A stretch of DNA of 64,000 bases, taken from NCBI RefSeq assembly GCF_039621805.1, contig NZ_CP155073.1, positions 1,612,001-1,676,000 of the forward strand, in the 5' to 3' direction. The notes below the pieces were generated by a model. The model was not told the origin of the DNA. It did not search any database and saw only the letters and a program-made list of their open reading frames with translations. The stretch comes from Paraburkholderia sp. PREW-6R. GTDB lineage: Bacteria; Pseudomonadota; Gammaproteobacteria; Burkholderiales; Burkholderiaceae. A program made the position numbers and the translations under genes. Positions 1 through 64,000 of this stretch are shown piece after piece. Each line of letters starts with the position of its first letter. Positions within the stretch are counted from its first letter, which is position 1.

Positions 1-254
1 GATGCGCTCATCGTGCAAGGGATCGAAGCCCCGCGGTGAGACGCACGAAACACTGCGCTGTGTTTCGCTCCGACGTGATGCGATGTGTTCCGTCGAGCGT
101 GCGCAGCAGCGCATCACGTCGACTCGATTGCCTTGATGCAAGGATTACGCCATCAGATGATATTCACGCGGCAGTCGCCTGCAAATGCACGCCCGCCAAT
201 GCGCAAGAACCGTTCGACCCTACGTGCCTGACTGCTTGCACGCGCGTGCGTGCC
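1..254. other. Upstream flank without a recognised gene
   Basis: No gene is supported here. An open frame does run through the region, but its arginine- and cysteine-rich translation resembles no family. It would also extend into the regulatory hairpins in front of nirB, so I read the stretch as the distal part of the nirB control region or the end of an unseen upstream gene. Confidence 0.5.
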
Positions 255-290
255 GCACGCCGAGGGTGCTGCGTCGCACCATCCGTGTGC
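255..290 (+). promoter_or_regulatory. Tandem NtrC-like binding sites upstream of nirB
   Basis: Two dyads of form GCAC-N7-GTGC lie at 255-269 and 276-290. Their centres are 21 bp apart, about two helical turns. NtrC sites in enterobacteria have GCAC and GTGC arms with the same seven-base gap. The sites would sit about 130-155 bp upstream of the predicted start, a normal place for an enhancer-binding protein. The arms are seen directly; the binding protein is inferred. Confidence 0.55.
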
Positions 291-388
291 CTCGCTGCAT
301 CAAAACGTGACGGCCAACTGCTGCGCCGTTTAGCGTGCATCCGACCGCAGGCCATGCGCGAGCAAGCTTTGCGGGATTTTCCGAGCAA

Positions 389-405
389 TTGGCATAGGCT
401 TTGCA
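389..405 (+). promoter_or_regulatory. Sigma-54 (-24/-12) promoter of the nirBD-nas operon
   Basis: The sequence TTGGCATAGGCTTTGCA carries the invariant GG (391-392) and GC (403-404) separated by exactly 10 bases, as in the TGGCAC-N5-TTGCA consensus of RpoN promoters. Transcription would start near 416, a few bases before the first leader hairpin. The tandem NtrC-like dyads upstream support the assignment. Confidence 0.65.
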
Positions 406-419
406 TTAGGCATTCGCAG

Positions 420-492
420 CGGATCAACGCAGATCCGTTGCGGGCGCAACAACAAGGCGCTCGCCGCAGCACAGGTCAGGACAACGGCGTCC
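420..492 (+). promoter_or_regulatory. ANTAR-type antiterminator leader (P1/P2 hairpins)
   Basis: P1 is a perfect six-pair stem (420-425 with 432-437) closing the hexaloop AACGCA. P2 is a four-pair stem (479-482 with 489-492) closing the hexaloop AACGGC. Both loops have A at position 1 and G at position 4, the hallmark of RNAs bound by ANTAR proteins such as NasR and NasT. P2 uses bases 484-492, which also form the 5' arm of the terminator, so the two structures exclude each other. A short linker hairpin (TTGC/GCAA, 438-449) lies between; the 41-base P1-P2 gap is longer than in many examples. Nitrate control is inferred from the genes downstream. Confidence 0.7.
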
Positions 493-537
493 CCTGAATT
501 CAGTCTTCAACTGGATTCGCGGGACGCCGTTTTTTTT
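484..537 (+). terminator. Intrinsic terminator (attenuator) in the nirB leader
   Basis: A perfect 10-pair GC-rich stem (484-493 with 521-530) is extended by an inner eight-pair stem (496-503 with 511-518, one G-T pair) around a seven-base loop. Eight T residues follow at 530-537. It ends about 48 bases before the nirB start codon and after the predicted promoter, so it should stop transcription unless P2 of the ANTAR leader forms instead. Confidence 0.85.
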
Positions 538-584
538 CCGTCATCGCTTTCGCCACGTCACAGCACATCGAGGAATCCGCGGTC

Positions 585-3125
585 ATGAAAATCATCGTTA
601 TCGGTCACGGAATGGTCGGCCACAAACTCGTGGAATGCCTCGCGCAAAACGCGGCGCACGGACTCGACATCACAGTGCTGTGCGAAGAATCGCGGCCCGC
701 CTATGACCGGGTGCATCTGTCGGAATTCTTTGCGGGCAAGACTGCCGATGATCTGTCGCTGGTCGAACCGGGTTTCTTCGAACGCCAGAACGTACTGATC
801 AAACTGAGCGCGAAAGCCGTGTCGATCGATCGCGAAGCGCGCACGGTGACCGTCTCGACCGGCGAAACGCTCGCCTACGACAAACTGGTGTTCGCTACGG
901 GCTCCTATCCATTCGTGCCGCCGCTGCAGGGCCGCGAACGCGCGGATTGCTTCGTGTACCGAACGATCGATGATCTCGAAGCCATGCAGGAATGCGGTGC
1001 GCGCTCGAAAACCGGCACGGTGGTCGGCGGCGGCCTGTTGGGCCTCGAATGCGCGAAGGCGTTGCGCGACATGGGCCTCGTCACGCACGTCGTCGAATTC
1101 GCGCCGCGTCTGATGGCGGTTCAGGTCGACGAAGGCGGCGGACGCGTGCTGCGCACGAAGATCGAAGCTCTCGGCGTCACCGTGCATACGGAGAAGAACA
1201 CCACGGCGATCGTCGACGGCGAAGCGGGCACGCATCGAATGCAATTTGCCGACGGCAGCTATCTCGACACGGACATGATCGTGTTTTCCGCAGGCATTCG
1301 TCCCCGCGACGACCTTGCTCGCGAGAGCGGTCTCACGCTCGGCCCGCGCGGCGGCATCGTGATCGACAACGCGTGCCGCACCAGCGATCCAGACATCTAC
1401 GCAATCGGCGAATGTGCATTGTGGAACGGTCAGTTATTTGGCCTCGTCGCGCCCGGTTACGACATGGCGCGCGCGGTGGCGAAGCAACTGCTCGGCGACA
1501 ACGCTGAATTTGCCGGCGCCGACATGAGCACCAAGCTCAAGCTGATGGGAGTGGACGTCGCGAGCATTGGCGACGCGCACGGCAAGACGCCGGGCAGCCG
1601 CGCGTATCAGTTCAGCGACGAGCGCAAGCAGGTCTACAAGAAGCTGGTGGTGTCCGAATGCGGCAAATATCTGCTCGGTGGCGTGATGGTGGGCGACGCA
1701 AGCGAATACGGCACGCTATTGCAGATGATGCTTAACCGGATCGAACTGCCCGAAGCGCCTGAATTCCTGATCCTGCCTCAAGCGGACGGCCATGCGAAAC
1801 CCGCGCTCGGCGTGGGCTCGCTGCCGGCTTCGGCGCAAATCTGTTCGTGCAACAACGTCTCGAAGGGCGAGTTGTGCGCGGCGGTCTGCGCCGGCGCGAC
1901 CGACATCGGCGCGCTCAAATGTGCGACCACAGCCGGCACCTCGTGCGGCGGCTGCGTGCCGCTCGTCACGCAGGTCATGAAGGCCGAAATGAAGAAGCAG
2001 GGGCTCGCAGTCAACAATCACGTGTGCGAGCACTTCCCGTTTTCGCGCCAGGAGCTTTATCACATCGTTCGCGTGGAAGGTGTGCGCAGCTTCGCCGAGT
2101 TGCTCGCCACGCACGGCCGCGGTCTCGGCTGCGATATCTGCAAGCCGGCAGTGGCCAGCATTCTTGCTTCGTGCTGGAACGAGTTCGTGTTGAAGAAAGA
2201 GCACGCGTCGCTGCAGGACAGCAACGATTACTACCTCGCCAATATCCAGCGCGACGGCACCTATTCGGTCGTGCCGCGTATGGCGGGCGGCGAAGTTACG
2301 CCCGACGGCCTGATCGCGGTCGGTCAGGTCGCGAAGAAATACGGCCTATATACGAAGATCACCGGTGGTCAGCGGGTCGATCTGTTCGGCGCACGTGTCG
2401 AACAGTTGCCGCTCATCTGGGAAGAACTGATCGCAGCCGGTTTCGAATCGGGGCATGCGTATGGCAAGTCGCTGCGTACCGTGAAGTCGTGCGTCGGCTC
2501 GACTTGGTGCCGCTATGGCGTCGGCGATTCCGTCGGCCTCGCGGTTGAGATCGAGAACCGCTACAAGGGACTGCGCACGCCGCACAAGATCAAGTTCGGC
2601 GTGTCGGGATGCACGCGCGAATGCGCGGAAGCCCAGGGCAAGGACGTCGGCATCATCGCCACCGAGAAGGGCTGGAACCTGTACGTGTGCGGCAACGGCG
2701 GCATGAAGCCGCGTCATGCCGAGCTGCTCGCGTCGGACCTCGACAAGGCAACGCTGGTGCGCTACATCGACCGCTTCCTGATGTTTTACGTGCGCACCGC
2801 GGACCGTTTGCAGCGCACGAGCGTCTGGCGCGACAACCTGGAAGGCGGCCTTCCGTATCTGATCGACGTGGTGGTCAACGACCGTCTTGGCGTCGCCGCC
2901 GAACTCGAAAGCGAGATGCAGCACGTGGTGAACACCTACGAATGTGAATGGAAGAAGGCGGTCAACGATCCCGAAACGCGTAAGCGCTTCCGTCATTTCG
3001 TCAATAGCGGCGAGTCCGATAGCAATGTCACGTTCGTCGAGGAGCGCGGCCAGATTCGCCCGGCGACGTCTGCTGAGCGGCTATCGAAACTCGCGGCCAT
3101 TCCTGTCGTCGTCGAAACCGTCTGA
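585..3125 (+). CDS. nirB: Nitrite reductase [NAD(P)H], large subunit
   Basis: Cytoplasmic assimilatory nitrite reductase (nitrite to ammonium), 846 aa, the usual length. An FAD-binding GHGMVG stretch starts the protein and a second dinucleotide motif, GGGLLGLE, lies at residues 148-155. A BFD-like [2Fe-2S] region (CSCNNVSKGEL, then CGGC) follows around 420-465. The sulfite/nitrite reductase core has the siroheme-[4Fe-4S] ligands as CX5C (C636, C642) and CX3C (C676, C680). The ATG follows an AGGA-like site. It is the first gene of an operon with nirD 45 bases downstream and the nitrate reductase fusion next, all behind the attenuated sigma-54 leader. Confidence 0.97.
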   Translation: MKIIVIGHGMVGHKLVECLAQNAAHGLDITVLCEESRPAYDRVHLSEFFAGKTADDLSLVEPGFFERQNVLIKLSAKAVSIDREARTVTVSTGETLAYDKLVFATGSYPFVPPLQGRERADCFVYRTIDDLEAMQECGARSKTGTVVGGGLLGLECAKALRDMGLVTHVVEFAPRLMAVQVDEGGGRVLRTKIEALGVTVHTEKNTTAIVDGEAGTHRMQFADGSYLDTDMIVFSAGIRPRDDLARESGLTLGPRGGIVIDNACRTSDPDIYAIGECALWNGQLFGLVAPGYDMARAVAKQLLGDNAEFAGADMSTKLKLMGVDVASIGDAHGKTPGSRAYQFSDERKQVYKKLVVSECGKYLLGGVMVGDASEYGTLLQMMLNRIELPEAPEFLILPQADGHAKPALGVGSLPASAQICSCNNVSKGELCAAVCAGATDIGALKCATTAGTSCGGCVPLVTQVMKAEMKKQGLAVNNHVCEHFPFSRQELYHIVRVEGVRSFAELLATHGRGLGCDICKPAVASILASCWNEFVLKKEHASLQDSNDYYLANIQRDGTYSVVPRMAGGEVTPDGLIAVGQVAKKYGLYTKITGGQRVDLFGARVEQLPLIWEELIAAGFESGHAYGKSLRTVKSCVGSTWCRYGVGDSVGLAVEIENRYKGLRTPHKIKFGVSGCTRECAEAQGKDVGIIATEKGWNLYVCGNGGMKPRHAELLASDLDKATLVRYIDRFLMFYVRTADRLQRTSVWRDNLEGGLPYLIDVVVNDRLGVAAELESEMQHVVNTYECEWKKAVNDPETRKRFRHFVNSGESDSNVTFVEERGQIRPATSAERLSKLAAIPVVVETV

Positions 3126-3169
3126 TCCTGTTTTCACTGCTTTTACCGCTATTGAACGGAGTTTGCGCC

Positions 3170-3538
3170 ATGAATATCGAGCACCTGCCGCTTGCCTGGA
3201 CACCCGTTTGCCCGCTCGAGGACATCGTGCCCAACACGGGTGTCTGTGCGCTCGTCGACGGGGAACAGGTGGCCGTGTTTCACGTCGATACCGGCAGCGA
3301 CGAGGCGCGGGTCTATGCAATTGGAAATTACGATCCGGGTTCGCAGGCGGCCGTGCTGTCGCGCGGACTGATCGGCAGTCTCGGCGAGCGCATCGTGGTT
3401 GCCTCGCCCATCTATAAGCACCACTTCGATCTGCGCACCGGCGAATGCATCGAAACGCCGGCCTATTCGGTCAGCGCATTCGCCGCGCGAGTGGAAAACG
3501 GCCAGGTGTGGGTCGCTTCCGGCTGCGTGCAATCCTGA
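3170..3538 (+). CDS. nirD: Nitrite reductase [NAD(P)H], small subunit
   Basis: 122-aa partner of NirB with a Rieske-like fold. The family lacks the iron-sulfur ligands of true Rieske proteins, and no CxH...CxxH pair is visible here; the segment HHFDLRTGEC occupies the place of the second Rieske box. The start was set at ATG 3170 because ACGGAG sits eight bases upstream; an in-frame TTG at 3152 has no such support. The gene lies between nirB and the nitrate reductase fusion and is expected to be co-transcribed with them. Confidence 0.93.
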   Translation: MNIEHLPLAWTPVCPLEDIVPNTGVCALVDGEQVAVFHVDTGSDEARVYAIGNYDPGSQAAVLSRGLIGSLGERIVVASPIYKHHFDLRTGECIETPAYSVSAFAARVENGQVWVASGCVQS

Positions 3539-3550
3539 AGCCGATCACGA

Positions 3551-6500
3551 GTGAGTTCGCCTGTCATGTCCCCCACTAGCGTGAAAACCGTGTGTCCCTA
3601 TTGCGGCGTCGGCTGCGGCATGGTGCTGCACGTCGAACGTGGAGAGGTCGTGAAGATCTCCGGCGACAAGGAGCATCCGGCGAACTTTGGCCGGCTGTGT
3701 ACGAAAGGCCAGTCCGCGCATTTCGCCTTGCGCAAGTCCGGGCGTCTTGAAGGCGCGTTCGTGCGGCATGCGCGCGGTCAGGATCTCGCGCCGCTTCCAA
3801 TGGCGCAGGCCATCCGTACCACAGCTGCCCGCTTGCGCGGCCTGCTCGACGAGCACGGCCCGCAAGCGTTGTCGTTCTATGTGTCCGGCCAGATGTCGAT
3901 CGAGGCGCAGTATCTCGTCAACAAGCTGGCGAAAGGATTTGTCGGCACCCATAACATCGAATCGAATTCGCGCCTGTGCATGGCAAGCGCAGGCAGCGGC
4001 TACAAGCTTTCGCTCGGCGCCGACGGGCCGCCCGGCTCGTACGAGGACATCGATCATGCGGACCTGTTCTTCGTGATCGGCGCGAATATGGCCGACTGTC
4101 ACCCGATTCTGTTCCTGCGCATGATGGACCGCGTGAAAGCCGGCGCAAAATTGATCGTGGTCGATCCGCGCCGCAATACCACTGCGGAGAAGGCTGACCT
4201 GTTCCTGCAGATCAAACCCGGCACTGATCTCGCGCTGCTCAACGGGCTGCTGCATCTGCTGCACGAAAACGGCCATACGGATGCGGCTTTCATCGCCGAA
4301 GCAACCGAAGGCTGGGACGCGATGCCCGCATTTCTGGCGGACTACACGCCGGAAAAGGTCGCGGCAATTACCGGTTTGAGCGAGCACGACATTCGCCGCG
4401 CCGCGCAGATGATCGGCGCCGCGCCCGAGTGGATCAGCTGCTGGACCATGGGTCTGAATCAGAGCACGCACGGCACGTGGCATACGAACGCGATCTGCAA
4501 TCTGCATCTGGCGACGGGCAAAATCTGCCGTCGCGGCAGCGGGCCGCTCTCGTTGACAGGACAGCCGAATGCAATGGGCGGCCGCGAGATGGGGTATATG
4601 GGGCCCGGCTTGCCGGGGCAGCGTTCGGTGCTGGTCGAAGAAGACCGTGCATTTATCGAGGACTTGTGGGGCATCGCGCGCGGCGCGTTGAAGCCCACGG
4701 CCGGTCACGGCACGATCGACATGTTCTCGCGCATGGCGGCAGGTGAGATCAAGGCATGCTGGATCATCTGCACGAATCCGGTGGCGAGCGTCGCCAACCG
4801 GCAGAACGCCATTGCCGGTTTGCGCGCGGCGGAACTGGTGATCGCGCAGGACGCGTTTCTCGACACCGAAACCAACCGCTACGCGGACGTGCTGCTGCCC
4901 GGCGCGTTGTGGGCCGAAGCGCAAGGCGTGATGATCAACTCCGAGCGCAACCTTACGCTGATGCAAAAAGGCGTCGAACCGCCGGGCGCGGCGTTGCCGG
5001 ACTGGCAGATCATTGCGCGCGTCGCGTGCGAAATGGGCTACGCCGATGCATTCAGCTACACGAGCGCCGAAGAAGTCTTTGCGGAAATCACCCGCGCATC
5101 GAATCCGAAAACGGGGTATGACCTGCGCGGCGCGAGTCATCGCCGGCTGAAAGAAACGCCGTTGCAGTGGCCGATCGCGTCGGCCACCGCGCATGATCGC
5201 AATCCCATCCGCTACCTGAACGACGGCGTGAGCCAGACGCTCAGCGAATCGCCCGACGGCACGCGCGCGCGACTCGTATTCCCGACCGCGAGCGGCAAGG
5301 CCATGTTTTTCGCACGCGCGTATGCAGCGCCGGCGGAGTTGCCGGATCGCGAGTTTCCGATCGTGCTGAACACCGGCCGCCTGCAACACCAATGGCACAC
5401 GATGACCAAAACCGGCAAGGTTGCGATGCTCAACAAGCTCAATCCGCGGCCATTCGTCGAGATTCATCCGGAAGATGCGGCCACGTTGGGCATCAAACCC
5501 GAGGACCCCGTCGAGATCCGTTCGCGCAGGGGCCGCGCGGTGCTGCCCGCGGTCCTCACTGAACGCGTGAGTGCGGGCAACTGCTTTGCGCCAATGCATT
5601 GGAACGACGTGTTCGGCGACGACCTGTGCATCAATGCGGTAACGAGCGATGCGACCGACGCGATCTCCCAGCAACCCGAACTCAAATTCTGCGCCGTCGC
5701 GCTGACGCCTGTCACGGTTCCGGCGATCGAGCCTGGTGCGCAGCGCGAGACTGCGCATACCGCCGCTGCCCACGACGTACCTGTCTCGACGGCGAGCGCG
5801 ACATTGGCGCGTGCCGGGGAATCGACCATGTCCGCTATCGACGCCCTAACGAGTCTGCTGCAATTGCCGCCGACGCCCGCACCGTCTTTTACTGAAAGCG
5901 AGCACACCTATCTGGCGGGTTTCGTGAGCGCGCTGCGTTCGACACAGGCGCAAGGCGATGGCACAGGACCGGTGCCCGTGTTGCCGGCAAGTGCGCCGTT
6001 TAACGCACATCATCGGCTGTATGTCGATGGGCTGCTCGCCGGCCTGTATAGCCGGAGCGCGACGCTTTGGCCAGCGCCCGCGTCCATTGCCGCAACGACG
6101 CCGCAGCCGGCAGACACCGAATCGGGCGTGCGTATCGTGCGTGCGCGGCCCAAGGTCACTTTGCTGTGGGCATCGCAAACCGGCAATACGGAGTCGCTCG
6201 TCGAGCGTTACGCAACCCGTCTGATGGAATCGGGTTTCGAGATTCGCACGTCATGCATGGCGGAATACGACGCTTCGTCACTCGCGAAAGCGCAGTATGT
6301 GTTGCTGATGACCAGCACGTTCGGCGACGGCGATTCGCCCGACAATGCGCAGGACTTCTGGAATCATTTGAACGCCGGTACGGCTTCACGTCTTGACGGC
6401 GTGCGTTTCGCGGTGCTCGCGCTCGGCGATCGCAACTACGATCAGTTCTGCGGTCACGGGCGCCGCCTCGATGAGCGCCTCGCCGCACTGGGCGCGCTGC

Positions 6501-7768
6501 GTCTGCTGGATCGCGTGGATTGCGACAGCGAGTATCAGGAAACCGCGGATGCATGGCTCGAACGCGTGGTCGTGCGCATCAACGAGGAGGATGCCGCGCT
6601 TCACGCCGTGCCGCCCGACGGCATGATCAACGCGGTCGTGCCGGGCATCGTCCCGACGAGGACGCGACCTGCCGCGTCGCGCGTTGTGACCAATCGGCGT
6701 CTGAACAAAGAGGGCGCCGCGAAGGATACGCGTTACGTGTCGTTGAGTACGGGCGATGCCGGCATCGAATACGAAGCGGGCGATGCACTCGGTGTATGGC
6801 CCAGTAACTGTCCCGAACTGGTCGACGAGTTGCTCGTGCTCGGCGGCTTGAGTGGGCACACGCCGGTGCATGTGTCCGGTGTCGGTGACATGTCGCTAGC
6901 CGATGCGCTTACGCGACATTATGAAATTGCACGTCCGAATCCCGATGCGCTGACATTCATCGCCGAGCGCAGCAACAACGGTGCGCTGCGCGAGCTGCTC
7001 AAACCCGAGCGTAAGGCGGAGCTCAAGCACTGGTTGTGGGGACAGCAACTGGCCGACGTACTGCACGAATTTCCAGTCGAGCTTACCGCACCCGAGCTGA
7101 CCGGCATGCTTAAACGCTTGCAGCCGCGCTTGTACTCCATCGCGTCGAGCCCGAAAGCGCATCCCGGCGAAGTGCATCTGACCGTATCGGCGGTTCGCTA
7201 CAGCAATGGGCGGCGCAACAGGAAGGGCGTGTCCTCCACGTTTCTCGCCGATCGCGCCGCTGACGGCAACGTCCCCGTCTTCGTGCAGAAGTCGGCCCAT
7301 TTTCGTCCTCCTCATCATTCTGACACGCCGATGATCATGGTCGGCCCCGGTACGGGCGTTGCACCGTTTCGCGGCTTTCTGCACGAGCGGCGTGCACGCG
7401 GCGACACGGGACGCAACTGGCTTTTCTTCGGCGAGCAGCATGCCGACACCGATTTCTACTATCGCGACGAACTCGAGGCGCTGCGCGAGAGCGGGGTGCT
7501 GACGCGACTCGACGTCGCTTTCTCGCGGGATCAGGCGCAGAAAATCTATGTACAGGATCGCATGCGCGAGCAGGGCGCGCAGTTGTGGGCATGGCTCGAA
7601 GAGGGGGCTCATTTTTATGTCTGCGGCGACGCAAACCGGATGGCAAAGGATGTCGATGCGGCGCTCAAGGAAGTGGTCGCGCGGCACGGCGGCATGAGCG
7701 AGGACAAAGCGCATGAATACGTGAGCCGGCTCGCGCGCGATAAGCGCTATGCGCGTGACGTTTATTGA
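3551..7768 (+). CDS. Assimilatory nitrate reductase fused to CysJ-like diflavin reductase
   Basis: About 1,405 aa in two enzyme modules. Residues 1-720 form a NasA-type bis-MGD molybdenum reductase: [4Fe-4S] ligands C15, C18, C22 and C50, and a probable Mo-ligand cysteine near 143 in RLCMASA. After a 110-residue Ala/Pro-rich linker comes a flavodoxin domain from about 865 (WASQTGNTES). FAD- and NADPH-binding domains follow as in CysJ (RLYSIASS near 1193, GPGTGVAPFRGF near 1264), ending ...RDVY. NADPH electrons can thus reach the Mo centre within one chain; the C-terminal BFD domain of Klebsiella NasA is absent. The start may be GTG 3551 or ATG 3566; GAGTGAG before the latter makes it plausible. 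This fusion is annotated in other Burkholderiaceae. Confidence 0.93.
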   Translation: MSSPVMSPTSVKTVCPYCGVGCGMVLHVERGEVVKISGDKEHPANFGRLCTKGQSAHFALRKSGRLEGAFVRHARGQDLAPLPMAQAIRTTAARLRGLLDEHGPQALSFYVSGQMSIEAQYLVNKLAKGFVGTHNIESNSRLCMASAGSGYKLSLGADGPPGSYEDIDHADLFFVIGANMADCHPILFLRMMDRVKAGAKLIVVDPRRNTTAEKADLFLQIKPGTDLALLNGLLHLLHENGHTDAAFIAEATEGWDAMPAFLADYTPEKVAAITGLSEHDIRRAAQMIGAAPEWISCWTMGLNQSTHGTWHTNAICNLHLATGKICRRGSGPLSLTGQPNAMGGREMGYMGPGLPGQRSVLVEEDRAFIEDLWGIARGALKPTAGHGTIDMFSRMAAGEIKACWIICTNPVASVANRQNAIAGLRAAELVIAQDAFLDTETNRYADVLLPGALWAEAQGVMINSERNLTLMQKGVEPPGAALPDWQIIARVACEMGYADAFSYTSAEEVFAEITRASNPKTGYDLRGASHRRLKETPLQWPIASATAHDRNPIRYLNDGVSQTLSESPDGTRARLVFPTASGKAMFFARAYAAPAELPDREFPIVLNTGRLQHQWHTMTKTGKVAMLNKLNPRPFVEIHPEDAATLGIKPEDPVEIRSRRGRAVLPAVLTERVSAGNCFAPMHWNDVFGDDLCINAVTSDATDAISQQPELKFCAVALTPVTVPAIEPGAQRETAHTAAAHDVPVSTASATLARAGESTMSAIDALTSLLQLPPTPAPSFTESEHTYLAGFVSALRSTQAQGDGTGPVPVLPASAPFNAHHRLYVDGLLAGLYSRSATLWPAPASIAATTPQPADTESGVRIVRARPKVTLLWASQTGNTESLVERYATRLMESGFEIRTSCMAEYDASSLAKAQYVLLMTSTFGDGDSPDNAQDFWNHLNAGTASRLDGVRFAVLALGDRNYDQFCGHGRRLDERLAALGALRLLDRVDCDSEYQETADAWLERVVVRINEEDAALHAVPPDGMINAVVPGIVPTRTRPAASRVVTNRRLNKEGAAKDTRYVSLSTGDAGIEYEAGDALGVWPSNCPELVDELLVLGGLSGHTPVHVSGVGDMSLADALTRHYEIARPNPDALTFIAERSNNGALRELLKPERKAELKHWLWGQQLADVLHEFPVELTAPELTGMLKRLQPRLYSIASSPKAHPGEVHLTVSAVRYSNGRRNRKGVSSTFLADRAADGNVPVFVQKSAHFRPPHHSDTPMIMVGPGTGVAPFRGFLHERRARGDTGRNWLFFGEQHADTDFYYRDELEALRESGVLTRLDVAFSRDQAQKIYVQDRMREQGAQLWAWLEEGAHFYVCGDANRMAKDVDAALKEVVARHGGMSEDKAHEYVSRLARDKRYARDVY

Positions 7769-7997
7769 TGAATGCGTCGATGCATCGACAGAAAGGGTGG
7801 CCGATGCGGGCCATGCGAGACGAGTTCTGAAAGTTCGAACGATTGAAAAAGTAAGCGGGAAACAGCTTGAACCGATGCACCCCCGATGGCATGGACGTTG
7901 CATGTTCGGACGGGTTTTCGAATCGTCATCATTCCGGTGCATAAGGTCAAACGCAGCCGCCCGGATGAGCGACAAATCCGTTTAATGAGGATGTCTG
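7769..7997. other. Gap between nitrate reductase and transporter
   Basis: A 229-base spacer. It contains a perfect 14-bp palindrome, GTCGATGCATCGAC, at 7776-7789, but no T-run terminator or clear promoter. The transporter may be read from the nirB promoter or from its own unrecognised one. Confidence 0.4.
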
Positions 7998-9365
7998 ATG
8001 AAAAACGTGATGAATTCCTTGAAGAGTGGAGACTGGCGCGCGCTCGTCGCCTGTTTCCTCTATTTCGACACCGGCTTCACGGTCTGGGTGTTGTATGGAC
8101 CGCTCGCCCCGTTTATCAGCAAGAGCATTGCCATGACGCCGGCGCAACAAGGCCTTCTGGTCGCCGTACCTGTGCTGTCGGCCGCGATTCTGCGCGTGAC
8201 GCTCGGCAATCTGTACCAGTCGGCTCACGGCAAGCGGATTGCGCTGATGGGCGTGCTGCTGTCTGCGGTGCCGACGATCGTGTTGCCGCTGCTGCCATCC
8301 GTTCCGTCATACACCTTGCTGCTCGTGCTCGGCGTATTCCTCGGCGTGGGCGGCGCAAGCTTCGCGGTGGCGCTGCCGATGGCCGGGAGCAACTATCCGC
8401 CGAAGGTGCAAGGTCTCGTGCTGGGACTTGCAGCGGCCGGCAACATTGGCGCGGTGCTCGACGGGTTCCTGTTTCCGCAGCTTGCCACGCATTATGGCTG
8501 GCAAATGGCCGCCGGGGGCGCGCTGCCGTTGCTTGCCATTGCGGCGATCACGCTCTATTTCTGGGCGAACGACGCGGGCGTCAAGTCAGGCAGCGTGGTG
8601 CGTGCATTTGCCAGCTTCGCGGTGACGCTGGCCGGGCTCATCGTACTGGTGCTGCTCGTCGAAGCAGGACTGTTCGGCTCAGGGAAGACGGGCGTGCTGA
8701 TCCTGCCGGTTGTCGGCGCGCTGCTGGCCATCGCCGTCTTGCCCAGGCGCTATCGTGCTGTCCTCGCCGAGCGTGATACGTGGGTCATCATGCTGGTGTA
8801 CAGCATTACGTTTGGCGGATTCGTCGGCATGTCCTCGTACGTGACGCTGCTGCTCACGAATCTCTACCAGCTCTCGAAGATAGACGCGGGTCTGTTCATG
8901 GCGCTCCTTGCTGCAACCGGCGCGATGGTGCGCCCGCTCGGCGGCCTGATTGCCGACAGAATCTCCGGTGTGCGCGCGCTGACGTTTCTGCTGGCGATCA
9001 TCTCGCTGTGCGACTTCCTGTTCGCCGCCGTCATGCCGACCATCGTGCCGGGCATTGCGTTGCTGTTGTGTCTTTACGTGGCGTTCGGGCTCGGCAACGG
9101 CGCGACGTTCCAGCTCGTGCCGCATCGCTGGGCCGGGCGCACCGGCCTGATGTCGGGCATCGTGGGAGCGGCGGGCGGTATCGGCGGCTTTTATCTGCCC
9201 GTCATCATGGGCATGGCGAAGGAAAGCACGGGCAGCTACCAGATGGGCTTCGCGACGTTCGGCGTGCTGGCAGCCTGTGCGTTCATGGCGATCGTTGCGC
9301 TGCGCCGCCCGTGGATGGCGTGGTCGATGCAAGGCGGTGTGATGCATGCGCACGCCACGGAGTGA
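7998..9365 (+). CDS. narK: NarK-type nitrate/nitrite MFS transporter
   Basis: 455-aa inner-membrane protein of the major facilitator superfamily, nitrate/nitrite porter family. Both nitrate-signature stretches are visible: a glycine-rich helix with GVGGASFAVALPMAGSNYPP near residues 115-135, and GLGNGATFQLVPHRW followed by GLMSGIVGAAGGIGG near 365-395. The ATG is preceded by GAGG eight bases upstream. Its place after nirBD and the nitrate reductase indicates uptake of nitrate for assimilation. NarK1 (symport) and NarK2 (antiport) types are not distinguished here. Confidence 0.9.
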   Translation: MKNVMNSLKSGDWRALVACFLYFDTGFTVWVLYGPLAPFISKSIAMTPAQQGLLVAVPVLSAAILRVTLGNLYQSAHGKRIALMGVLLSAVPTIVLPLLPSVPSYTLLLVLGVFLGVGGASFAVALPMAGSNYPPKVQGLVLGLAAAGNIGAVLDGFLFPQLATHYGWQMAAGGALPLLAIAAITLYFWANDAGVKSGSVVRAFASFAVTLAGLIVLVLLVEAGLFGSGKTGVLILPVVGALLAIAVLPRRYRAVLAERDTWVIMLVYSITFGGFVGMSSYVTLLLTNLYQLSKIDAGLFMALLAATGAMVRPLGGLIADRISGVRALTFLLAIISLCDFLFAAVMPTIVPGIALLLCLYVAFGLGNGATFQLVPHRWAGRTGLMSGIVGAAGGIGGFYLPVIMGMAKESTGSYQMGFATFGVLAACAFMAIVALRRPWMAWSMQGGVMHAHATE

Positions 9366-9576
9366 TGCAATAAAGGAGCAGTGCGCGCCCGTTTGCGGTG
9401 ATGGTGCAGCGAAGGGGCGCGCCTCAACACTTTCTTGCTACAGGGAAGCGCGTCAAAAAAACTGAGAGCCACGACGCGATGACGCGCGCGCTTCATTCTT
9501 TTGCACGGGGCGGCCCGCGGAGGGCGGCCAGCACAGGGCGCGCCGCGCAGGGCGCCCCGCGCAGTTGAAGCGGACT

Positions 9577-9942
9577 TTAGTCAGCCATCCGCCGATCCGC
9601 CAAAGCATTCTGGCAATCCGCCAGAACCTGCTTGACCAGCCGCGCCTGCGGATCCAGCTCGTCGGTATCGAGAATTTCTTCGACCGCATCTCTCGCCCAG
9701 TCCGTCTCGACGAACTGCGCATGCCGCCGCGCGATTTCCAACGCAGTAGCGGACAACTTCGCGATAGATAACCAGTCAGCTTCCCGCGCCCGGCGGTCGA
9801 GCCATTTATGCGCGGTCTGGACGTGAAACGCCGCGTCCGGCCAGTCTTCATTCAGATAAAAAGCGCCAAGGCTCCCGCAGGTGAGCCAGCACAGCAGCTC
9901 CAGGCGGTCACGTGGACTTAGATGATGGCGTACATCACTCAT
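9577..9942 (-). CDS. Conserved hypothetical protein, helical
   Basis: 121 aa beginning MSDVRHHLSPRDRLELL, chosen because an AGTGAG stretch precedes this ATG and the longer upstream frame looks non-coding. The protein is soluble, rich in Ala, Leu, Arg and acidic residues and probably all-helical; no membrane segment or catalytic motif is visible. It is divergent from the AraC-type regulator across a 309-base gap. I do not recognise the family and assign no function. Confidence 0.6.
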   Translation of the reverse strand: MSDVRHHLSPRDRLELLCWLTCGSLGAFYLNEDWPDAAFHVQTAHKWLDRRAREADWLSIAKLSATALEIARRHAQFVETDWARDAVEEILDTDELDPQARLVKQVLADCQNALADRRMAD

Positions 9943-10251
9943 AGCGACGCTCACTGCTGAAAATTGCGTTCCGGTGAGGACGGCAAACCACCGTCCCGCG
10001 CTTTGATTAAACAATATCACGCAGAATTCAGGCGCGGCAATGCCTGAGCTACCCTGACGCACCGGCGCGACACGCTATCGTCCCGCGCCGCTTTTGCAAT
10101 GGGGTTCGCCACGGATTGGCGCTAACGCGTGGCGAGAACGGGCGGAATGCGCCGGATCGTCCAAGTTGCTTGCCTGATTCTATGGGCGCCTGGATTTTCT
10201 CGCGCGCCGGTGGCACATTGGGGGCTGAACGGCAACTTCGCGGGATCCAAT
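9943..10251. other. Divergent promoter gap
   Basis: 309 bases between two divergently read genes. No convincing promoter boxes, hairpin or repeat stand out. Open frames entering it from the right (possible AraC starts at GTG 10129 or ATG 10147) translate into sequence without family resemblance. Confidence 0.4.
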
Positions 10252-11265
10252 GTGACGCCACACTCATCGCCGAGCCAGACCGGAGCCGACGCCCGCCAGC
10301 GCATGGTGGCGTTGCTCGGGCGACTCGCGCCGCTGGAAGGGTACAACCTGACGGTGCTGCCCGACGTGCGGTTTCTGCGCTCGAACCGTCCGCTCGATCG
10401 CACGCCCGTGCTTTACGATCCCGGCATCGTGATTGTCTGCCAGGGCCGCAAACGCGGCTACCTCGGCAAGACCGTGTATGTCTACGACGCGCAGCATTAT
10501 CTGGCCGTCTCGGTGCCGGTGCCGTTCTCGATGGAAACGGAAGCCAGCGAAGCCGAGCCCCTTCTCGCCATTTATTTCCGGCTCGACTTCAAGGTCGCGG
10601 CCGAGCTTCTTCTGCAAATCGACGAACGCACTGAACGTGACGGCAGCGGCAAATGCGGGGCAAGCGGCGAATGCGGCAAAAGCGGCGGCAGCCTGCCTGC
10701 CGAGCCGCGCGGCATGGTGTCGACGCCGCTCGATGCGAGACTCAGCGCGTCGGTACTGCGTTTTCTCGAGGCAATGAGCAGCCCGCTCGAAGCGGATTTG
10801 CTGGGCCCCGCGCTCGTGCGTGAAATCTACTTTCACGTGCTGACCAGCGAGCAGGGCGGATCGATGCGCGCCGCGCTGACCGCACAGGGGCAATTCGCGA
10901 GAATAGCCAAAGTGATCCGCAAGATTCACGCGTGTTATCGCGAACCGCTCGACGTCGAGCAACTGGCGCTTGAGGCAAACATGAGCGTGCCCAGTTTCCA
11001 TTCGCACTTCAAGGCCGTGACCCGCACCTCGCCCATGCAATATCTGAAATCGACGCGGCTTCACCAGGCGCGTCTGCTAATGGTGAGAAACGAGGTGACG
11101 GCGGCGTTGGCCTGCGTGCAGGTGGGCTATGAGAGCGCATCGCAGTTCAGTCGCGAATTCAAGCGGCTGTTCGGGCGCAGCCCGGTCGAGGAGGCGGAAT
11201 ACATGCGCCGCATGTTCGCCGTGCCGCCGCCCGCGCCGGGGTCGATTTTCGTCGCGTCCCACTGA
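10252..11265 (+). CDS. AraC-family transcriptional regulator
   Basis: DNA-binding regulator with an N-terminal AraC_N-type sensing domain (EGYNLTVLPDVRFLRSNRP..., then VLYDPGIVIVCQGRKRGYLG) and a C-terminal pair of helix-turn-helix motifs (LEANMSVPSFHSHFKAVTRTSPMQYLK; GYESASQFSREFKRLFGRSP). The family usually begins close to the EGYNLT segment, so GTG 10252 or ATG 10303 are the likeliest starts; ATG 10147 and GTG 10129 add unrelated sequence. An Ala/Gly/Ser-rich insertion (near 10640-10700) lies mid-protein. The GST gene follows on the same strand, a possible target, though no operator is visible. Confidence 0.88.
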   Translation: MTPHSSPSQTGADARQRMVALLGRLAPLEGYNLTVLPDVRFLRSNRPLDRTPVLYDPGIVIVCQGRKRGYLGKTVYVYDAQHYLAVSVPVPFSMETEASEAEPLLAIYFRLDFKVAAELLLQIDERTERDGSGKCGASGECGKSGGSLPAEPRGMVSTPLDARLSASVLRFLEAMSSPLEADLLGPALVREIYFHVLTSEQGGSMRAALTAQGQFARIAKVIRKIHACYREPLDVEQLALEANMSVPSFHSHFKAVTRTSPMQYLKSTRLHQARLLMVRNEVTAALACVQVGYESASQFSREFKRLFGRSPVEEAEYMRRMFAVPPPAPGSIFVASH

Positions 11266-11352
11266 ATCCGGCGAGGCGCGCTTATCCGCCTGACGTACCG
11301 CGCGCACACTATGCCTGTCCGCCTTCACACGTCATTCTTACGCTATCAGCCC

Positions 11353-11976
11353 ATGCTCCAGATACTCGGCAGGACCTCGTCGATCAACGTCCGCAAAGTG
11401 CTGTGGACGTGCTCCGAACTTCGGCTTCCATTCGAGCAGGAAGACTGGGGCGCCGGATTCCGGCCCCTCGACACGCCGGAGTTCCTCGCGCTCAACCCGA
11501 ACGCCATGGTGCCCGTCATCAAGGACGGCGACTTCGTGCTTTGGGAGTCCAACTCGATCATCCGCTACCTGGCGGGCCGCTATCAGAACGGCGCGTTGTA
11601 CCCGCCCGACGTGTACGCGCGCGCACGCTGCGACCAGTGGATCGACTGGCAGGCGAGCGAGTTGAATCGCGCGTGGAGCTATGCGTTTCTCGCACTGGTG
11701 CGGCGCTCTCCGGCGCATCAGGACGCGCGGCAGATCGAGCAATCGTGCGCGAACTGGGAGAAGCATATGACGCTCGTCGAGCGACAGTTGTCGAAGACCG
11801 GCGCCTACATCGCGGGTCAGAGCTTTTCGCTCGCGGATATTCCGCTTGCGCTGTCCATCAACCGCTGGCTGGAAACGCCGCTGCAACATGCGGACCTTCC
11901 GGCGGTGACGGCTTATATGCAGCGTCTCGCCGCGCGGGAGGGTTTTCGAGAGTATTGCCGCAACGGCACGCCATGA
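11353..11976 (+). CDS. Glutathione S-transferase
   Basis: 207-aa cytoplasmic GST. The N-terminal thioredoxin-fold half runs [18 protein letters not shown]... with the cis-proline segment [23 protein letters not shown] that binds the glutathione gamma-glutamyl group. The helical C-terminal half includes the N-capping motif [16 protein letters not shown]. The serine in RTSSINVRK is the likely catalytic residue, as in theta/beta-like classes. Start at ATG 11353 gives standard length. It lies 87 bases after the AraC regulator; the substrate is unknown. Confidence 0.88.
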
Positions 11977-12098
11977 GCGCCGGCCGCTTACAGAATCCCT
12001 CGTAATACTTACGAATGTGCGACCCGCACATGCTCGGTGCGCGGCGCAGCAGACTCACCTACAATGCCGCTTTCGCGATATGGCATGAAGGTTCGACA

Positions 12099-12443
12099 AT
12101 GCGGTTTTTGAAAATGACGCTGGCGCTGCTAGCCGCGTGTTTCGCACTCCATGCGAATGCCGAGATGACGGCTGCGCAGTACAAGCAGTGGGCGCATGCC
12201 GACAATAACTCGGTGTACGCGGCTTATATCACCGGTACGATCAACGCGTTAGGCTGGGCGAACGGCGATCAGGTCGCGAAAAAGCGGCCGCCGCTTTTTT
12301 GCCCGCCAAAAGATCTCGCGATCGGCAATCAGACTGTCTATCCGATGCTCGACGCGTTCTTCAACAATCACCCGGGTATTGACGACGATTTCCCGATTGG
12401 CCTCGCGATCTTGCGCTCGCTGCAATCGGCGTTTCCCTGTTGA
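12099..12443 (+). CDS. Exported Rap1a/Tai-like small protein
   Basis: 114 aa: a signal peptide (MRFLKMTLALLAACFALHANA, cleavage near AxA) followed by about 90 mature residues. The mature part fits the Rap1a/Tai immunity family: a Tyr/Gly helix (YAAYITGTINALGWA), CPP in the middle, a hydrophobic stretch before NNHP, and the ending LRSLQSAFPC. Two cysteines could form the disulfide of that fold. GAAGG is seven bases before ATG 12099. Family members neutralise periplasmic type VI effectors (Ssp/Tae amidases) or have unknown roles. No effector gene or secretion component is near, so it would be an orphan; it converges on fabV. Confidence 0.7.
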   Translation: MRFLKMTLALLAACFALHANAEMTAAQYKQWAHADNNSVYAAYITGTINALGWANGDQVAKKRPPLFCPPKDLAIGNQTVYPMLDAFFNNHPGIDDDFPIGLAILRSLQSAFPC

Positions 12444-12511
12444 GCGCCGGTCGCGCACGTAGCGGACAAAGACGCGAGGCCGTGGCCCCGCGCTGACCCG
12501 CGCTGACCCGA

Positions 12512-13708
12512 TCACATCTGCACGAGCTTCGGAATCTGAACGTCCGGATTGACGTCAGCGTCGTAATCCACACCCGCGATCTCGAAGCCGAACAGGCGCA
12601 GGAAATCGGTCTTGTAGCCGGCGAAGTCCGTGAGCTCGTAAAGGTTGTCGTTGGTCACCTGAGTCCACAGCGCCTGAACCTTCTCCTGCACTTTGGGATC
12701 GAGTTCCTTGTAATCGGCGCGCAGGCGGCCTTCCTCGTCGATATGAGGCGTGCTGCCGTACAGGCTCTCCTTGTACAGCCCGTAGACCTGCTCGATACAG
12801 CCTTCGTGCGTGCCTTTTTCCTTCATGACCTTGAAGAGCAGCGACAGATACAGCGGCATCATCGGAATGGCCGAGCTCGCCTGCGTGACCACCGCCTTGA
12901 GCACGGCCACGCGCGCGTCGCCGCCCTTGGCCGCCAGTTTTTCGCGGATGCCGAGCACTTTCTGGTCGAGATCCTTCTTGGCCGCGCCGATCGAGCCGTT
13001 CCAGTAGATGTCGTGCGTGATCTTCTCGCCGAGGTAGGTGAACGCGGTGGTCTTCGCGCCGTCCGCGAGGACGCCCGCTTCCAGCAGCGCGTCGATCCAC
13101 ATCTGCCAGTCTTCGCCGCCCATCACCGCGACCGTGTGCTCGATTTCGGTTTGCGTGGCCGGTTCGAGCACCGTTTCCTTGATGATTTCCTTGTCGGTGT
13201 CGATGCCGCGCAGCGTCACCGCCTTGCCGATTGGCTTGAGCGTGGAACTGAACGTCTCACCGGTTTTCGGATGCGTGCGCTTGGGCGCGGCGAGGCTATA
13301 CACGACCAGATCGACCTGGCCGAGATCGCGCCTGATGATTTTGATCGTGCGTTGCTTGACTTCGTCGGAGAACGCGTCGCCATTGATGCTGGTCGCGTAC
13401 AAGCCTTTTTGCGTCGCGAATTTTTCGAAGGCGGCGGTGTTGTACCAGCCTGCCGTGCCGGCCTTCGTCTCACTGCCTGCCCGCTCGAAAAAGACGCCGA
13501 GGGTGGCCGCGTTCGAGCCGAACGCGGCGCTGATGCGCGCGGCGAGGCCATAGCCGGTGGATGCGCCGATCACGAGCACCTTCTTCGGGCCGTTGGCGAT
13601 GGGGCCGCGGGCCTCGACATAGTCGATCTGTTCCTTGACATTCGCTTCGCAGCCCGTCGGATGGGTCGAAACGCAGATGAAGCCACGCACGCGCGGTTTG
13701 ATGATCAT
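12512..13708 (-). CDS. fabV: Trans-2-enoyl-ACP/CoA reductase FabV
   Basis: 398-aa NAD(P)H-dependent enoyl reductase that completes each fatty-acid elongation cycle; FabV is the triclosan-tolerant alternative to FabI. The N-terminal start [17 protein letters not shown], the cofactor-binding [16 protein letters not shown] and the catalytic Y-X8-K motif ([10 protein letters not shown], around residue 235) are all present. Length matches the family. AGAGGTG precedes the ATG at 13708. The gene stands alone, divergent from the penicillin-binding protein. Confidence 0.97.
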
Positions 13709-13857
13709 GAAGCACCTCTTGTCAGAATTGGCGACATTATAGTGGGCTTGGGCTGATTGCCAGAGCGCGCCGCTTCAGGCGATCGCGTCGCCCGAAAAAT
13801 CCGGCCCGCGCTTCGCATCTTGATAGGATTGCGCCTTTCCAAGCAGACGGTAAGCCA

Positions 13858-16395
13858 GTGAAGCGCCTGATTTCCTCATGTGTTGCGGCCCTCGATCGGG
13901 CATTGACCCTCGCGAACCCGCTTGTTGCGCAGGCGCTATCCGATCTTCGGCATCCGACCTGGCGCGGCGTACTCAAGGCCTGCGCGTCGTTGCCGCTCGT
14001 CTTCGTGCTGTACGTGCTCGTGCTGATCCCGTTCACGCCGGGCATCGGCGACATCCGCAAGGCGAAAATCGAGCAGCCGGCGCAGATCCTGTCCGCGGAT
14101 GGCAAACTGCTGGCGGAATTCAAGCCTTCCAACCGCGAGTGGGTCAAACTCAAGGACATCTCGCCGAACGTGGTCAATGCGCTGATCGCCACCGAAGACC
14201 ACCGCTTTTACCAGCATTTCGGGCTCGACTGGCGCCGCACGGCGTCGGCCGCGCTGCACACGTTTTCGGGCGAGCGCCAGGGCGGCTCGACCATCACGCA
14301 GCAACTCGCGCGCAATCTGTATCCCGACGAGATCGGCCGCGCGCCGACGCTTACGCGCAAGCTCAAGGAAGCGATCACCGCGTTCAAGATCGAGGCGCTC
14401 TACACCAAGGACGAAATTCTCGAAACCTACCTGAACACCGTGCCGTTTCTGTACAACGCGTACGGCATCGAAATGGCCGCGCGCACGTATTTCGACAAAT
14501 CGGCGTCCGATCTAAATGTGCTGGAAAGCGCGACGCTCGCCGGTATGCTCAAGGGCAATAGCTACTACAACCCGGTGCTCAATCCCGGGCGCGCGCTCGA
14601 ACGGCGTAACACGGTGCTCGCGCAGATGGTGAAGTTCGGCAAACTGACGCCCGCGAACTACGACACGCTCAAGCGCCGGCCGCTGCGCATCGACTTCGAG
14701 CGGCAGACCGAGCCGCCCGGACCCGCTCCGCACTTCGCGCAGCAGTTGCGCAAATGGCTCGCGTCGTGGGCCGACCGCAACGACTACAACATGTACGCCG
14801 ACGGACTCGTGGTGCGTACGACGATCGATTCACGTCTGCAAAGCATGGCCACCCAGGCGGTGGTGCTGCAGGGCAACCAGTTGCAGGCAATCGCGAATTC
14901 GGCCTGGGGCACGCGGGCGGGGTGCTCGAACGGTAAAGACCTGCTGCAAACCTTCCTGCGCGAGACACCCGACTACCGCGCCGCCAAAGACGCAGGCCTC
15001 ACCGACGACGATGCGATCAAGCGTGTCCTCGCTAACCGCGAACTCGTGAAATCCGTCTGCGACAGCAAGACACGCGTGCAGGCCGATTTTCTTGCAATGG
15101 ACCCGCGCAACGGCCAGATTCGCGCGTGGGTCGGCAGCCGCGATTTCAGTCAGGACCCGTTCGATCACGTGCAGCAGGCGCGTCGTCAGCCGGGATCGAC
15201 CTTCAAGCCGTTCGTCTACGCGGCGGCTTTCGAAAACGGCGCGAAGCCCACGGACACGCTGGTCGACAAGCCCGTGGAAATCCCGCTCGCGGGCGGCGAG
15301 ATCTGGCGTCCGGCTGACGAGGATGAACCGAGCACGCGCGCGATCAGTCTGCGCGACGGCCTCGCTTATTCGCGCAACCGGATTACCGCGCAGTTGATGG
15401 AGTCGGTCGGGCCGGACAAGGTCGCGCGGCTCGCCCGCGCGATGGGCGTGCGCGACAGCGAGCTGGATCCGGTGCCGTCGCTCGCGCTCGGCACGAGCCC
15501 CGTCACGCTGAAGGAAATGGTGTCGGCCTACGGCACCATCGCGAATCTTGGCGGTTACGTGGAGCCGGTGATGGTCACGCGGATCGAGAACCGCAGCGGC
15601 GAGGTGCTGGCCGATTTTGCGCCCGCCACGGCGAACCAGGCGCTGCCTGTCGACATTGACCGGACGTTGATCGATGTGATGCGCGACGTGGTGAATCGCG
15701 GCACCGGTTCGGGTATTCGCAGCCGCTTCGGCGTGCGCGGCGACGTCGCGGGCAAGACGGGAACGACGCAGGGCAACGCGGACGGCTGGTTCATCCTGAT
15801 TCATCCGCAACTCGTGGCGGGCGCGTGGGTCGGTTTCAACGACAGCCGCGTGACTTTGCGCAGCGATTACTGGGGGCAGGGCGCGCACAGCGCGTTGCCG
15901 ATCGTCGGCGACTTCTTCCAGCGTGCGCAGCGCTCGCGGCTGGTGGATAGCCGCGTCAGGTTCGAGACGCGGCAGGAGCCGGGCTGGTTCGCGCAGCGAA
16001 GCGACAGATTGCGAGCGTGGTTTCAGCATGTTTTTGCGTCGACACCGGCGAAGCCGGAGGCGCGGACTTCGGGGCATGCGACGCGGCGGGGAGCCGGGGT
16101 CACGCAGGCGGCGCCGACTGCGCCGCAGCGCGGCTCGTTGCCTGGTCCGTTGCCTGGCTCGGCGCCCGCTGCGGTGTCTGCGCCTGTAGCGGGTGGCTCA
16201 GGCGTGGCGGGTCAGGCGCGCGCGGTGCCGCCGTTGCTGCCGTCGCCGGAGTCGATTCTGAACGGTGCAGTGGACGGCGAAGCGCACGGCAACGCCGAGC
16301 CCGCTCTGGCGCCGACACCGACGCCAGACGACGGCACCCCGCCGGATGCGGGCAGTTCGGCGAATGGTTCGCCGGGTGCAAGCAGTTCGCCGTGA
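13858..16395 (+). CDS. Class A penicillin-binding protein (PBP1-type)
   Basis: 845-aa bifunctional peptidoglycan synthase anchored by one membrane helix near residues 40-60. The GT51 glycosyltransferase domain shows EDHRFYQHFG and GGSTITQQLARNLYP. The transpeptidase domain has STFK (catalytic serine) near 445, SRN as the SxN box and KTGTT near 635. The last 150 residues are a low-complexity Ala/Pro/Gly tail, dispensable-looking and unlike the core. Start is GTG 13858. It is monocistronic between fabV and a convergent MFS gene. Specific naming (mrcA versus another PBP1 paralogue) cannot be decided from sequence alone. Confidence 0.93.
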   Translation: MKRLISSCVAALDRALTLANPLVAQALSDLRHPTWRGVLKACASLPLVFVLYVLVLIPFTPGIGDIRKAKIEQPAQILSADGKLLAEFKPSNREWVKLKDISPNVVNALIATEDHRFYQHFGLDWRRTASAALHTFSGERQGGSTITQQLARNLYPDEIGRAPTLTRKLKEAITAFKIEALYTKDEILETYLNTVPFLYNAYGIEMAARTYFDKSASDLNVLESATLAGMLKGNSYYNPVLNPGRALERRNTVLAQMVKFGKLTPANYDTLKRRPLRIDFERQTEPPGPAPHFAQQLRKWLASWADRNDYNMYADGLVVRTTIDSRLQSMATQAVVLQGNQLQAIANSAWGTRAGCSNGKDLLQTFLRETPDYRAAKDAGLTDDDAIKRVLANRELVKSVCDSKTRVQADFLAMDPRNGQIRAWVGSRDFSQDPFDHVQQARRQPGSTFKPFVYAAAFENGAKPTDTLVDKPVEIPLAGGEIWRPADEDEPSTRAISLRDGLAYSRNRITAQLMESVGPDKVARLARAMGVRDSELDPVPSLALGTSPVTLKEMVSAYGTIANLGGYVEPVMVTRIENRSGEVLADFAPATANQALPVDIDRTLIDVMRDVVNRGTGSGIRSRFGVRGDVAGKTGTTQGNADGWFILIHPQLVAGAWVGFNDSRVTLRSDYWGQGAHSALPIVGDFFQRAQRSRLVDSRVRFETRQEPGWFAQRSDRLRAWFQHVFASTPAKPEARTSGHATRRGAGVTQAAPTAPQRGSLPGPLPGSAPAAVSAPVAGGSGVAGQARAVPPLLPSPESILNGAVDGEAHGNAEPALAPTPTPDDGTPPDAGSSANGSPGASSSP

Positions 16396-16500
16396 CGACC
16401 CGGTCGTTGTTCGGCACCTGAGTCTGTGTTCGCTTTTACGCTCGGCTGCGGCTGCGGCTGCAGCTACGCCGCGGCGAGGCAACGCGTGCTAGAATCCGCG

Positions 16501-16572
16501 CCGCTGGCACCGCTGGCACCGCTGGCACCGCTGGCACCGCTGGCACCGCAGGTACCGCAGGTACCGCTGGCA
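16501..16572. repeat. Eight-unit 9-bp tandem repeat
   Basis: Five perfect copies of CCGCTGGCA are followed by two variant copies CCGCAGGTA and one more CCGCTGGCA, 72 bases without interruption. The array lies in the gap between the convergent penicillin-binding protein and MFS genes. It is a variable-number candidate; no coding role is evident. Confidence 0.9.
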
Positions 16573-16612
16573 CGGCAGCAGGCACCGCTGAGCGACTAGC
16601 GATGCCGTACGA

Positions 16613-17965
16613 TCAGGTTCGCGCGGCCGTGGTGGCCGCTGCACCCTCGTCGGGAAGTTGACCGGCGGCCGTCTCCAGCGACCGGTCGTGGCGTAGCAGC
16701 AGTACCGCTCCCATGCCAACGAGGCCCGCGCCGGAAAGGCACAAAAGACCCGCGCCGAAACCGCCCGTGCTGTCCTTGATCCAGCCCATCGCGTAAGGTC
16801 CGAAGAAACCCGCCAGATTGCCGAGTGAATTGACCGCGGCGATGCCGCCCGCGGCCGCCGCGCCCGACAGGAACGCGGCCGGCAACGTCCAGATCACGGG
16901 CAGGCACCCGAAAATACCGAACCCCGCGATCGACAGGGCAATCATCTTCATTACCGGGTTGTCGAGTCCAGCCGCCGCCGCAATGCCGCCCGCCGCAACG
17001 AAAAGCGCGATCGCAACGTGAGCCTTCCTTTCGAGCTTGCGATCGGAATGCTGCCCCCAGTAAATCATGCTGATGACACCGACGATATACGGCAACGATG
17101 TCACGAAGCCGGTCTGCAGATTGGAGAGCCCGAACGCCTTGACGATTTGCGGCAGGAAAAAGCTCAAACCGTAGTTGGTTGCGTTCGCACCGAAATAGAT
17201 CAGTGCGACGGCGAGCACGCGTGGAGTGAAGAGCGCCTCCCTCACCTTGAACTCGCGCACGGATTCGCGATGTTTGCGCTCCTGGTCCTGACGGGCGACG
17301 AGCCAGTTGCGCTCGTCCGTGGCGAGCCAGTGGGCGTCGGCCGGTCTGTCGGTCAGATAGAGCAGCACGGCAATCGACAGCAGCAGCGCGGGCGCCGCTT
17401 CGATCAGGTAGACCCACTGCCAGCCGGCCAGGCCGGCGATGCCATCCATCGACAGCAGCGCGCCGGAAATCGGAGCGCCAATCACCGTGGACAACGGAAT
17501 GGCCGCCATGAAATAGCCGACCACGCGGCCTCGATAGGCGGCAGGAAACCATAAGGTCAGCAGAAAGATGATGCCCGGAAAAAAGCCCGCTTCCGCGACG
17601 CCCAGCAAAATTCGCAACCCGTAAAAGACGTGCGCGGAAGACATGCCGGTGAATCGCGCGATATGGGGGATGAAAGCCATGGCGCCGGCCAGGATGCCCC
17701 ATGTGAACATGATCCGCGCAATCCAGCGGCGCGCGCCAAACCTGGCCAGCAACAGATTCGACGGCACTTCGAAGAAGAAATATGCAATGAAGAAAATCCC
17801 TGCGCCGAACCCGAAAGCACTTGCCGACAAGCCGAGCGCCTTGTTCATTTGCAGCGCAGCAAAACCCACGTTGACGCGGTCCAGATAGGCTACGAAATAG
17901 CAGAGCATCAGGAACGGTATGAGCCGCCTGATCACGCGTTTCATGGTGCGCTCTTCGATTTCCAT
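16613..17965 (-). CDS. MFS transporter, anion:cation symporter type
   Basis: 450-aa inner-membrane transporter with 12 predicted helices. The opening RRLIPFLMLCYFVAYLDRVNVGFAALQM is characteristic of the ACS family, which moves organic anions such as phthalate, tartrate, allantoate or hexuronates. Strong GGAGGAG before ATG 17965 supports the start. No catabolic gene adjoins it; the next gene upstream is the GH15 glycosidase, on the same strand but not obviously co-functional. Substrate unknown. A second ACS-type gene occurs at 33136. Confidence 0.88.
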   Translation of the reverse strand: MEIEERTMKRVIRRLIPFLMLCYFVAYLDRVNVGFAALQMNKALGLSASAFGFGAGIFFIAYFFFEVPSNLLLARFGARRWIARIMFTWGILAGAMAFIPHIARFTGMSSAHVFYGLRILLGVAEAGFFPGIIFLLTLWFPAAYRGRVVGYFMAAIPLSTVIGAPISGALLSMDGIAGLAGWQWVYLIEAAPALLLSIAVLLYLTDRPADAHWLATDERNWLVARQDQERKHRESVREFKVREALFTPRVLAVALIYFGANATNYGLSFFLPQIVKAFGLSNLQTGFVTSLPYIVGVISMIYWGQHSDRKLERKAHVAIALFVAAGGIAAAAGLDNPVMKMIALSIAGFGIFGCLPVIWTLPAAFLSGAAAAGGIAAVNSLGNLAGFFGPYAMGWIKDSTGGFGAGLLCLSGAGLVGMGAVLLLRHDRSLETAAGQLPDEGAAATTAART

Positions 17966-18088
17966 CGATGTCTCCTCCGGTTTATATCCAGTTCGTCCAA
18001 CTCGTCCGGTTAGCTCGACTGGCGTCGTTACAGACTAGTCGCAACTCGGCCATTCCGGAAGTAATTTACGAAGACTGGAGAGGAGCGA

Positions 18089-19930
18089 TCACGTCCACGG
18101 AATATGGACCTTGTCCAGATTGCGATCCAGCTGGTAAGCCGCGCTGATGAGCGCGAGATGCGTAAGCGCCTGCGGAAAGTTGCCAAGCGCCTCGCCGCTC
18201 GTCGCCACTTCCTCGGAAAAGAGCCCGACGTGGTTGGCGTAAGCCAGCATCTTTTCGAACACGAGGCGGCCTTCCTCGACACGTCCGGCGCGCGCCAACG
18301 CCTCCGCGTACCAGAACGAACAGGCGCTGAAGCCGCCTTCGACACCGGACAGGCCGTCGAGCGTCGCACCGCGCGTGTAGCGGAACACCAGCGGATCGAC
18401 GCGCAGTTCGCCGCCAATCGCGTCCAGCGTGCCGAGCCAGCGGGGGTCGGTGGGTCCGATGAAGCGCACGAGCGGCATCATGAGGGCGGACGCGTCGAGC
18501 GTGTTCGATTGCGACGTCTGCACGAACGAATTCAGTTCGGCGTTCCAGAAATTCTCGTGAATGTCCGCGTGGATGGCGTCGCGCGTTTCGAACCAGCGCT
18601 TGAGCGGCGCGGGAAGCGAGCGCTTTTCCGCGAGACGCAGCGCGCGGTCTACCGTCACCCAGCACATCAGCCGCGAATGCAGCAGCGGCCGTTGCCCGTT
18701 GCGAAACTCCCAGATGCCGTGGTCCGCCTCGCGCCAGTGCTCGACCACGTAATCGACCGTGCGGGTCACGTTGCGCCAGCCGTCATACGAAATCGCCTCG
18801 CCGTACTTGTTGTACAGATAAACCGCATCGAGCAGGGCGCCGTACACGTCGAGCTGGGTCTGGTCGCGCGCGCCATTGCCGATCAGCGGCACGCCCGCGC
18901 TGCCGTCGGACAGTGCATCGACTTCGGCTTCTTCGGGCGGCGCTTTGCCGTCCACGGTGTACATCACTTTCAACGAGCCGTCCGAATCGCAATGACCGCT
19001 TCGCTCGGCGATCCATTTCATGAAGTGTTGAGCCTCGCCGGTGTAACCGAGCCGAAGCAGCGCGTACACGGAGAATGCGGCATCGCGAATCCACGTAAAG
19101 CGATAGTCCCAGCGGCGCGAGCCGTCGAGCGCCTCGGCGAGTCCAAAGGTTGGGGCCGCAACAATGGCGCCGTGCTCGCTTGAGCTAAGCAGCTTCAAGG
19201 TGAGCGCCGAGCGCAGAACGACTTCGCGATAACGGCCGCGATAGGTGGATTGCTGCGACCAGTTCTTCCAGTAGCTGATCGTATCGGCAAGCGCCGTTTC
19301 GCAATCAAACGGTTTGTCGCGCAGAGCCGCTGCGTCGCCGAATGCAAATCCCGTGGTTTGACCGTCACGCAGTTCGAATTCCGCATGCGCCGCACCGTCC
19401 ACGATGTGTAGCGGCAGCTTGCTGTGCAGGTAGAGCGTCAGGTCGGACGTGGCGAATTCGACACCTTCGTCCACCCCTTTCGTTTCGTGCCGCGCGCGTG
19501 CGTAATCGAAGCGCGGCGTGCACCGCAGATTGAAAGCCATGCTGCCGTGGACCATTCGCACTATCCGGATCACGCAGTTCGGCAACCATTCGCCGACGCC
19601 CGCGGAGTCGCCGTCCTGAGCCACCGGCATGAAGTCCAGCAGCTCGCACACGCCGTCCGCCGTCATGAAGCGTGTGAGCAGCACGTTGGTGTCCGGCAGA
19701 TACATCTGCTTCACGTTGGCCCGTTCGTCGGCAGGTTCGATCGAAAATGCGCCACCGTTCGACGGCTCCAGCAGTCCCGCGAAGACCGTCGGCGAATCGA
19801 TACGTGGAAAGCACATGAAATCGATCGACCCGCGCAGCGATACCAGCGCGGTTGTCTTCATATTGCCGATCATGCCGCGGGCGTCGGGTGGAAGCGTCGG
19901 CCGTGGCGGGATGGGACGCTCATCAGGCAT
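18089..19930 (-). CDS. Glycoside hydrolase family 15 protein (glucoamylase/trehalase-like)
   Basis: 613-aa soluble enzyme with no signal peptide. The N-terminal beta-rich domain (IGNMKTTALVSLRGSIDFMCFPRIDSPTVFAGLL) matches the trehalase-like N domain that accompanies bacterial GH15 enzymes. The (alpha/alpha)6 barrel contains WDYRFTWIRDAAFS and later GVEGGFSACSFWYAEALARAG; the second acidic residue group there is typical of GH15. The start was set at ATG 19930 because GAGGAG precedes it. Likely substrates are alpha-linked glucosides or trehalose in the cytoplasm; this is from the family only. Confidence 0.88.
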   Translation of the reverse strand: MPDERPIPPRPTLPPDARGMIGNMKTTALVSLRGSIDFMCFPRIDSPTVFAGLLEPSNGGAFSIEPADERANVKQMYLPDTNVLLTRFMTADGVCELLDFMPVAQDGDSAGVGEWLPNCVIRIVRMVHGSMAFNLRCTPRFDYARARHETKGVDEGVEFATSDLTLYLHSKLPLHIVDGAAHAEFELRDGQTTGFAFGDAAALRDKPFDCETALADTISYWKNWSQQSTYRGRYREVVLRSALTLKLLSSSEHGAIVAAPTFGLAEALDGSRRWDYRFTWIRDAAFSVYALLRLGYTGEAQHFMKWIAERSGHCDSDGSLKVMYTVDGKAPPEEAEVDALSDGSAGVPLIGNGARDQTQLDVYGALLDAVYLYNKYGEAISYDGWRNVTRTVDYVVEHWREADHGIWEFRNGQRPLLHSRLMCWVTVDRALRLAEKRSLPAPLKRWFETRDAIHADIHENFWNAELNSFVQTSQSNTLDASALMMPLVRFIGPTDPRWLGTLDAIGGELRVDPLVFRYTRGATLDGLSGVEGGFSACSFWYAEALARAGRVEEGRLVFEKMLAYANHVGLFSEEVATSGEALGNFPQALTHLALISAAYQLDRNLDKVHIPWT

Positions 19931-20356
19931 GTCTCGGTACTCCTCAGGATAGATTCGCGCGGTGCGTTTCCGAACGGCTGTCACGTGCGACGTGCATCAT
20001 GCACGACGTGTCCGTCCAGCGTGGCGGCGAAGTGAAGGCGTTCAATCGTCTTCGGATGGTGATAGCAACGCCTGTGCCGCGTGCCGGAGCGTCGGCCATT
20101 GCAGCGTTGGTCCGCACGCGTGGAAGCAGATAGAAAGCCGAGTGACACATAAAGCCTTCCAGCGGCATCAGCAGGCGCCAGCCGCTGTTCGAGTCGTCGT
20201 GTCCTGCGTCAGAGCTGAGCCGTCACTTGGGGCCGTTTCGCCACGAGCATTATTCATGCGGCGGCAACAGTGTGTTCAGGTTGTAGGGCATGACCGCGCG
20301 GGCAAGATTGCGGATAATTGCGCAACGGTCAGTGACACAGAATAGACAGGTGAAAG
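19931..20356. other. Divergent gap
   Basis: 426 bases between the GH15 gene and the lipoprotein gene. No RNA gene, repeat or clear promoter was recognised; the right part (near 20310-20330) contains TTGCG/GCGCAA half-repeats that may be incidental. Confidence 0.4.
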
Positions 20357-20746
20357 ATGTTCAACGGCAGCTCATATTCCGCACGCAGGCGTGACCTGTC
20401 GCGCGTGGCAGGCGAAACACGAAGGTCGTGGTCGCGTCGCGTGAAAGCGTCGATCGCGATGGTCGTTTTCTGCGCGACCGGTGTGACCGGTGTGACGCTT
20501 GCGGGCTGTGCGTCGTCCACCAACGTGGTCGCGACCAGCAAGCCCGGCACGTATCAGGTGGCGGCCAGTGCCACCGGCGGCCGCATGGCATGGGCTCGCG
20601 CGCACGAGCACGCGCTGAGCGAGGCGCGCGACTACTGCGAGCAACGCGGAATGCAGGTTAGCGTCAGTGATGAAACCGTGCGCGGCGTGCAGATGCTGAC
20701 CGAGCATGATTCGTCGGTCAACTTCGAATGCCATCCCAGATTTTGA
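20357..20746 (+). CDS. Predicted lipoprotein of unknown function
   Basis: 129 aa. After a basic N-terminal region and a hydrophobic helix there is a lipobox LAGC with Cys51, so the mature protein is a lipid-anchored 79-residue domain. The mature part has the pattern GGRMAWARAHEHALSEARDYCEQRG, an alpha segment with a conserved-looking Cys, then a beta-like end FECHPRF. The 50-residue leader is long; GTG near 20441 could be the true start and would give a normal signal peptide. Function unknown. Confidence 0.7.
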   Translation: MFNGSSYSARRRDLSRVAGETRRSWSRRVKASIAMVVFCATGVTGVTLAGCASSTNVVATSKPGTYQVAASATGGRMAWARAHEHALSEARDYCEQRGMQVSVSDETVRGVQMLTEHDSSVNFECHPRF

Positions 20747-20884
20747 GTCAGTGTGGCTACGGGCCATTCTGACGCGGCAGGTGGCGTGCCGTGTCGGCTG
20801 ACAGATTGCTCGATCCTGCAGTCATATCCCGCCTTGTCGAACGAGCGGGTCATCGCATGACTTTGCGCACAGCGCGGCGTCTCT

Positions 20885-21574
20885 CTATCCGATGACGGTA
20901 CACGCGACAGAAGCAGACGCTGACGCAGACGAGCGCCCGGAAACACGCTGCCCCCACTGCTTCGCCACCGCGTCCAGCTCGACACGCGCCCGTTCGAGCG
21001 CCTCGGTCCGTGCTTCCTGATCGGCGAACTGCAACGGCTGTGCGTCGACGAAAGTCGGCGCGGCCACACCGAGAAAGCCGAACGCGGCCTTCAACGCGGG
21101 CGTGAGCGCATCCATCCTTTCGTACGGCGAGCCAGGCCGTAAATCCGCGCCGCGGCTCGTGATGAACAGCACCTTCTGACGCGAAAGCTGCCCGACCACG
21201 CTGCCGTCTTCCGCAAACCTGTAAGTCAGGTTGGTGCGAATGATGTTGTCGATGAAAGCCTTGAATACGGACGGCATCGACCAGTTATACATCGGCATTG
21301 CAAAGACGAGCGCATCGGCGGCGAGCAGTCGTGCGCACAAAGCATCCGACGCCGCGAGGCGCGCGTTCATCTGCGCTGTACGCTCGTGCGCCGCCGTATA
21401 AGTGGCGATCGCGAATGCTTCGTCGACGTGCTCAGGCGTGTCGAGCGTCAGGTCGAGATAGTCGACTTCGATATCGTCGCGCTGCTCGCGCAGGCGCTCC
21501 AGAAAATAGCGGCTCAACGCGCGAGAGTTCGAACGTTCGCGTTTTGCGCTGGCGTCGACACGCAGGATCTTCAT
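20885..21574 (-). CDS. azoR: FMN-dependent NADH-azoreductase / quinone reductase
   Basis: 229-aa flavodoxin-like quinone reductase. MKILRVDASAKRERSNSRALSRYFLERL is the FMN-phosphate-binding start, and MPMYNWSMPSVFKAFIDNIIR the conserved flavin/substrate loop. A short Ser/Ala-rich tail extends past the family core. It probably reduces quinones by two electrons and can cleave azo dyes. The carboxymuconolactone decarboxylase-family gene lies 54 bases upstream on the same strand; the pair likely forms a two-gene operon for electrophile or quinone stress. Confidence 0.9.
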   Translation of the reverse strand: MKILRVDASAKRERSNSRALSRYFLERLREQRDDIEVDYLDLTLDTPEHVDEAFAIATYTAAHERTAQMNARLAASDALCARLLAADALVFAMPMYNWSMPSVFKAFIDNIIRTNLTYRFAEDGSVVGQLSRQKVLFITSRGADLRPGSPYERMDALTPALKAAFGFLGVAAPTFVDAQPLQFADQEARTEALERARVELDAVAKQWGQRVSGRSSASASASVACTVIG

Positions 21575-21627
21575 GTGTTCGTTCCTTCACGAGGGTTAGC
21601 TGGATACCGGTCGCGCGGTATGCGCCA

Positions 21628-22065
21628 TCAGTCCGGCAGCTTGCGAAAAGCAATGGCAAAGCGGTTCCACGCGTTGATCGCACTGACCAGCAATGTCAGA
21701 TCGACCAGTTCTTCGTCGCTGAAATGCGGACGGACGGCGTCCCATACGGTGTCGGGGACGTGATCCTGCGACACGAGGGTGAGCGCTTCGGTCCATTCGA
21801 GCGCAGCGCGTTCGCGGTCAGTGAAGAACGGCGTTTCACGCCACACCACGACGGTGGCCAGACGGCGCTCGGTCTCACCGCCTTTGCGGGCGTCGGTGGT
21901 ATGCATGTCCACGCAGAACGCGCAGCCGTTGATCTGCGACGCTCGCAGGCGCACCAATTCGGCGAGCGAGCTTTCGAGCGTGCATTTGCTGATCCGCTCT
22001 TCAACGCCGCGCAGCGCCTTAATGGCGGCGGGGCTGGCCTGGTAGAAGTTCAGACGGTGTTCCAT
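21628..22065 (-). CDS. Carboxymuconolactone decarboxylase/AhpD-family protein
   Basis: 145 aa, single CMD domain. The core GCAFCVDMHTTDARKGGE has the CxxC-x3-H arrangement of AhpD-like peroxidase-reducing proteins, so a redox role is more likely than decarboxylation. The first gene of the pair with azoR; GGAG lies close upstream of ATG 22065. The role in reducing peroxides or quinone adducts is inferred from CxxCxxxH and context. Confidence 0.88.
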   Translation of the reverse strand: MEHRLNFYQASPAAIKALRGVEERISKCTLESSLAELVRLRASQINGCAFCVDMHTTDARKGGETERRLATVVVWRETPFFTDRERAALEWTEALTLVSQDHVPDTVWDAVRPHFSDEELVDLTLLVSAINAWNRFAIAFRKLPD

Positions 22066-22267
22066 GATGGCTCCGGGTGTCGATGGAATGCATGCGAGGA
22101 TGCGACGACGAAAGATTAGTGATCGAATTGGTTTAGATAAATGACCGATTTCGATTAATTTCAGGTAACCACTTTTGCTGCCGACCGGTGGACGCCCGAC
22201 GATCCGCTCGTGCGGCTCTCAGTTTCAACAGAGGGTGAATTAGGTCATACAGTGATATATTCCGCGA

Positions 22268-23605
22268 ATGGCTACGATCATTGACACCATTCGCCGCACC
22301 ACGAGCCGGCGCACGCTGATGCGCGCGCGCCGCCTGTGGCTTCACTACGGCGTGTTCTGGCTCGGCGCAATTGCAGTCGGGCTTGTCGCGGTCGCGTACG
22401 CGCGGCTCATCGACTTCGGCTACGCGCAGTTTGTCGGTTATAGATCGCTTCATTGGTGGCTGCCGTTGGTGCTCACGCCGGCAGTCAGCGCGGTCTGTGT
22501 GTGGGCAACGCTGAAATTTTTTCCCGGCGCCGAGGGCAGCGGCATTCCGCAGGTCATCGCGTCGCTTCATGGGGCAAGCTCGATCTCCGCCAGATTGCTG
22601 ACGTTGCGCATTCTGGTCGGCAAAATCCTGCTGTCGTTTATCGCGATCCTCGGCGGTTTTACGATTGGCCGCGAAGGGCCCACGATTCATGTCGGCGCGG
22701 CGCTCATGTACAACCTGCGTACGTTCTATCCAAGGCGTTTCCGCCTGTTGCGCGGCGCGAGTCTGGAGGGGCGGCTCGCGCTGGCGGGCGCGGCGGCGGG
22801 TTTGTCGGCGGCATTCAACGCGCCGTTGGCGGGCGTCGTGTTCGCCATCGAAGAATTGACGCGAAGCTTCGAGCAGCGAACCAGCGGCGTGCTGATCACG
22901 GCAATCATTTTTGCCGGTATCGTCGCGCTGAGTCTTCAGGGTAACTACACCTATTTCGGCACGATCAACATCGGCGGCCGTTTTCCCGATTCTCTCGCGC
23001 TCGCTGTCGTGCTGATCGGCGTGGTGAGCGGCGTGGCTGGCGGCGTGTTCTGCTGGCTGCTGCTCAATACGAGACGCTGGATGCCGCAACCAGTGCTCGC
23101 ATTGCGCGCGCAACGCCCGGTCGTGTTCGGCGCGCTGTGCGGCCTCGTCATCGCCGTGATCGGCGTTGCATCGAGCGGGCATACGTTTGGAAGCGGCTAC
23201 CTCGAGGCGCGCAATCTGCTCGAAGGTCATGCGCAACTGAGCATCTTCTATCCGGTGCTGAAAATGGCGTCGATGATCGGCTCGTATTTGCCGGGCGCAC
23301 CGGGCGGCCTGTTCGCACCGTCGCTGGCAATCGGCGCGGGCATCGGCAATGTGCTGCATCTGCTTTTTGATCACATGCAATTGCCGATGCTCATTGCGCT
23401 GGGTATGGTCGGCTATCTCGCCGCCGTTACACAAAGCCCGATCACTTCGTTCGTGATCGTGATCGAGATGATCAACGGCCACGCGCTCGTCATTTCGCTG
23501 ATGGCCACGGCGTTGATTGCAAGCCAGGTGTCGCGCCTGTTTGCACCGCCGCTCTATGAGGCGTTGTCCGTACGTTACGACGAGCCGAAGGCGAAACATG
23601 GCTGA
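22268..23605 (+). CDS. ClC-family chloride channel/transporter
   Basis: 445-aa integral membrane protein. The three ClC selectivity motifs are present: GSGIPQ near residue 93, GREGP near 137 with the gating glutamate, and GLFAPSLAIGAGIG near 345. GAAAGLSAAFNAPLAGVVFAIEE follows the second motif as in CLC-ec1. No CBS domains are attached. The protein probably exchanges chloride for protons or conducts fluoride/chloride; the GREGP form argues against the fluoride-specific branch. The MarR-type gene is 58 bases downstream and may be co-transcribed. Confidence 0.92.
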   Translation: MATIIDTIRRTTSRRTLMRARRLWLHYGVFWLGAIAVGLVAVAYARLIDFGYAQFVGYRSLHWWLPLVLTPAVSAVCVWATLKFFPGAEGSGIPQVIASLHGASSISARLLTLRILVGKILLSFIAILGGFTIGREGPTIHVGAALMYNLRTFYPRRFRLLRGASLEGRLALAGAAAGLSAAFNAPLAGVVFAIEELTRSFEQRTSGVLITAIIFAGIVALSLQGNYTYFGTINIGGRFPDSLALAVVLIGVVSGVAGGVFCWLLLNTRRWMPQPVLALRAQRPVVFGALCGLVIAVIGVASSGHTFGSGYLEARNLLEGHAQLSIFYPVLKMASMIGSYLPGAPGGLFAPSLAIGAGIGNVLHLLFDHMQLPMLIALGMVGYLAAVTQSPITSFVIVIEMINGHALVISLMATALIASQVSRLFAPPLYEALSVRYDEPKAKHG

Positions 23606-23662
23606 TCGACATCCGCGCGGCCATGCGCACGCTTTATATGTCCCTGACGGAAGCCGCAAAGG

Positions 23663-24085
23663 ATGAGCAGCCGCGGCCGTGCTGCGTCGGCGAAGATGCC
23701 CGAAAAAAAAGATCTCGAGGCGATGTCGCTGTTTCGTTATCAACTGCGCCAGTTTCTTCGTTTTTCCGAAGAGGTCACGCATGCTGAAGGCGTCACGCCG
23801 CTGCAATATCAGATGATGCTGCACGTGCGCGGGTTCGCAGGGCGCGACTGGGCAACCATCGGCGAAATCGCGGAACGCCTGCAGGCGGCGCCGCATGGCA
23901 CTGTCGCGCTCGTGTCTCGCTGCGAGGCCAGCGGACTCGTGGTGCGTCGAGCAAGCCGCGCGGATCGGCGGCAGGTGGAAGTGCACCTCACGGCAAAAGG
24001 CGAGCGCTGCCTCGCGAGACTCGCCTCGCAGCACAAGTCCGAGATCGACGCATTCGGATGGGTGTTCGAGCGCAACCGCGAATAA
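23663..24085 (+). CDS. MarR-family transcriptional regulator
   Basis: 140-aa winged-helix protein. The recognition region ATIGEIAERLQAAPHGTVALVSRCEASGLVVR is followed by the wing RASRADRRQVEVHLTAKGE, the DR motif of MarR proteins. AAAGG precedes ATG 23663; a second ATG at 23696 (MPEKKD) is possible. It follows the ClC gene closely, so it may share its transcript. Ligand and targets are unknown. Confidence 0.88.
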   Translation: MSSRGRAASAKMPEKKDLEAMSLFRYQLRQFLRFSEEVTHAEGVTPLQYQMMLHVRGFAGRDWATIGEIAERLQAAPHGTVALVSRCEASGLVVRRASRADRRQVEVHLTAKGERCLARLASQHKSEIDAFGWVFERNRE

Positions 24086-24228
24086 ACTGCGGCTGCCCAG
24101 CACGTAAGCGCTAATTGATGTTGCGACGAAGGCCGAGCAGAGGCTGTCCGATCATTCAAATGTCAATGCGTTTGCCGAGCGCATGGTCGCGCTGAGCTCG
24201 GCTGAGTCCGCTCGCGCGTGGCGAATGC

Positions 24229-25722
24229 TTACAAGTGGACGCTTGTCACCGTCGGCTTTTCGGCGGTAGGCAGATCGAAGCGGAAAGTCGTGCCGGGACC
24301 GGCGTGATCGAGCAGGCGTATTTCGCTGCGATGCAATTGCAGCATGCGTCGTACGATCAGCAGGCCGAGTCCGCCGCCACGGTGTGCACCGGTCGAACTG
24401 AAGGGGCGCTCGAACAGACCCTCGCGCCGGTCGGCGGGAATGCCGGAACCGGTGTCGCTCACGGTGACCGACACTCTGCCTTCCTTGTGCGCTAGTTCGA
24501 CCGCGATCACGCCATGCGCCGGCGTATGACGAAGCGCGTTGTCGAGCAGATTGGTGAGCACGCGTTCAATCATGCCGAGATCGGCGTACACGTTCGGCAG
24601 CTTCGGTGCGATGTTCGCGCGCAACTGGATGTGGCGCGCTTCCGCCGGCAACTCGAATTTCTGGAACACGTCCTGCACGAGATCGACCAGCGAAAACTGT
24701 TCGGGAGCGGGCTGCACGTTGCCATGTTCGAGTCTTGCCAGTTCAAAAAGCGCCTGCGCGAGCCGGCCGACTTTTACGCTTTGCGCCAGCGCGATGGCCA
24801 GATAGCGCTGGCGCTCGGATTCGTTCAGCGTGCTGGCCTTCAGCGACAGCGTTTCGAGGTAACCGTGCAACGACGTGAGCGGCGTGCGTAAATCGTGCGA
24901 GATGTTGGCGATCAGTTCGCGGCGTTGCTGGTCCTGGCGAGTCAGCGCGCGCCACTGGTCGCCAATGCGGTTCGCCATCTGTGCAAAAGTCGTCTCCAGT
25001 ACGGCGATTTCGTCGCGTGATCCGGCAGCGGCCGAGCGCGGCACGGCAGGCTGGGCGTCCGGCTCGCCGTCGGCGTCGAAGCGTCGCATTGCGTCGGTCA
25101 GCCGGCGCAGCGGCCGCGTGATGAGGCCAAATGCCGTGAGGCCCGCAAGCAGCCCGAGCAGCGCAACAAGCGCCATCGACCACAGCGTGGTGCGCAAGAC
25201 CGAGCTTGCGGCCACGCGAGCGGCGAGCGCATCATGCTCTTCGCCAAGGAGCACCACGTAGATATAGCCCGATGGTGCCTGTCCACCCAGCTGCAAAGGC
25301 GCCGCGCTGAAAACCTTCTTTCCGCCGACACTGCGCGGGTCGTCGCCGAGAATGGGCAACGGCTCGCCCGCAATGAACCGACGCAACGGTGCGAGATCGA
25401 TCCGGTCGCGCTTCAGGTGGCCCGCAGGTGCGTCGTCCCCCTGGATTCGCCCTTGATTGTCCAGCAGATAAACCTCGACGCTCGGATTGACCATCATCAA
25501 CTGCCCGAACAACTGGCGCACCGCGTCGGGTCGCAGGCCGTTCGCGTCCATCAATGTCGTGCGATGCGCGATGTGATCGGCGAGACTGCGTGAAAGGCTT
25601 TGCACGACTTCCATTTCGTGCAGATCGCTCGAACGGATCTGCAGCCACGCCGACGCCCCGCAGCACGCGAGCAGTAACGCGGAGAAAACGAGCGAGAGCC
25701 GCTGGGTGAGCGTCAGGTTCAC
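24229..25722 (-). CDS. Sensor histidine kinase
   Basis: 497 aa, inner membrane. Two helices (LSLVFSALLLACCGASAWLQI near 10-30 and a second near 165-190) enclose a periplasmic sensing region of about 135 residues. A HAMP linker, the dimerisation H-box ISHDLRTPLTSLHGYLETL and the HATPase motifs (LLDNALRHTP; VSDTGSGIP; GGGLGLLIVRRML) follow. The start overlaps the end of the response regulator by four bases, so the two are translationally coupled. The unit is divergent from dipZ-msrA, which suggests a periplasmic redox signal, an inference from position only. Confidence 0.93.
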   Translation of the reverse strand: MNLTLTQRLSLVFSALLLACCGASAWLQIRSSDLHEMEVVQSLSRSLADHIAHRTTLMDANGLRPDAVRQLFGQLMMVNPSVEVYLLDNQGRIQGDDAPAGHLKRDRIDLAPLRRFIAGEPLPILGDDPRSVGGKKVFSAAPLQLGGQAPSGYIYVVLLGEEHDALAARVAASSVLRTTLWSMALVALLGLLAGLTAFGLITRPLRRLTDAMRRFDADGEPDAQPAVPRSAAAGSRDEIAVLETTFAQMANRIGDQWRALTRQDQQRRELIANISHDLRTPLTSLHGYLETLSLKASTLNESERQRYLAIALAQSVKVGRLAQALFELARLEHGNVQPAPEQFSLVDLVQDVFQKFELPAEARHIQLRANIAPKLPNVYADLGMIERVLTNLLDNALRHTPAHGVIAVELAHKEGRVSVTVSDTGSGIPADRREGLFERPFSSTGAHRGGGLGLLIVRRMLQLHRSEIRLLDHAGPGTTFRFDLPTAEKPTVTSVHL

Positions 25723-26465
25723 GATGCGTCCTGGGCAGGGCCGGCGGGTGCGCGTGTGTCACCCGGCGCCGCCAGCCGGTAGCCGCGTCCCCATACGGTG
25801 AGAATGCGCTCGGGCTGCGCGGGATCGGCTTCGATCTTGGCGCGCAGCCGGTTGATGTGCGTGTTGACCGTATGTTCATAGCCTTCATGCTGATAGCCCC
25901 ACACGGCGTTCAGCAGATCCATGCGTGAGAACACTTTGCCGGGATGTTGCACGAAGTAGTAGAGCAGATCGAACTCGCGCGGCGTGAGTTCGATCGCTTT
26001 GCCGTCGACGCTGGCTTCACGCGTCAGCGGGTCGATTGTCAAGCCCGCGAAGCGCAGCGTGCCCGCGTCGATTCGCGACGCTTTCGCCAGGGCTTCGACG
26101 CGCCGCAGCAGCGCTTTCACACGCGCCACCAGTTCGAGCACCGAGAATGGTTTGGCAAGGTAATCGTCCGCGCCGAGTTCGAGGCCGAGTATGCGATGCA
26201 CCTCGCTGGAACGCGCACTGGTAATGATGATCGGCGTGTAGCGGGTCATTGCGCGGGCACGCCGGCAGATTTCGAGCCCGTCCACGCCGGGCAGCATCAG
26301 GTCGAGAATCAGCGCGTCCCAGCCGCCCTGTTCGAGCAGGCGCAGTCCTTCGTCGCCGTCGGCGCTGTGCACGACGTCGTAGCGCTCGTCGCGCAGGTGT
26401 AGGCTCAGCAGGTTGGCGATGTCGACGTCGTCTTCAACGATCAGGATGCGCTTTGGTCTGTCCAT
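25719..26465 (-). CDS. OmpR-family response regulator
   Basis: 248 aa. The receiver domain has the acidic pocket EDD (residues 11-13), phosphoacceptor D55 in ILDLMLPG and K in ADDYLAKPF. The winged-helix effector domain carries LTPREFDLLYYFVQHPGKVFSR and VNTHINRLRAKIE. First gene of the two-component pair with the downstream kinase. The 250-base gap separating it from dipZ presumably holds its operators, but no repeated half-site convinced me. Confidence 0.95.
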   Translation of the reverse strand: MDRPKRILIVEDDVDIANLLSLHLRDERYDVVHSADGDEGLRLLEQGGWDALILDLMLPGVDGLEICRRARAMTRYTPIIITSARSSEVHRILGLELGADDYLAKPFSVLELVARVKALLRRVEALAKASRIDAGTLRFAGLTIDPLTREASVDGKAIELTPREFDLLYYFVQHPGKVFSRMDLLNAVWGYQHEGYEHTVNTHINRLRAKIEADPAQPERILTVWGRGYRLAAPGDTRAPAGPAQDAS

Positions 26466-26715
26466 GGGGCCTTTCAGAATGGTTTTGCATGCAGCGGTGT
26501 TCCTCGAGCGTCACCACAGCCTGATCGCCGTGCAACGGCCGTTGCAACGCCGCCGCAGTCGCCTCCGCAGTCGCAGTCGCCAGAACTGGCCATCACGTCA
26601 TTGTGCAAAATTTCCGGGCGACGAGTTATCACATTTAATTTAACTTTCCGTGAGGACTTCGACACCGCTCGTTGCCTAGTATGGGGGCACTTTCCTCAAC
26701 CCTGGACCGGCGTTC
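26466..26715. promoter_or_regulatory. Divergent regulatory gap between the two-component system and dipZ
   Basis: 250 bases with the GC-rich reiteration CGCAGTCGC three times (near 26552-26580) and an AT-rich stretch at 26620-26650 (ATCACATTTAATTTAAC). The second could contain the dipZ promoter. No confident -35/-10 pair is visible. Confidence 0.35.
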
Positions 26716-28491
26716 ATGCCCGGAGGCGCCATGCTACTCATCGTTCTCGCCTATCTTGGCGGCGCACTCACGATTCTGAGTCCCTGCATATTGCCCGTGC
26801 TGCCGTTCGTTTTCGCGCGGGCCGATCAGCCGTTCGTACGCAGTAGTTTGCCGTTGCTCGCGGGCATGGCGCTCACCTTTGCCGGGGTCGCGACGCTGGC
26901 GGCGCTCGGAGGCGGCTGGGTGACGCAAGCGAACCAGTATGGCCGATGGCTGGCCGTCGCGCTGCTTGCCGTGTTCGGGTTGACGCTGCTGTTGCCGCGT
27001 TTCGCCGACCACCTGATGCGCCCGCTCGTGAGCGCCGGCAATCGCCTGTCGAATCTTGCGCAGCGCGACGTGCGTCCGGCAGGCTTCGGTTCGTCTTTGC
27101 TGCTGGGTATCGCCACCGGACTGCTGTGGGCGCCCTGTGCGGGTCCGATTCTCGGACTGGTGCTGACCGGCGCCGCACTACGGGGCGCGAGCATCGGTAC
27201 GACATTGCTGCTCGCGGCCTATGCGGCCGGCGCAGCGACGTCGCTCGCGGTGGCGCTGCTGGTCGGCGGCAAGGTGTTCATGGCAATGAAACGCTCGCTC
27301 GGTGCGGGCGAATGGATTCGCCGTGGGATCGGCGCAGCGATGCTGGCGGGCGTGGTGGGCATCGCGTTCGGGCTCGATACCGGCGTGCTGGCGCGAGTCT
27401 CGACCGTCGCCACGGGCGGTATCGAGCAGAAGCTCGTAGACAGGCTGTCCCCCAGTGCGACGCATGCGGCTACGGTTTCGGCCCATAGGACTGACACCGA
27501 CGTCGCGCAGCCTGACGCACCGGCAAGCGGTGGGATCATGAAGGGCAACCAGGCTATCAAAGTCGACAACCCCGCCAGTGCCGTTGATGCCGGCACGGCC
27601 ACGAACCCGAACTCGGGCGCGATGATGCGCGCGGCGGCGAGCACGCCCGCACCATTGCCTGTGGAAGGCGTGCTGCCGACCCTCAACGGCGCGGTCCAAT
27701 GGCTGAATTCGCCGCCGCTGACCGTGGAGGGCTTGCGCGGCAAGGTGGTGCTGGTCGACTTCTGGACATACTCGTGCATCAACTGCCTGCACTCGCTGCC
27801 GTATGTGAAAGCCTGGGCGCAGAAATACCGGGATCAGGGCCTCGTCGTGATCGGCGTGCACGCACCAGAATTTGCGTTCGAACGTAATATCGACAATGTG
27901 AAGAAGGCCACACACGATCTCGGCGTCGATTATCCCGTCGCCATCGACAACAATTTTGTAATCTGGCGCGCGCTGAACAATCAGTACTGGCCGGCCCACT
28001 ATTTCGTCGACGCGAAAGGCCAGATACGCTATCACCATTTCGGTGAGGGCGACTATGCGGAGTCTGAACAGGTGATCCAGCAGCTATTGGCGGAAGCGGG
28101 TCACGTCGGGGCGTCGAAGGTCTCGCCCGGCATGAGCGGCGAGACGCCGAAGGGCGCGCAACGCGTGCAAGCCGCGGCCGATAACGCCGACATGCACTCG
28201 CCCGAGACCTATATTGGCTATCAGCGGGCGCATCGTTTCATGTCGGCGCGCGACCTCCACCTCGTGCCGGGTCCGGGCAAGGACGGCAGGCCGGTGCGTT
28301 TGCGCGGCAGCGTGGACAGCGCGGCGCGAGGCGCGGCACACGGAATGGACGTCGCCGCCAACGGCAGCGGCACCGTCACGGCAGAGCGTCTTTACCAGCA
28401 CGTCCGGCAACCGGGCGACGTCGCGGATCACACGTTTTCGATCGAGTTTCTCGATGCTGGTGTGCAGGCGTATGCATTTACGTTCGGCTGA
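26716..28491 (+). CDS. dipZ: DipZ: CcdA-like membrane domain fused to periplasmic thioredoxin
   Basis: 591 aa. A six-to-seven-helix CcdA/DsbD-like domain (SPCILPVLPFVF; WAPCAGPILGLVLTG, the two redox cysteines) carries electrons across the membrane. A TlpA-like thioredoxin domain follows (FWTYSCINCLHSLPYVKAW, active site CINC, near residues 350-360), then the DipZ C-terminal jelly-roll part ending QAYAFTFG. In that last domain GYQRAHRFMS is joined directly to ARDLHLVPGP; family members as I recall them have about 40 more residues between these segments. Start is ATG 26716 or 26731. Likely reductant supply for the exported MsrA encoded next. Confidence 0.9.
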   Translation: MPGGAMLLIVLAYLGGALTILSPCILPVLPFVFARADQPFVRSSLPLLAGMALTFAGVATLAALGGGWVTQANQYGRWLAVALLAVFGLTLLLPRFADHLMRPLVSAGNRLSNLAQRDVRPAGFGSSLLLGIATGLLWAPCAGPILGLVLTGAALRGASIGTTLLLAAYAAGAATSLAVALLVGGKVFMAMKRSLGAGEWIRRGIGAAMLAGVVGIAFGLDTGVLARVSTVATGGIEQKLVDRLSPSATHAATVSAHRTDTDVAQPDAPASGGIMKGNQAIKVDNPASAVDAGTATNPNSGAMMRAAASTPAPLPVEGVLPTLNGAVQWLNSPPLTVEGLRGKVVLVDFWTYSCINCLHSLPYVKAWAQKYRDQGLVVIGVHAPEFAFERNIDNVKKATHDLGVDYPVAIDNNFVIWRALNNQYWPAHYFVDAKGQIRYHHFGEGDYAESEQVIQQLLAEAGHVGASKVSPGMSGETPKGAQRVQAAADNADMHSPETYIGYQRAHRFMSARDLHLVPGPGKDGRPVRLRGSVDSAARGAAHGMDVAANGSGTVTAERLYQHVRQPGDVADHTFSIEFLDAGVQAYAFTFG

Positions 28492-28538
28492 TCCAGCCGG
28501 ACGCACGGAATCAAACCACTCTTTGAAGGACTGAAATC

Positions 28539-29279
28539 ATGCATGGCATTCCTAACCGTAAGAGCCCGCGTGGCAGGCGTTCCGCTTTCGCGCGGATCGC
28601 GGCTGGTGTAGCCGTTGTAGCGGGCGTATTCGCCGCGCAGCGCGTCGCCAGTTCAGCCGAAGCCGCGGTGAAAATTCCACCGCCTGCGCAGGATGAGCGG
28701 GTGGGCGCGACCCACACCGAAACGGCGGTGTTCGCGGGTGGCTGCTTCTGGGGCGTGCAGGGCGTGTTCGAACACGTGCGCGGCGTGAAGCAGGTCGCAT
28801 CGGGCTATGCCGGCGGGGCGGCGGACACCGCGCAATATGAAACCGTCAGCGAAGGGGATACGGGACACGCGGAGTCCGTGCAGATCACTTACGATCCGAC
28901 CCAAGTCACTTATGGACGGCTGTTGCAGATCTTCTTTTCGGTCGCGCACGATCCAACCGAATTGAATTACCAGGGTCCGGATCATGGCACGCAGTACCGC
29001 TCGGCAATCTTCCCCGCCAACGCCGAGCAGCGTGACGTGGCGCAGTCGTATATTGCGCAGCTGAATAACGCACACGTGTTTTCAGCGCCGATCGTCACGC
29101 ACGTGGAGAACTTCAAGGGCTTTTATCCGGCCGAGGCGTATCACCAGAATTTCCTTGCCCTTCATCCCGACTATCCGTACATCGCGATCAACGATCTGCC
29201 GAAGGTCGCGCAACTGAAACGCATGTTTCCGGACATCTACCGCAACGATCCGGTACTGCTCAAAGTGAGTGCGTCGTAA
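28539..29279 (+). CDS. msrA: Exported peptide methionine-S-sulfoxide reductase
   Basis: 246 aa. The catalytic GGCFWGVQGVFE and the substrate region GTQYRSAIF are canonical for MsrA. Unlike cytoplasmic MsrA it begins with about 45 residues of basic plus hydrophobic signal sequence (RIAAGVAVVAGVFAAQ), so it should work in the periplasm. A twin arginine precedes the helix, but the Tat consensus is imperfect. It follows dipZ by 47 bases; the pair resembles functionally the Neisseria MsrAB/PilB arrangement, in which a thioredoxin domain feeds methionine sulfoxide reductases outside the cytoplasm. Confidence 0.94.
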   Translation: MHGIPNRKSPRGRRSAFARIAAGVAVVAGVFAAQRVASSAEAAVKIPPPAQDERVGATHTETAVFAGGCFWGVQGVFEHVRGVKQVASGYAGGAADTAQYETVSEGDTGHAESVQITYDPTQVTYGRLLQIFFSVAHDPTELNYQGPDHGTQYRSAIFPANAEQRDVAQSYIAQLNNAHVFSAPIVTHVENFKGFYPAEAYHQNFLALHPDYPYIAINDLPKVAQLKRMFPDIYRNDPVLLKVSAS

Positions 29280-29366
29280 CCGGCTCTGGCCTGCGCGTCG
29301 AATGCAACACTGGACCGTTCATGTCGCGCAAGGCCACCGTCTTTTTGTCCGCGCTCGCTCGCACGG

Positions 29367-29699
29367 TCACACGTGGCGCACCGTGGCCATGCCCGAGCGC
29401 ATCCGGCGCACATGCCGCAATGCCGCCCGCGCCGTCTTCACCGCATCGACCAGGCGCTCGATGGAGCCTGCGGCAAATACCAGAAACAGCGCACCGACGA
29501 TCGCCGCGTACGCGGTCACCGACATCACCGCATAACGCGAACTATCGTCGCTACTGTGCGATGCCCAGACGTCCGGCAACTGGAGCAGGATGAACCCGGT
29601 TCCGGCGGCAAGCGACGTCCACAGAAAAAACACGCCGATAGAAAACAGAAAGAAGCAAATGTTGAGTGTGGCTGCGCCAGCAGCGCGCTTATAGCTCAT
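29367..29699 (-). CDS. Small two-helix membrane protein, hypothetical
   Basis: 110 aa with two clear hydrophobic helices (ICFFLFSIGVFFLWTSLAAG and a second near 55-80) and a basic C-terminus (RAALRHVRRMRSG). CGGAG precedes ATG 29699. No family recognised. It converges on msrA and diverges from the SDR gene. Real coding is supported by the ribosome binding site and hydrophobicity pattern. Confidence 0.6.
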   Translation of the reverse strand: MSYKRAAGAATLNICFFLFSIGVFFLWTSLAAGTGFILLQLPDVWASHSSDDSSRYAVMSVTAYAAIVGALFLVFAAGSIERLVDAVKTARAALRHVRRMRSGMATVRHV

Positions 29700-29943
29700 G
29701 ACCGACTCCGTTAAAGGGATGATTCGGGCTTAATTACCGGTCCTACCGTCCCGATAACTTGATTACGGCACCCATGCCGCACGGCTTGATGTCGAACACG
29801 CGCTTAAAATCGGGCAGTTGGACTTCCCGTCCAGCAGGTCACGCTCGAGGCAATGCCGGTCGAACAGATCGGCTGACGGCCTTAAACTTGAGCCAGTCGG
29901 CGCGCGTTCGCGCCTGCATTCCGAAACACCACAAGGATTCTGG

Positions 29944-30711
29944 ATGACACAACTTTTCGACCTGACTGGCCGCACGGCGCTCGTCACCGGTTCGGCGCGC
30001 GGTATCGGCCATGCGTTGGCCGAAGGGCTCGCGGCGGCGGGCGCTGCCGTGGTGCTCAACGGCACGCGCGCGGATACCGTGGCCGAGGCTGTCAGCGCAT
30101 TGTCCGGCAAGGGCTACCGGGCGCAAGGCCGCGCGTTCGATGTCACCGACGAAGCCGCGGTCGCCGAAGCGTTCACGCAGTGGGACGCGGCTGGCGTGCA
30201 CATCGATATTGTCATCAACAACGCGGGCATCCAGTTCCGCAAGCCGCTCGTCGAACTCGAACTGGGTGACTGGCAGCGTGTGATCGATACGAACCTGACG
30301 AGCGCGTTCATCGTCGCGAAGGAGGCCGCGCGGCGCATGATCGCGCGGGGCACGGGCGGCAAGATCATCAATGTCGGCTCGCTCACGAGCGAAGCAGCGC
30401 GCGCCACGGTGGGCGCCTATACGGCCGCGAAGGGCGGCATCAAGATGCTGACTCGCGCGATGAGCGCCGAGTGGGCGGCTTCGAACATCCAGGCGAATGC
30501 GATCGGCCCCGGCTACATTCTGACGGATATGAACAAGCCGTTGATCGAGAACGAAGCGTTCGACGCATGGGTTAAAAGCAGCAATCCATCGCAACGCTGG
30601 GGCAGGCCGGAAGAACTTGTCGGCACGGCCGTTTATCTTGCGTCGGCTGCATCGAGTTATGTGAACGGCCAGATCATTTACGTGGATGGTGGCTGGCTGG
30701 CGGTGTTGTGA
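29944..30711 (+). CDS. SDR oxidoreductase, gluconate 5-dehydrogenase-like
   Basis: 255-aa classical short-chain dehydrogenase. Cofactor motif TGSARGIG, NNAG, catalytic Ser in NVGSLTSE and YTAAKGG (Tyr, Lys) are present; the C-terminal GPGYILTDMNKPL region is typical of the gluconate/3-ketoacyl branch. AAGGA lies seven bases before ATG 29944. It is followed by an LLM monooxygenase and then an aldolase/MFS pair on the other strand, hinting at a small catabolic island, but the substrate is not evident. Confidence 0.88.
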   Translation: MTQLFDLTGRTALVTGSARGIGHALAEGLAAAGAAVVLNGTRADTVAEAVSALSGKGYRAQGRAFDVTDEAAVAEAFTQWDAAGVHIDIVINNAGIQFRKPLVELELGDWQRVIDTNLTSAFIVAKEAARRMIARGTGGKIINVGSLTSEAARATVGAYTAAKGGIKMLTRAMSAEWAASNIQANAIGPGYILTDMNKPLIENEAFDAWVKSSNPSQRWGRPEELVGTAVYLASAASSYVNGQIIYVDGGWLAVL

Positions 30712-30885
30712 CGTACAACGCCGCGGCGTTTCGCGTCGCCTGACTCCTGTCGCGCGACGGCCCCGTTGGGCGTCGAGCATGACACGCATCGCGTCTGACG
30801 GCGAGCGGGCAGTTGCTGCGCGCAGGCAGCCAACCGGCTGCGGGATTACACTGGCGCGACCCGTGTTTGCAATGGAGAGGAGTGC

Positions 30886-32208
30886 ATGGCACGTCAGCTT
30901 CGCCTCGGCGCTTTCATGCGTCCCACGACAATTCACACCGGCGCGTGGCGCTATCCCGGCGCGTACCCCGACGCCAACTTCAATTTCACGCATCTGAAGC
31001 GCTTTGCGCAGACGCTCGAGCGTGGATGTTTCGACGCATTCTTCATGGCTGATCACCTCGCCGTGCTGAACATGCCGCTGGCGGCGCTCAAGCATAGTCA
31101 CACGGTGACGTCGTTCGAACCGCTTACGCTGCTGCCGGCGCTGGCAGCGGTGACCGAGCGGCTCGGCCTGATCGCGACGGCGTCTACCACATTCGACGCG
31201 CCGTATCATGTGGCAAGGCGTTTCGCGTCGCTCGACCATATCAGCGGCGGCCGCGCGGGCTGGAATCTGGTGACGACGTCGAACCCCGACGCCGCGCTCA
31301 ACTTCGGCCTCGACGAGCATGTCGAACACGACGAGCGCTACCGGCGCGCGCGGGAGTTTTTCGACGTCGTCACAGGCCTGTGGGATAGCTGGGCCGACGA
31401 CGCATTCATTCGCGATACGGAAAGCGGCACGTACTTCGATCCGCAGAAGCTGCATGTGCTGAATTACAGGAGCGAGAACTTTTCAGTGCGTGGGCCGCTG
31501 AACATCGCGCGTCCTGTTCAGGGTTGGCCCGTGATCGTGCAGGCCGGTTCGTCGGAGGCCGGGCGGCAGATCGCCGCCGAAACCGCCGAGGTCGTGTTCA
31601 CCGCGCAAAGCACGCTCGCCGACGGCAAGCGCTTTTATGCAGACGTGAAAGGGCGGATGGAACACGCCGGGCGGCAGCGCGAGCACATGAAGATCTTGCC
31701 GGCGGCGTTTGTCGTGGTAGGCGACACGCTGGAAGAGGCGCGCGCGATACGAGCGCGGCTCGATACGTTCGTCCATTACGAAAGCGGGCTTGCGTCGCTA
31801 TCGATCGCATTGGGCCATGATGTGTCCGGTTTCGATCCGGACGGTCCATTGCCGGAGATTCCGGAAACCAACGCGAGCCGCACGGCGCGCCAGCGGGTGG
31901 TGGAATGGGCGCAGCGCGACGGCTTGACCGTTCGTCAACTCGCGCAGCGCATCGGCGGATACTCCGGACTGGAAATGGTCGGCACGCCCGCGATGATCGC
32001 CGATCAGATGGAGCAGTGGCTGATGGAAGAGGGGTCGGACGGTTTCAACGTGATGTTCTCGCATCTGCCGGACGGACTCGACGATTTCGTCGGCAAGGTC
32101 GTGCCCGAGTTGCAACGGCGTGGGCTTTTGCGGCGCGAATACGAAGGCACGACGCTGCGTGAAAATCTCGGTCTGCCGCGGCCCGAGAACCGCTTTTTCC
32201 CGACGTGA
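30886..32208 (+). CDS. LLM-class flavin-dependent monooxygenase (NtaA/SnaA/DszA type)
   Basis: 440-aa TIM-barrel flavoprotein, two-component type, using reduced FMN from a separate reductase. Family landmarks are RQLRLGAFMRPTTIHTGAWR at the start, SLDHISGGRAGWNLVTTSNPDAA in the middle and WPVIVQAGSSEAGRQIAAETAEVVF later. GGAGAGGAG precedes ATG 30886. Relatives oxidise nitrilotriacetate, alkanesulfonates or sulfones. No flavin reductase gene is adjacent. A second, diverged relative is encoded at 39471. Confidence 0.9.
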   Translation: MARQLRLGAFMRPTTIHTGAWRYPGAYPDANFNFTHLKRFAQTLERGCFDAFFMADHLAVLNMPLAALKHSHTVTSFEPLTLLPALAAVTERLGLIATASTTFDAPYHVARRFASLDHISGGRAGWNLVTTSNPDAALNFGLDEHVEHDERYRRAREFFDVVTGLWDSWADDAFIRDTESGTYFDPQKLHVLNYRSENFSVRGPLNIARPVQGWPVIVQAGSSEAGRQIAAETAEVVFTAQSTLADGKRFYADVKGRMEHAGRQREHMKILPAAFVVVGDTLEEARAIRARLDTFVHYESGLASLSIALGHDVSGFDPDGPLPEIPETNASRTARQRVVEWAQRDGLTVRQLAQRIGGYSGLEMVGTPAMIADQMEQWLMEEGSDGFNVMFSHLPDGLDDFVGKVVPELQRRGLLRREYEGTTLRENLGLPRPENRFFPT

Positions 32209-32263
32209 CGCAAGCTGGCTCCTGAATCTGGCGCGCCGGAGCTGGCGCGCCTCGCATGCGCCT

Positions 32264-33106
32264 TTAGTCGAACATATCCGGCTGCTGCTTCACCAGCTGG
32301 TCGTAGATCGTCTGGAAATGCAGCCAGCCGATGAACGGGCTGCCCACGTGCTCGCGACTGTAGCGGGCGCGCTCCGGCGTGACCATGGTGGGCGTGATGC
32401 CGGACGCCTCGACCAGCAACTGTTGCTGGCACGCGCGTTCGAGCGCGATAAACCAGAACGCCGCTTCGTCGATGCTATGCCGGCTCGCGGTCAGCAAACC
32501 GTGGTTCTTGTGGATGGCCGCCCGGACGCCCTTGAACCATCCAGCCACCGTGCAGCCGGCTTCTTCTTCGACCGCAACCTGGCCCGCTTCGTCGTCGATC
32601 ACCACGTGGTCTTCGAAAAACGCGCATGCGTCCTGTGAAATCGGATCGAGCTTGCGGCCTGTCGCTGCCCACGCCGTGCCGTAGAGTGTGTGAGCGTGGC
32701 ACATGGCGACGATATCCTGATGGGCTTCATGCACGGCCGCATGCAGAACGAAACCGGCCTGGTTGATCGCATAGTCGCCTTCCACCACACGGCCTTTATG
32801 ATCCGCCAGAATCAGGTTGGACAGTTTGACCTCGGAGAAGTGTACGCACATCGGGTTGGTCCAGTACAGCTCGGGATGCTCAGGATCGCGAACCGTCAGA
32901 TGGCCCGCGAAACCATAGTCGAAGTGATGCAGGTCGAACGCGCGGCAGGCGGCGACGAGGTGTTGCTTGCGATACAGCCGTTCGTCGGCCACGCTCGCAA
33001 ATTCGGGAATTTCCGGAAACTTGAGGCCTTCCTGCTTCGGTTGATAAAGAGAGATGCGCTTTTTCGTGGTCGGCTGAACGCTCGCGCGTTCGATGATTTC
33101 GGACAT
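32264..33106 (-). CDS. Class II aldolase/adducin-family protein
   Basis: 280 aa. The metal-binding histidines appear as CHAHTLYG near 140 and KNHGLLTA near 220, as in fuculose-phosphate aldolase relatives. ATG 33106 is preceded by AAAGGAA; the frame upstream of it encodes only the tail of the MFS coding region in another phase. The MFS gene lies 29 bases upstream on the same strand, so transport and processing of a hydroxy or sugar acid are plausible, an inference from gene order. Confidence 0.88.
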   Translation of the reverse strand: MSEIIERASVQPTTKKRISLYQPKQEGLKFPEIPEFASVADERLYRKQHLVAACRAFDLHHFDYGFAGHLTVRDPEHPELYWTNPMCVHFSEVKLSNLILADHKGRVVEGDYAINQAGFVLHAAVHEAHQDIVAMCHAHTLYGTAWAATGRKLDPISQDACAFFEDHVVIDDEAGQVAVEEEAGCTVAGWFKGVRAAIHKNHGLLTASRHSIDEAAFWFIALERACQQQLLVEASGITPTMVTPERARYSREHVGSPFIGWLHFQTIYDQLVKQQPDMFD

Positions 33107-33135
33107 GATGGTTCCTTTGGCAAGACGTTTCTGAG

Positions 33136-34455
33136 TTAGCGATTGACGAGGCGTCGGGGTACGGTCAGCGCGAGTAATCCGCCAATGGTGAGGCAGGCGG
33201 CAAGCGTGTACACGCCGAGATCGGTCGAGTGAGTTCTGTCGACGATCCAGCCGATCACATAAGGGCTCACGAAACCGGCGAGGTTGCCCACCGAGTTGAC
33301 GACGGCGACACCCGTAGCGGCAGCCGCGCCGCTCAGCACGGCGGTTGGCAGACACCAGAATTGCGAAAGCGTGACCATGACGCCCATCGTCGCAACGGTG
33401 AGCGCGGCAATCGACAGCGCAATGCTCGAATGACCGGTGGACACGCTGACCAGCCACCCTACGGTGCCGATCAGGCCTGGCGCGGTGATGTGCCAGCGGC
33501 GCTCGCGGCGCTTGTCGGAACTGCGTCCCGCCACGACCATGGCGATAGCGGCCGCGGCATAGGGCAGCGTGGTCAGCAGACCGATCAGGAGCGGCTCGGT
33601 CACGCCAGAGCCCTTGATGAGCGTCGGCAGCCAGAAGCCGACGCCGTACAGCCCCATGATGAAAAAGAAATAGATGCCGCTGAGCAGCCAGACGATCGGC
33701 TGCGTAAAGCCGTCACGCAACGAATGCGATTGTGCTTGACTGCTGTCGGCTGCAATGTTCGCGGTGAGCAGCGCCTTTTCCGAATCGGTGAGCCAGTTGG
33801 CGTGCCGGATTCCGTCGTCGAGATAGACGATGACGAGCAGACCCATCAGCAGCGAAGGCAGCGCCTCCAGCAGGAACAGCCACTGCCACCCTGCAAGCCC
33901 ATGCGCGCCGGACAACGCGTGCAGAATCCAGCCGGACAGCGGGCCGCCGATCACACCCGACATGGGAATACCCGTCATGAACAGCGCGATGATCTTGCCG
34001 CGGCGCTCCGATGGAAACCAGTAAGTCAGATAGAGAATTACACCCGGAAAGAGGCCGGCTTCCGCGAGACCGAGCGCGAAACGCATTACGTAGAACATCG
34101 TGGGCGTCCTGACGAACATCATCGCGCCGGAGATCACCCCCCACGTAATCATCACGCGTGCAATCCACAGCCGCGCGCCGACCTTATGAAGAATCACATT
34201 GCTTGGCACTTCGAACAGAAAATAGCCGATGAAAAAAACACCCGCACCAAGGCCATAGACGGTCTCACTGAAACCGAGATCGGACAGCATCTGAAGTTTG
34301 GCGAAGCCGACATTGACGCGGTCGAGATACGCGGCGACGTAACACAGGAACAGGAACGGAATGAGGCGCCATGCGACCCTGGTGTAGACGCTGGCTTCGT
34401 CGACTGCGACGGAGCCGAATGTGCGCTGCGGAAGCGGGGCGGATGCCTGAGACAT
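33136..34455 (-). CDS. MFS transporter, anion:cation symporter type
   Basis: 439-aa 12-helix transporter starting MSQASAPLPQ, with RVAWRLIPFLFLCYVAAYLDRVNVGFAKLQM, the ACS-family opening. GGAGGAG precedes ATG 34455. First gene of a two-gene unit with the class II aldolase and divergent from a GcvA-like LysR regulator, which is the probable controller. It is a paralogue of the transporter at 16613. Confidence 0.9.
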   Translation of the reverse strand: MSQASAPLPQRTFGSVAVDEASVYTRVAWRLIPFLFLCYVAAYLDRVNVGFAKLQMLSDLGFSETVYGLGAGVFFIGYFLFEVPSNVILHKVGARLWIARVMITWGVISGAMMFVRTPTMFYVMRFALGLAEAGLFPGVILYLTYWFPSERRGKIIALFMTGIPMSGVIGGPLSGWILHALSGAHGLAGWQWLFLLEALPSLLMGLLVIVYLDDGIRHANWLTDSEKALLTANIAADSSQAQSHSLRDGFTQPIVWLLSGIYFFFIMGLYGVGFWLPTLIKGSGVTEPLLIGLLTTLPYAAAAIAMVVAGRSSDKRRERRWHITAPGLIGTVGWLVSVSTGHSSIALSIAALTVATMGVMVTLSQFWCLPTAVLSGAAAATGVAVVNSVGNLAGFVSPYVIGWIVDRTHSTDLGVYTLAACLTIGGLLALTVPRRLVNR

Positions 34456-34497
34456 GTCTCCTCCAGATTGACGGCCATGCACGTGACCACTGTCGAT

Positions 34498-34519
34498 GCC
34501 GTCATCGGTATGGGACGGC
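34498..34519. promoter_or_regulatory. GCCGTC-N10-GACGGC dyad in divergent promoter
   Basis: A perfect six-base inverted repeat (34498-34503 and 34514-34519) sits in the 149-base gap between the MFS gene and the LysR-type gene. It could be an operator or a chance GC-rich palindrome; no T-run follows. Confidence 0.35.
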
Positions 34520-34604
34520 TTGTCGGGGATGATCGCCGTGCCGTGAACAGTTGACAAACGACGAGTTTTCACGGAAAGATGAATCCATTTCACCTGAGAT
34601 CGTC

Positions 34605-35504
34605 ATGCGAAAGCTCCCGTCACTGCAGGCATTGAGGGCATTCGAAGCGGCCGCGCGTCTGCAGAGCTTCCTGCTGGCCGCCGCGGAACTGCACCTGACG
34701 CCCTCCGCGATCAGTCATCAGGTGCGCGCGCTGGAGGCTCACTTCGGGCAGCAGCTTTTCACGCGCGGCAACCGCCGCGTGGAGCTGACCGATTCGGGCG
34801 GACGCCTGCTGACGATGCTGTCCGCGGCGTTCGACATGATCGAGGAGGCCTGCCGCGAGCTTGCGCCGAAGATAACTACGGAGTCGCTGTCCGTGCATTG
34901 CACGCCAAGCTTCGCATCGAAATGGCTGGGGCCGCGGTTGCCGGCTTTCATGCGTGAATACCCGGGGCTCACCATCCGGATGTCGTCGAGCGCCGAGCCT
35001 GTCGATCTGCTCAAGGCGGCGGAACTGGACGTCGCGATTGCGTATGGGTCGGTGCGGCGCCAGGCGGGCGTGGTGATCGAGGCATTGGGCGCGGAGCGCA
35101 TCGCGCCGCTCGCGTCGCCGAAACTGATTGGCAAGCGCTTCACCCGCGCCGACATCGCGAAGCTGACGCTGATCGAATCGAAGCTGAATCCGCTGCGCTG
35201 GCGCGAATGGTTCACACAGAACGGTCTGAAGATGCCCGAGAGTCCACAGCCTTCGTTCGACCGCGCCGCGCTGGTTCTTGCAGCCGCAGTCGATGGGCTC
35301 GGCGTGGCGCTCGAAAGTGTGAGGTTCGCCGAGCGTGAACTGGCGAGCGGCGAACTCGTGATCGTTGGAGACGGGCTTTACACGCCGATCGAACGCGAGA
35401 CGCATTTCTTCTGCTATCGCGCGGCGGACCGCTCGTCACAGAAAATCCGGCATTTCCACGACTGGCTGTTGCGGGAATCGCGCGGGTTGTCGACCGACGA
35501 GTGA
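34605..35504 (+). CDS. LysR-type regulator, GcvA-like
   Basis: 299 aa from MRKLPSLQALRAFEAAARLQSFLLAAAELHLTPSAISHQVRALE, a helix-turn-helix of the GcvA group; the effector domain begins near residue 90 (LSVHCTPSFASKWLGPRLPAF). ATG 34605 matches the family start; a TTG 54 bases earlier is less likely. Divergent from the MFS-aldolase pair, the normal layout for a LysR regulator and its target. Confidence 0.9.
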   Translation: MRKLPSLQALRAFEAAARLQSFLLAAAELHLTPSAISHQVRALEAHFGQQLFTRGNRRVELTDSGGRLLTMLSAAFDMIEEACRELAPKITTESLSVHCTPSFASKWLGPRLPAFMREYPGLTIRMSSSAEPVDLLKAAELDVAIAYGSVRRQAGVVIEALGAERIAPLASPKLIGKRFTRADIAKLTLIESKLNPLRWREWFTQNGLKMPESPQPSFDRAALVLAAAVDGLGVALESVRFAERELASGELVIVGDGLYTPIERETHFFCYRAADRSSQKIRHFHDWLLRESRGLSTDE

Positions 35505-35735
35505 CGGGTGCGGTGCGACATCTCGTGCAGCCGGCCCGGGCAGGGCGCTGACTTCGCTCGCCTTTCCTCTTGTGGCTGGCCCCGGCACGATTGTCGTGTT
35601 CATCGTTTTCGGCCATTGCCATGGCTCGGGACGGGACTGCTTGCGGCTCATCTTTGCACTTGACCCGAGCATTGCGCCATGTTTGAATTTTCCGGCGGTG
35701 TACGCGGTTTTGCCCATCTGACAACCGGAGGCCAC

Positions 35736-36707
35736 TTGAGCCCGAATTCTTCGCCGATCCCGAACGCCCGGCAAGCACTCGACACCGAGCCGCAGTCCAT
35801 CGACGCACCGCTCTCCGCGGTCGCGGCGTTTCTCGTGCTGGTCGTCAAGGACGATAAGGACTCGATCGCCAACGCCCGATCGGTGGTGGGCAGCCTCGAC
35901 GACCTCGTGAAGGACGTTCGTATTCGCGGCAATCGTGGGCTGCTGACCTGCAATGTCGGCATTGCGCATCGTATCTGGGCGCCGCTCACCGGCAAACCCG
36001 CACCCAGCGAACTCAAACCATTCCGCGAAATAAAAGGCGCGAAGCATACGGCGGTTTCCACGCAGGGCGATCTGCTTTATCACATTCGCGCCGATTCGAT
36101 GGACCTGGTGGTCGAGTTTGAAAAGCTGCTGCTCGAAGCGTTCGGCGACGCTGTTACAGCGGTGGATGACGTAGCGGGTTTTCGTTATTTCGACGGCCGT
36201 GATCTGCTCGAATTCGTCGACGGCACCGCGAATCCCGATGGCCTCGATCTGCCTGCCGCGACGATCGTCGGTGACGAAGATCCCGACTATGCTGGCGGAA
36301 GTTATGTCGTGATACAGAAGTATCTGCACGATCTGTCCGCATGGCGCGCGCAGAAAGTGGAGACGCAGGAAGCGATCATTGGGCGCACGAAGTTCGATAA
36401 CGTCGAACTGCCGGATGCGACCGACGGCCAGAAGTCGCACAAGACACTTTGCACGATCGAGGACGAACAGGGCGAGCACGACATCCTGCGCGACAACATG
36501 CCGTTCGCCAATCCTGGGCGCGGCGAGTACGGCACCTATTTCATCGGCTATTCCCGGCACCTGTGGGTGATCGAGAAGATGATTGAGCGCATGTTCGTCG
36601 GCGATCCGCCGCCGCTTCATGACCGCATCCTCGATTTTTCGAAGGCCGTTGCCGGGGTGACTTTCTTTGCGCCCGCGCGCAAGTTCGTCGCGGACATGGG
36701 TGACTGA
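35736..36707 (+). CDS. DyP-type peroxidase
   Basis: About 323 aa, heme peroxidase of the YfeX/DyP class-B group. The GxxDG motif is FVDGTANP, with the catalytic Asp and distal residues; a proximal His occurs in the GEYGTYFIGYSRHLWVIEKM region or nearby, and the ending is ...APARKFVADMGD. The start is uncertain: CGGAGG lies five bases before TTG 35736, whereas ATG 35679 adds 19 residues without a good site. No signal peptide. Substrate unknown; DyP enzymes oxidise dyes, porphyrins and phenolics. No encapsulin gene is adjacent. Confidence 0.88.
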   Translation: MSPNSSPIPNARQALDTEPQSIDAPLSAVAAFLVLVVKDDKDSIANARSVVGSLDDLVKDVRIRGNRGLLTCNVGIAHRIWAPLTGKPAPSELKPFREIKGAKHTAVSTQGDLLYHIRADSMDLVVEFEKLLLEAFGDAVTAVDDVAGFRYFDGRDLLEFVDGTANPDGLDLPAATIVGDEDPDYAGGSYVVIQKYLHDLSAWRAQKVETQEAIIGRTKFDNVELPDATDGQKSHKTLCTIEDEQGEHDILRDNMPFANPGRGEYGTYFIGYSRHLWVIEKMIERMFVGDPPPLHDRILDFSKAVAGVTFFAPARKFVADMGD

Positions 36708-36957
36708 AATACGCCTGTTCTGCGCCTGTTCTGCGCCTCGACTGTGTCGTCGGGCCGCGCGATGGCCGTGCCGCGTTGCATCCGGCGGCAAATCGGCACG
36801 CTTCATAAGTAAATCCCAATTCAATAGTAGGCGCGAGCTGCCCGGGCTGGTTCAATAGACGATTAGCCCCTTCGTGGTGAGCCGGGTGCGCGCCGTCTGG
36901 TCGGCAACGCGCCGGGGTTCGCGCACACAGGCGGCCCAACCTGTCTGTTGAACCATC

Positions 36958-38208
36958 ATGTCAAAGCTCGAATCGACGGCGCCGCCGTCGCCACTGCCCG
37001 AACGTCCCGATCCCGCGCGCGTCGCACGGATCGCCGACGACGCACAGGCGCTTGCCGCCTCCCACAGACTCGCTGCGCTGTTCGCGGCCGGCGCCGCCGA
37101 GCGTGACCGTCACCGCGTGCTGCCATGGGCGGAACTGACGCTGTGGTCCGAAAGCGGGCTCGGCGCGATGACTGTGCCGCGTGAATATGGGGGCGCCGAC
37201 GTATCGTTCGCGACGCTCGCGGAAGTCTTCGTGAACCTGTGTGCTGCCGATCCCGCGCTTGGCCAGATCCCGCAGAATCATTTCGGTGTACTAGGCGTGC
37301 TGCGCGAGATCGGCACGCCGGCGCAGAAGGAGCGGCTGTACGGCGAAGTGCTCGCGGGCTTGCGGCTTGGCAATGCGGGACCGGAACGGCGCTCGGCTTC
37401 GGCCGCGACGATCCTGCAAGGCACCACACGGCTTCACACGACGCCCGATGGCTTGCGCCTTCATGGGCAGCGTTTCTATTCGACTGGCGCCCTGTTCGCG
37501 CACCGCGTGCCGTCGCGCGCGACCGACGACGAAGGCCGCACCGTCCAGGTCTGGGCGCGCCGCGACGCGCCGGGGCTGAGCGTAATCGACGACTGGAGCG
37601 CGTTCGGTCAGCGCACCACGGCGAGCGGCAGCGTGATCTTCGATCAGGTGCCGGTCGACCCGCAGGACGTGCTGCCGATCTGGCAACTGGCGGATCGGCC
37701 GGGCCTGTTCGGACCCACCTCGCAGTTGATCCAGGCGGCGATCGACCAGGGTATCGCGCAGGCCGCGATCGCCGACGCCCTCACGTTCGTGCGCGAGCGC
37801 GCGCGGCCGTGGGTCGATTCCGGCCTCGAACATGCAACCGACGATCCGTACATCATCGCCGACGTCGGCCGCTTGCAGATCGATCTGCACGCGGCGCATG
37901 AAGTGCTGCTCGATGCCGGCCGCACGCTCGACCTGATTTCCTCGCAGCCGGTCGATGCCGAAGCGAGCGCCCGCGCGTCCGTCGCGGTGGCCGAGGCGAA
38001 AGTGCTCACCACGCGCATCGCGCTCGAAGCCAGTGAGAAGCTGTTCGAACTGGCAGGCTCGTCAGCGACGCGCGCCGCGCACAACCTCGACCGGCACTGG
38101 CGCAATGCTCGCACGCATACACTGCACGACCCCGTGCGGTGGAAACTGCATCTGCTCGGCAACTATCATCTGAATCACGTGCTGCCCGCGCGCCATTCGT
38201 GGAACTGA
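36958..38208 (+). CDS. SfnB-family acyl-CoA dehydrogenase-like flavoprotein (1)
   Basis: 416 aa with the acyl-CoA dehydrogenase fold. The SfnB/DszC branch is indicated by LGQIPQNHFG in the N-terminal half, FYSTGALFAH, and the C-terminal RNARTHTLHDPVRWKLHLLGNYHLN. In this branch reduced flavin and oxygen are used to hydroxylate or desulfonate sulfur compounds. The next SfnB gene begins four bases after its stop, and the LLM monooxygenase overlaps that one, so all three are one operon. Confidence 0.88.
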   Translation: MSKLESTAPPSPLPERPDPARVARIADDAQALAASHRLAALFAAGAAERDRHRVLPWAELTLWSESGLGAMTVPREYGGADVSFATLAEVFVNLCAADPALGQIPQNHFGVLGVLREIGTPAQKERLYGEVLAGLRLGNAGPERRSASAATILQGTTRLHTTPDGLRLHGQRFYSTGALFAHRVPSRATDDEGRTVQVWARRDAPGLSVIDDWSAFGQRTTASGSVIFDQVPVDPQDVLPIWQLADRPGLFGPTSQLIQAAIDQGIAQAAIADALTFVRERARPWVDSGLEHATDDPYIIADVGRLQIDLHAAHEVLLDAGRTLDLISSQPVDAEASARASVAVAEAKVLTTRIALEASEKLFELAGSSATRAAHNLDRHWRNARTHTLHDPVRWKLHLLGNYHLNHVLPARHSWN

Positions 38209-38211
38209 GAC

Positions 38212-39471
38212 ATGACCATTGATCTTTTTGCGGCGCGAGGCGAGGCCGTTGCGCCGACTGTCCCGCATCATCAGGCCGACGTGTCAGCGCGTCCTGACGT
38301 GATTGCCGGCGACGCCGAAGCGCTTCACACCGCGCAACGTCTCGCCGTCGAATTCGCGCGCGAAGCGGCGTTACGCGATCGCGAGCGGCGGCTGCCGTGG
38401 GCCGAACTGGACGCGTTTGTCGCGAGCGGCCTGTGGGGCATCACCGTGCCGCGCGAATTCGGAGGCGCGGGTGTCAGCAATGGCACGCTAGCCGAAGTCA
38501 CCGCGACGATCGCGGCGGCGGACGGCTCGCTCGGCCAGATACCGCAGAACCATTTCTATGCGCTCGAAGTGCTGCGCGTGGGCGGCAGCGCAGAGCAGCA
38601 GCATTATTTCTACTCAGAGGTGCTTGCCGGAAAGCGCTTCGGCAATGCGCTCGCCGAGATCGGCCACAAGGATTTCAAGCGCCGCACGCGGCTCACGCGT
38701 GACGCGGCGGGCTGGCGCATCGACGGGAAAAAGTTTTATTGCACCGGCGCGCTGTACGCGCACTGGATTCCCACGCTGGTGGTGGCCGACGAGGCTGGGC
38801 GCGACGTCACCTATCTGGCGTTCGTGCCGCGCGACACAGAAGGCGTCACGATCACGGACGACTGGGACGGCTTCGGTCAGCGTGTCACCGGTAGCGGATC
38901 GGTGCAGTTCGACCACGTGCGCGTCGAAGCCGAGTGGGTGGTGCCGTTTCAGGTATCGTTCGAGCGACCGACCACGATTGGACCGCTCGCGCAGATCATC
39001 CACGCGGCAATCGATCTGGGGCAGGCGCGCGGCGCCTTTGCCGCTGCCTTGCAATTCGTGCGCGAGCGTTCGCGGCCGTGGATCGACGCGAAAGTCGAGC
39101 GCGCCGCCGACGATCCGCTGACCATTGCGCAGGTCGGCGACCTGGCCGTGCGGCTGCGTGCAGCCGAGGCATTGCTGCGGCGCGCAGGCCGTTTCGTGGA
39201 CGCCGCGCAGGCACGGCCCGAGCGTTCGGTTGCGCAGGCGTCGGTTGCGGTCGCTGAAGCGCGTGCGCTGACGACTACCGTTTCACTGGAGGCCGGCTCG
39301 CGCCTGTTCGAACTCGCCGGCACCGCCGCAACGCTCGACGGCCTCGGCCTCGACCGTTTCTGGCGCAATGCGCGCACGCATACACTGCATGACCCGGTGC
39401 GCTGGAAGTATCACGCCGTGGGCAACTTCTACCTCAACGACAAACTGCCGCCGCGGCACGGAGCTTTGTGA
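38212..39471 (+). CDS. SfnB-family acyl-CoA dehydrogenase-like flavoprotein (2)
   Basis: 419-aa paralogue of the gene before it, sharing LGQIPQNHFY, CTGALYAHW and RNARTHTLHDPVRWKYHAVGNFYLN at matching places. Divergence between the copies suggests old duplication with distinct substrates or a heteromer. ATG 38212 follows the upstream stop by three bases; its own stop overlaps the start of the downstream FMN monooxygenase by one base (TGATG). Confidence 0.88.
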   Translation: MTIDLFAARGEAVAPTVPHHQADVSARPDVIAGDAEALHTAQRLAVEFAREAALRDRERRLPWAELDAFVASGLWGITVPREFGGAGVSNGTLAEVTATIAAADGSLGQIPQNHFYALEVLRVGGSAEQQHYFYSEVLAGKRFGNALAEIGHKDFKRRTRLTRDAAGWRIDGKKFYCTGALYAHWIPTLVVADEAGRDVTYLAFVPRDTEGVTITDDWDGFGQRVTGSGSVQFDHVRVEAEWVVPFQVSFERPTTIGPLAQIIHAAIDLGQARGAFAAALQFVRERSRPWIDAKVERAADDPLTIAQVGDLAVRLRAAEALLRRAGRFVDAAQARPERSVAQASVAVAEARALTTTVSLEAGSRLFELAGTAATLDGLGLDRFWRNARTHTLHDPVRWKYHAVGNFYLNDKLPPRHGAL

Positions 39472-40841
39472 TGGCGAAGAAACAGATCCTGCTCAACGCG
39501 TTCAACATGAATTGCGTGGGCCACATCAACCACGGGCTGTGGACGCATCCGCGCGACCGTTCGAGCGACTACCGGTTGCTGCCTTACTGGACCGACCTCG
39601 CGCGCACGCTGGAGCGTGGCCTTTTCGACGGGCTCTTTCTCGCCGATATCGTCGGCGTCTACGATGTCTATCAGCGCAATGTGGACGTGACGTTGCGCGA
39701 GTCGATCCAGTTGCCCGTCAACGATCCCACGCTGCTCGTGCCGGCCATGGCGGCGGTGACGGAGCATCTCGGTTTCGGCGTGACCGTCAATCTCACGTAC
39801 GAACAGCCGTATCTGCTTGCGCGCCGTTTCTCGACGCTCGATCACCTGACACAAGGCAGGATTGGCTGGAACATCGTGACGGGTTATCTGGATAGTGCGG
39901 CACGCGCAATGGGCCTCGATGCGCAGTTGCCGCACGACGAGCGCTACGACCGCGCGGACGAATATCTCGACATTCTGTACAAGCTATGGGAAGGCAGCTG
40001 GGAGGAGGGCGCGGTGCGGCGCGACAAGGCCGGCCGCGTGTACTCGGACCCGGCAAAGGTTCATCCGGTGCGGCACGCGGGCCGGTTTTACAACGTCGAC
40101 GGCTATCACCTCGCGGAGCCGTCGCCGCAACGCACGCCGGTGCTGTTTCAGGCGGGCAGTTCGGGGCGCGGTCAGCGCTTTGCGGCGCGCCACGCCGAAT
40201 GCGTGTTCATCTCGCCGCCGAACCGGCAGGCCGCGCGCGAAACGGTGCGCACGTTGCGCGAGCAACTGGTGCAAGCCGGGCGTCAGCCCGACGACGTGAA
40301 GGTATTCGTCGGCGCGGCAGTGGTGACGGGCGCAACGCAACAGCAGGCCCGCGAAAAATACGCGGACTACCTGCAATACGCGAGCCGCGAAGCGGGCCTT
40401 GCGCATTTCGCGGCCAGCACGGGCATCGATTACGCGCAGTACGATCTCGATGCGCCCGTGGACTATGCGCCCGGCAACGCAATCGAGTCGGCCACGCGAA
40501 CGGCGAAGCAGCACGGCTGGACGCGTCGCAAGCTGCTGGAGATGTTCGAACTCGGTGGCCGGTATCCGGCGATCGTCGGCAGTGCGGCGCAGGTAGCGGA
40601 CGAGTTGCAGGCGTGGGTCGAGGAAACGGGCGTGGACGGCTTCAATCTGAGCCGCACGGTGGTGCCCGAAAGCTACGAGGATTTCATCGATCTGGTCGTG
40701 CCGGAATTGCAGAACCGTGGGCTGTACAAGACCTCGTATGCCGATGGTTCGCTGCGTCACAAGCTGTTTGGAGAGGGTGACCGGTTGCCGGCACGCCACG
40801 CGGCGAACGGTTTCCGGCGGCACGCGGCAGAAGCACTTTGA
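39471..40841 (+). CDS. LLM-class FMN monooxygenase, NtaA/DmoA family
   Basis: 456 aa starting MAKKQILLNAFNMNCVGHINHGLWTHPRD. Landmarks are STLDHLTQGRIGWNIVTGYLDSAARAMG and PVLFQAGSSGRGQRFAARHAECVFISPP. The family includes nitrilotriacetate, dimethyl sulfide and dibenzothiophene-sulfone monooxygenases. Translationally coupled to the second SfnB gene, so the three flavoproteins probably release sulfur from an organosulfur compound such as a sulfone or sulfonate. The stop codon lies three bases before a perfect 11-bp tandem array. Confidence 0.9.
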   Translation: MAKKQILLNAFNMNCVGHINHGLWTHPRDRSSDYRLLPYWTDLARTLERGLFDGLFLADIVGVYDVYQRNVDVTLRESIQLPVNDPTLLVPAMAAVTEHLGFGVTVNLTYEQPYLLARRFSTLDHLTQGRIGWNIVTGYLDSAARAMGLDAQLPHDERYDRADEYLDILYKLWEGSWEEGAVRRDKAGRVYSDPAKVHPVRHAGRFYNVDGYHLAEPSPQRTPVLFQAGSSGRGQRFAARHAECVFISPPNRQAARETVRTLREQLVQAGRQPDDVKVFVGAAVVTGATQQQAREKYADYLQYASREAGLAHFAASTGIDYAQYDLDAPVDYAPGNAIESATRTAKQHGWTRRKLLEMFELGGRYPAIVGSAAQVADELQAWVEETGVDGFNLSRTVVPESYEDFIDLVVPELQNRGLYKTSYADGSLRHKLFGEGDRLPARHAANGFRRHAAEAL

Positions 40842-40843
40842 GC

Positions 40844-40912
40844 GCAGGAATGCGGCAGGAATGCGGCAGGAATGCGGCAGGAATGCGGCAGGAATGCGGC
40901 AGGAATGCGGCA
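40844..40912. repeat. Six-unit 11-bp perfect tandem repeat
   Basis: Six identical copies of GCAGGAATGCG (40844-40909), then a partial copy GCA. The array begins two bases after the monooxygenase stop codon. Eleven is not a multiple of three, so unit-number changes would shift any frame through it. Imperfect AACGCTTCCGGC duplications follow at 40945-40975. Confidence 0.95.
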
Positions 40913-41022
40913 AGACTGTGAGCGCTTCCCGCAACCGTTCCCGGAAAACGCTTCCGGCAAACGCTTCCGGCGACCGCGGGCAATGACCGAACCAGGCCGC
41001 CGGAACCTGCATTAAAAACGCG

Positions 41023-41925
41023 TTAAACCTTTTCGACAGAAGCCTGATAGATCTCGTCGATGGCGGCGGCGAGCGCGGCGTCGAATTCGCTGTCGCTCAT
41101 GGAGTGCTTGAGGTCGTTGATCAGCGCACGCGAGAAACTTGCGATCATCCCGTGGTTCTCCGCGAGCTTTTCGCACGCTTCGGTTCGCGAATAGCCGCCT
41201 GACAGCGCCACGACCCGAGCGACACGCGGGTGTTCGATCAGCGGACGGTAGAAGTCGGGCACGTCCGGAATGGTGAGCTTCAGCATGACGCGCCGGCTCT
41301 CCGGCAACGCGTCGAGGCCTTTGGTCAGTTCCGCGAGCAGCGTGGCTTCGGCGCCCGCCTTGTCCGGGCTTTTAATCGACACTTCGGGTTCGAGAATCGG
41401 CATCAGACCATGCGAATCAATCTGCGCCGCCACCTCGAATTGCTGCTTGACGATTGCCGCGATGCCGGTCTGCGAATTGAGTTTGACGACCGAGCGCATC
41501 TTGGTGCCGCAGATGCCGAGTTTTACGGCCCGTTCGAGCAACGGGTCGAGACTGGGAATCGGCTTCATCAGCTGCACGCCGTCCGCCTCGTCCTGCAACC
41601 CCTTGTCGACCTTCAGGAACGGCACCACGCCGCGCTCTTCCCACAGGAAAGCCGGCACTGGCTTGCCCTGCGCCTGCCCGTCCATGGTGGCCTCGAACAG
41701 GATCGCGCCGATCACCTTTTCGCCGGTGAAAGCGGGCGCGGTGATGATGCGCACCCGCATTTCATGGATCAGTCTGAACATCTCAGCGTCGCCGCTGTAC
41801 GCGCTTTCCGGAATGCCGTACAGCTTCAGCGCGCCGGGCGTCGATCCGCCGCTCTGGTCGAGCGCTGCAAAAAAGCCCTGCTTTTCACACACTTGCGCCA
41901 GCATTTTCGTATCTGCCACGATCAT
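41023..41925 (-). CDS. Fructose-bisphosphate aldolase, class I
   Basis: 300-aa Schiff-base aldolase of the bacterial class I type. FFAALDQSGGSTPGALKLYG at the start and LMPILEPEVSIKS, MLKLTIP (Schiff-base Lys) and VVALSGGYSR later are family hallmarks. GGAG touches ATG 41925 directly, so GTG 41919 (two codons later), six bases after GGAG, may be the real start. It stands alone, divergent from atoE, and could serve gluconeogenesis or glycolysis. Confidence 0.93.
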   Translation of the reverse strand: MIVADTKMLAQVCEKQGFFAALDQSGGSTPGALKLYGIPESAYSGDAEMFRLIHEMRVRIITAPAFTGEKVIGAILFEATMDGQAQGKPVPAFLWEERGVVPFLKVDKGLQDEADGVQLMKPIPSLDPLLERAVKLGICGTKMRSVVKLNSQTGIAAIVKQQFEVAAQIDSHGLMPILEPEVSIKSPDKAGAEATLLAELTKGLDALPESRRVMLKLTIPDVPDFYRPLIEHPRVARVVALSGGYSRTEACEKLAENHGMIASFSRALINDLKHSMSDSEFDAALAAAIDEIYQASVEKV

Positions 41926-42313
41926 CTCCGTTGTTCAAAACCGGGTATCGGACCAGCGCGGGCTGGTCGGGATATGTTGCATTGAATACGTTCAGTGCCA
42001 TGATCTTAAAGCAAATGTCAGGCGTCAGGTAAAGCCGGCCGGTGCCGCGTTCGCTGCAGCCAGGATCCGTTTCGTGTAATTTCCAGCGCGGCGACAGGTG
42101 AGTTTTGCACCGGCCGCGCAGGCGTTCGCGCGTTCGTGCGCGGCTCGCTTCCGCCTATGCATCGGCAATGGCAATCAGCAATCGGCAATCGACAATCCCG
42201 CATCGGTGAATGCATTCGTCAGTCAATTCTGTCAACCGCGCCTGTGTGCTCACGCAGCGCACGTGAGCGGACGTGCGCGTGAAACAGCGCGTGATCAACG
42301 CACCAGGAGCATC
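41926..42313. other. Divergent gap with heptamer repeats
   Basis: 388 bases between the aldolase and atoE genes. Apart from the GGCAATC-type repeats at 42164-42197 it shows no recognisable gene or strong promoter boxes. Low-GC sequence near 41935-42010 may hold the aldolase promoter. Confidence 0.4.
42164..42197. repeat. Imperfect heptamer repeats (GGCAATC)
   Basis: About five adjoining copies of a GGCAATC-like unit (GGCAAT, GGCAATC, AGCAATC, GGCAATC, GACAATC) lie 120-150 bases upstream of atoE. They could be a variable repeat or clustered binding sites; no role is known to me. Confidence 0.6.
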
Positions 42314-43708
42314 ATGAACAACCCCGAATCCCCTGTACCCGGCTCGGTCAACGGCGCGCGCCGCGGCGGCGTCGTCGCCGGCCTCGTCTATGTGTTCGAG
42401 CAGGTCATGCCCGACCCGTTCGTGCTCGCGATCGGCCTGACCGTCGTCGTGAGCGCGCTGGCGGCGGTGTTTGCACCGCATGCGTCGTTACCCGTGCTAC
42501 TGAGTTCGTGGTATGGCGGCACGTTCAACATCCTGGGCTTTGCGCTGCAGATGATCCTGATTCTGGCAACGGGCTACGCCATCGCCGACGCACCGCTCGT
42601 GCAACGCGGCTTGCGGGCGCTGGCTGCAAGGGTGCATTCGCCGACGCACGCGGCACTGCTCGTATTTCCGATCGTCGCGGTGGCCGCGTGGCTCAACTGG
42701 GGGCTGGGTCTCGTCGTCGGTGCGCTGCTGTCGCGTGAAATCGCGCGGCGCGTGAAGGTGGACTTCGCGTGGCTCGTGGCGGGCAGCTACTCGGCCTGGT
42801 CCGTTTGCAACAGCGGCCTGTCGAGTTCCATTGCGCTGTCGCAGGCCTCGCATGGCAACGCACTGAATCTCGTCGAGAAGGCAACCGGGCAGGTCATCCC
42901 GTTGAGCCAGACCGTGTTCGCGCCGTTCGTATTCATCCCGACCGTGCTGGTCGTGATCGTGATGACGGCGATCTTCATCCGCATGCATCCAGCAGAGGAC
43001 AGCGTGGTTCCGTTCAGCGAACCGGACGCCGCGCCCGCCGCATCGGCCGACGCGGACCCGCACGCACGCAGTTCGGGCGCGTCGTCGTTCGCCGCGCGCG
43101 CGGAGCGCTCGGTGCTCGGTACGCTGATCGTGCTGGCGTTCGGCGTCGGCTATCTGGCAATGACCTGGGCCAGCAAAGGCTTCGAACTCGATATCAATAC
43201 GACCATCCTGGTCTTCCTGCTGGTGGGCCTCGCATTGCAACGCACGCCGATCGCCTACGCGGATGCGATTCGCCGCGCGGCGCGCCAGACCGGCTCGATG
43301 CTGCTGCAATACCCGATGTACGGCGGCATCATGGGCATCATGACGGGAACGGGCCTCGCATCGACGATCGCCAAAACCTTCGTCGCGATTGCCACGCCGG
43401 TCACGCTTCCGGTGCTCAGCTACTTCAGCTCGCTCATCATCACGCTGCTGATCCCGAGCGCGGGCGGGCACTGGGCGGTGCAGGGGCCGTTCGTTCTGCC
43501 GGCCGCGCTCGGGCTGCATGCTTCGGTGGCGCGTACCGCGATGGGCGTGGCGATGGCAGAGAACGTGTCGAACATGCTGCAGCCTTTCTGGGCCGTGCCC
43601 GTGGTTGCGATTGCGGGGATCCGCATTCAGCGGGTCATGGGTTATACCGCCGTCACGTTCGCTGTGTCGCTCGTGATTTATGGCGTGGCGCTCTGGCTGA
43701 TTCCGTGA
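42314..43708 (+). CDS. atoE: Short-chain fatty acid transporter, AtoE family
   Basis: 464-aa membrane protein with about 11 hydrophobic helices. The family start (FEQVMPDPFVLAIGLTVVVSALAAVF), NWGLGLVVGALLSREIARR and MYGGIMGIMTGTGLASTIAKTF match AtoE-type short-chain fatty acid uptake proteins. CCAGGAG precedes ATG 42314; the upstream frame is non-coding. In E. coli AtoE works with acetoacetate degradation genes, but none is next to it here. Confidence 0.9.
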   Translation: MNNPESPVPGSVNGARRGGVVAGLVYVFEQVMPDPFVLAIGLTVVVSALAAVFAPHASLPVLLSSWYGGTFNILGFALQMILILATGYAIADAPLVQRGLRALAARVHSPTHAALLVFPIVAVAAWLNWGLGLVVGALLSREIARRVKVDFAWLVAGSYSAWSVCNSGLSSSIALSQASHGNALNLVEKATGQVIPLSQTVFAPFVFIPTVLVVIVMTAIFIRMHPAEDSVVPFSEPDAAPAASADADPHARSSGASSFAARAERSVLGTLIVLAFGVGYLAMTWASKGFELDINTTILVFLLVGLALQRTPIAYADAIRRAARQTGSMLLQYPMYGGIMGIMTGTGLASTIAKTFVAIATPVTLPVLSYFSSLIITLLIPSAGGHWAVQGPFVLPAALGLHASVARTAMGVAMAENVSNMLQPFWAVPVVAIAGIRIQRVMGYTAVTFAVSLVIYGVALWLIP

Positions 43709-43941
43709 GCGTTCGTAAGCGACGCCCGGTTGCGCCGTCGGCAGCCGCGTGTTGAATGGCGTGTCGCGACGGCTCGACGTCAGGGAACGGTTACTGCTGA
43801 CAGGCTGGCGAAAGCAATGCGCCGGCGGAATGAGTGCGGCAACGCGGTGGGCGCTCACGCGGGGCAGACACCCTCATCCCGTCGGCTCGGACAATGGCAG
43901 CCGATGGGTCTTCATCCAGCAACCGTACAGGACAAGAACGA

Positions 43942-45357
43942 ATGCCACAGATCACGGAAATCGACGTCGCCATTCTCGGCGCAGGAACCGCGGGCCTCAA
44001 TGCGCTTCGACAGGTCAAAGAAGCGGGTAAGTCTTTCGTGCTGATCGAGCGCGGCGATCTTGGGACCATGTGCGCGCGCGTCGGCTGCATTCCGTCGAAA
44101 GCCGTGCTGCACGCGAGCGACCTGCTGCGAGCCTGCCGCGAGGCGGACGGGAGCGCGAGCGCAGCGCAACTCGCCGAACGCGCGAATGCGCTGTGGCAGC
44201 GGGCGCGCGCGACGCGCAACGAGTCGGTCAAAGGCATGGTCGACGAAACGCGCGAACTCGCTGGCGACGGACTGATTCAGGGCGACGCGCACATCGTCGG
44301 CCCGGGTGACATCCAGGTGGGCGAGCGCCTGTTCCGGGCCCGCGCGGTGGTGATCGCCACCGGCTCGGCGCCGGTCGTCCCACCAGCGTGGCAAGCGCTG
44401 GGCGACGGCGTGCTGAACACGGACTCGCTGTTCGATCTGCCTGTGCTGCCGCAAAGCATCGGGCTGATCGGGCTCGGCGCGATCGGCCTCGAAATGGGCG
44501 TGGCATTAAGCCGGCTCGGCGTGCGCGTGACGGGCGCGGACCAAAGCAATGTGGTGGGCGGCATCAAGGACCCATTGATCGCGCAAGCGGCGCGACAGCA
44601 CTTTGAACGGGACCTGCCAATGTGGCTGGACGAGCCTGTCGACGTCAAACGCAGTCCCTCGGGGGCATTCGAAATATCGTCCGGTGAAGACGGCAAGCGG
44701 CGTGTCGAAGTGGAATGCGTGCTGGTCGCAATGGGGCGTCGTTCGACATTGGCCACGCTCGGGCTGGAGAAGGCCGGCATCGAACTGGACGCGCACGGCC
44801 ATGCGCCGGTCGATCCGCACACCATGCGCGTGGGCGAGTCGAACTTCTATCTGGCGGGCGACGTCGACGCTACGCGTCCTTTGCAGCACGAAGCGGCCGA
44901 CGAAGGCAGCATGGCGGGCTGGAACGCGGCAAGGCATGGTTCGGACGACCGCTGGCAGCGCCGCGTGCCGCTCTCCATTGCGTTCACGAACCCGGATATC
45001 GGCGCAATCGGCTGTCCGTTCGACACGTTGCCCGCCGGCACGCTCGTCGCCGAAGGCGGCGCGAAAGGCAATGCGCGCTCGGCGATCACGGGAGAGCGCG
45101 ACAACGTCGTACGTCTTTATGTCGCGCCGGTCACGGGCAAGCTGCTCGGAGCGGCGCTCCTTGCCGGCGCGGGCGAGCATCTCGCGCATCTGCTCGCGTG
45201 GGCGGTTCAGCGCGGCGAGACGGTCGAACAACTGCTGCAGTTGCCGTTCTATCACCCGACCGTCGAGGAAATCGTCCAGAGCGCTTTGCGCGATGCGGTG
45301 TCGAAACTGCACCGGCCGCGTGGACTCGATCTCGCGCCCGCGGGCGCAGACAGGTAA
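43942..45357 (+). CDS. Dihydrolipoamide dehydrogenase-like flavoprotein disulfide reductase
   Basis: 471 aa. FAD-binding DVAILGAGTAGLNAL opens the protein, the redox disulfide is CARVGCIPSK, the NAD site is GLIGLGAIGLEMG, and the C-terminal FYHPTVEEIVQSALRD holds the His-Glu pair of lipoamide dehydrogenases. The usual CVNVGC is CARVGC here, a mild departure. The frame upstream of ATG 43942 looks non-coding. It is not with 2-oxoacid dehydrogenase genes, so it may be a stand-alone LpdA paralogue or a related oxidoreductase. Confidence 0.9.
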   Translation: MPQITEIDVAILGAGTAGLNALRQVKEAGKSFVLIERGDLGTMCARVGCIPSKAVLHASDLLRACREADGSASAAQLAERANALWQRARATRNESVKGMVDETRELAGDGLIQGDAHIVGPGDIQVGERLFRARAVVIATGSAPVVPPAWQALGDGVLNTDSLFDLPVLPQSIGLIGLGAIGLEMGVALSRLGVRVTGADQSNVVGGIKDPLIAQAARQHFERDLPMWLDEPVDVKRSPSGAFEISSGEDGKRRVEVECVLVAMGRRSTLATLGLEKAGIELDAHGHAPVDPHTMRVGESNFYLAGDVDATRPLQHEAADEGSMAGWNAARHGSDDRWQRRVPLSIAFTNPDIGAIGCPFDTLPAGTLVAEGGAKGNARSAITGERDNVVRLYVAPVTGKLLGAALLAGAGEHLAHLLAWAVQRGETVEQLLQLPFYHPTVEEIVQSALRDAVSKLHRPRGLDLAPAGADR

Positions 45358-45460
45358 TTCGTCCCGCCGCTTCAGGACGAGCGGTTAATGTGACCCGACG
45401 CACCGAGCGGGCACCGTGCTTACGGCACAGTGTGCAAAACAGCGAGCGGAGGAGACTACC

Positions 45461-45568
45461 GTGTCGAGCACGTCATTAGCCCTGAAGAACGCCGTGACAT
45501 CGGCCCCCAGAATTCTGTATGTCTGGATTCTGCTGTACATGATCCGTGAAGAGCAGGCCGCACGCTGA
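45461..45568 (+). CDS. 35-residue small protein candidate
   Basis: GTG at 45461 opens 35 codons: a polar N-terminal part, then a hydrophobic/aromatic stretch (PRILYVWILLYMI) and a charged end. A strong AGCGGAGGAG ribosome binding site ends six bases before the GTG, the best in this neighbourhood. The product would be a single short membrane-associated helix. No homologue is known to me. It lies 104 bases after the lipoamide dehydrogenase-like gene and converges on the EAL protein gene. Could be chance; the ribosome binding site is the argument. Confidence 0.45.
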   Translation: MSSTSLALKNAVTSAPRILYVWILLYMIREEQAAR

Positions 45569-45574
45569 GCGCGT

Positions 45575-48439
45575 CTAGCCTTGCCAGCGCGGCGAACGCA
45601 TGAGCGCCTCCAGCGGCATGGGTTTATCGAAGAAATAGCCTTGCGCCTGCGCGGCGCCCATTTCCCGAAGCATTGCAAGCGTGTCGGCGTCTTCGACGCC
45701 CTCCGCGACGAGCGTCAGCCCGAGCGACTCCGCCATGCGCACGATAGCGGTCACGATGGCGCGGCTGCGCGGACTGGCGGTGAGTTCGAGAATGAATGAC
45801 TTGTCGATTTTCAGCCCGCTGAAACGGTACTGATGCACGTAGCTGAGCGACGAAAAGCCTGCGCCGAAGTCGTCGAGCACGACGGACATGCCGTTGTCCG
45901 AAAGGCGCTGCATCGTGTCGCGCGCGAGGTCGGGCTCGGCGACCAGCGCACCTTCCGTCAGTTCGAGGCATACGCGCGACGGCGCGACGCCATACCCATC
46001 GAGTATCGCGAGCACGTCGTCGGCAAACTCGCGGCGCGTGATGCTATAGCTCGAACAGTTCACGTGCACGGGTGGCCAGTTCGCGTGCTGGGGCTCGGAC
46101 AGAATCGCCGCGATGCGCGTGAGCATGTAGAGATCCACCTTGCCGATCAGCTTCAGCCCTTCGACACGCGGCAGGAATTCGCCCGGCGCGACGATGCGTC
46201 CATCCGGCCGCCGCCAGCGGATCAACGCTTCGAGCGCCGCCACGCGACCCGTGCTCACGTCGACGATCGGCTGGAAAAACGGCAGCAGTTCATCGTCCCG
46301 TTTGAGCGCGTTGCGCAGCGCGCCTTCGCGCTCCACCTGGTCCGACACCTCGCGCCGCAGTTCATGATTGAACACGACGAAGTGGTCACGCCCCGCGTTT
46401 TTCACGCGATACATTGCGATATCGGCGTCGCGTAAAAGGTCGGCCGGTTCACGGTGATACTGCCCGTCTGCGCTCACGATGCCGATGCTGCACGACGAGA
46501 ACACCACATGCTCGTCGATATGGAAAGGCAGATCGAATTCCGCGAGAACGCGCTCAGCGATCGTGACGGCGTTGTTGATGTGCGCCGTTTGCGACAGCAC
46601 CGCGAACTCGTCGCCGCCCAGCCGCGCCAGCAGATCGCCCGGCTGCACGCATGCCTGCAGCCGGCCGGCGGCCTGCTGAAGCAGCATGTCGCCGCATTGA
46701 TGGCCCAGGCTGTCGTTCACCACCTTGAAACGATCCAGGTCGATGAACATCACGGTCATCGGCGTGCCGTCCGTGCGGTACGCATGCCACGCGGCCTGCA
46801 GCCGGTTCAGCAGATGACTGCGGTTGGGCAGGCGGGTGAGCGCGTCGTGCGAATTTTCGTGGACGAGCCTCGCGTTGGCGTTATCGAGCTCCTGCGTGCG
46901 GACCTGCACACGCGCTTCGAGCTCCGCATTCGCCGCATGCAATGCCTCGGCGGCGCGGCGGCGTGACAGGGCAGTGTCGATATGGCGCGAGACGAATGTG
47001 AGCAGTTCCTGGTCGCGGCGTGAGTAGCTCACGAGCGGCGTGTAGCTCTGCACGGCGAGTACGCCGCGCACGTCATCGCCATCGAAAAGCGGCACGCCGA
47101 GCCACGAATGCAGACGCACGTCACGGCCGCCCAGGTCGACCGTGCCTTCGGCGTCCAGCCGCAACGCCTCTTCGTGATCGATCAGGCAAGGCTTACGCTG
47201 GCTGATCACATACTCGGTCAGACCGCGCCGCCCCAGACGCGGCAGCGGCGGTTCGACCACGCCCTCGTCGATGTAATACGGGAAAGAGACGACCTGCGTG
47301 TCGGTGTCGAACAGCGCAATGTAGAAGTTGCGCGCATACAGCAGATCGCCGACGATCCGGTGCAGGCTGCGAAAGAACTCGACCATGTCGCCCGGCCGGC
47401 TCGATAGCTCCGCGATCTGGAACAGCGCGGCCTGCAGATGTTCGGCGCGCTCGCGCTCGGCGATGCCTTCGCGTAATGCAACGTTGACGAGCGACAGCTC
47501 CGAGGTGCGCCGTGCGACCTGTTCCTCCAGATCGGTGCGATGCAAAATCCGGTCGAGCGCCATGGCAACGTGCCGCGCCACCACCAGAAAGAGTGCGCGG
47601 TCTTCCGCGCTGTAGACCCGCGAGACGTCGTACACCTGCATCGCAAGCATGCCGAACACTTCGTCGGACGCGTTTTTCAGCGGCGCGCCCATCCAGAATT
47701 CAGGCCGGTCGCCAATGCAGTAAAAGCGGCCCTCGGCCTCGGCGGCCCGGATCGTCGCCGCATCGATGAGCAGCGGCTGGCCGGTCGTCAGGACTGTCCC
47801 GGTCATCGAGAGGCGTGCCGGGTTGAGGAAGTCGTAGTTTTCCGGCTCTATCACGTCGGTGTCGATCACGTCGACATAGTACGGATAGGTGATCTTGCCG
47901 CTTTTGCGATCGTAGAGCGCGAGATAAAAGTTCTCGGCGTCGATCAGCATACCCAGACGCTCGTGCACGCACCGCAGGAACTCGGCGCGCTCGGGCACCG
48001 AGCTGGCCAGATAGGCGATCTCGTACAGCACGCGCTGCGTGTTCTGCGCGCGAGCGAGCGCGTCGGTCTGGGCGCGTTCGCCGAGACTGCGCGCGAATTC
48101 GTGCACGCTCGGTTCGCCGGCGAATCCGGCGGGCGCCACCAGCCAGCCGAGCACGCTCTCACCATAGCCGGTCGGCCATTGCTGCCAGCCGCGCGCCGCG
48201 CAAAGCTCGGCAAGGGTTTCCTCGCTGACGATTTTCGGCCACGCCGGCGACGTGCCGCCCTGGCCAGCAAGGTGCAACTGCTCGCCCGCGCGATACCAGA
48301 CCCACGCCTGCGCCCATGGGTGGGCGCCGTCGTGCACCGCGCGAAACAGCGCTTCGATCGTCGGCACGCTGGAGGCGGTGCGGTCGGCGGCATTCCAGTC
48401 AATCAACGCATCAATCATGACAAGACACTCATTGGCCAT
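45575..48439 (-). CDS. GAF-GAF-GGDEF-EAL cyclic-di-GMP protein
   Basis: 954 aa, cytoplasmic, no membrane helix. Two GAF domains (about residues 150-310 and 340-500; repeated ENFYLALYDRKSGKITYPYYVD and RNFYIALFDTDTQVVSFPYYID) are joined by a coiled coil to a GGDEF domain (LGGDEFAVLS intact, near 605) and an EAL domain (ALEALIRWRRPDG, near 735; DDFGAGFSSLSYV; ELTEGALV). Both catalytic motifs look intact, so synthesis and breakdown of c-di-GMP are both possible. Start ATG 48439 or 48418. It lies 458 bases downstream of the glycosyltransferase gene on the same strand. Confidence 0.94.
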   Translation of the reverse strand: MANECLVMIDALIDWNAADRTASSVPTIEALFRAVHDGAHPWAQAWVWYRAGEQLHLAGQGGTSPAWPKIVSEETLAELCAARGWQQWPTGYGESVLGWLVAPAGFAGEPSVHEFARSLGERAQTDALARAQNTQRVLYEIAYLASSVPERAEFLRCVHERLGMLIDAENFYLALYDRKSGKITYPYYVDVIDTDVIEPENYDFLNPARLSMTGTVLTTGQPLLIDAATIRAAEAEGRFYCIGDRPEFWMGAPLKNASDEVFGMLAMQVYDVSRVYSAEDRALFLVVARHVAMALDRILHRTDLEEQVARRTSELSLVNVALREGIAERERAEHLQAALFQIAELSSRPGDMVEFFRSLHRIVGDLLYARNFYIALFDTDTQVVSFPYYIDEGVVEPPLPRLGRRGLTEYVISQRKPCLIDHEEALRLDAEGTVDLGGRDVRLHSWLGVPLFDGDDVRGVLAVQSYTPLVSYSRRDQELLTFVSRHIDTALSRRRAAEALHAANAELEARVQVRTQELDNANARLVHENSHDALTRLPNRSHLLNRLQAAWHAYRTDGTPMTVMFIDLDRFKVVNDSLGHQCGDMLLQQAAGRLQACVQPGDLLARLGGDEFAVLSQTAHINNAVTIAERVLAEFDLPFHIDEHVVFSSCSIGIVSADGQYHREPADLLRDADIAMYRVKNAGRDHFVVFNHELRREVSDQVEREGALRNALKRDDELLPFFQPIVDVSTGRVAALEALIRWRRPDGRIVAPGEFLPRVEGLKLIGKVDLYMLTRIAAILSEPQHANWPPVHVNCSSYSITRREFADDVLAILDGYGVAPSRVCLELTEGALVAEPDLARDTMQRLSDNGMSVVLDDFGAGFSSLSYVHQYRFSGLKIDKSFILELTASPRSRAIVTAIVRMAESLGLTLVAEGVEDADTLAMLREMGAAQAQGYFFDKPMPLEALMRSPRWQG

Positions 48440-48897
48440 ACAAGGTCAACACTTCAGCACGCGTGAGCCGTGCAGCGGTGATCGGCGGCGGCGCGAGCGC
48501 GCGGCCGTCCACGTCTGCGCGCGCGTATCACGTCTATTGCATGCTAACGGCACCGGCACGGCGCGGCTTGAGAAACTTTATGTAGGCTCGACGAAAGCCT
48601 CAGGTTTTTCCCGGCTTGCCGATAAGACAGGGGATCTCCGCGAATGGTCGCTGATCGCACAGGCGGGCGCCGCGACGCGCCGACGCCGCGGCGCTTCGGC
48701 TTCGATCAGAGCATGATCGACGGTTCGTTCACGGGCGATCGCGACGCCACGGGCTTCCGGTGGGCGTTGCCTGCGCTTGCGCGGTCGGCAGGCGCAGGCC
48801 GGTCGAACGTTCGATGTCCGGCAAGCATCGGAATCAGAGTGGGAAGAGCGGCCCGGCTCGTGCGAGCGCTGCGCTAACAGGCCGCGTGGCGTTCCGT
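48440..48897. other. Gap upstream of the c-di-GMP gene
   Basis: 458 bases between two minus-strand genes. It presumably carries the promoter of the GGDEF-EAL gene, but I see no clear promoter boxes, terminator or repeat. Arginine-rich open frames here are not supported by a family match or codon pattern. Confidence 0.4.
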
Positions 48898-49908
48898 TCA
48901 GCGTGTGAGGCCGGCGCGGCGGGCCAATGGATTCGCAATGAAGCGCACTGCAAAATCGGAAAGAGGCGAGTAGGGAAAGAGGCAAAGACTCGACAAAGCG
49001 AGTGTGCCGATTTTCTTCTTGATGCCCCAGAAGGGGTTGGCAACGATCGAGTGAAGATAGCCGCGGGAATCGCGCATCATCCATCGCCAGCGCGTTCGCA
49101 GCGTGGCCCGATAGACGCCCGAACAGAAACGCGCCTTCTCGTGCGAGAAGTCATGAAAGGTCGACGGCAGGTCGATCGCGAGCCTGGTGTGCGCGATCTC
49201 CTGCAACGTACGCCATCTCCTGTCCTGCGCGCTCGACATTTTTGCGCCGCTTTCCGCGTTGGCGAAGGAGAAGCCGGCTGACTCGCTGTGATGAACCCGA
49301 TAGCCGCCTAATGATCGCGTAATCGCGCCAACGGGACCCAGCAGCGCCGCGCCATAGATTGCGTAGAAATCGGCCCCATAGCGATTGACCGTCGTCTCGG
49401 GCACCGGAAAGATGCGCTTGAGCGCGCTGACACGATACGCATTTCCCGAGGCCGGCGGAGAAGGGTACAGCCAGCCGCGCCTGAGCAGACTGCCGCAGTC
49501 GGACGGCGGCTCGGAATGGGGCACATGCGCGCCGGTACGCTTGCCGGTGGAATCGATTACATCAAGATGAAACTGGACTTTCGAGTAGTCCCCCTCACTA
49601 AAGACGCGCATGACGTGAGAGACCGCATCGGGATAAAGGATGTCGTCGGAGTCGAGAAAGATCGCGTGCTCCGTGTCGAGCAGATCGATCGCATGGTTGT
49701 ACACGGACACCTGGCCACCATTGGTCTTGAACACTGCTGAGATCAGCGAGCCATATCCCGCGATGATTTCACGCGAACGGTCAGTCGAGCCGTCGTCGAT
49801 CACGATCACCCGGGTGGCAGGGTAAGTTTGAGATAGGGCCGAATCGATCGCCTGTGCAAGAAAGCGGTCGTAGTTGTAATTGCAGATCACAACATTGACG
49901 GGCTGCAT
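48898..49908 (-). CDS. Glycosyltransferase family 2 protein
   Basis: 336 aa. The GT-A start VNVVICNYNYDRFLAQAIDSAL, VIVIDDGSTDRS and the metal-binding DSDD (IFLDSDDILYP) are typical of GT2 enzymes transferring sugars for polysaccharides. A hydrophobic region near 290-315 could allow membrane contact. It is not in a visible polysaccharide cluster; divergent from the aldose epimerase gene and followed by a c-di-GMP enzyme, an association seen in exopolysaccharide control but here only suggestive. Confidence 0.88.
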   Translation of the reverse strand: MQPVNVVICNYNYDRFLAQAIDSALSQTYPATRVIVIDDGSTDRSREIIAGYGSLISAVFKTNGGQVSVYNHAIDLLDTEHAIFLDSDDILYPDAVSHVMRVFSEGDYSKVQFHLDVIDSTGKRTGAHVPHSEPPSDCGSLLRRGWLYPSPPASGNAYRVSALKRIFPVPETTVNRYGADFYAIYGAALLGPVGAITRSLGGYRVHHSESAGFSFANAESGAKMSSAQDRRWRTLQEIAHTRLAIDLPSTFHDFSHEKARFCSGVYRATLRTRWRWMMRDSRGYLHSIVANPFWGIKKKIGTLALSSLCLFPYSPLSDFAVRFIANPLARRAGLTR

Positions 49909-50376
49909 GCTGTGTTGACTCCAAACGTCGGGAAGAAATAGATAGGCAAGCTAATTAAGGACAAAAGACGAGCCGGACACTATGGCAATACGGCATCTGT
50001 TCATTGTTTTCCGCAGCGACGGCCATTCACTGGAATGGACGCGCAACGCGTCGCCGCATATGACAGAAATTTGACGATGCGGCCTGCCGCTACGGGTTAA
50101 CGCGTTGATACTAATGTTATGGTGCAGTGAAGCATGAAAACCGGAAAAGAAAAGCTCGAGGCGCAAAGTCTTGAACTATTGGCCGATAGTCTCGCGATTT
50201 GCAGGCAGGTTCGGTTTTCTCGTGTGGTCAGGCGCACGGAATTGTCGTGCGATCTTTTTAAGCGCCGACGGACTCCGAGCGCGTGTGACTTGCGCATGGC
50301 TGCCCGGCTGCGCGGTTGTACGGGCGGGGCATGCACTTTGCGAAGCAGGCGACAACGCCCATTAACAGGAACAGTC
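49909..50376. other. Divergent gap with AT-rich stretch
   Basis: 468 bases between the glycosyltransferase and aldose epimerase genes. An AT-rich part at 49930-49975 and ATACTAATGTTAT near 50107-50119 may belong to promoters. A frame with ATG 50134 runs in phase into the epimerase, but its translation is not family-like and has no signal peptide, so I treat it as non-coding. Confidence 0.4.
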
Positions 50377-51564
50377 ATGAGTTCAAGCGTCGCGCCCGTT
50401 TCACGCTCCCGGCTACTGAGGCCGCCGCGTCTCGTTGGAGCCCTGCTGCTTGCCGCCTCCTGTTCGACGCTGGCAGCAACCCTGTCGCAGCAGCCCTACG
50501 GCACCACGGCAGATGGCGAGGCCGTGACCCGCTACACGCTGCGCAACGCGCGCGGCTTGACAATCAGCTTTCTGAGCTACGGTGGAATCATCTGTGAGAT
50601 TTTCGCGCCGGATCGTGACGGTCATACAGCCAACATCGCGCTCGGTTTCAGCAATCTGGCCGATTATGAAAAGTACAACGGCGACATTCACTTTGGCGCG
50701 TTGATCGGGCGATACGCCAACCGGATAGCAGGAGGCCGTTTTACGCTCGACGGCAACCGTTACAGCCTGCCGGTCAACGATCCGCCCAACACCCTGCACA
50801 GTGGCCCGCGCAGCTTCGACACGAAAGTGTGGACTGTCAAGCCGGTCCAGACGGAACGCGGCGCCGGTGCCGAGCTGACCTATGTGAGTCCGGACGGTGA
50901 AAACGGTTTTCCCGGACGACTGACCACCCATGTCACTTACACGCTGACCGACGACAACGTGTTCCGAATCGATTATCGAGCCACGACCGACAAGCCGACC
51001 GTCGTCAATCTGACGAACCATACCTATTTCAATCTGGCGGGCGAGGGCAGCGGAACAATTGAGCGTCAGACCATCCAGATCGCCGCCGCGCGCTATACGC
51101 CGACCGACGCCACATCGATTCCCACCGGCGAGCTGGCCAGCGTGATGGGTACACCGCTGGATTTGCGCAGGCAGACGGTGATCGGCGAGCATCTGCGCTC
51201 GCCGTTCCAGCAGATGCTCTATGCGCGCGGTTTCGATCACAACTGGGTGCTCGACAAACAGGCGGGCGCCGACCGGTCCGCTCCGCAATTCGCCGCGCGA
51301 GCCATCGACCCGGCGAGCGGGCGCGTGCTGGAGTTGTACACGACGCAGCCGGGGCTGCAGTTATATACCGGTAACAGCCTGCTCGGCAACGTGGTGGGAT
51401 CGTCCGGAAAAACCTATCGGCAAAGCGACGGATTCGCACTGGAAGCCGAACATTTTCCGGATTCACCCAATCAGCCGTCGTTTCCAAGCACGGTCTTAAG
51501 GCCGGACCAGACGTTTCACGAAGTGACGGAGTGGCATTTCAGCACCCGGCAAGCGGGGCGCTAA
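50377..51564 (+). CDS. galM: Aldose 1-epimerase, exported
   Basis: 395 aa. A signal peptide (RLVGALLLAASCSTLAATL, residues 20-38) precedes a galactose mutarotase domain. The active-site residues occur in NLTNHTYFNLAGEGSG (His), GFDHNWVLD (His/Asp) and ALEAEHFPDSPNQPSFPS (catalytic Glu). The enzyme interconverts alpha and beta anomers; secretion places it in the periplasm. AGGA lies before ATG 50377. Stands alone. Confidence 0.92.
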   Translation: MSSSVAPVSRSRLLRPPRLVGALLLAASCSTLAATLSQQPYGTTADGEAVTRYTLRNARGLTISFLSYGGIICEIFAPDRDGHTANIALGFSNLADYEKYNGDIHFGALIGRYANRIAGGRFTLDGNRYSLPVNDPPNTLHSGPRSFDTKVWTVKPVQTERGAGAELTYVSPDGENGFPGRLTTHVTYTLTDDNVFRIDYRATTDKPTVVNLTNHTYFNLAGEGSGTIERQTIQIAAARYTPTDATSIPTGELASVMGTPLDLRRQTVIGEHLRSPFQQMLYARGFDHNWVLDKQAGADRSAPQFAARAIDPASGRVLELYTTQPGLQLYTGNSLLGNVVGSSGKTYRQSDGFALEAEHFPDSPNQPSFPSTVLRPDQTFHEVTEWHFSTRQAGR

Positions 51565-51621
51565 GGGTCGCGCTCCGAATACTGGCACAATCGACGCTAT
51601 TCGATCTGCCCGGAAGCCTTC

Positions 51622-53442
51622 ATGCCGCATGCCGCCACCTCAGCGTCGCCTTCATCGCGTATCGGGCCTCTCTTTGCGCTGTTCCCATTCCTGCGTCCGT
51701 ACGCGGGCCGCTGGGCGCTCGCGTTCCTTGCGCTCGTGACGTCGGCGGGAGCCACGCTGGTGCTGCCGGTGGCGTTCAAATATCTGATCGATCGCGGCTT
51801 CGCGTCAGGCGAGCGCGGGCATATCGACCGCTATTTTCTTGCGCTCCTTGTCGTCGCGCTGATACTGGCCGCAGGCACCGCACTCCGCTTTTATCTGGTG
51901 TCATGGCTTGGCGAGCGGGTCACGGCCGATTTGCGACGCGCAGTCTATGACCACATGCTGCAAATGAGTCCGCAATTTTTTGAAACCACGCAGACCGGCG
52001 AGGTGCTATCCCGTCTGACGGCTGACACGACATTGATCCAGGCAGTGGTCGGCACCAGCCTGTCATTGGGACTACGCAATATTTTTCTGCTGACTGGCGG
52101 CGTGGCGATGCTCGTAGCGACGAGCCCGGTGCTGTCCGCGTACATCATCGCCACGCTGGTCGTCGTCATCGCGCCTATCGTGCTCTTCGGCCGGCGCGTG
52201 CGGCGCCTTTCGCGCGCGAGCCAGGACCGGATCGCGAATACGAGCGCGTTGGCGGGCGAGGTGCTCAACGCAATGCCGACCGTACAGTCGTACACCCAGG
52301 AGCCGTTCGAAGCACGGCGCTTTGCCGGCGCGGTAGAGGCGGCCTTCGAGACCGCGCTTACGCGCATCCGTGCGCGTGCATGGCTGACTGCAGTGGTGAT
52401 CGTGCTGGTGTTCAGCGCGATTGTCTTCGTGTTGTGGCTCGGTGCGCAGGCGGTGCTGGCCGGGTGGATGACAGCGGGTCAATTGTCGCAGTTCATTCTT
52501 TACGCCGTATTGACGGCCGGCGCAGTGGGAGCGGTTGCCGAGGTGTGGGGCGATCTGCAGCGCGCTGCCGGCGCAACTGAACGGCTGTTGCAATTGCTGG
52601 CCGCACGTTCGCCGGTCAAGGACGTGGAGACGCAAGCAGCGCCGCCGGCGCGAGGCGAGGGCATCCGTTTCGCGGACGTCGGCTTCTCGTATCCGTCGCG
52701 GCCCGGCATTGCGGCCCTCTCCGCGATCTCGCTCGATGTTCGCCCCGGCGAACACGTTGCGTTGGTCGGGCCGTCAGGCGCGGGCAAGACCACGCTGTTT
52801 CAACTGCTGTTGCGGTTTTTCGATCCACAATCCGGCCGCATCGAGATCAATGGGGTATCGACGCGAGAGGTGCCGCTCGCCGAATTGCGCAAGATGATCG
52901 GCGTGGTGCTGCAGGAATCGGTGATCTTTTCTGGCAGTGTGCTCGACAATATCCGCTACGGCGCGCCGGACGCGACGCTTGCGCAGGTTCGGCAGGCCGC
53001 GGATAGGGCGGCGGCGGCCGGCTTCATTGAGGAACTGCCGCAAGGCTATGACACCTTTCTCGGCGAGCGTGGCGTGCGGTTGTCCGGCGGGCAGCGTCAG
53101 CGGATCGCGATCGCCCGTGCGATCCTGAAAGATCCGCCCATTCTGTTGCTGGATGAAGCAACGAGTGCCTTGGATGCCGCCAGCGAGAGGCTCGTGCAGA
53201 AAGCGTTGGACAATGCCGCGCGAAACCGCACCACGCTCGTCATTGCTCACCGGCTCGCGACGGTTCAGCAGGCCGACCGCATCGTCGTGCTCGACCAGGG
53301 GCGTATCGTCGCGCAAGGTCGGCACGCGGAGCTTTTGCTGAGTTCGCCGCTTTATGCGCAGCTCGCCGCGCTGCAGTTTGGCGAGCAGATGGGGCCGATG
53401 CCGCAGCGCGATGCGGTGGATGCTTCGACGGGAATCGGGTGA
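51622..53442 (+). CDS. ABC transporter, fused permease/ATPase (MsbA-type half-exporter)
   Basis: 606 aa. Six membrane helices (about 20-310) are followed by the nucleotide-binding domain: Walker [10 protein letters not shown], signature [14 protein letters not shown], Walker [13 protein letters not shown] and His-loop IAHRLATV. The domain order is that of the heavy-metal/MsbA/lipid half-exporters, which act as homodimers. Substrate is unknown. Start ATG 51622 follows GGAA; 57 bases after galM, possibly by chance. The IS element lies 87 bases after its stop. Confidence 0.92.
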
Positions 53443-53529
53443 TGGGTGGTTAGGGTTTGCTGGGTGACGCGTCAGGTCGTTTTAAGTGGTTTTCGTATTT
53501 GACATAACATAAATTATCAACATTTCGTG

Positions 53530-55128
53530 TGTCAGAGCTTTTTAGAAATGTCCGGTTCTGGCTCATTGGAAATGTCCGGTTTTCCAACTCCGGGCTAGCT
53601 GTGGCGCATGCTGCGGCATCACAGCCAGCCCGGAGCCCGACCATGAACGGACGTGGATTCATCACGATCAGCATGCATGAGCTCGAGCGCGTGAAGGTCA
53701 TTGAGGCGGTCGTCCAGCATCGACTGACGACCGTACGGGCGGCTGAACGTCTGCAACTGTGTGAGCGTCAGGTCAGACGGCTGGTGCGACGCTACGAGTC
53801 CGCTGGACCGGCCGGGCTCGTGTCGGCGCGGCGTGGACAGCCCAGTAATCGTGAACTGCCGGTTGATCTGCGGGCGCGAGCCATGGCGCTGGTGCGTGAG
53901 CGCTACACGGATTTTGGGCCGACGCTGGCGTGCGAGAAGCTATGCGAGTGTCATGGGCTCGTGCTCGCCAAGGAAACCGTGCGGCGCTGGATGCGTGAGG
54001 CCGGGTTGTGGATTCCACGCAAACAGCGGCCACCGAAGCTGCATCAGCCGAGAAACCGTCGTGCATGTCTGGGCGAGCTGGTGCAGATCGACGGCAGCGA
54101 TCATCGCTGGTTCGAGGACCGCGCACCGGCCTGTACGCTGCTGGTGTTCATCGACGATGCGACGGGCCGGTTGATGGTGCTGCACTTCACCGCGACCGAA
54201 TCGACCTTCAGCTATTTCGAGGCGATACGCGCGTACCTTGAGCAGCATGGCAAGCCGGTCGCGCTTTACAGCGACAAGGCCAGCGTGTTTCACTGCAACA
54301 GCCATTCGGTTACGCCTGGCAAGGGCGTGACGCAGTTTGGCAGGGCGCTGTATGAGCTGAATGTAGATACGTTCTGCGCCAACAGCAGTCAGGCGAAGGG
54401 CCGTGTCGAGAGGGCCAACCTGACGTTGCAGGATCGTCTGGTGAAGGAACTGCGGCTACGCGGCATCAGCACGAAGGAAGCTGCCAATGCTTACGCGCCC
54501 CACTTCATCGCTGACTTTAACGGCCGGTTTGGCAAGGTGCCGCGCAGCACGTTCGATGCACACCGGCCGCTGCGGGCGGATGACGATCTTGATCTGATCC
54601 TGACGGTTCGTGTGCCGCGGCGCGTGTCGAAAGTGTTGACGGTGCAATACGACCGTGTGATCTATCTGCTTGAAGATACGCCAGCGAACCGCAGCCTGAT
54701 TCACGGGTATCTGGATGTGTTCGAGTATCCGGACGGACGTATCGAAATCCGGGTGAATGGTGCTGCCCTGCCCTATGTGCCTTATGACAGGCTCTCGGAG
54801 ATCGATCAGGCTGCAGTGGTCGATAACAAGCGGCTTGGACACACGTTACAGATGGCGCAGTTGATCCAGGCGCAGCGCGATGACAGGCGGGCGTCGGGAG
54901 CTCCATCAAGGACCAATCAGGGTGAGGCTCCACGGTCGAAGGAGCGCAAGGTGGGTACCCGCAAGCAGCGCGAGTTGACCCGGGAGCAGTTGAATGAAGC
55001 GATTCTTGGAACTGCCGGAGCGCGGGTTGGCTCGGTGCTTAAGAGCCCTCTAACATAAAGATTTCTGAACCACAAAATCGGACATTTCTAAAAAGTCCAA
55101 ACCCGGACATTTCAATCTGGCCTCGACA
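53530..55128 (+). mobile_element. Insertion sequence, ISNCY-like (about 1.6 kb)
   Basis: A 1,599-bp element with one transposase gene. The left end (53530-53555) begins TGTC and closes with GAAATGTCCGG; the right end, read inward from 55128, has the same TGTC...GAAATGTCCGG layout over 26 bases. A second GAAATGTCCGG copy lies 24 bases further in on the left (53569-53579), and a second CGGACATTTC on the right (55079-55088). A 17-base perfect inverted match links 53538-53554 with 55079-55095. Flanks show at most GTG/GTG as target duplication, so the exact ends are uncertain by a few bases. Confidence 0.8.
53643..55058 (+). CDS. IS transposase, ISNCY-like (DDE integrase core)
   Basis: 471 aa. 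An N-terminal helix-turn-helix (LTTVRAAERLQLCERQVRRLVRRYE) leads to an rve-type catalytic core: LGELVQIDGSDHRWFED (first Asp), VALYSDKASVF (second Asp) and SSQAKGRVERANLTLQDRLV (Glu). It ends in a basic tail. CGGAG precedes ATG 53643. Reading is intact, so the element may still be active. The family is the ISNCY/ISDol1-like group; assignment to a named IS is not possible here. Confidence 0.92.
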   Translation: MNGRGFITISMHELERVKVIEAVVQHRLTTVRAAERLQLCERQVRRLVRRYESAGPAGLVSARRGQPSNRELPVDLRARAMALVRERYTDFGPTLACEKLCECHGLVLAKETVRRWMREAGLWIPRKQRPPKLHQPRNRRACLGELVQIDGSDHRWFEDRAPACTLLVFIDDATGRLMVLHFTATESTFSYFEAIRAYLEQHGKPVALYSDKASVFHCNSHSVTPGKGVTQFGRALYELNVDTFCANSSQAKGRVERANLTLQDRLVKELRLRGISTKEAANAYAPHFIADFNGRFGKVPRSTFDAHRPLRADDDLDLILTVRVPRRVSKVLTVQYDRVIYLLEDTPANRSLIHGYLDVFEYPDGRIEIRVNGAALPYVPYDRLSEIDQAAVVDNKRLGHTLQMAQLIQAQRDDRRASGAPSRTNQGEAPRSKERKVGTRKQRELTREQLNEAILGTAGARVGSVLKSPLT

Positions 55129-55133
55129 GTGTG

Positions 55134-55268
55134 TGTAGCAGCAATATGAGAATGTCTGGTTCGAGCCAGTTAGAAATGTCCGGTTCAGGCCTGCCGAGGC
55201 GCATGCTGTTGACGCGCAATCCGGCGGAGCCTGCCATGAACGAACCAAGACCCGAGCGGCTGCGATAA
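55134..55268 (+). mobile_element. Left-end relic of a second, related insertion sequence
   Basis: Starting five bases after the intact IS, this stretch repeats the landmarks of that IS's left end in order: GAATGTCTGG (55150-55159), GAAATGTCCGG 24 bases on (55173-55183), GGCGCATGCTG (55198-55208), CGGAG and a start codon ATGAACG (55236). The coding frame stops after ten codons at 55268. The distances differ by 0-11 bases from the intact copy. It is a diverged remnant cut short next to the LysR gene, not a duplicate of the intact IS. Confidence 0.7.
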
Positions 55269-55277
55269 AGCGGCGAT

Positions 55278-56174
55278 CTACCGCCCGCCCGCGACCGGCG
55301 ACCCGGCCCGCTGCAGCGCAATGCCCAGCGCGTCCCGCACAGCCTGAAGCAGCCGGCTGTCGGCATCGTCCTTGCGCGTCACCACGGAGAGTTGCAGAGT
55401 CGGCGGCGACGCTCCGAGGCGCATCGTTCGCACCGGATAACGCTCGCAGATGCTCGGGTCGACTATCTGAAGCACGGACACGCCAAGCCCGGCGCTCACC
55501 ATGGCGACGATGGCCGTCACGCTGTCGAGTTCGAGCGTGCTGCGCTTTTCCGGCATCATCCGGCGGACGTGTCGCGCGCCCATCGCTCCCGTCATCGAAC
55601 TGCGGTCGTAGCGAATCCAGTCGTAACGTTCGAGCATGTCCCGTGCGGTGCCGCTTTTTTCATGCGGCGGCGCAATCAGCACAAGCTCGCGTTCAAGCAG
55701 TGGATACCAGACGAGTCCCGCCACCCTGCCGCGTTCGGGCTGCGCGACCACCGCCGCGTCCAGGGAGCCCGCCTTCACGTCGACGATCAGTCCCGCGCTG
55801 CGCCCCCGCTGCGGCTTTAACAGCACCCGCGGATGCCGTTCGCGCAGCGCGCGCATCGTTCCTGGCAGCACCAGCGGCTGGATCGATTCGATGAGCCCCA
55901 GCCTGACCGTCCCCTCCACGGCCACCGTATGACGGCGCTTCAGCGCATCGATCTGCTGCAGCCCGTCACGCATTGCCGCCATGACCTGATGCGCCATTGC
56001 CGTCGGCTGCACGTGTAGTCCTCCCCGGCTGAAAAGAGGTTGGCCGAGATACTGTTCGAGGTGCTTCATCTGCATGCTCACCGCGCTCGGCGTGAGATTC
56101 ATCACGGTCGCCGCCGCGGCGAACGAGCCCTCCGAAATGACGGCGCCAAGCGTCTGGAAAGCTTCGAGCCTCAT
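55278..56174 (-). CDS. LysR-type transcriptional regulator
   Basis: 298 aa. Helix-turn-helix MRLEAFQTLGAVISEGSFAAAATVMNLTPSAVSMQMKHLEQYLG, then an effector domain of LTTR type starting near 90 (VRLGLIESIQPLVLPGTMRALRER). ATG 56174 is preceded by AAGGA; the in-frame TTG three bases earlier is less likely. It is divergent from a dioxygenase-MFS pair, its likely target. Its stop codon lies ten bases from the IS relic. Confidence 0.9.
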   Translation of the reverse strand: MRLEAFQTLGAVISEGSFAAAATVMNLTPSAVSMQMKHLEQYLGQPLFSRGGLHVQPTAMAHQVMAAMRDGLQQIDALKRRHTVAVEGTVRLGLIESIQPLVLPGTMRALRERHPRVLLKPQRGRSAGLIVDVKAGSLDAAVVAQPERGRVAGLVWYPLLERELVLIAPPHEKSGTARDMLERYDWIRYDRSSMTGAMGARHVRRMMPEKRSTLELDSVTAIVAMVSAGLGVSVLQIVDPSICERYPVRTMRLGASPPTLQLSVVTRKDDADSRLLQAVRDALGIALQRAGSPVAGGR

Positions 56175-56308
56175 CAAAAATCCTTATGTACGGATTGAAA
56201 TAAAGTCACTTTTGTTGACTATCCGCCGAGCCTATACTTTTTTCAAGCAGGCAAGGCCCGAGCGGCCGCGCACTCGCACAGGATTTCAACATTCGGAGAC
56301 AACGTTTC

Positions 56309-57421
56309 ATGCACACGTTCAGACCTGTTCCGTGGTTCGCTGCAGACGCGCAAACCGAGACCTCATGGGTTCAACAATTAAGCGCGAACGAAGTCGCCGG
56401 ATTCGACGCAGCGCTCGCTCACGCAAAGACGGTTGGCCGGCCGCTGCTGGAGATGGTGCCTGACGATTTCCCGCTGAATGCCGCGGCTCGCGGAGCATTG
56501 AAGCGTGCGATCGACACGACGCAGGGCCGTTGGGGCATGTGTCTGTTGAAGGGTCTTCCCGTGGACCGCTGGTCTGAGGACGACACCCGGCTCGCTTACT
56601 GGGGATTGGGCCTGCACTGCGGCGTGGCTCGCACGCAGAATCGCGCCAGCGATATCCTCAACGACGTCCGCGACGTCGGCTCCGTCTACAAAGCCACCAA
56701 CGGGCGGGGCTACAACACCAATGCGTCGCTCGACTTCCACATGGATTCGTGTGACGTGGTCGGCCTGCTCTGTCGGCGCGCCGCAAGGCATGGCGGCGAG
56801 AGCAAGGTGGTCAGCTCGATCGCTGTTTTCGACGAGATGAAGCGCGTGCGGCCGGATCTGGCCGAATTGCTGCGCGGACCGTTCTATTTCAGCTATCAGG
56901 GTGCACAGGACCCGGCGCAACCGCCCTATTACTGCTGCCCGATCATCGGCAATCATTCCGACTGTTTTGCGATGCGCACGAACCGCAAGAACATCGTAGC
57001 CGCGCAAAACGATTTCGCCGACGTGCCGCGTCTGTCCGACGCGCAGAATGCGGCGCTCGATCTGCTCGACGAACTGATGACCGACCCGCGCTTCTGTTTT
57101 TCGATGTCGCTGGAACCTGGCGATCTGCAGTTGCTGAACAATTACGTGACGATCCACTCGCGCACGAGTTTCGACGACTTCGACGAGCCGGACAAAAAGC
57201 GCCATCTGCTGCGCCTGTGGCTCGCCATTCCCGACGCGCAGCCTCTTCCCCCGAACTGGCTCGAGTACTTTGGCGACGTGCGCGCGGGCGCGGTGCGCGG
57301 CGGCTTGCGCGGCAGTCACCGCTCGTCTGCGTTCGAGGCTTACGAAGCGCGCCAGGCCGCGCTGATGGGCATGGCGCTGCGCGAATGGGCACCGGTCGCC
57401 CTGCCGCTCGCAACGGCGTGA
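56309..57421 (+). CDS. TauD/TfdA-family Fe(II)/2-oxoglutarate dioxygenase
   Basis: 370 aa. The facial triad is visible as FHMDSCD (His, Asp) near 147-149 and a distal His in NNYVTIHSRTSF near 283; RHLLRLWL (Arg binding 2-oxoglutarate) follows. GGAGACA precedes ATG 56309. Relatives hydroxylate taurine, sulfonates, herbicides or amino acids; the primary substrate is open. Followed by an MFS transporter 104 bases downstream, probably for the same compound. Confidence 0.9.
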   Translation: MHTFRPVPWFAADAQTETSWVQQLSANEVAGFDAALAHAKTVGRPLLEMVPDDFPLNAAARGALKRAIDTTQGRWGMCLLKGLPVDRWSEDDTRLAYWGLGLHCGVARTQNRASDILNDVRDVGSVYKATNGRGYNTNASLDFHMDSCDVVGLLCRRAARHGGESKVVSSIAVFDEMKRVRPDLAELLRGPFYFSYQGAQDPAQPPYYCCPIIGNHSDCFAMRTNRKNIVAAQNDFADVPRLSDAQNAALDLLDELMTDPRFCFSMSLEPGDLQLLNNYVTIHSRTSFDDFDEPDKKRHLLRLWLAIPDAQPLPPNWLEYFGDVRAGAVRGGLRGSHRSSAFEAYEARQAALMGMALREWAPVALPLATA

Positions 57422-57525
57422 GCGACGGTTGACCGGAACACAGTGCAGCCGCGTTTCATCGCCGAAGACGATTGACGCCGGATCACACGGCGCGACGTGA
57501 ATCACAAGATCAATGAGGAGACGAC

Positions 57526-58908
57526 ATGGCATCACCGGAATCCATCGGTCTGCGGCTCGACGCATTGCCGATCAGCGGCTTTCACCGGCGCATGCTATGG
57601 CTGATCGCCGCCGGCATGTTTTTCGACAGCTTCGACATCACACTGGCAGGATCGGTCCTCGGCGCGCTCGTTCATAGCGGCGTGTCCAATCTCAAGTTGA
57701 ACGGCTATTTCATCTCGGCCACTTTTGTCGGCATGGCGATTGGCGGCACGCTCGCGGGCATGCTGGGCGATCGCTTCGGCCGCAAATTCACGTACCAGGC
57801 GAACCTGCTGGTATTCGGGCTGGCGTCGATCGCGGCGGGCTTTGCATCGTCGATGCCGTGGCTGATCGCGCTTCGACTCATCATGGGCATCGGGCTCGGC
57901 GCGGAAATCGTCGTGGGCTATTCGACGCTCATCGAAGTGATTCCACCGCGACAGCGCGGACGCTATTCGGCGCTGCTCGCCCTCGTCACCAACAGCGCGC
58001 TGTTCGTTTCCTCGTTGACGGGCTATTTTTTGATTCCGTTATGGGGCTGGCGCTCCATGTTTTTCGTCTCCGGCGCCGGCGCGCTGCTCGTATGGGTCGC
58101 GCGCAAATCGATGCCCGAGTCGCCGCGTTGGCTCGCGGGCGAAGGCAGGCTCGACGAGGCGGACCAGATCGTCACGCGGATCGAGGAAGAGATTCACGGC
58201 AAGGGCTATCGCGCGCCCGAAGAGCCGCAAACGATCGAGGAACACGCGCCGATGCCGCCGTTGTCCGTGCTGTTCTCGCGCGAGGTCTGGACGCGCACGC
58301 TGGTCGGCTCGACGATCTCCATCGTGATCGGAATCGCGATTTACAGTTTCGTCACCTGGGTGCCCACGTTTCTGCTGAAACAGGGCCTCAGTCTGTCGTC
58401 GTCGCTCGGCTATAGCATGCTGATGTCGCTCGGCGGCCCGGTCGGCGCGGCGATCGGCGTGCTGTGCACCGACCGCTTCGGACGGCGCCGCTGCATCACC
58501 ATTGCGTCGTTGCTCGGCGCGGTGATGGGTGTCAGCTATGCGCTCTCCACTTCACCGATGATGGCCGCCGTGATGGGCTTCCTGCTTTTCTGCTGCCTGT
58601 ATGCGATCGTCGCCTTGGCGGTGGCCTGCTACATTCCCGAGTTGTTCGGCACGCGCTACCGTCTGCGGGGAAATGGCTTCTGCGCGGTGCTCGGCCGGAT
58701 TGCTTCGTTCTGCGCGCCGGGCATCACGCTGCTCGTCTATCAGGCGGGTGGCATAAGCTATGTCGCGTTCAGTGTGGCGATGTTGCTCGTGCTGCAAGGC
58801 CTCATCGTCTTCGCGTTCGGCATCGAAACGCGCTCGCGCTCGCTCGAAGTGATCGAAGAACACGCTGGCGCGCTGGAACCGGTTGCCGCCCAGCTGTCGC
58901 AGAGATAG
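57526..58908 (+). CDS. MFS transporter, aromatic-acid/metabolite type
   Basis: 460 aa, 12 helices. The N-terminal loop motif GMLGDRFGRKFTYQ and RLIMGIGLGAEIVVGYSTLIEVIPPRQRGRYSALL are MFS hallmarks of the AAHS/sugar-porter side. GAGGAG precedes ATG 57526. Its position behind the dioxygenase suggests uptake of the dioxygenase substrate. Confidence 0.88.
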   Translation: MASPESIGLRLDALPISGFHRRMLWLIAAGMFFDSFDITLAGSVLGALVHSGVSNLKLNGYFISATFVGMAIGGTLAGMLGDRFGRKFTYQANLLVFGLASIAAGFASSMPWLIALRLIMGIGLGAEIVVGYSTLIEVIPPRQRGRYSALLALVTNSALFVSSLTGYFLIPLWGWRSMFFVSGAGALLVWVARKSMPESPRWLAGEGRLDEADQIVTRIEEEIHGKGYRAPEEPQTIEEHAPMPPLSVLFSREVWTRTLVGSTISIVIGIAIYSFVTWVPTFLLKQGLSLSSSLGYSMLMSLGGPVGAAIGVLCTDRFGRRRCITIASLLGAVMGVSYALSTSPMMAAVMGFLLFCCLYAIVALAVACYIPELFGTRYRLRGNGFCAVLGRIASFCAPGITLLVYQAGGISYVAFSVAMLLVLQGLIVFAFGIETRSRSLEVIEEHAGALEPVAAQLSQR

Positions 58909-58960
58909 TCGTCGTGCAGGTGATTGACGGGACGCCGTGCCGGTGTCCCGCCAAGCCGCT

Positions 58961-60019
58961 TCACGAAGCCGCGCGACGCAGCACCGCTTCGCCCTGCTCG
59001 ACATAAGCCCGAAGCAGATGATGCGCGATCGCGAACGGCTTGGGCGCCGACAGTCCGTCCGCATGCGTTCCCGCAAGCATCGCCGCGACTTGCGCGCGCG
59101 AAAACCACCTCGCGTCTTCGAGTTCGGTTGTATCGACAACGATATCGGTATCGCTCGCGCGTGCAAAACAGCCCATCATCAGCGACGACGGAAAGGGCCA
59201 CGGCTGTGACGCGAAGTACACCACTTCCGCGCACGTCACATGAGCCTCCTCCATCACTTCGCGGCGCACGGCATCTTCGATGGTCTCGCCCGGCTCGACG
59301 AATCCGGCCAGCGCCGAATACATGCCAGGCGCGAATTGCCGCTGCCGCCCGAGCAGACACCGCTCGCCATCGATCACCAGCATGATCACGACCGGATCGA
59401 CGCGCGGGAAATGGCGCGCGCCGCATGCATCGCAGACGCGTTGCCAGCCGGCCGCCGCCACGCGGGTCGCAGTGCCGCAATTCGCGCAGAACGAATGACG
59501 GCCGTGCCAGTCGAGCATCGACTTTGCCTCGGCCATGATGCCGAGCACGCTCTCGGCGACGAGGCCTCCAAGCGCAAGCGGGCGAAGCTCGATGCGCTCA
59601 TGTGCGGCGTCCGGCGATGCTTGTTGTTGTGCTGATGCGCCGCTTGCCGTGGAAGCCGGCGCGATGCCGGGTCCGCTGCCAGGTGCCCTGCCAGACCCGG
59701 TTCCGAATGCGGACTCAGACGTGCTCCCAGTCGCGAATCCAAGCGCAAAGCGACCGCTTCCATCGCTTTGCACGCCGAGGAAAACGCTGTTGCGCGGCTC
59801 GCCGAAAGCGGTCGCCTCGCTTGCTACGAACCACGGGTCATATTCGCCGCGACGTTTGAGCACGGGCGCGTCGCCGTCGAAGACCAGAAAACGCGCAGCC
59901 GGATCGCTGCGTAGCGTGTCGATGAACCCGTGGTCGTCCCGCTTGTCGGAACGCCGGTCGAGCGGGTTGAAATTAAAGCCGATGGGCTCGGAGGAGGCGG
60001 GCTTCACAGTGGTTGGCAT
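58961..60019 (-). CDS. nudC: NADH pyrophosphatase / RNA NAD-decapping hydrolase
   Basis: 352 aa. A zinc ribbon (CANCG...CDACG) precedes the Nudix box GFVEPGETIEDAVRREVMEEAHV and the NudC-specific SQPWPFPSSLMMG. NudC removes NAD caps from RNA and cleaves NADH. About 45 low-complexity Gly/Ala/Ser residues interrupt the N-terminal domain (near 59630-59740), which makes the protein longer than usual. The start at ATG 60019 (MPTTVKP) lacks a good ribosome binding site; ATG 60091, eight bases after the LysR stop, is the alternative. Confidence 0.92.
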   Translation of the reverse strand: MPTTVKPASSEPIGFNFNPLDRRSDKRDDHGFIDTLRSDPAARFLVFDGDAPVLKRRGEYDPWFVASEATAFGEPRNSVFLGVQSDGSGRFALGFATGSTSESAFGTGSGRAPGSGPGIAPASTASGASAQQQASPDAAHERIELRPLALGGLVAESVLGIMAEAKSMLDWHGRHSFCANCGTATRVAAAGWQRVCDACGARHFPRVDPVVIMLVIDGERCLLGRQRQFAPGMYSALAGFVEPGETIEDAVRREVMEEAHVTCAEVVYFASQPWPFPSSLMMGCFARASDTDIVVDTTELEDARWFSRAQVAAMLAGTHADGLSAPKPFAIAHHLLRAYVEQGEAVLRRAAS

Positions 60020-60098
60020 GGAAGTAACGGAAACCACCGAGTATGGCAGGCTTTGATGTGGGTCGCTCGGCGCCTCGCGCCTGACGGTCATTCCACTG

Positions 60099-61007
60099 TC
60101 AATCCGCCCTATCCCATTTGATCTCCTCCTCGCGGACGATCTTCTCGATCGTGTTCTGCACCGCTCGCGAAGCCGCATTCTGCGGCACGGCATTCGGCAC
60201 GCACAGGCTGACCATGCGCCTGAGCGACGGCTCGACGATCCGCCGGCCAAGCAGCGCAGCGCCGGGCTGCCGTGCAAGTGCGCCGGAGAGGATCGAGCCG
60301 ACCTTGCCCTCGCGCGCGATCGTCAGCATGGTGGGCAACGAATCGATATCCGCGACGACGTTCAGTTCCAGACCTTCACGGGCGAAGGTGCGTTCAATCA
60401 GCAGCCGCAGCCCGTTCGCCTTGCCGGGCAAAACGAGCGGCACGCCTGCTATCAGCGACAGTGCAACGTCGCCCGCGTGCGGATCGCCGACCCAGGGCAC
60501 GCCGCATAGCGACAGATGTTCGGTGAAAAGCGGCGACACCGTGAGCCCGCGCGTTTCGGTCTCGCGAAACAGCACGGCCATGTCGAGCCGCCCATTCGCG
60601 AGCAACTCGATCAGGTAGCCACTCATGCTCTCGAACAGTTGCAACTCGATGTTCGGATAATCGGCTTGCAGACGATTGAACAGCGGGACTGCGATCACTG
60701 CCGCGATGCTGGTGGGCAGACCCACCGCCACCTGGCCCGATTCGCTATGCTCGCCGCGGCGCACGTCGCCGCGCATCTGTTCGAACTGTTTGAGAATGGT
60801 GCGGGCATGCCGGTAGAGCGCCATGCCGGCTTCGGTCGGCCGCACACCGGATGGACTGCGCAACAGCAGCGGCACGCCAAGATCGTCTTCCATGCCGACA
60901 ATCTGCTGACTCAGCGAGGGTTGCGACACCGACAACCGCACTGCCGCCTTGGACAGGCTGCCCGTATCGACGACCGTAGCGAAATAGCGTAGCTGGCGAA
61001 TGTCCAT
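60099..61007 (-). CDS. LysR-type regulator, Nac-like
   Basis: 302 aa from MDIRQLRYFATVVDTGSLSKAAVRLSVSQPSLSQQIVGMEDDLG, which resembles the Nac branch of LysR proteins (RGVTPTEAG-like RPTEAGMALYRHARTIL follows). The effector domain begins near 90 and ends with an unusually charged tail. GTGAGG precedes ATG 61007. An exact GCTATA-N9-TATAGC dyad lies upstream of its own start and another upstream of the CoA-transferase operon; ATA-N9-TAT is the Nac consensus. It probably controls itself and the neighbouring CoA-ester genes. Confidence 0.9.
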   Translation of the reverse strand: MDIRQLRYFATVVDTGSLSKAAVRLSVSQPSLSQQIVGMEDDLGVPLLLRSPSGVRPTEAGMALYRHARTILKQFEQMRGDVRRGEHSESGQVAVGLPTSIAAVIAVPLFNRLQADYPNIELQLFESMSGYLIELLANGRLDMAVLFRETETRGLTVSPLFTEHLSLCGVPWVGDPHAGDVALSLIAGVPLVLPGKANGLRLLIERTFAREGLELNVVADIDSLPTMLTIAREGKVGSILSGALARQPGAALLGRRIVEPSLRRMVSLCVPNAVPQNAASRAVQNTIEKIVREEEIKWDRAD

Positions 61008-61070
61008 CTGAACCCTCACGAAGCCCTGCTCTTCGGGCCGCAAGCATTCGCGCCGGCGTCCACGCCAAAG

Positions 61071-61091
61071 GCTATAAGCGCGGACTATAGC
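61071..61091. promoter_or_regulatory. Probable LysR operator GCTATA-N9-TATAGC (autoregulatory)
   Basis: A perfect 21-bp dyad, arms 61071-61076 and 61086-61091, 64-84 bases upstream of the LysR start codon. It contains ATA-N9-TAT, the consensus of Nac-type regulators, and the T-N11-A core of LysR sites. The same 6-9-6 pattern recurs at 63466. Confidence 0.7.
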
Positions 61092-61214
61092 ATCAGCGTG
61101 CATCCCGCGCGCGACTGCGTGTGAGTGTCAGGTGAAATCCGCCCGCGAGGACGGCCGCCGTTGATACATGACGATACAAAAGCCCCGTGTCGGGACCTAG
61201 CATTCGCAACCACG

Positions 61215-62168
61215 TCAACCGCGCTCAGCCATCGCGAGCAGTCGCTGCGCCATACGGACATTGGCGTAGTCGACCATCCTGCCGTTCACCGACACCGCGG
61301 CGAGTCCCGCGGCCTCCGCCTGCGCCATCGCGTCGAGCGTGGCCTCGGCCGCGCGGATTTCTTCATCGCTGGGTATGAATGCAGCGCGTGTCGCGGCGAT
61401 CTGCTCCGGATGGATCACCTGCTTGCCGTCGAAGCCCATTGCCGCCGCCTTCAACGCGAGCGAACGCGTGAGCACCGGGTCGCGGAATGCGCCGCACGGG
61501 CCGTCGATCGCACGAAGATCGAACGCGCGCGCCGCAACGAGCATGCGCATCATCGGGTAGCCCCACAAGTCGAGCGGCGCGGTGACGTAGTTGCCGATCT
61601 CGTCGCGGCGCGTGACCGCATAGCCGGCATGCGTGCCGCCCACGTCGACGTTGCGTGCACCAATCGACGCGGAAAAATCGCCTACCCCGAAATGCAGCGC
61701 GGCGAGCCGGCCTCCGGCGGCCGCGATCATGTCCACGTTGACGATCCCGCGAGCGGTTTCGATCAATGCCTCGATCTGAAGTGGTGGATTGGCGCCGCTA
61801 TGTTCGTCCAGCAACGCTTCGGTCTGTGCCAGTACGGCTGTGCATTCGACCTTGGGTACAAGAATCGCGTCGAGCCGCGCCGCGTCGCCGGCGAGCGCAA
61901 CGACCTCGGATTCGAGTACGCCCGATGCGTCCACATTCACTCGCACGGCGACATGTTTTGCGCCCCAGTCCAGTTCGCCGAGCGCGCGTATTGCAGAGCG
62001 CAACGCGGCGCTTTTTTCATCGGGCGGCACTGCGTCTTCGAGATCGATGAATACCGCGTCGGCCGCACTGGCCGCTGCGGACTCCAGCATTCGCCAGCGG
62101 TGGCCGGGCACCGCCAGAACGGTGCGCATCGGCCGCACGGCCTGGGATGTCACGGGCGCATCGCTCAT
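61215..62168 (-). CDS. CitE-like CoA-ester lyase (HpcH/HpaI aldolase family)
   Basis: 317-aa TIM-barrel lyase. TVLAVPGHRWRMLESAAASAADAVFIDLEDAVPPDEK is the CitE family start; LVPKVECTAVLAQTE carries the metal-binding Glu, and GVGDFSASIGA and GFDGKQVIHPEQI are later CoA-binding landmarks. Such enzymes split citryl-, malyl- or citramalyl-CoA. Its start overlaps the CoA-transferase stop by four bases, so both act in one pathway, likely CoA activation of a hydroxy-acid and cleavage of its ester. Confidence 0.9.
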   Translation of the reverse strand: MSDAPVTSQAVRPMRTVLAVPGHRWRMLESAAASAADAVFIDLEDAVPPDEKSAALRSAIRALGELDWGAKHVAVRVNVDASGVLESEVVALAGDAARLDAILVPKVECTAVLAQTEALLDEHSGANPPLQIEALIETARGIVNVDMIAAAGGRLAALHFGVGDFSASIGARNVDVGGTHAGYAVTRRDEIGNYVTAPLDLWGYPMMRMLVAARAFDLRAIDGPCGAFRDPVLTRSLALKAAAMGFDGKQVIHPEQIAATRAAFIPSDEEIRAAEATLDAMAQAEAAGLAAVSVNGRMVDYANVRMAQRLLAMAERG

Positions 62169-63343
62169 GATCGCGTGCCTCGCGCCGGTCCGGCGATGTG
62201 CTTTTCTTCGGCCAGTTCCGCGAGAATCCGTGCCGTATGTTCGCCGACCGCGGGCACCGGCCCCATGACCGGCTCGACGCCGGGAATCGTCACGGCCGGC
62301 AAGAACAGATCGTGCGTGCCGCTTTCCGTTTCGACGGGTCGATACCTGTTGCGCTCGACCACTTGCGGGTGATTGAGCAGTCCATCGACATCGTTCATGC
62401 GCCCATTGGCAATGGCTGCTTTATCGAGCCTTGCAATGACCTGTTCACTCGACAACGCCGCAAAGTGGCGCGTAATCAGCTTCTCGAGCGCCGCGCGGTT
62501 GGCAAGCCGCAGCGAGTTCGTCACGAAGCGCGCGTCGACGGCAACCGCGGGATCATCCAGCACGGTCCCACAAAAGCTCGTCCATTCGCGTTCGTTCTGG
62601 ATTCCGAAGAATATGCTGCCGCCGTCTCCAGCCGTGAAAGGCCCGTATGGTGCGATCGTCGCATGGCGTGCACCAGTGCGCGGCAACGGCCGACCCGTGC
62701 CGCGCGCGTAATACGCGGGGTAGCTCATCCATTCCGTCATCGCATCGAAGAGCGAAACTTCGAACGCCATGCCTTTGCCGGTGCGCGCGCGCTGATGCAA
62801 TCCCATCAGAATGCCGTTCAACGCGTACATACCGGTGGCGATATCGGCAATCGCAATGCCGCATTTTGCGGGCGACTCTTCGGTGCCGTTGATCGACAGA
62901 AAACCGCTCTCGCATTGCACCAGCAGATCGTAGGCCTTCTTCTTGCCGTAAGGTCCATCCGCTCCGTACCCCGAGATATCGCACGCGACCAGTTGCGGAA
63001 AACGCTCGCTCAGCGTGCGCGCATCGAGCCCCTGACGGCGCGCGGCACCGGGCGCGAGGTTCTGGATGAACACGTCCGCGCGCGCAAGCAGCGACTCCAG
63101 CGTTTCCTGCCCGGCTTCGGTCTTGATGTCGATGGCGAGACTTTCCTTCGAGCGGTTCACCCACACGAACTGGCTCGACATACCTTCCATGACCGTGTCG
63201 TAGTGGCGCGCGAAGTCGCCGGTTTCCGGACGTTCGATCTTGATGACCCGCGCGCCCCAGTCAGCCAGATGACGGCTCGCGAGCGGCGCGGCGATCGCCT
63301 GTTCGATCGAAACGACGAGAATGTCGTCGAGAGGAAGAGTCAT
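62165..63343 (-). CDS. CaiB/BaiF (class III) CoA-transferase
   Basis: 392 aa. ADWGARVIKIERPETGDFAR and the catalytic Asp in AIADIATGMYALNGILMGLHQRA are family III hallmarks, as are NLAPGAARRQGLDARTLSERFPQLV and DISGYGADGPYG. The enzyme moves CoA between carboxylic acids without covalent protein thioester exchange of the class I type. First gene of the unit with the CitE-like lyase; an operator dyad stands 123-143 bases upstream. Confidence 0.92.
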   Translation of the reverse strand: MTLPLDDILVVSIEQAIAAPLASRHLADWGARVIKIERPETGDFARHYDTVMEGMSSQFVWVNRSKESLAIDIKTEAGQETLESLLARADVFIQNLAPGAARRQGLDARTLSERFPQLVACDISGYGADGPYGKKKAYDLLVQCESGFLSINGTEESPAKCGIAIADIATGMYALNGILMGLHQRARTGKGMAFEVSLFDAMTEWMSYPAYYARGTGRPLPRTGARHATIAPYGPFTAGDGGSIFFGIQNEREWTSFCGTVLDDPAVAVDARFVTNSLRLANRAALEKLITRHFAALSSEQVIARLDKAAIANGRMNDVDGLLNHPQVVERNRYRPVETESGTHDLFLPAVTIPGVEPVMGPVPAVGEHTARILAELAEEKHIAGPARGTRS

Positions 63344-63731
63344 GTTGGCGTCCCCATGTTGTAGATCGTCCGCGCATTCACCCCTACGCGGACGTTGATC
63401 CGATGCGTGAACGACAAATGTACTGAAGGATCGGAGTGAAGAGGAAATACTGTTTTTGCCTACCCGCTATAGGATCGGCTTATAGCCAGGCCACCTCGCA
63501 CCGCGTCAGTAGCGTCGCTGCACGTAAGCGACTAGTGGGCTCGAACCCGAGCGTTCGAACCGAAGCGACCGAAGGCAAACATCCAAACCCAGGCGCTCGG
63601 ACCTAAAGTGAGTTTTCGTCGCGACAGCGAGAAATCATTTCGTTTGATCTGCGCGGCGCGGCGGCCCTATAGTCGGAACCGACCTCCTCCGGCCATCTTG
63701 TGCAGCCACTCACCTACGCAGGTCCAGAAAA
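63344..63731. promoter_or_regulatory. Divergent control region of the CoA-transferase and SDR genes
   Basis: 388 bases between the minus-strand CoA-transferase and the plus-strand SDR gene. It contains the LysR-type dyad at 63466-63486; nothing else, apart from a GTTCGAAC palindrome near 63560, stands out. No promoter boxes could be set with confidence. Confidence 0.5.
63466..63486. promoter_or_regulatory. Probable LysR operator GCTATA-N9-TATAGC (divergent promoter)
   Basis: A perfect 21-bp dyad with arms 63466-63471 and 63481-63486. Arms and spacing are identical to the dyad upstream of the Nac-like LysR gene. It is 123 bases from the CoA-transferase start and 246 from the SDR start, so either or both may be regulated. 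Confidence 0.7.
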
Positions 63732-64000
63732 ATGACGAACGAGACAAAAGTTGCCCTCATCACCGGCGCCGCGAGCGGCATTGGCGAAGCGACCGCGCAG
63801 TTGCTGGCAGGCCGCGGCTATCGTGTTGCCATCGCCGATCTGCGCGAGGAACCCGCCGCCGCCGCGGCAGAACGAATCCGCGCGAAGGGCTTGGACGCCA
63901 TGCCCGTCAAGGTCGATGTCGCCGACGAAGCCAGCGTCAAGGCCATGATTGAAACCGTGGTGTCCCGATGGGGACGCGTCGATGCCCTCGTCAACAGCGC
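63732..64000 (+). CDS. SDR oxidoreductase, cut by window end
   Basis: The first 89 codons are visible, starting ATG 63732: MTNETKVALITGAASGIGEATAQLLAGRG has the TGAASGIG cofactor motif, DVADEASV lies in the middle and ALVNS (near NNAG) ends the window. The remaining two-thirds, including the catalytic YxxxK, is outside, so substrate and length cannot be judged. Divergent from the CoA-transferase/CitE unit and likely under the same operator. Confidence 0.88.
   Translation, partial: MTNETKVALITGAASGIGEATAQLLAGRGYRVAIADLREEPAAAAAERIRAKGLDAMPVKVDVADEASVKAMIETVVSRWGRVDALVNS

Follow-up and report, generated by a model that had tools for sequence, protein, structure and literature searches.

A predicted NasT-type antitermination leader with a long, folded linker upstream of nirB in Paraburkholderia sp. 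PREW-6R

The segment at positions 416-537 of the window (the 64-kb stretch of DNA that was analysed) is almost certainly a nitrate-controlled NasT antitermination switch of known type, placed as the leader of nirB. On the published view, ANTAR antitermination works with two hairpins whose spacing is strictly limited; in the revised model one protein dimer moves from a recruitment hairpin to an antiterminator hairpin. The leader in the window is a new case of this known system, and its architecture lies outside the published two-hairpin, short-linker description. The window is located on contig 1 of a four-contig genome of 7.0 Mb, and the closest relatives of its nirB belong to Paraburkholderia. 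The genes behind the leader are:

585-3125 (+), nirB, assimilatory nitrite reductase large subunit (NCBIfam TIGR02374 and PRK14989, above cut-off)
3152-3538 (+), nirD, nitrite reductase small subunit (TIGR02378, above cut-off)
3551-7768 (+), nasA, nitrate reductase catalytic domain fused to a CysJ-like flavoprotein (Pfam and NCBIfam matches)
7998-9365 (+), narK-type nitrate/nitrite transporter (TIGR00886, E 1e-75, below the curated cut-off; MFS_1)

The frame at 3551-7768 is a single one of 1405 aa, in which a NasA-type nitrate reductase is followed by a CysJ-like flavodoxin/FAD/NAD reductase, and this fusion suggests that the enzyme carries its own electron supply.

Two A1/G4 hexaloop hairpins, P1 (loop AACGCA) and P2 (loop AACGGC), were found in the leader, together with a middle hairpin (Pm), whose 9-nt loop, AACAACAAG, lacks G4, and an intrinsic terminator:

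416-441 (+), P1 hairpin: 10-bp stem 416-425/432-441 with one G-U pair, hexaloop at 426-431
440-464 (+), Pm, the middle (linker) hairpin: clade consensus stem 440-447/457-464, best fold 442-447/457-462
479-492 (+), P2 antiterminator hairpin, GGAC-AACGGC-GTCC: 4-bp stem 479-482/489-492, loop at 483-488
483-531 (+), intrinsic terminator hairpin: lower stem of 11 bp (483-493/521-531), upper stem of 10 bp (495-504/510-519)

Bases 440-441 can pair alternatively in P1 or in Pm, and the P2 stem may be extended by UCA/UGA across a CC bulge. The terminator hairpin is directly followed by eight U (530-537), and nirB starts 48 nt 3' of the terminator. Because the loop and the 3' arm of P2 (483-492) lie within the 5' arm of the terminator, the two structures are mutually exclusive; when the distal terminator arm is left out of the fold, P1, Pm and P2 coexist. 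With that arm present, the terminator fold (-33.7 kcal/mol, z -7.9) outcompetes P2 (-5.0 kcal/mol alone), so that termination should be the default; the leader as a whole folds with z = -7.3. A scan for an A1/G4 hairpin of at least 6 bp located 20-110 nt 5' of an A1/G4 P2 that overlaps a terminator returned the full architecture once on the two strands of the window and not at all in 40 random windows of equal length (first-order Markov). An earlier sequence-only reading had described two A1/G4 hexaloop hairpins and a mutually exclusive terminator before nirB, and the folding and the random windows agree with it. Its perfect P1 stem is indeed fully paired over 10 bp, one pair being G-U, and its 10-pair terminator does overlap P2 but is stronger than was stated (11 + 10 bp). 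The 41-base linker with a hairpin of its own corresponds to the ~41 nt obtained with the 6-bp P1 core common to relatives (37 nt with the 10-bp P1), and that hairpin is conserved; ~14 unpaired nt lie between the folded Pm and P2.

The features used by Ramesh 2012 to define ANTAR targets are present: two hexaloops, each with A1 and G4, on stems of 3 bp or more and joined by a variable linker, a P2 overlapping an intrinsic terminator in the correct orientation, and an ANTAR protein within the same genome (one NasT). The short linker of the compact dual-hexaloop (EutV-type) leader is absent, since the distance is 37-41 nt and falls to ~14 nt only if Pm is counted as folded away.

The leader is conserved in the relatives and covaries. 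The bases A1, A2 and G4 of the P1 loop do not vary among 25 relatives; P1 and the terminator together contain 10 pairs with two-sided (compensatory) changes, a number as high as which occurred in 0 of 500 shuffles, and the changes of the terminator are located in its upper stem. For Pm, 96.6% of the cells are paired in 11 close relatives and one pair shows a C-G to U-A exchange (P1 and Pm jointly: 2 of 500 shuffles as high). The loop and stem of P2 are near-invariant among related leaders, the stem having almost no variation of its own within the genus because the terminator constrains the identical bases; distant relatives carry the arm variants AGAC/GTCT, CGAC/GTCG and GGGC/GCCC, with the exclusivity of P2 and terminator kept. 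The compensatory changes that the sequence-only reading had named as its support were thus seen in P1 and the terminator, while P2 is uninformative within the genus and offers only the distant arm variants. Loss of the two hairpins from relatives, which the same reading had named as fatal to it, is not what the alignments contain: the relatives keep both.

Upstream of P1, a candidate promoter and two putative activator sites were identified:

255-269 (unstranded), NtrC-like site GCAC-N7-GTGC, GCACGCCGAGGGTGC (motif scan)
276-290 (unstranded), NtrC-like site GCAC-N7-GTGC, GCACCATCCGTGTGC (motif scan)
389-406 (+), predicted sigma54 (-24/-12) promoter of nirB, TTGGCATAGGCTTTGCAT, GG and GC 12 nt apart, consensus score 29/33

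If the C of the -12 GC (404) is taken as -12, the predicted start falls on base 416, with which P1 begins, and not downstream of 490, the other outcome held in advance to be fatal. A start just before the first hairpin (here predicted at ~416) is characteristic of NasT/NalA-type leaders, and the sigma54 promoter lies 0-5 nt 5' of P1 in nearly all relatives. Among the 15 same-genus loci printed, counterparts of the NtrC-like sites occur at -134 to -137 from the nirB promoter in 14 (site 255-269) and at -113 to -116 in all 15 (site 276-290). NalA of P. aeruginosa has the same kind of sigma54 promoter (PMC3973561), and RNA-seq of B. cenocepacia found that nirB, the nitrate reductase, the transporter, uroporphyrinogen methyltransferase and nasT fall in an ntrC mutant (PMC5491218).

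At gathering thresholds, a search of Rfam yielded nothing in the window. Below them, P11 (RF00625) aligned over its full length at 378-528 with 29.6 bits and E 2.6e-4 (gathering cut-off 70 bits), and narK RNA (RF03032) reached 17.3 bits with E 1.7 (cut-off 43.2 bits); a sub-threshold match to ASdes was taken as chance. In Pseudomonas, a sigma54/NtrC promoter and NasT antitermination of nirBD are established for NalA (PMC12830290, PMC3973561), the NalA/P11 leader of nirBD going back to Romeo et al. 2012 as that work is described in the same two papers. The window shares with NalA/P11 the sigma54 promoter, the 5' A1/G4 hairpin, a P2 of the form GGAC-AAxGGC-GTCC over the terminator, the nirB gene and the type of regulator. 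It differs by a longer linker with a conserved hairpin, where the P11 model has ~21 nt, and by a separate second leader on the divergent cobA, whereas Pseudomonas has one nirBD-cobA operon. The EutV leaders (Enterococcus eutP; PMC3369931, PMC8934654) also have two A1/G4 hexaloops, the second exclusive with a terminator, and a receiver-ANTAR protein; however, their linkers are 5-12 nt long, with impairment at 14 nt, compared to 37-41 nt with an inserted hairpin here, and EutV is activated by a kinase but NasT by release from NasS. Published surveys took two hairpins with short linkers for granted; the one of actinobacterial ANTAR targets (PMC8164766) has linkers of 2-25 nt. The NasR leader of Klebsiella nasF is likewise a nitrate-responsive ANTAR antitermination device of assimilation genes, although NasR has its own NIT nitrate sensor and NasS and NasT are separate here. 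The nasA leader of Paracoccus, with NasST control and two leader hairpins, HI and HII (PMC3795266, PMC5424462), is bound by NasT (PMC3795266); nasTS adjoin nasA in Paracoccus but lie on another replicon here.

The genome encodes one ANTAR protein, a receiver+ANTAR protein (NasT), followed by an adjoining NMT1_2 protein (NasS), the arrangement expected of the NasT/NalA type. Since the nasT-nasS pair (G000:C2 ~682354-684091, L001) is on a different replicon from both leaders, regulation would be in trans; at several Caballeronia and Burkholderia loci, nasT-nasS adjoin cobA and nirB. In an alignment, NasT retains the loop-contact residues of EutV, R142, K143, E160, Y164, M172 and N173 (contacts from PMC8934654), and departs from EutV at R175 (G) and R177 (K). 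A blind search of other genera of the class (369 genomes) with R1, a covariance model built from the leader family, gave 29 matches outside the own genome, 26 of them at most 1.5 kb from homologues of nasT, nasS/nrtA, nirB or narK. Across 349 Burkholderiales genomes, an ANTAR protein is present in 84 of 86 with a leader compared to 85 of 263 without (Fisher p 4e-30, which overstates independence because genomes share ancestry; the contrast is still large). Model R2 found no match in 91 of the 249 of the family sample (about one third). The P11 match below threshold, the covariation, the presence of NasT with NasS and the co-occurrence with ANTAR proteins all speak for the NasR/NasT-type antitermination proposed from the sequence, with two-component NasT, not NasR, as the right comparison because the sensor is the separate NasS.

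On this basis it is highly likely that the element is a NasT-dependent, NalA/P11-type antitermination leader of a nirB-nirD-nasA-narK operon, in which NasT binding and the response to nitrate would run as follows. When nitrogen is short, NtrC-driven sigma54 polymerase would start at ~416. With nitrate and nitrite absent, NasS would hold NasT and the terminator (483-537) would halt transcription before nirB; with either present, NasT would be released by NasS. P1, made first, would catch NasT by its A1/G4 loop, and NasT would then hold P2, whose loop and 3' arm form the 5' arm of the terminator, giving read-through. Pm may fold away most of the 37-41 nt linker and so bring P1 near P2 for the hand-over.

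The same segment might instead encode a small RNA that acts on its own and has its 3' end at the terminator; P11, the closest Rfam family, is filed as a Pseudomonas sRNA 'Gene', and the strong terminator would by default give a stable RNA of ~120 nt. We consider this very unlikely, because the segment lies directly 5' of nirB in relatives, homologous leaders precede cobA, narK and nasS/nrtA genes, the P2/terminator exclusivity is kept, and P11/NalA is itself described as a nirBD leader (PMC12830290). The terminated RNA could, however, sponge NasT. It is extremely improbable that the terminator merely serves to close an upstream or antisense transcript and that the A1/G4 loops arose by chance: intergenic intrinsic terminators are common, but the invariant P1 loop bases, the empty set of random windows and the ANTAR co-occurrence argue against it, and since the upstream gene, cobA, is divergent, there is no upstream transcript for the terminator to end.

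A 14-nt linker impairs EutV function in vivo and 20 additional nt abolish it in vitro (PMC3369931; PMC8934654), and as EutV tolerates only short linkers, the 37-41 nt found here call for the added assumption that Pm folds, which would shorten the effective distance to ~14 nt. Alternatively, Pm might be a mere by-product that protects the RNA or avoids misfolding, NasT reaching P2 over a flexible linker or through larger oligomers; to this we assign somewhat less than an even chance. Among relatives the linker is between 34 and 67 nt long, a perfect middle stem of at least 5 bp is missing from some Caballeronia and Paraburkholderia leaders, and NasT oligomerizes once released from NasS (PMC3795266), all of which would fit a by-product. 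Against it, compensatory changes keep Pm in close relatives, strong stems with unrelated loops recur in Burkholderia, Cupriavidus, Ralstonia and Pandoraea, and the position of Pm is that of a conserved ANTAR loop in other families.

That loop is best seen in the Oxalobacteraceae (Massilia, Duganella, Rugamonas, Janthinobacterium, Herbaspirillum and Collimonas), where a third ANTAR-type hairpin with a covarying stem occupies the Pm position, 1-12 nt 5' of P2; all 26 aligned sequences have A1, A2 and G4 in its loop. Because some of these loci had been picked for showing an A1/G4 middle loop, the count was repeated without that selection: a strict scan recovered an A1/G4 middle hexaloop in 26 of the 28 Oxalobacteraceae leaders, and in the two misses (L060 and L086) the loop is present with a mismatched stem. 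The middle loops were classified by register, and A1 can pair with U6. The strict scan found such a loop in 0 of 37 leaders of the window's clade (Paraburkholderia, Burkholderia, Caballeronia, Cupriavidus, Ralstonia and Pandoraea), and for want of a middle A1/G4 hexaloop the window leader falls outside a three-hexaloop class as defined from the Oxalobacteraceae. Downstream hexaloop hairpins in leaders are of the A1/G4 kind in 32 cases, against 8 with any other combination. Leaders with three A1/G4 loops were also seen in at least six further families of the order, as sampled with a model that includes the middle hairpin and hence favours leaders having one, and in three families of the class outside the order.

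In the three-loop leaders, the middle loop mostly starts 17-29 nt before the P2 loop and the 5' P1 loop 50-65 nt before it, and the loop starts in eutP are 24 nt apart (A29 and A53; PMC3369931). This similarity in spacing makes the middle hairpin the counterpart of the classical (EutV) P1, and the 5' P1 at the transcription start is probably the extra element. In the window's clade the binding loop is kept only by the 5' hairpin and not by the middle one, and the simplest reading is that the middle loop was lost there. We suggest tentatively, and with rather less than even confidence, that many Burkholderiales NasT leaders belong to a separate three-hexaloop class, with one hairpin 5' at the transcription start, one where the classical leader recruits its protein, and P2 on the terminator. 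NasT would be relayed along these loops as the RNA emerges, and in the window's clade the middle binding bases would have been lost and the fold kept as a spacer, leaving the 5' hairpin as sole recruiter over a linker that exceeds what the EutV mechanism is known to span. The searchable literature, to which key subscription papers do not belong, contained no description of conserved three-loop leaders, which is therefore no proof of novelty; Burkholderia was already among the ANTAR RNA matches of Ramesh 2012 (PMC3369931). EutX RNA of Enterococcus, with one hexaloop beyond the dual motif (PMC8934654), is a partial precedent, although it is a sequestering RNA and not a terminator-exclusive leader, and its additional loop has not been reported to be a conserved middle hairpin. 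Three-loop leaders and their sisters without the middle binding bases amount to a natural experiment on which loop recruits, how far the hand-over reaches and whether folding makes a long linker short enough. Surveys that allow only two loops and a short linker would overlook such leaders or pair their hairpins wrongly.

A second leader of the same type is predicted on the divergent cobA:

136-153 (-), candidate sigma54 promoter of cobA, ATGGCGTAATCCTTGCAT, score 26.5/33, predicted start ~126
45-68 (-), P1 of the second NasT-type leader, GCGAAACAC-AGCGCA-GTGTTTCGT (R1 match)

It spans 45-153 of the window (minus strand; G000:C1 ~1611935-1612126, L032 ~7935-8126), with P1, linker and promoter inside the window and P2 and terminator 15-65 nt beyond its left edge. 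The R1 search of the own genome gave exactly two clear leaders, those of nirB and cobA (E 7.6e-27 and 1.8e-4); a third match (C1:1868027, E 1.96) was dropped, as no P2 with terminator was seen. The divergent nirB/cobA pair with one leader each recurs in relatives, and the P1 stem sequences differ; at one relative locus (L012) loop position 1 is U. The product of cobA (SUMT) acts in the synthesis of siroheme, which NirB needs. With a NasT leader of its own on cobA, the genes for enzyme and cofactor should respond together, under one RNA-level switch. A perfect 12-bp inverted repeat, CGACGTGATGCG / CGCATCACGTCG, lies at window 71-82 and 110-121, between the predicted cobA start and the cobA P1.

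The Rfam narK RNA resembles the window leader in that its genomic matches combine a sigma54 promoter and an A1/G4 hairpin with an A1/G4 P2 and a terminator, and stand before narK/nrtA-like genes; it is listed as a cis-regulatory RNA, with a compact linker and a model without P2 pairs. Since A1/G4 hairpins and a terminator are present in the genomic matches of both, narK RNA and P11 look like ANTAR leaders under different names; a description of narK RNA as an ANTAR leader was not found in the searchable literature, key subscription papers being outside this scope. The two models match identical elements (L131, L149, L150) and both begin on the sigma54 promoter; in the P11 model the first hairpin drawn lies over the -24/-12 promoter, and in the narK model no pairs are given to the A1/G4 P2 (L131, L147-L150, L157). 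In some relatives (L046, L049, L052, G012 C2, G024 C2, G028 C26 and G932 C29) two NasT leaders stand in tandem, ~1.4-2.6 kb apart, so that one cluster has repeated checkpoints; where examined, a NarK-like transporter gene lies between them.
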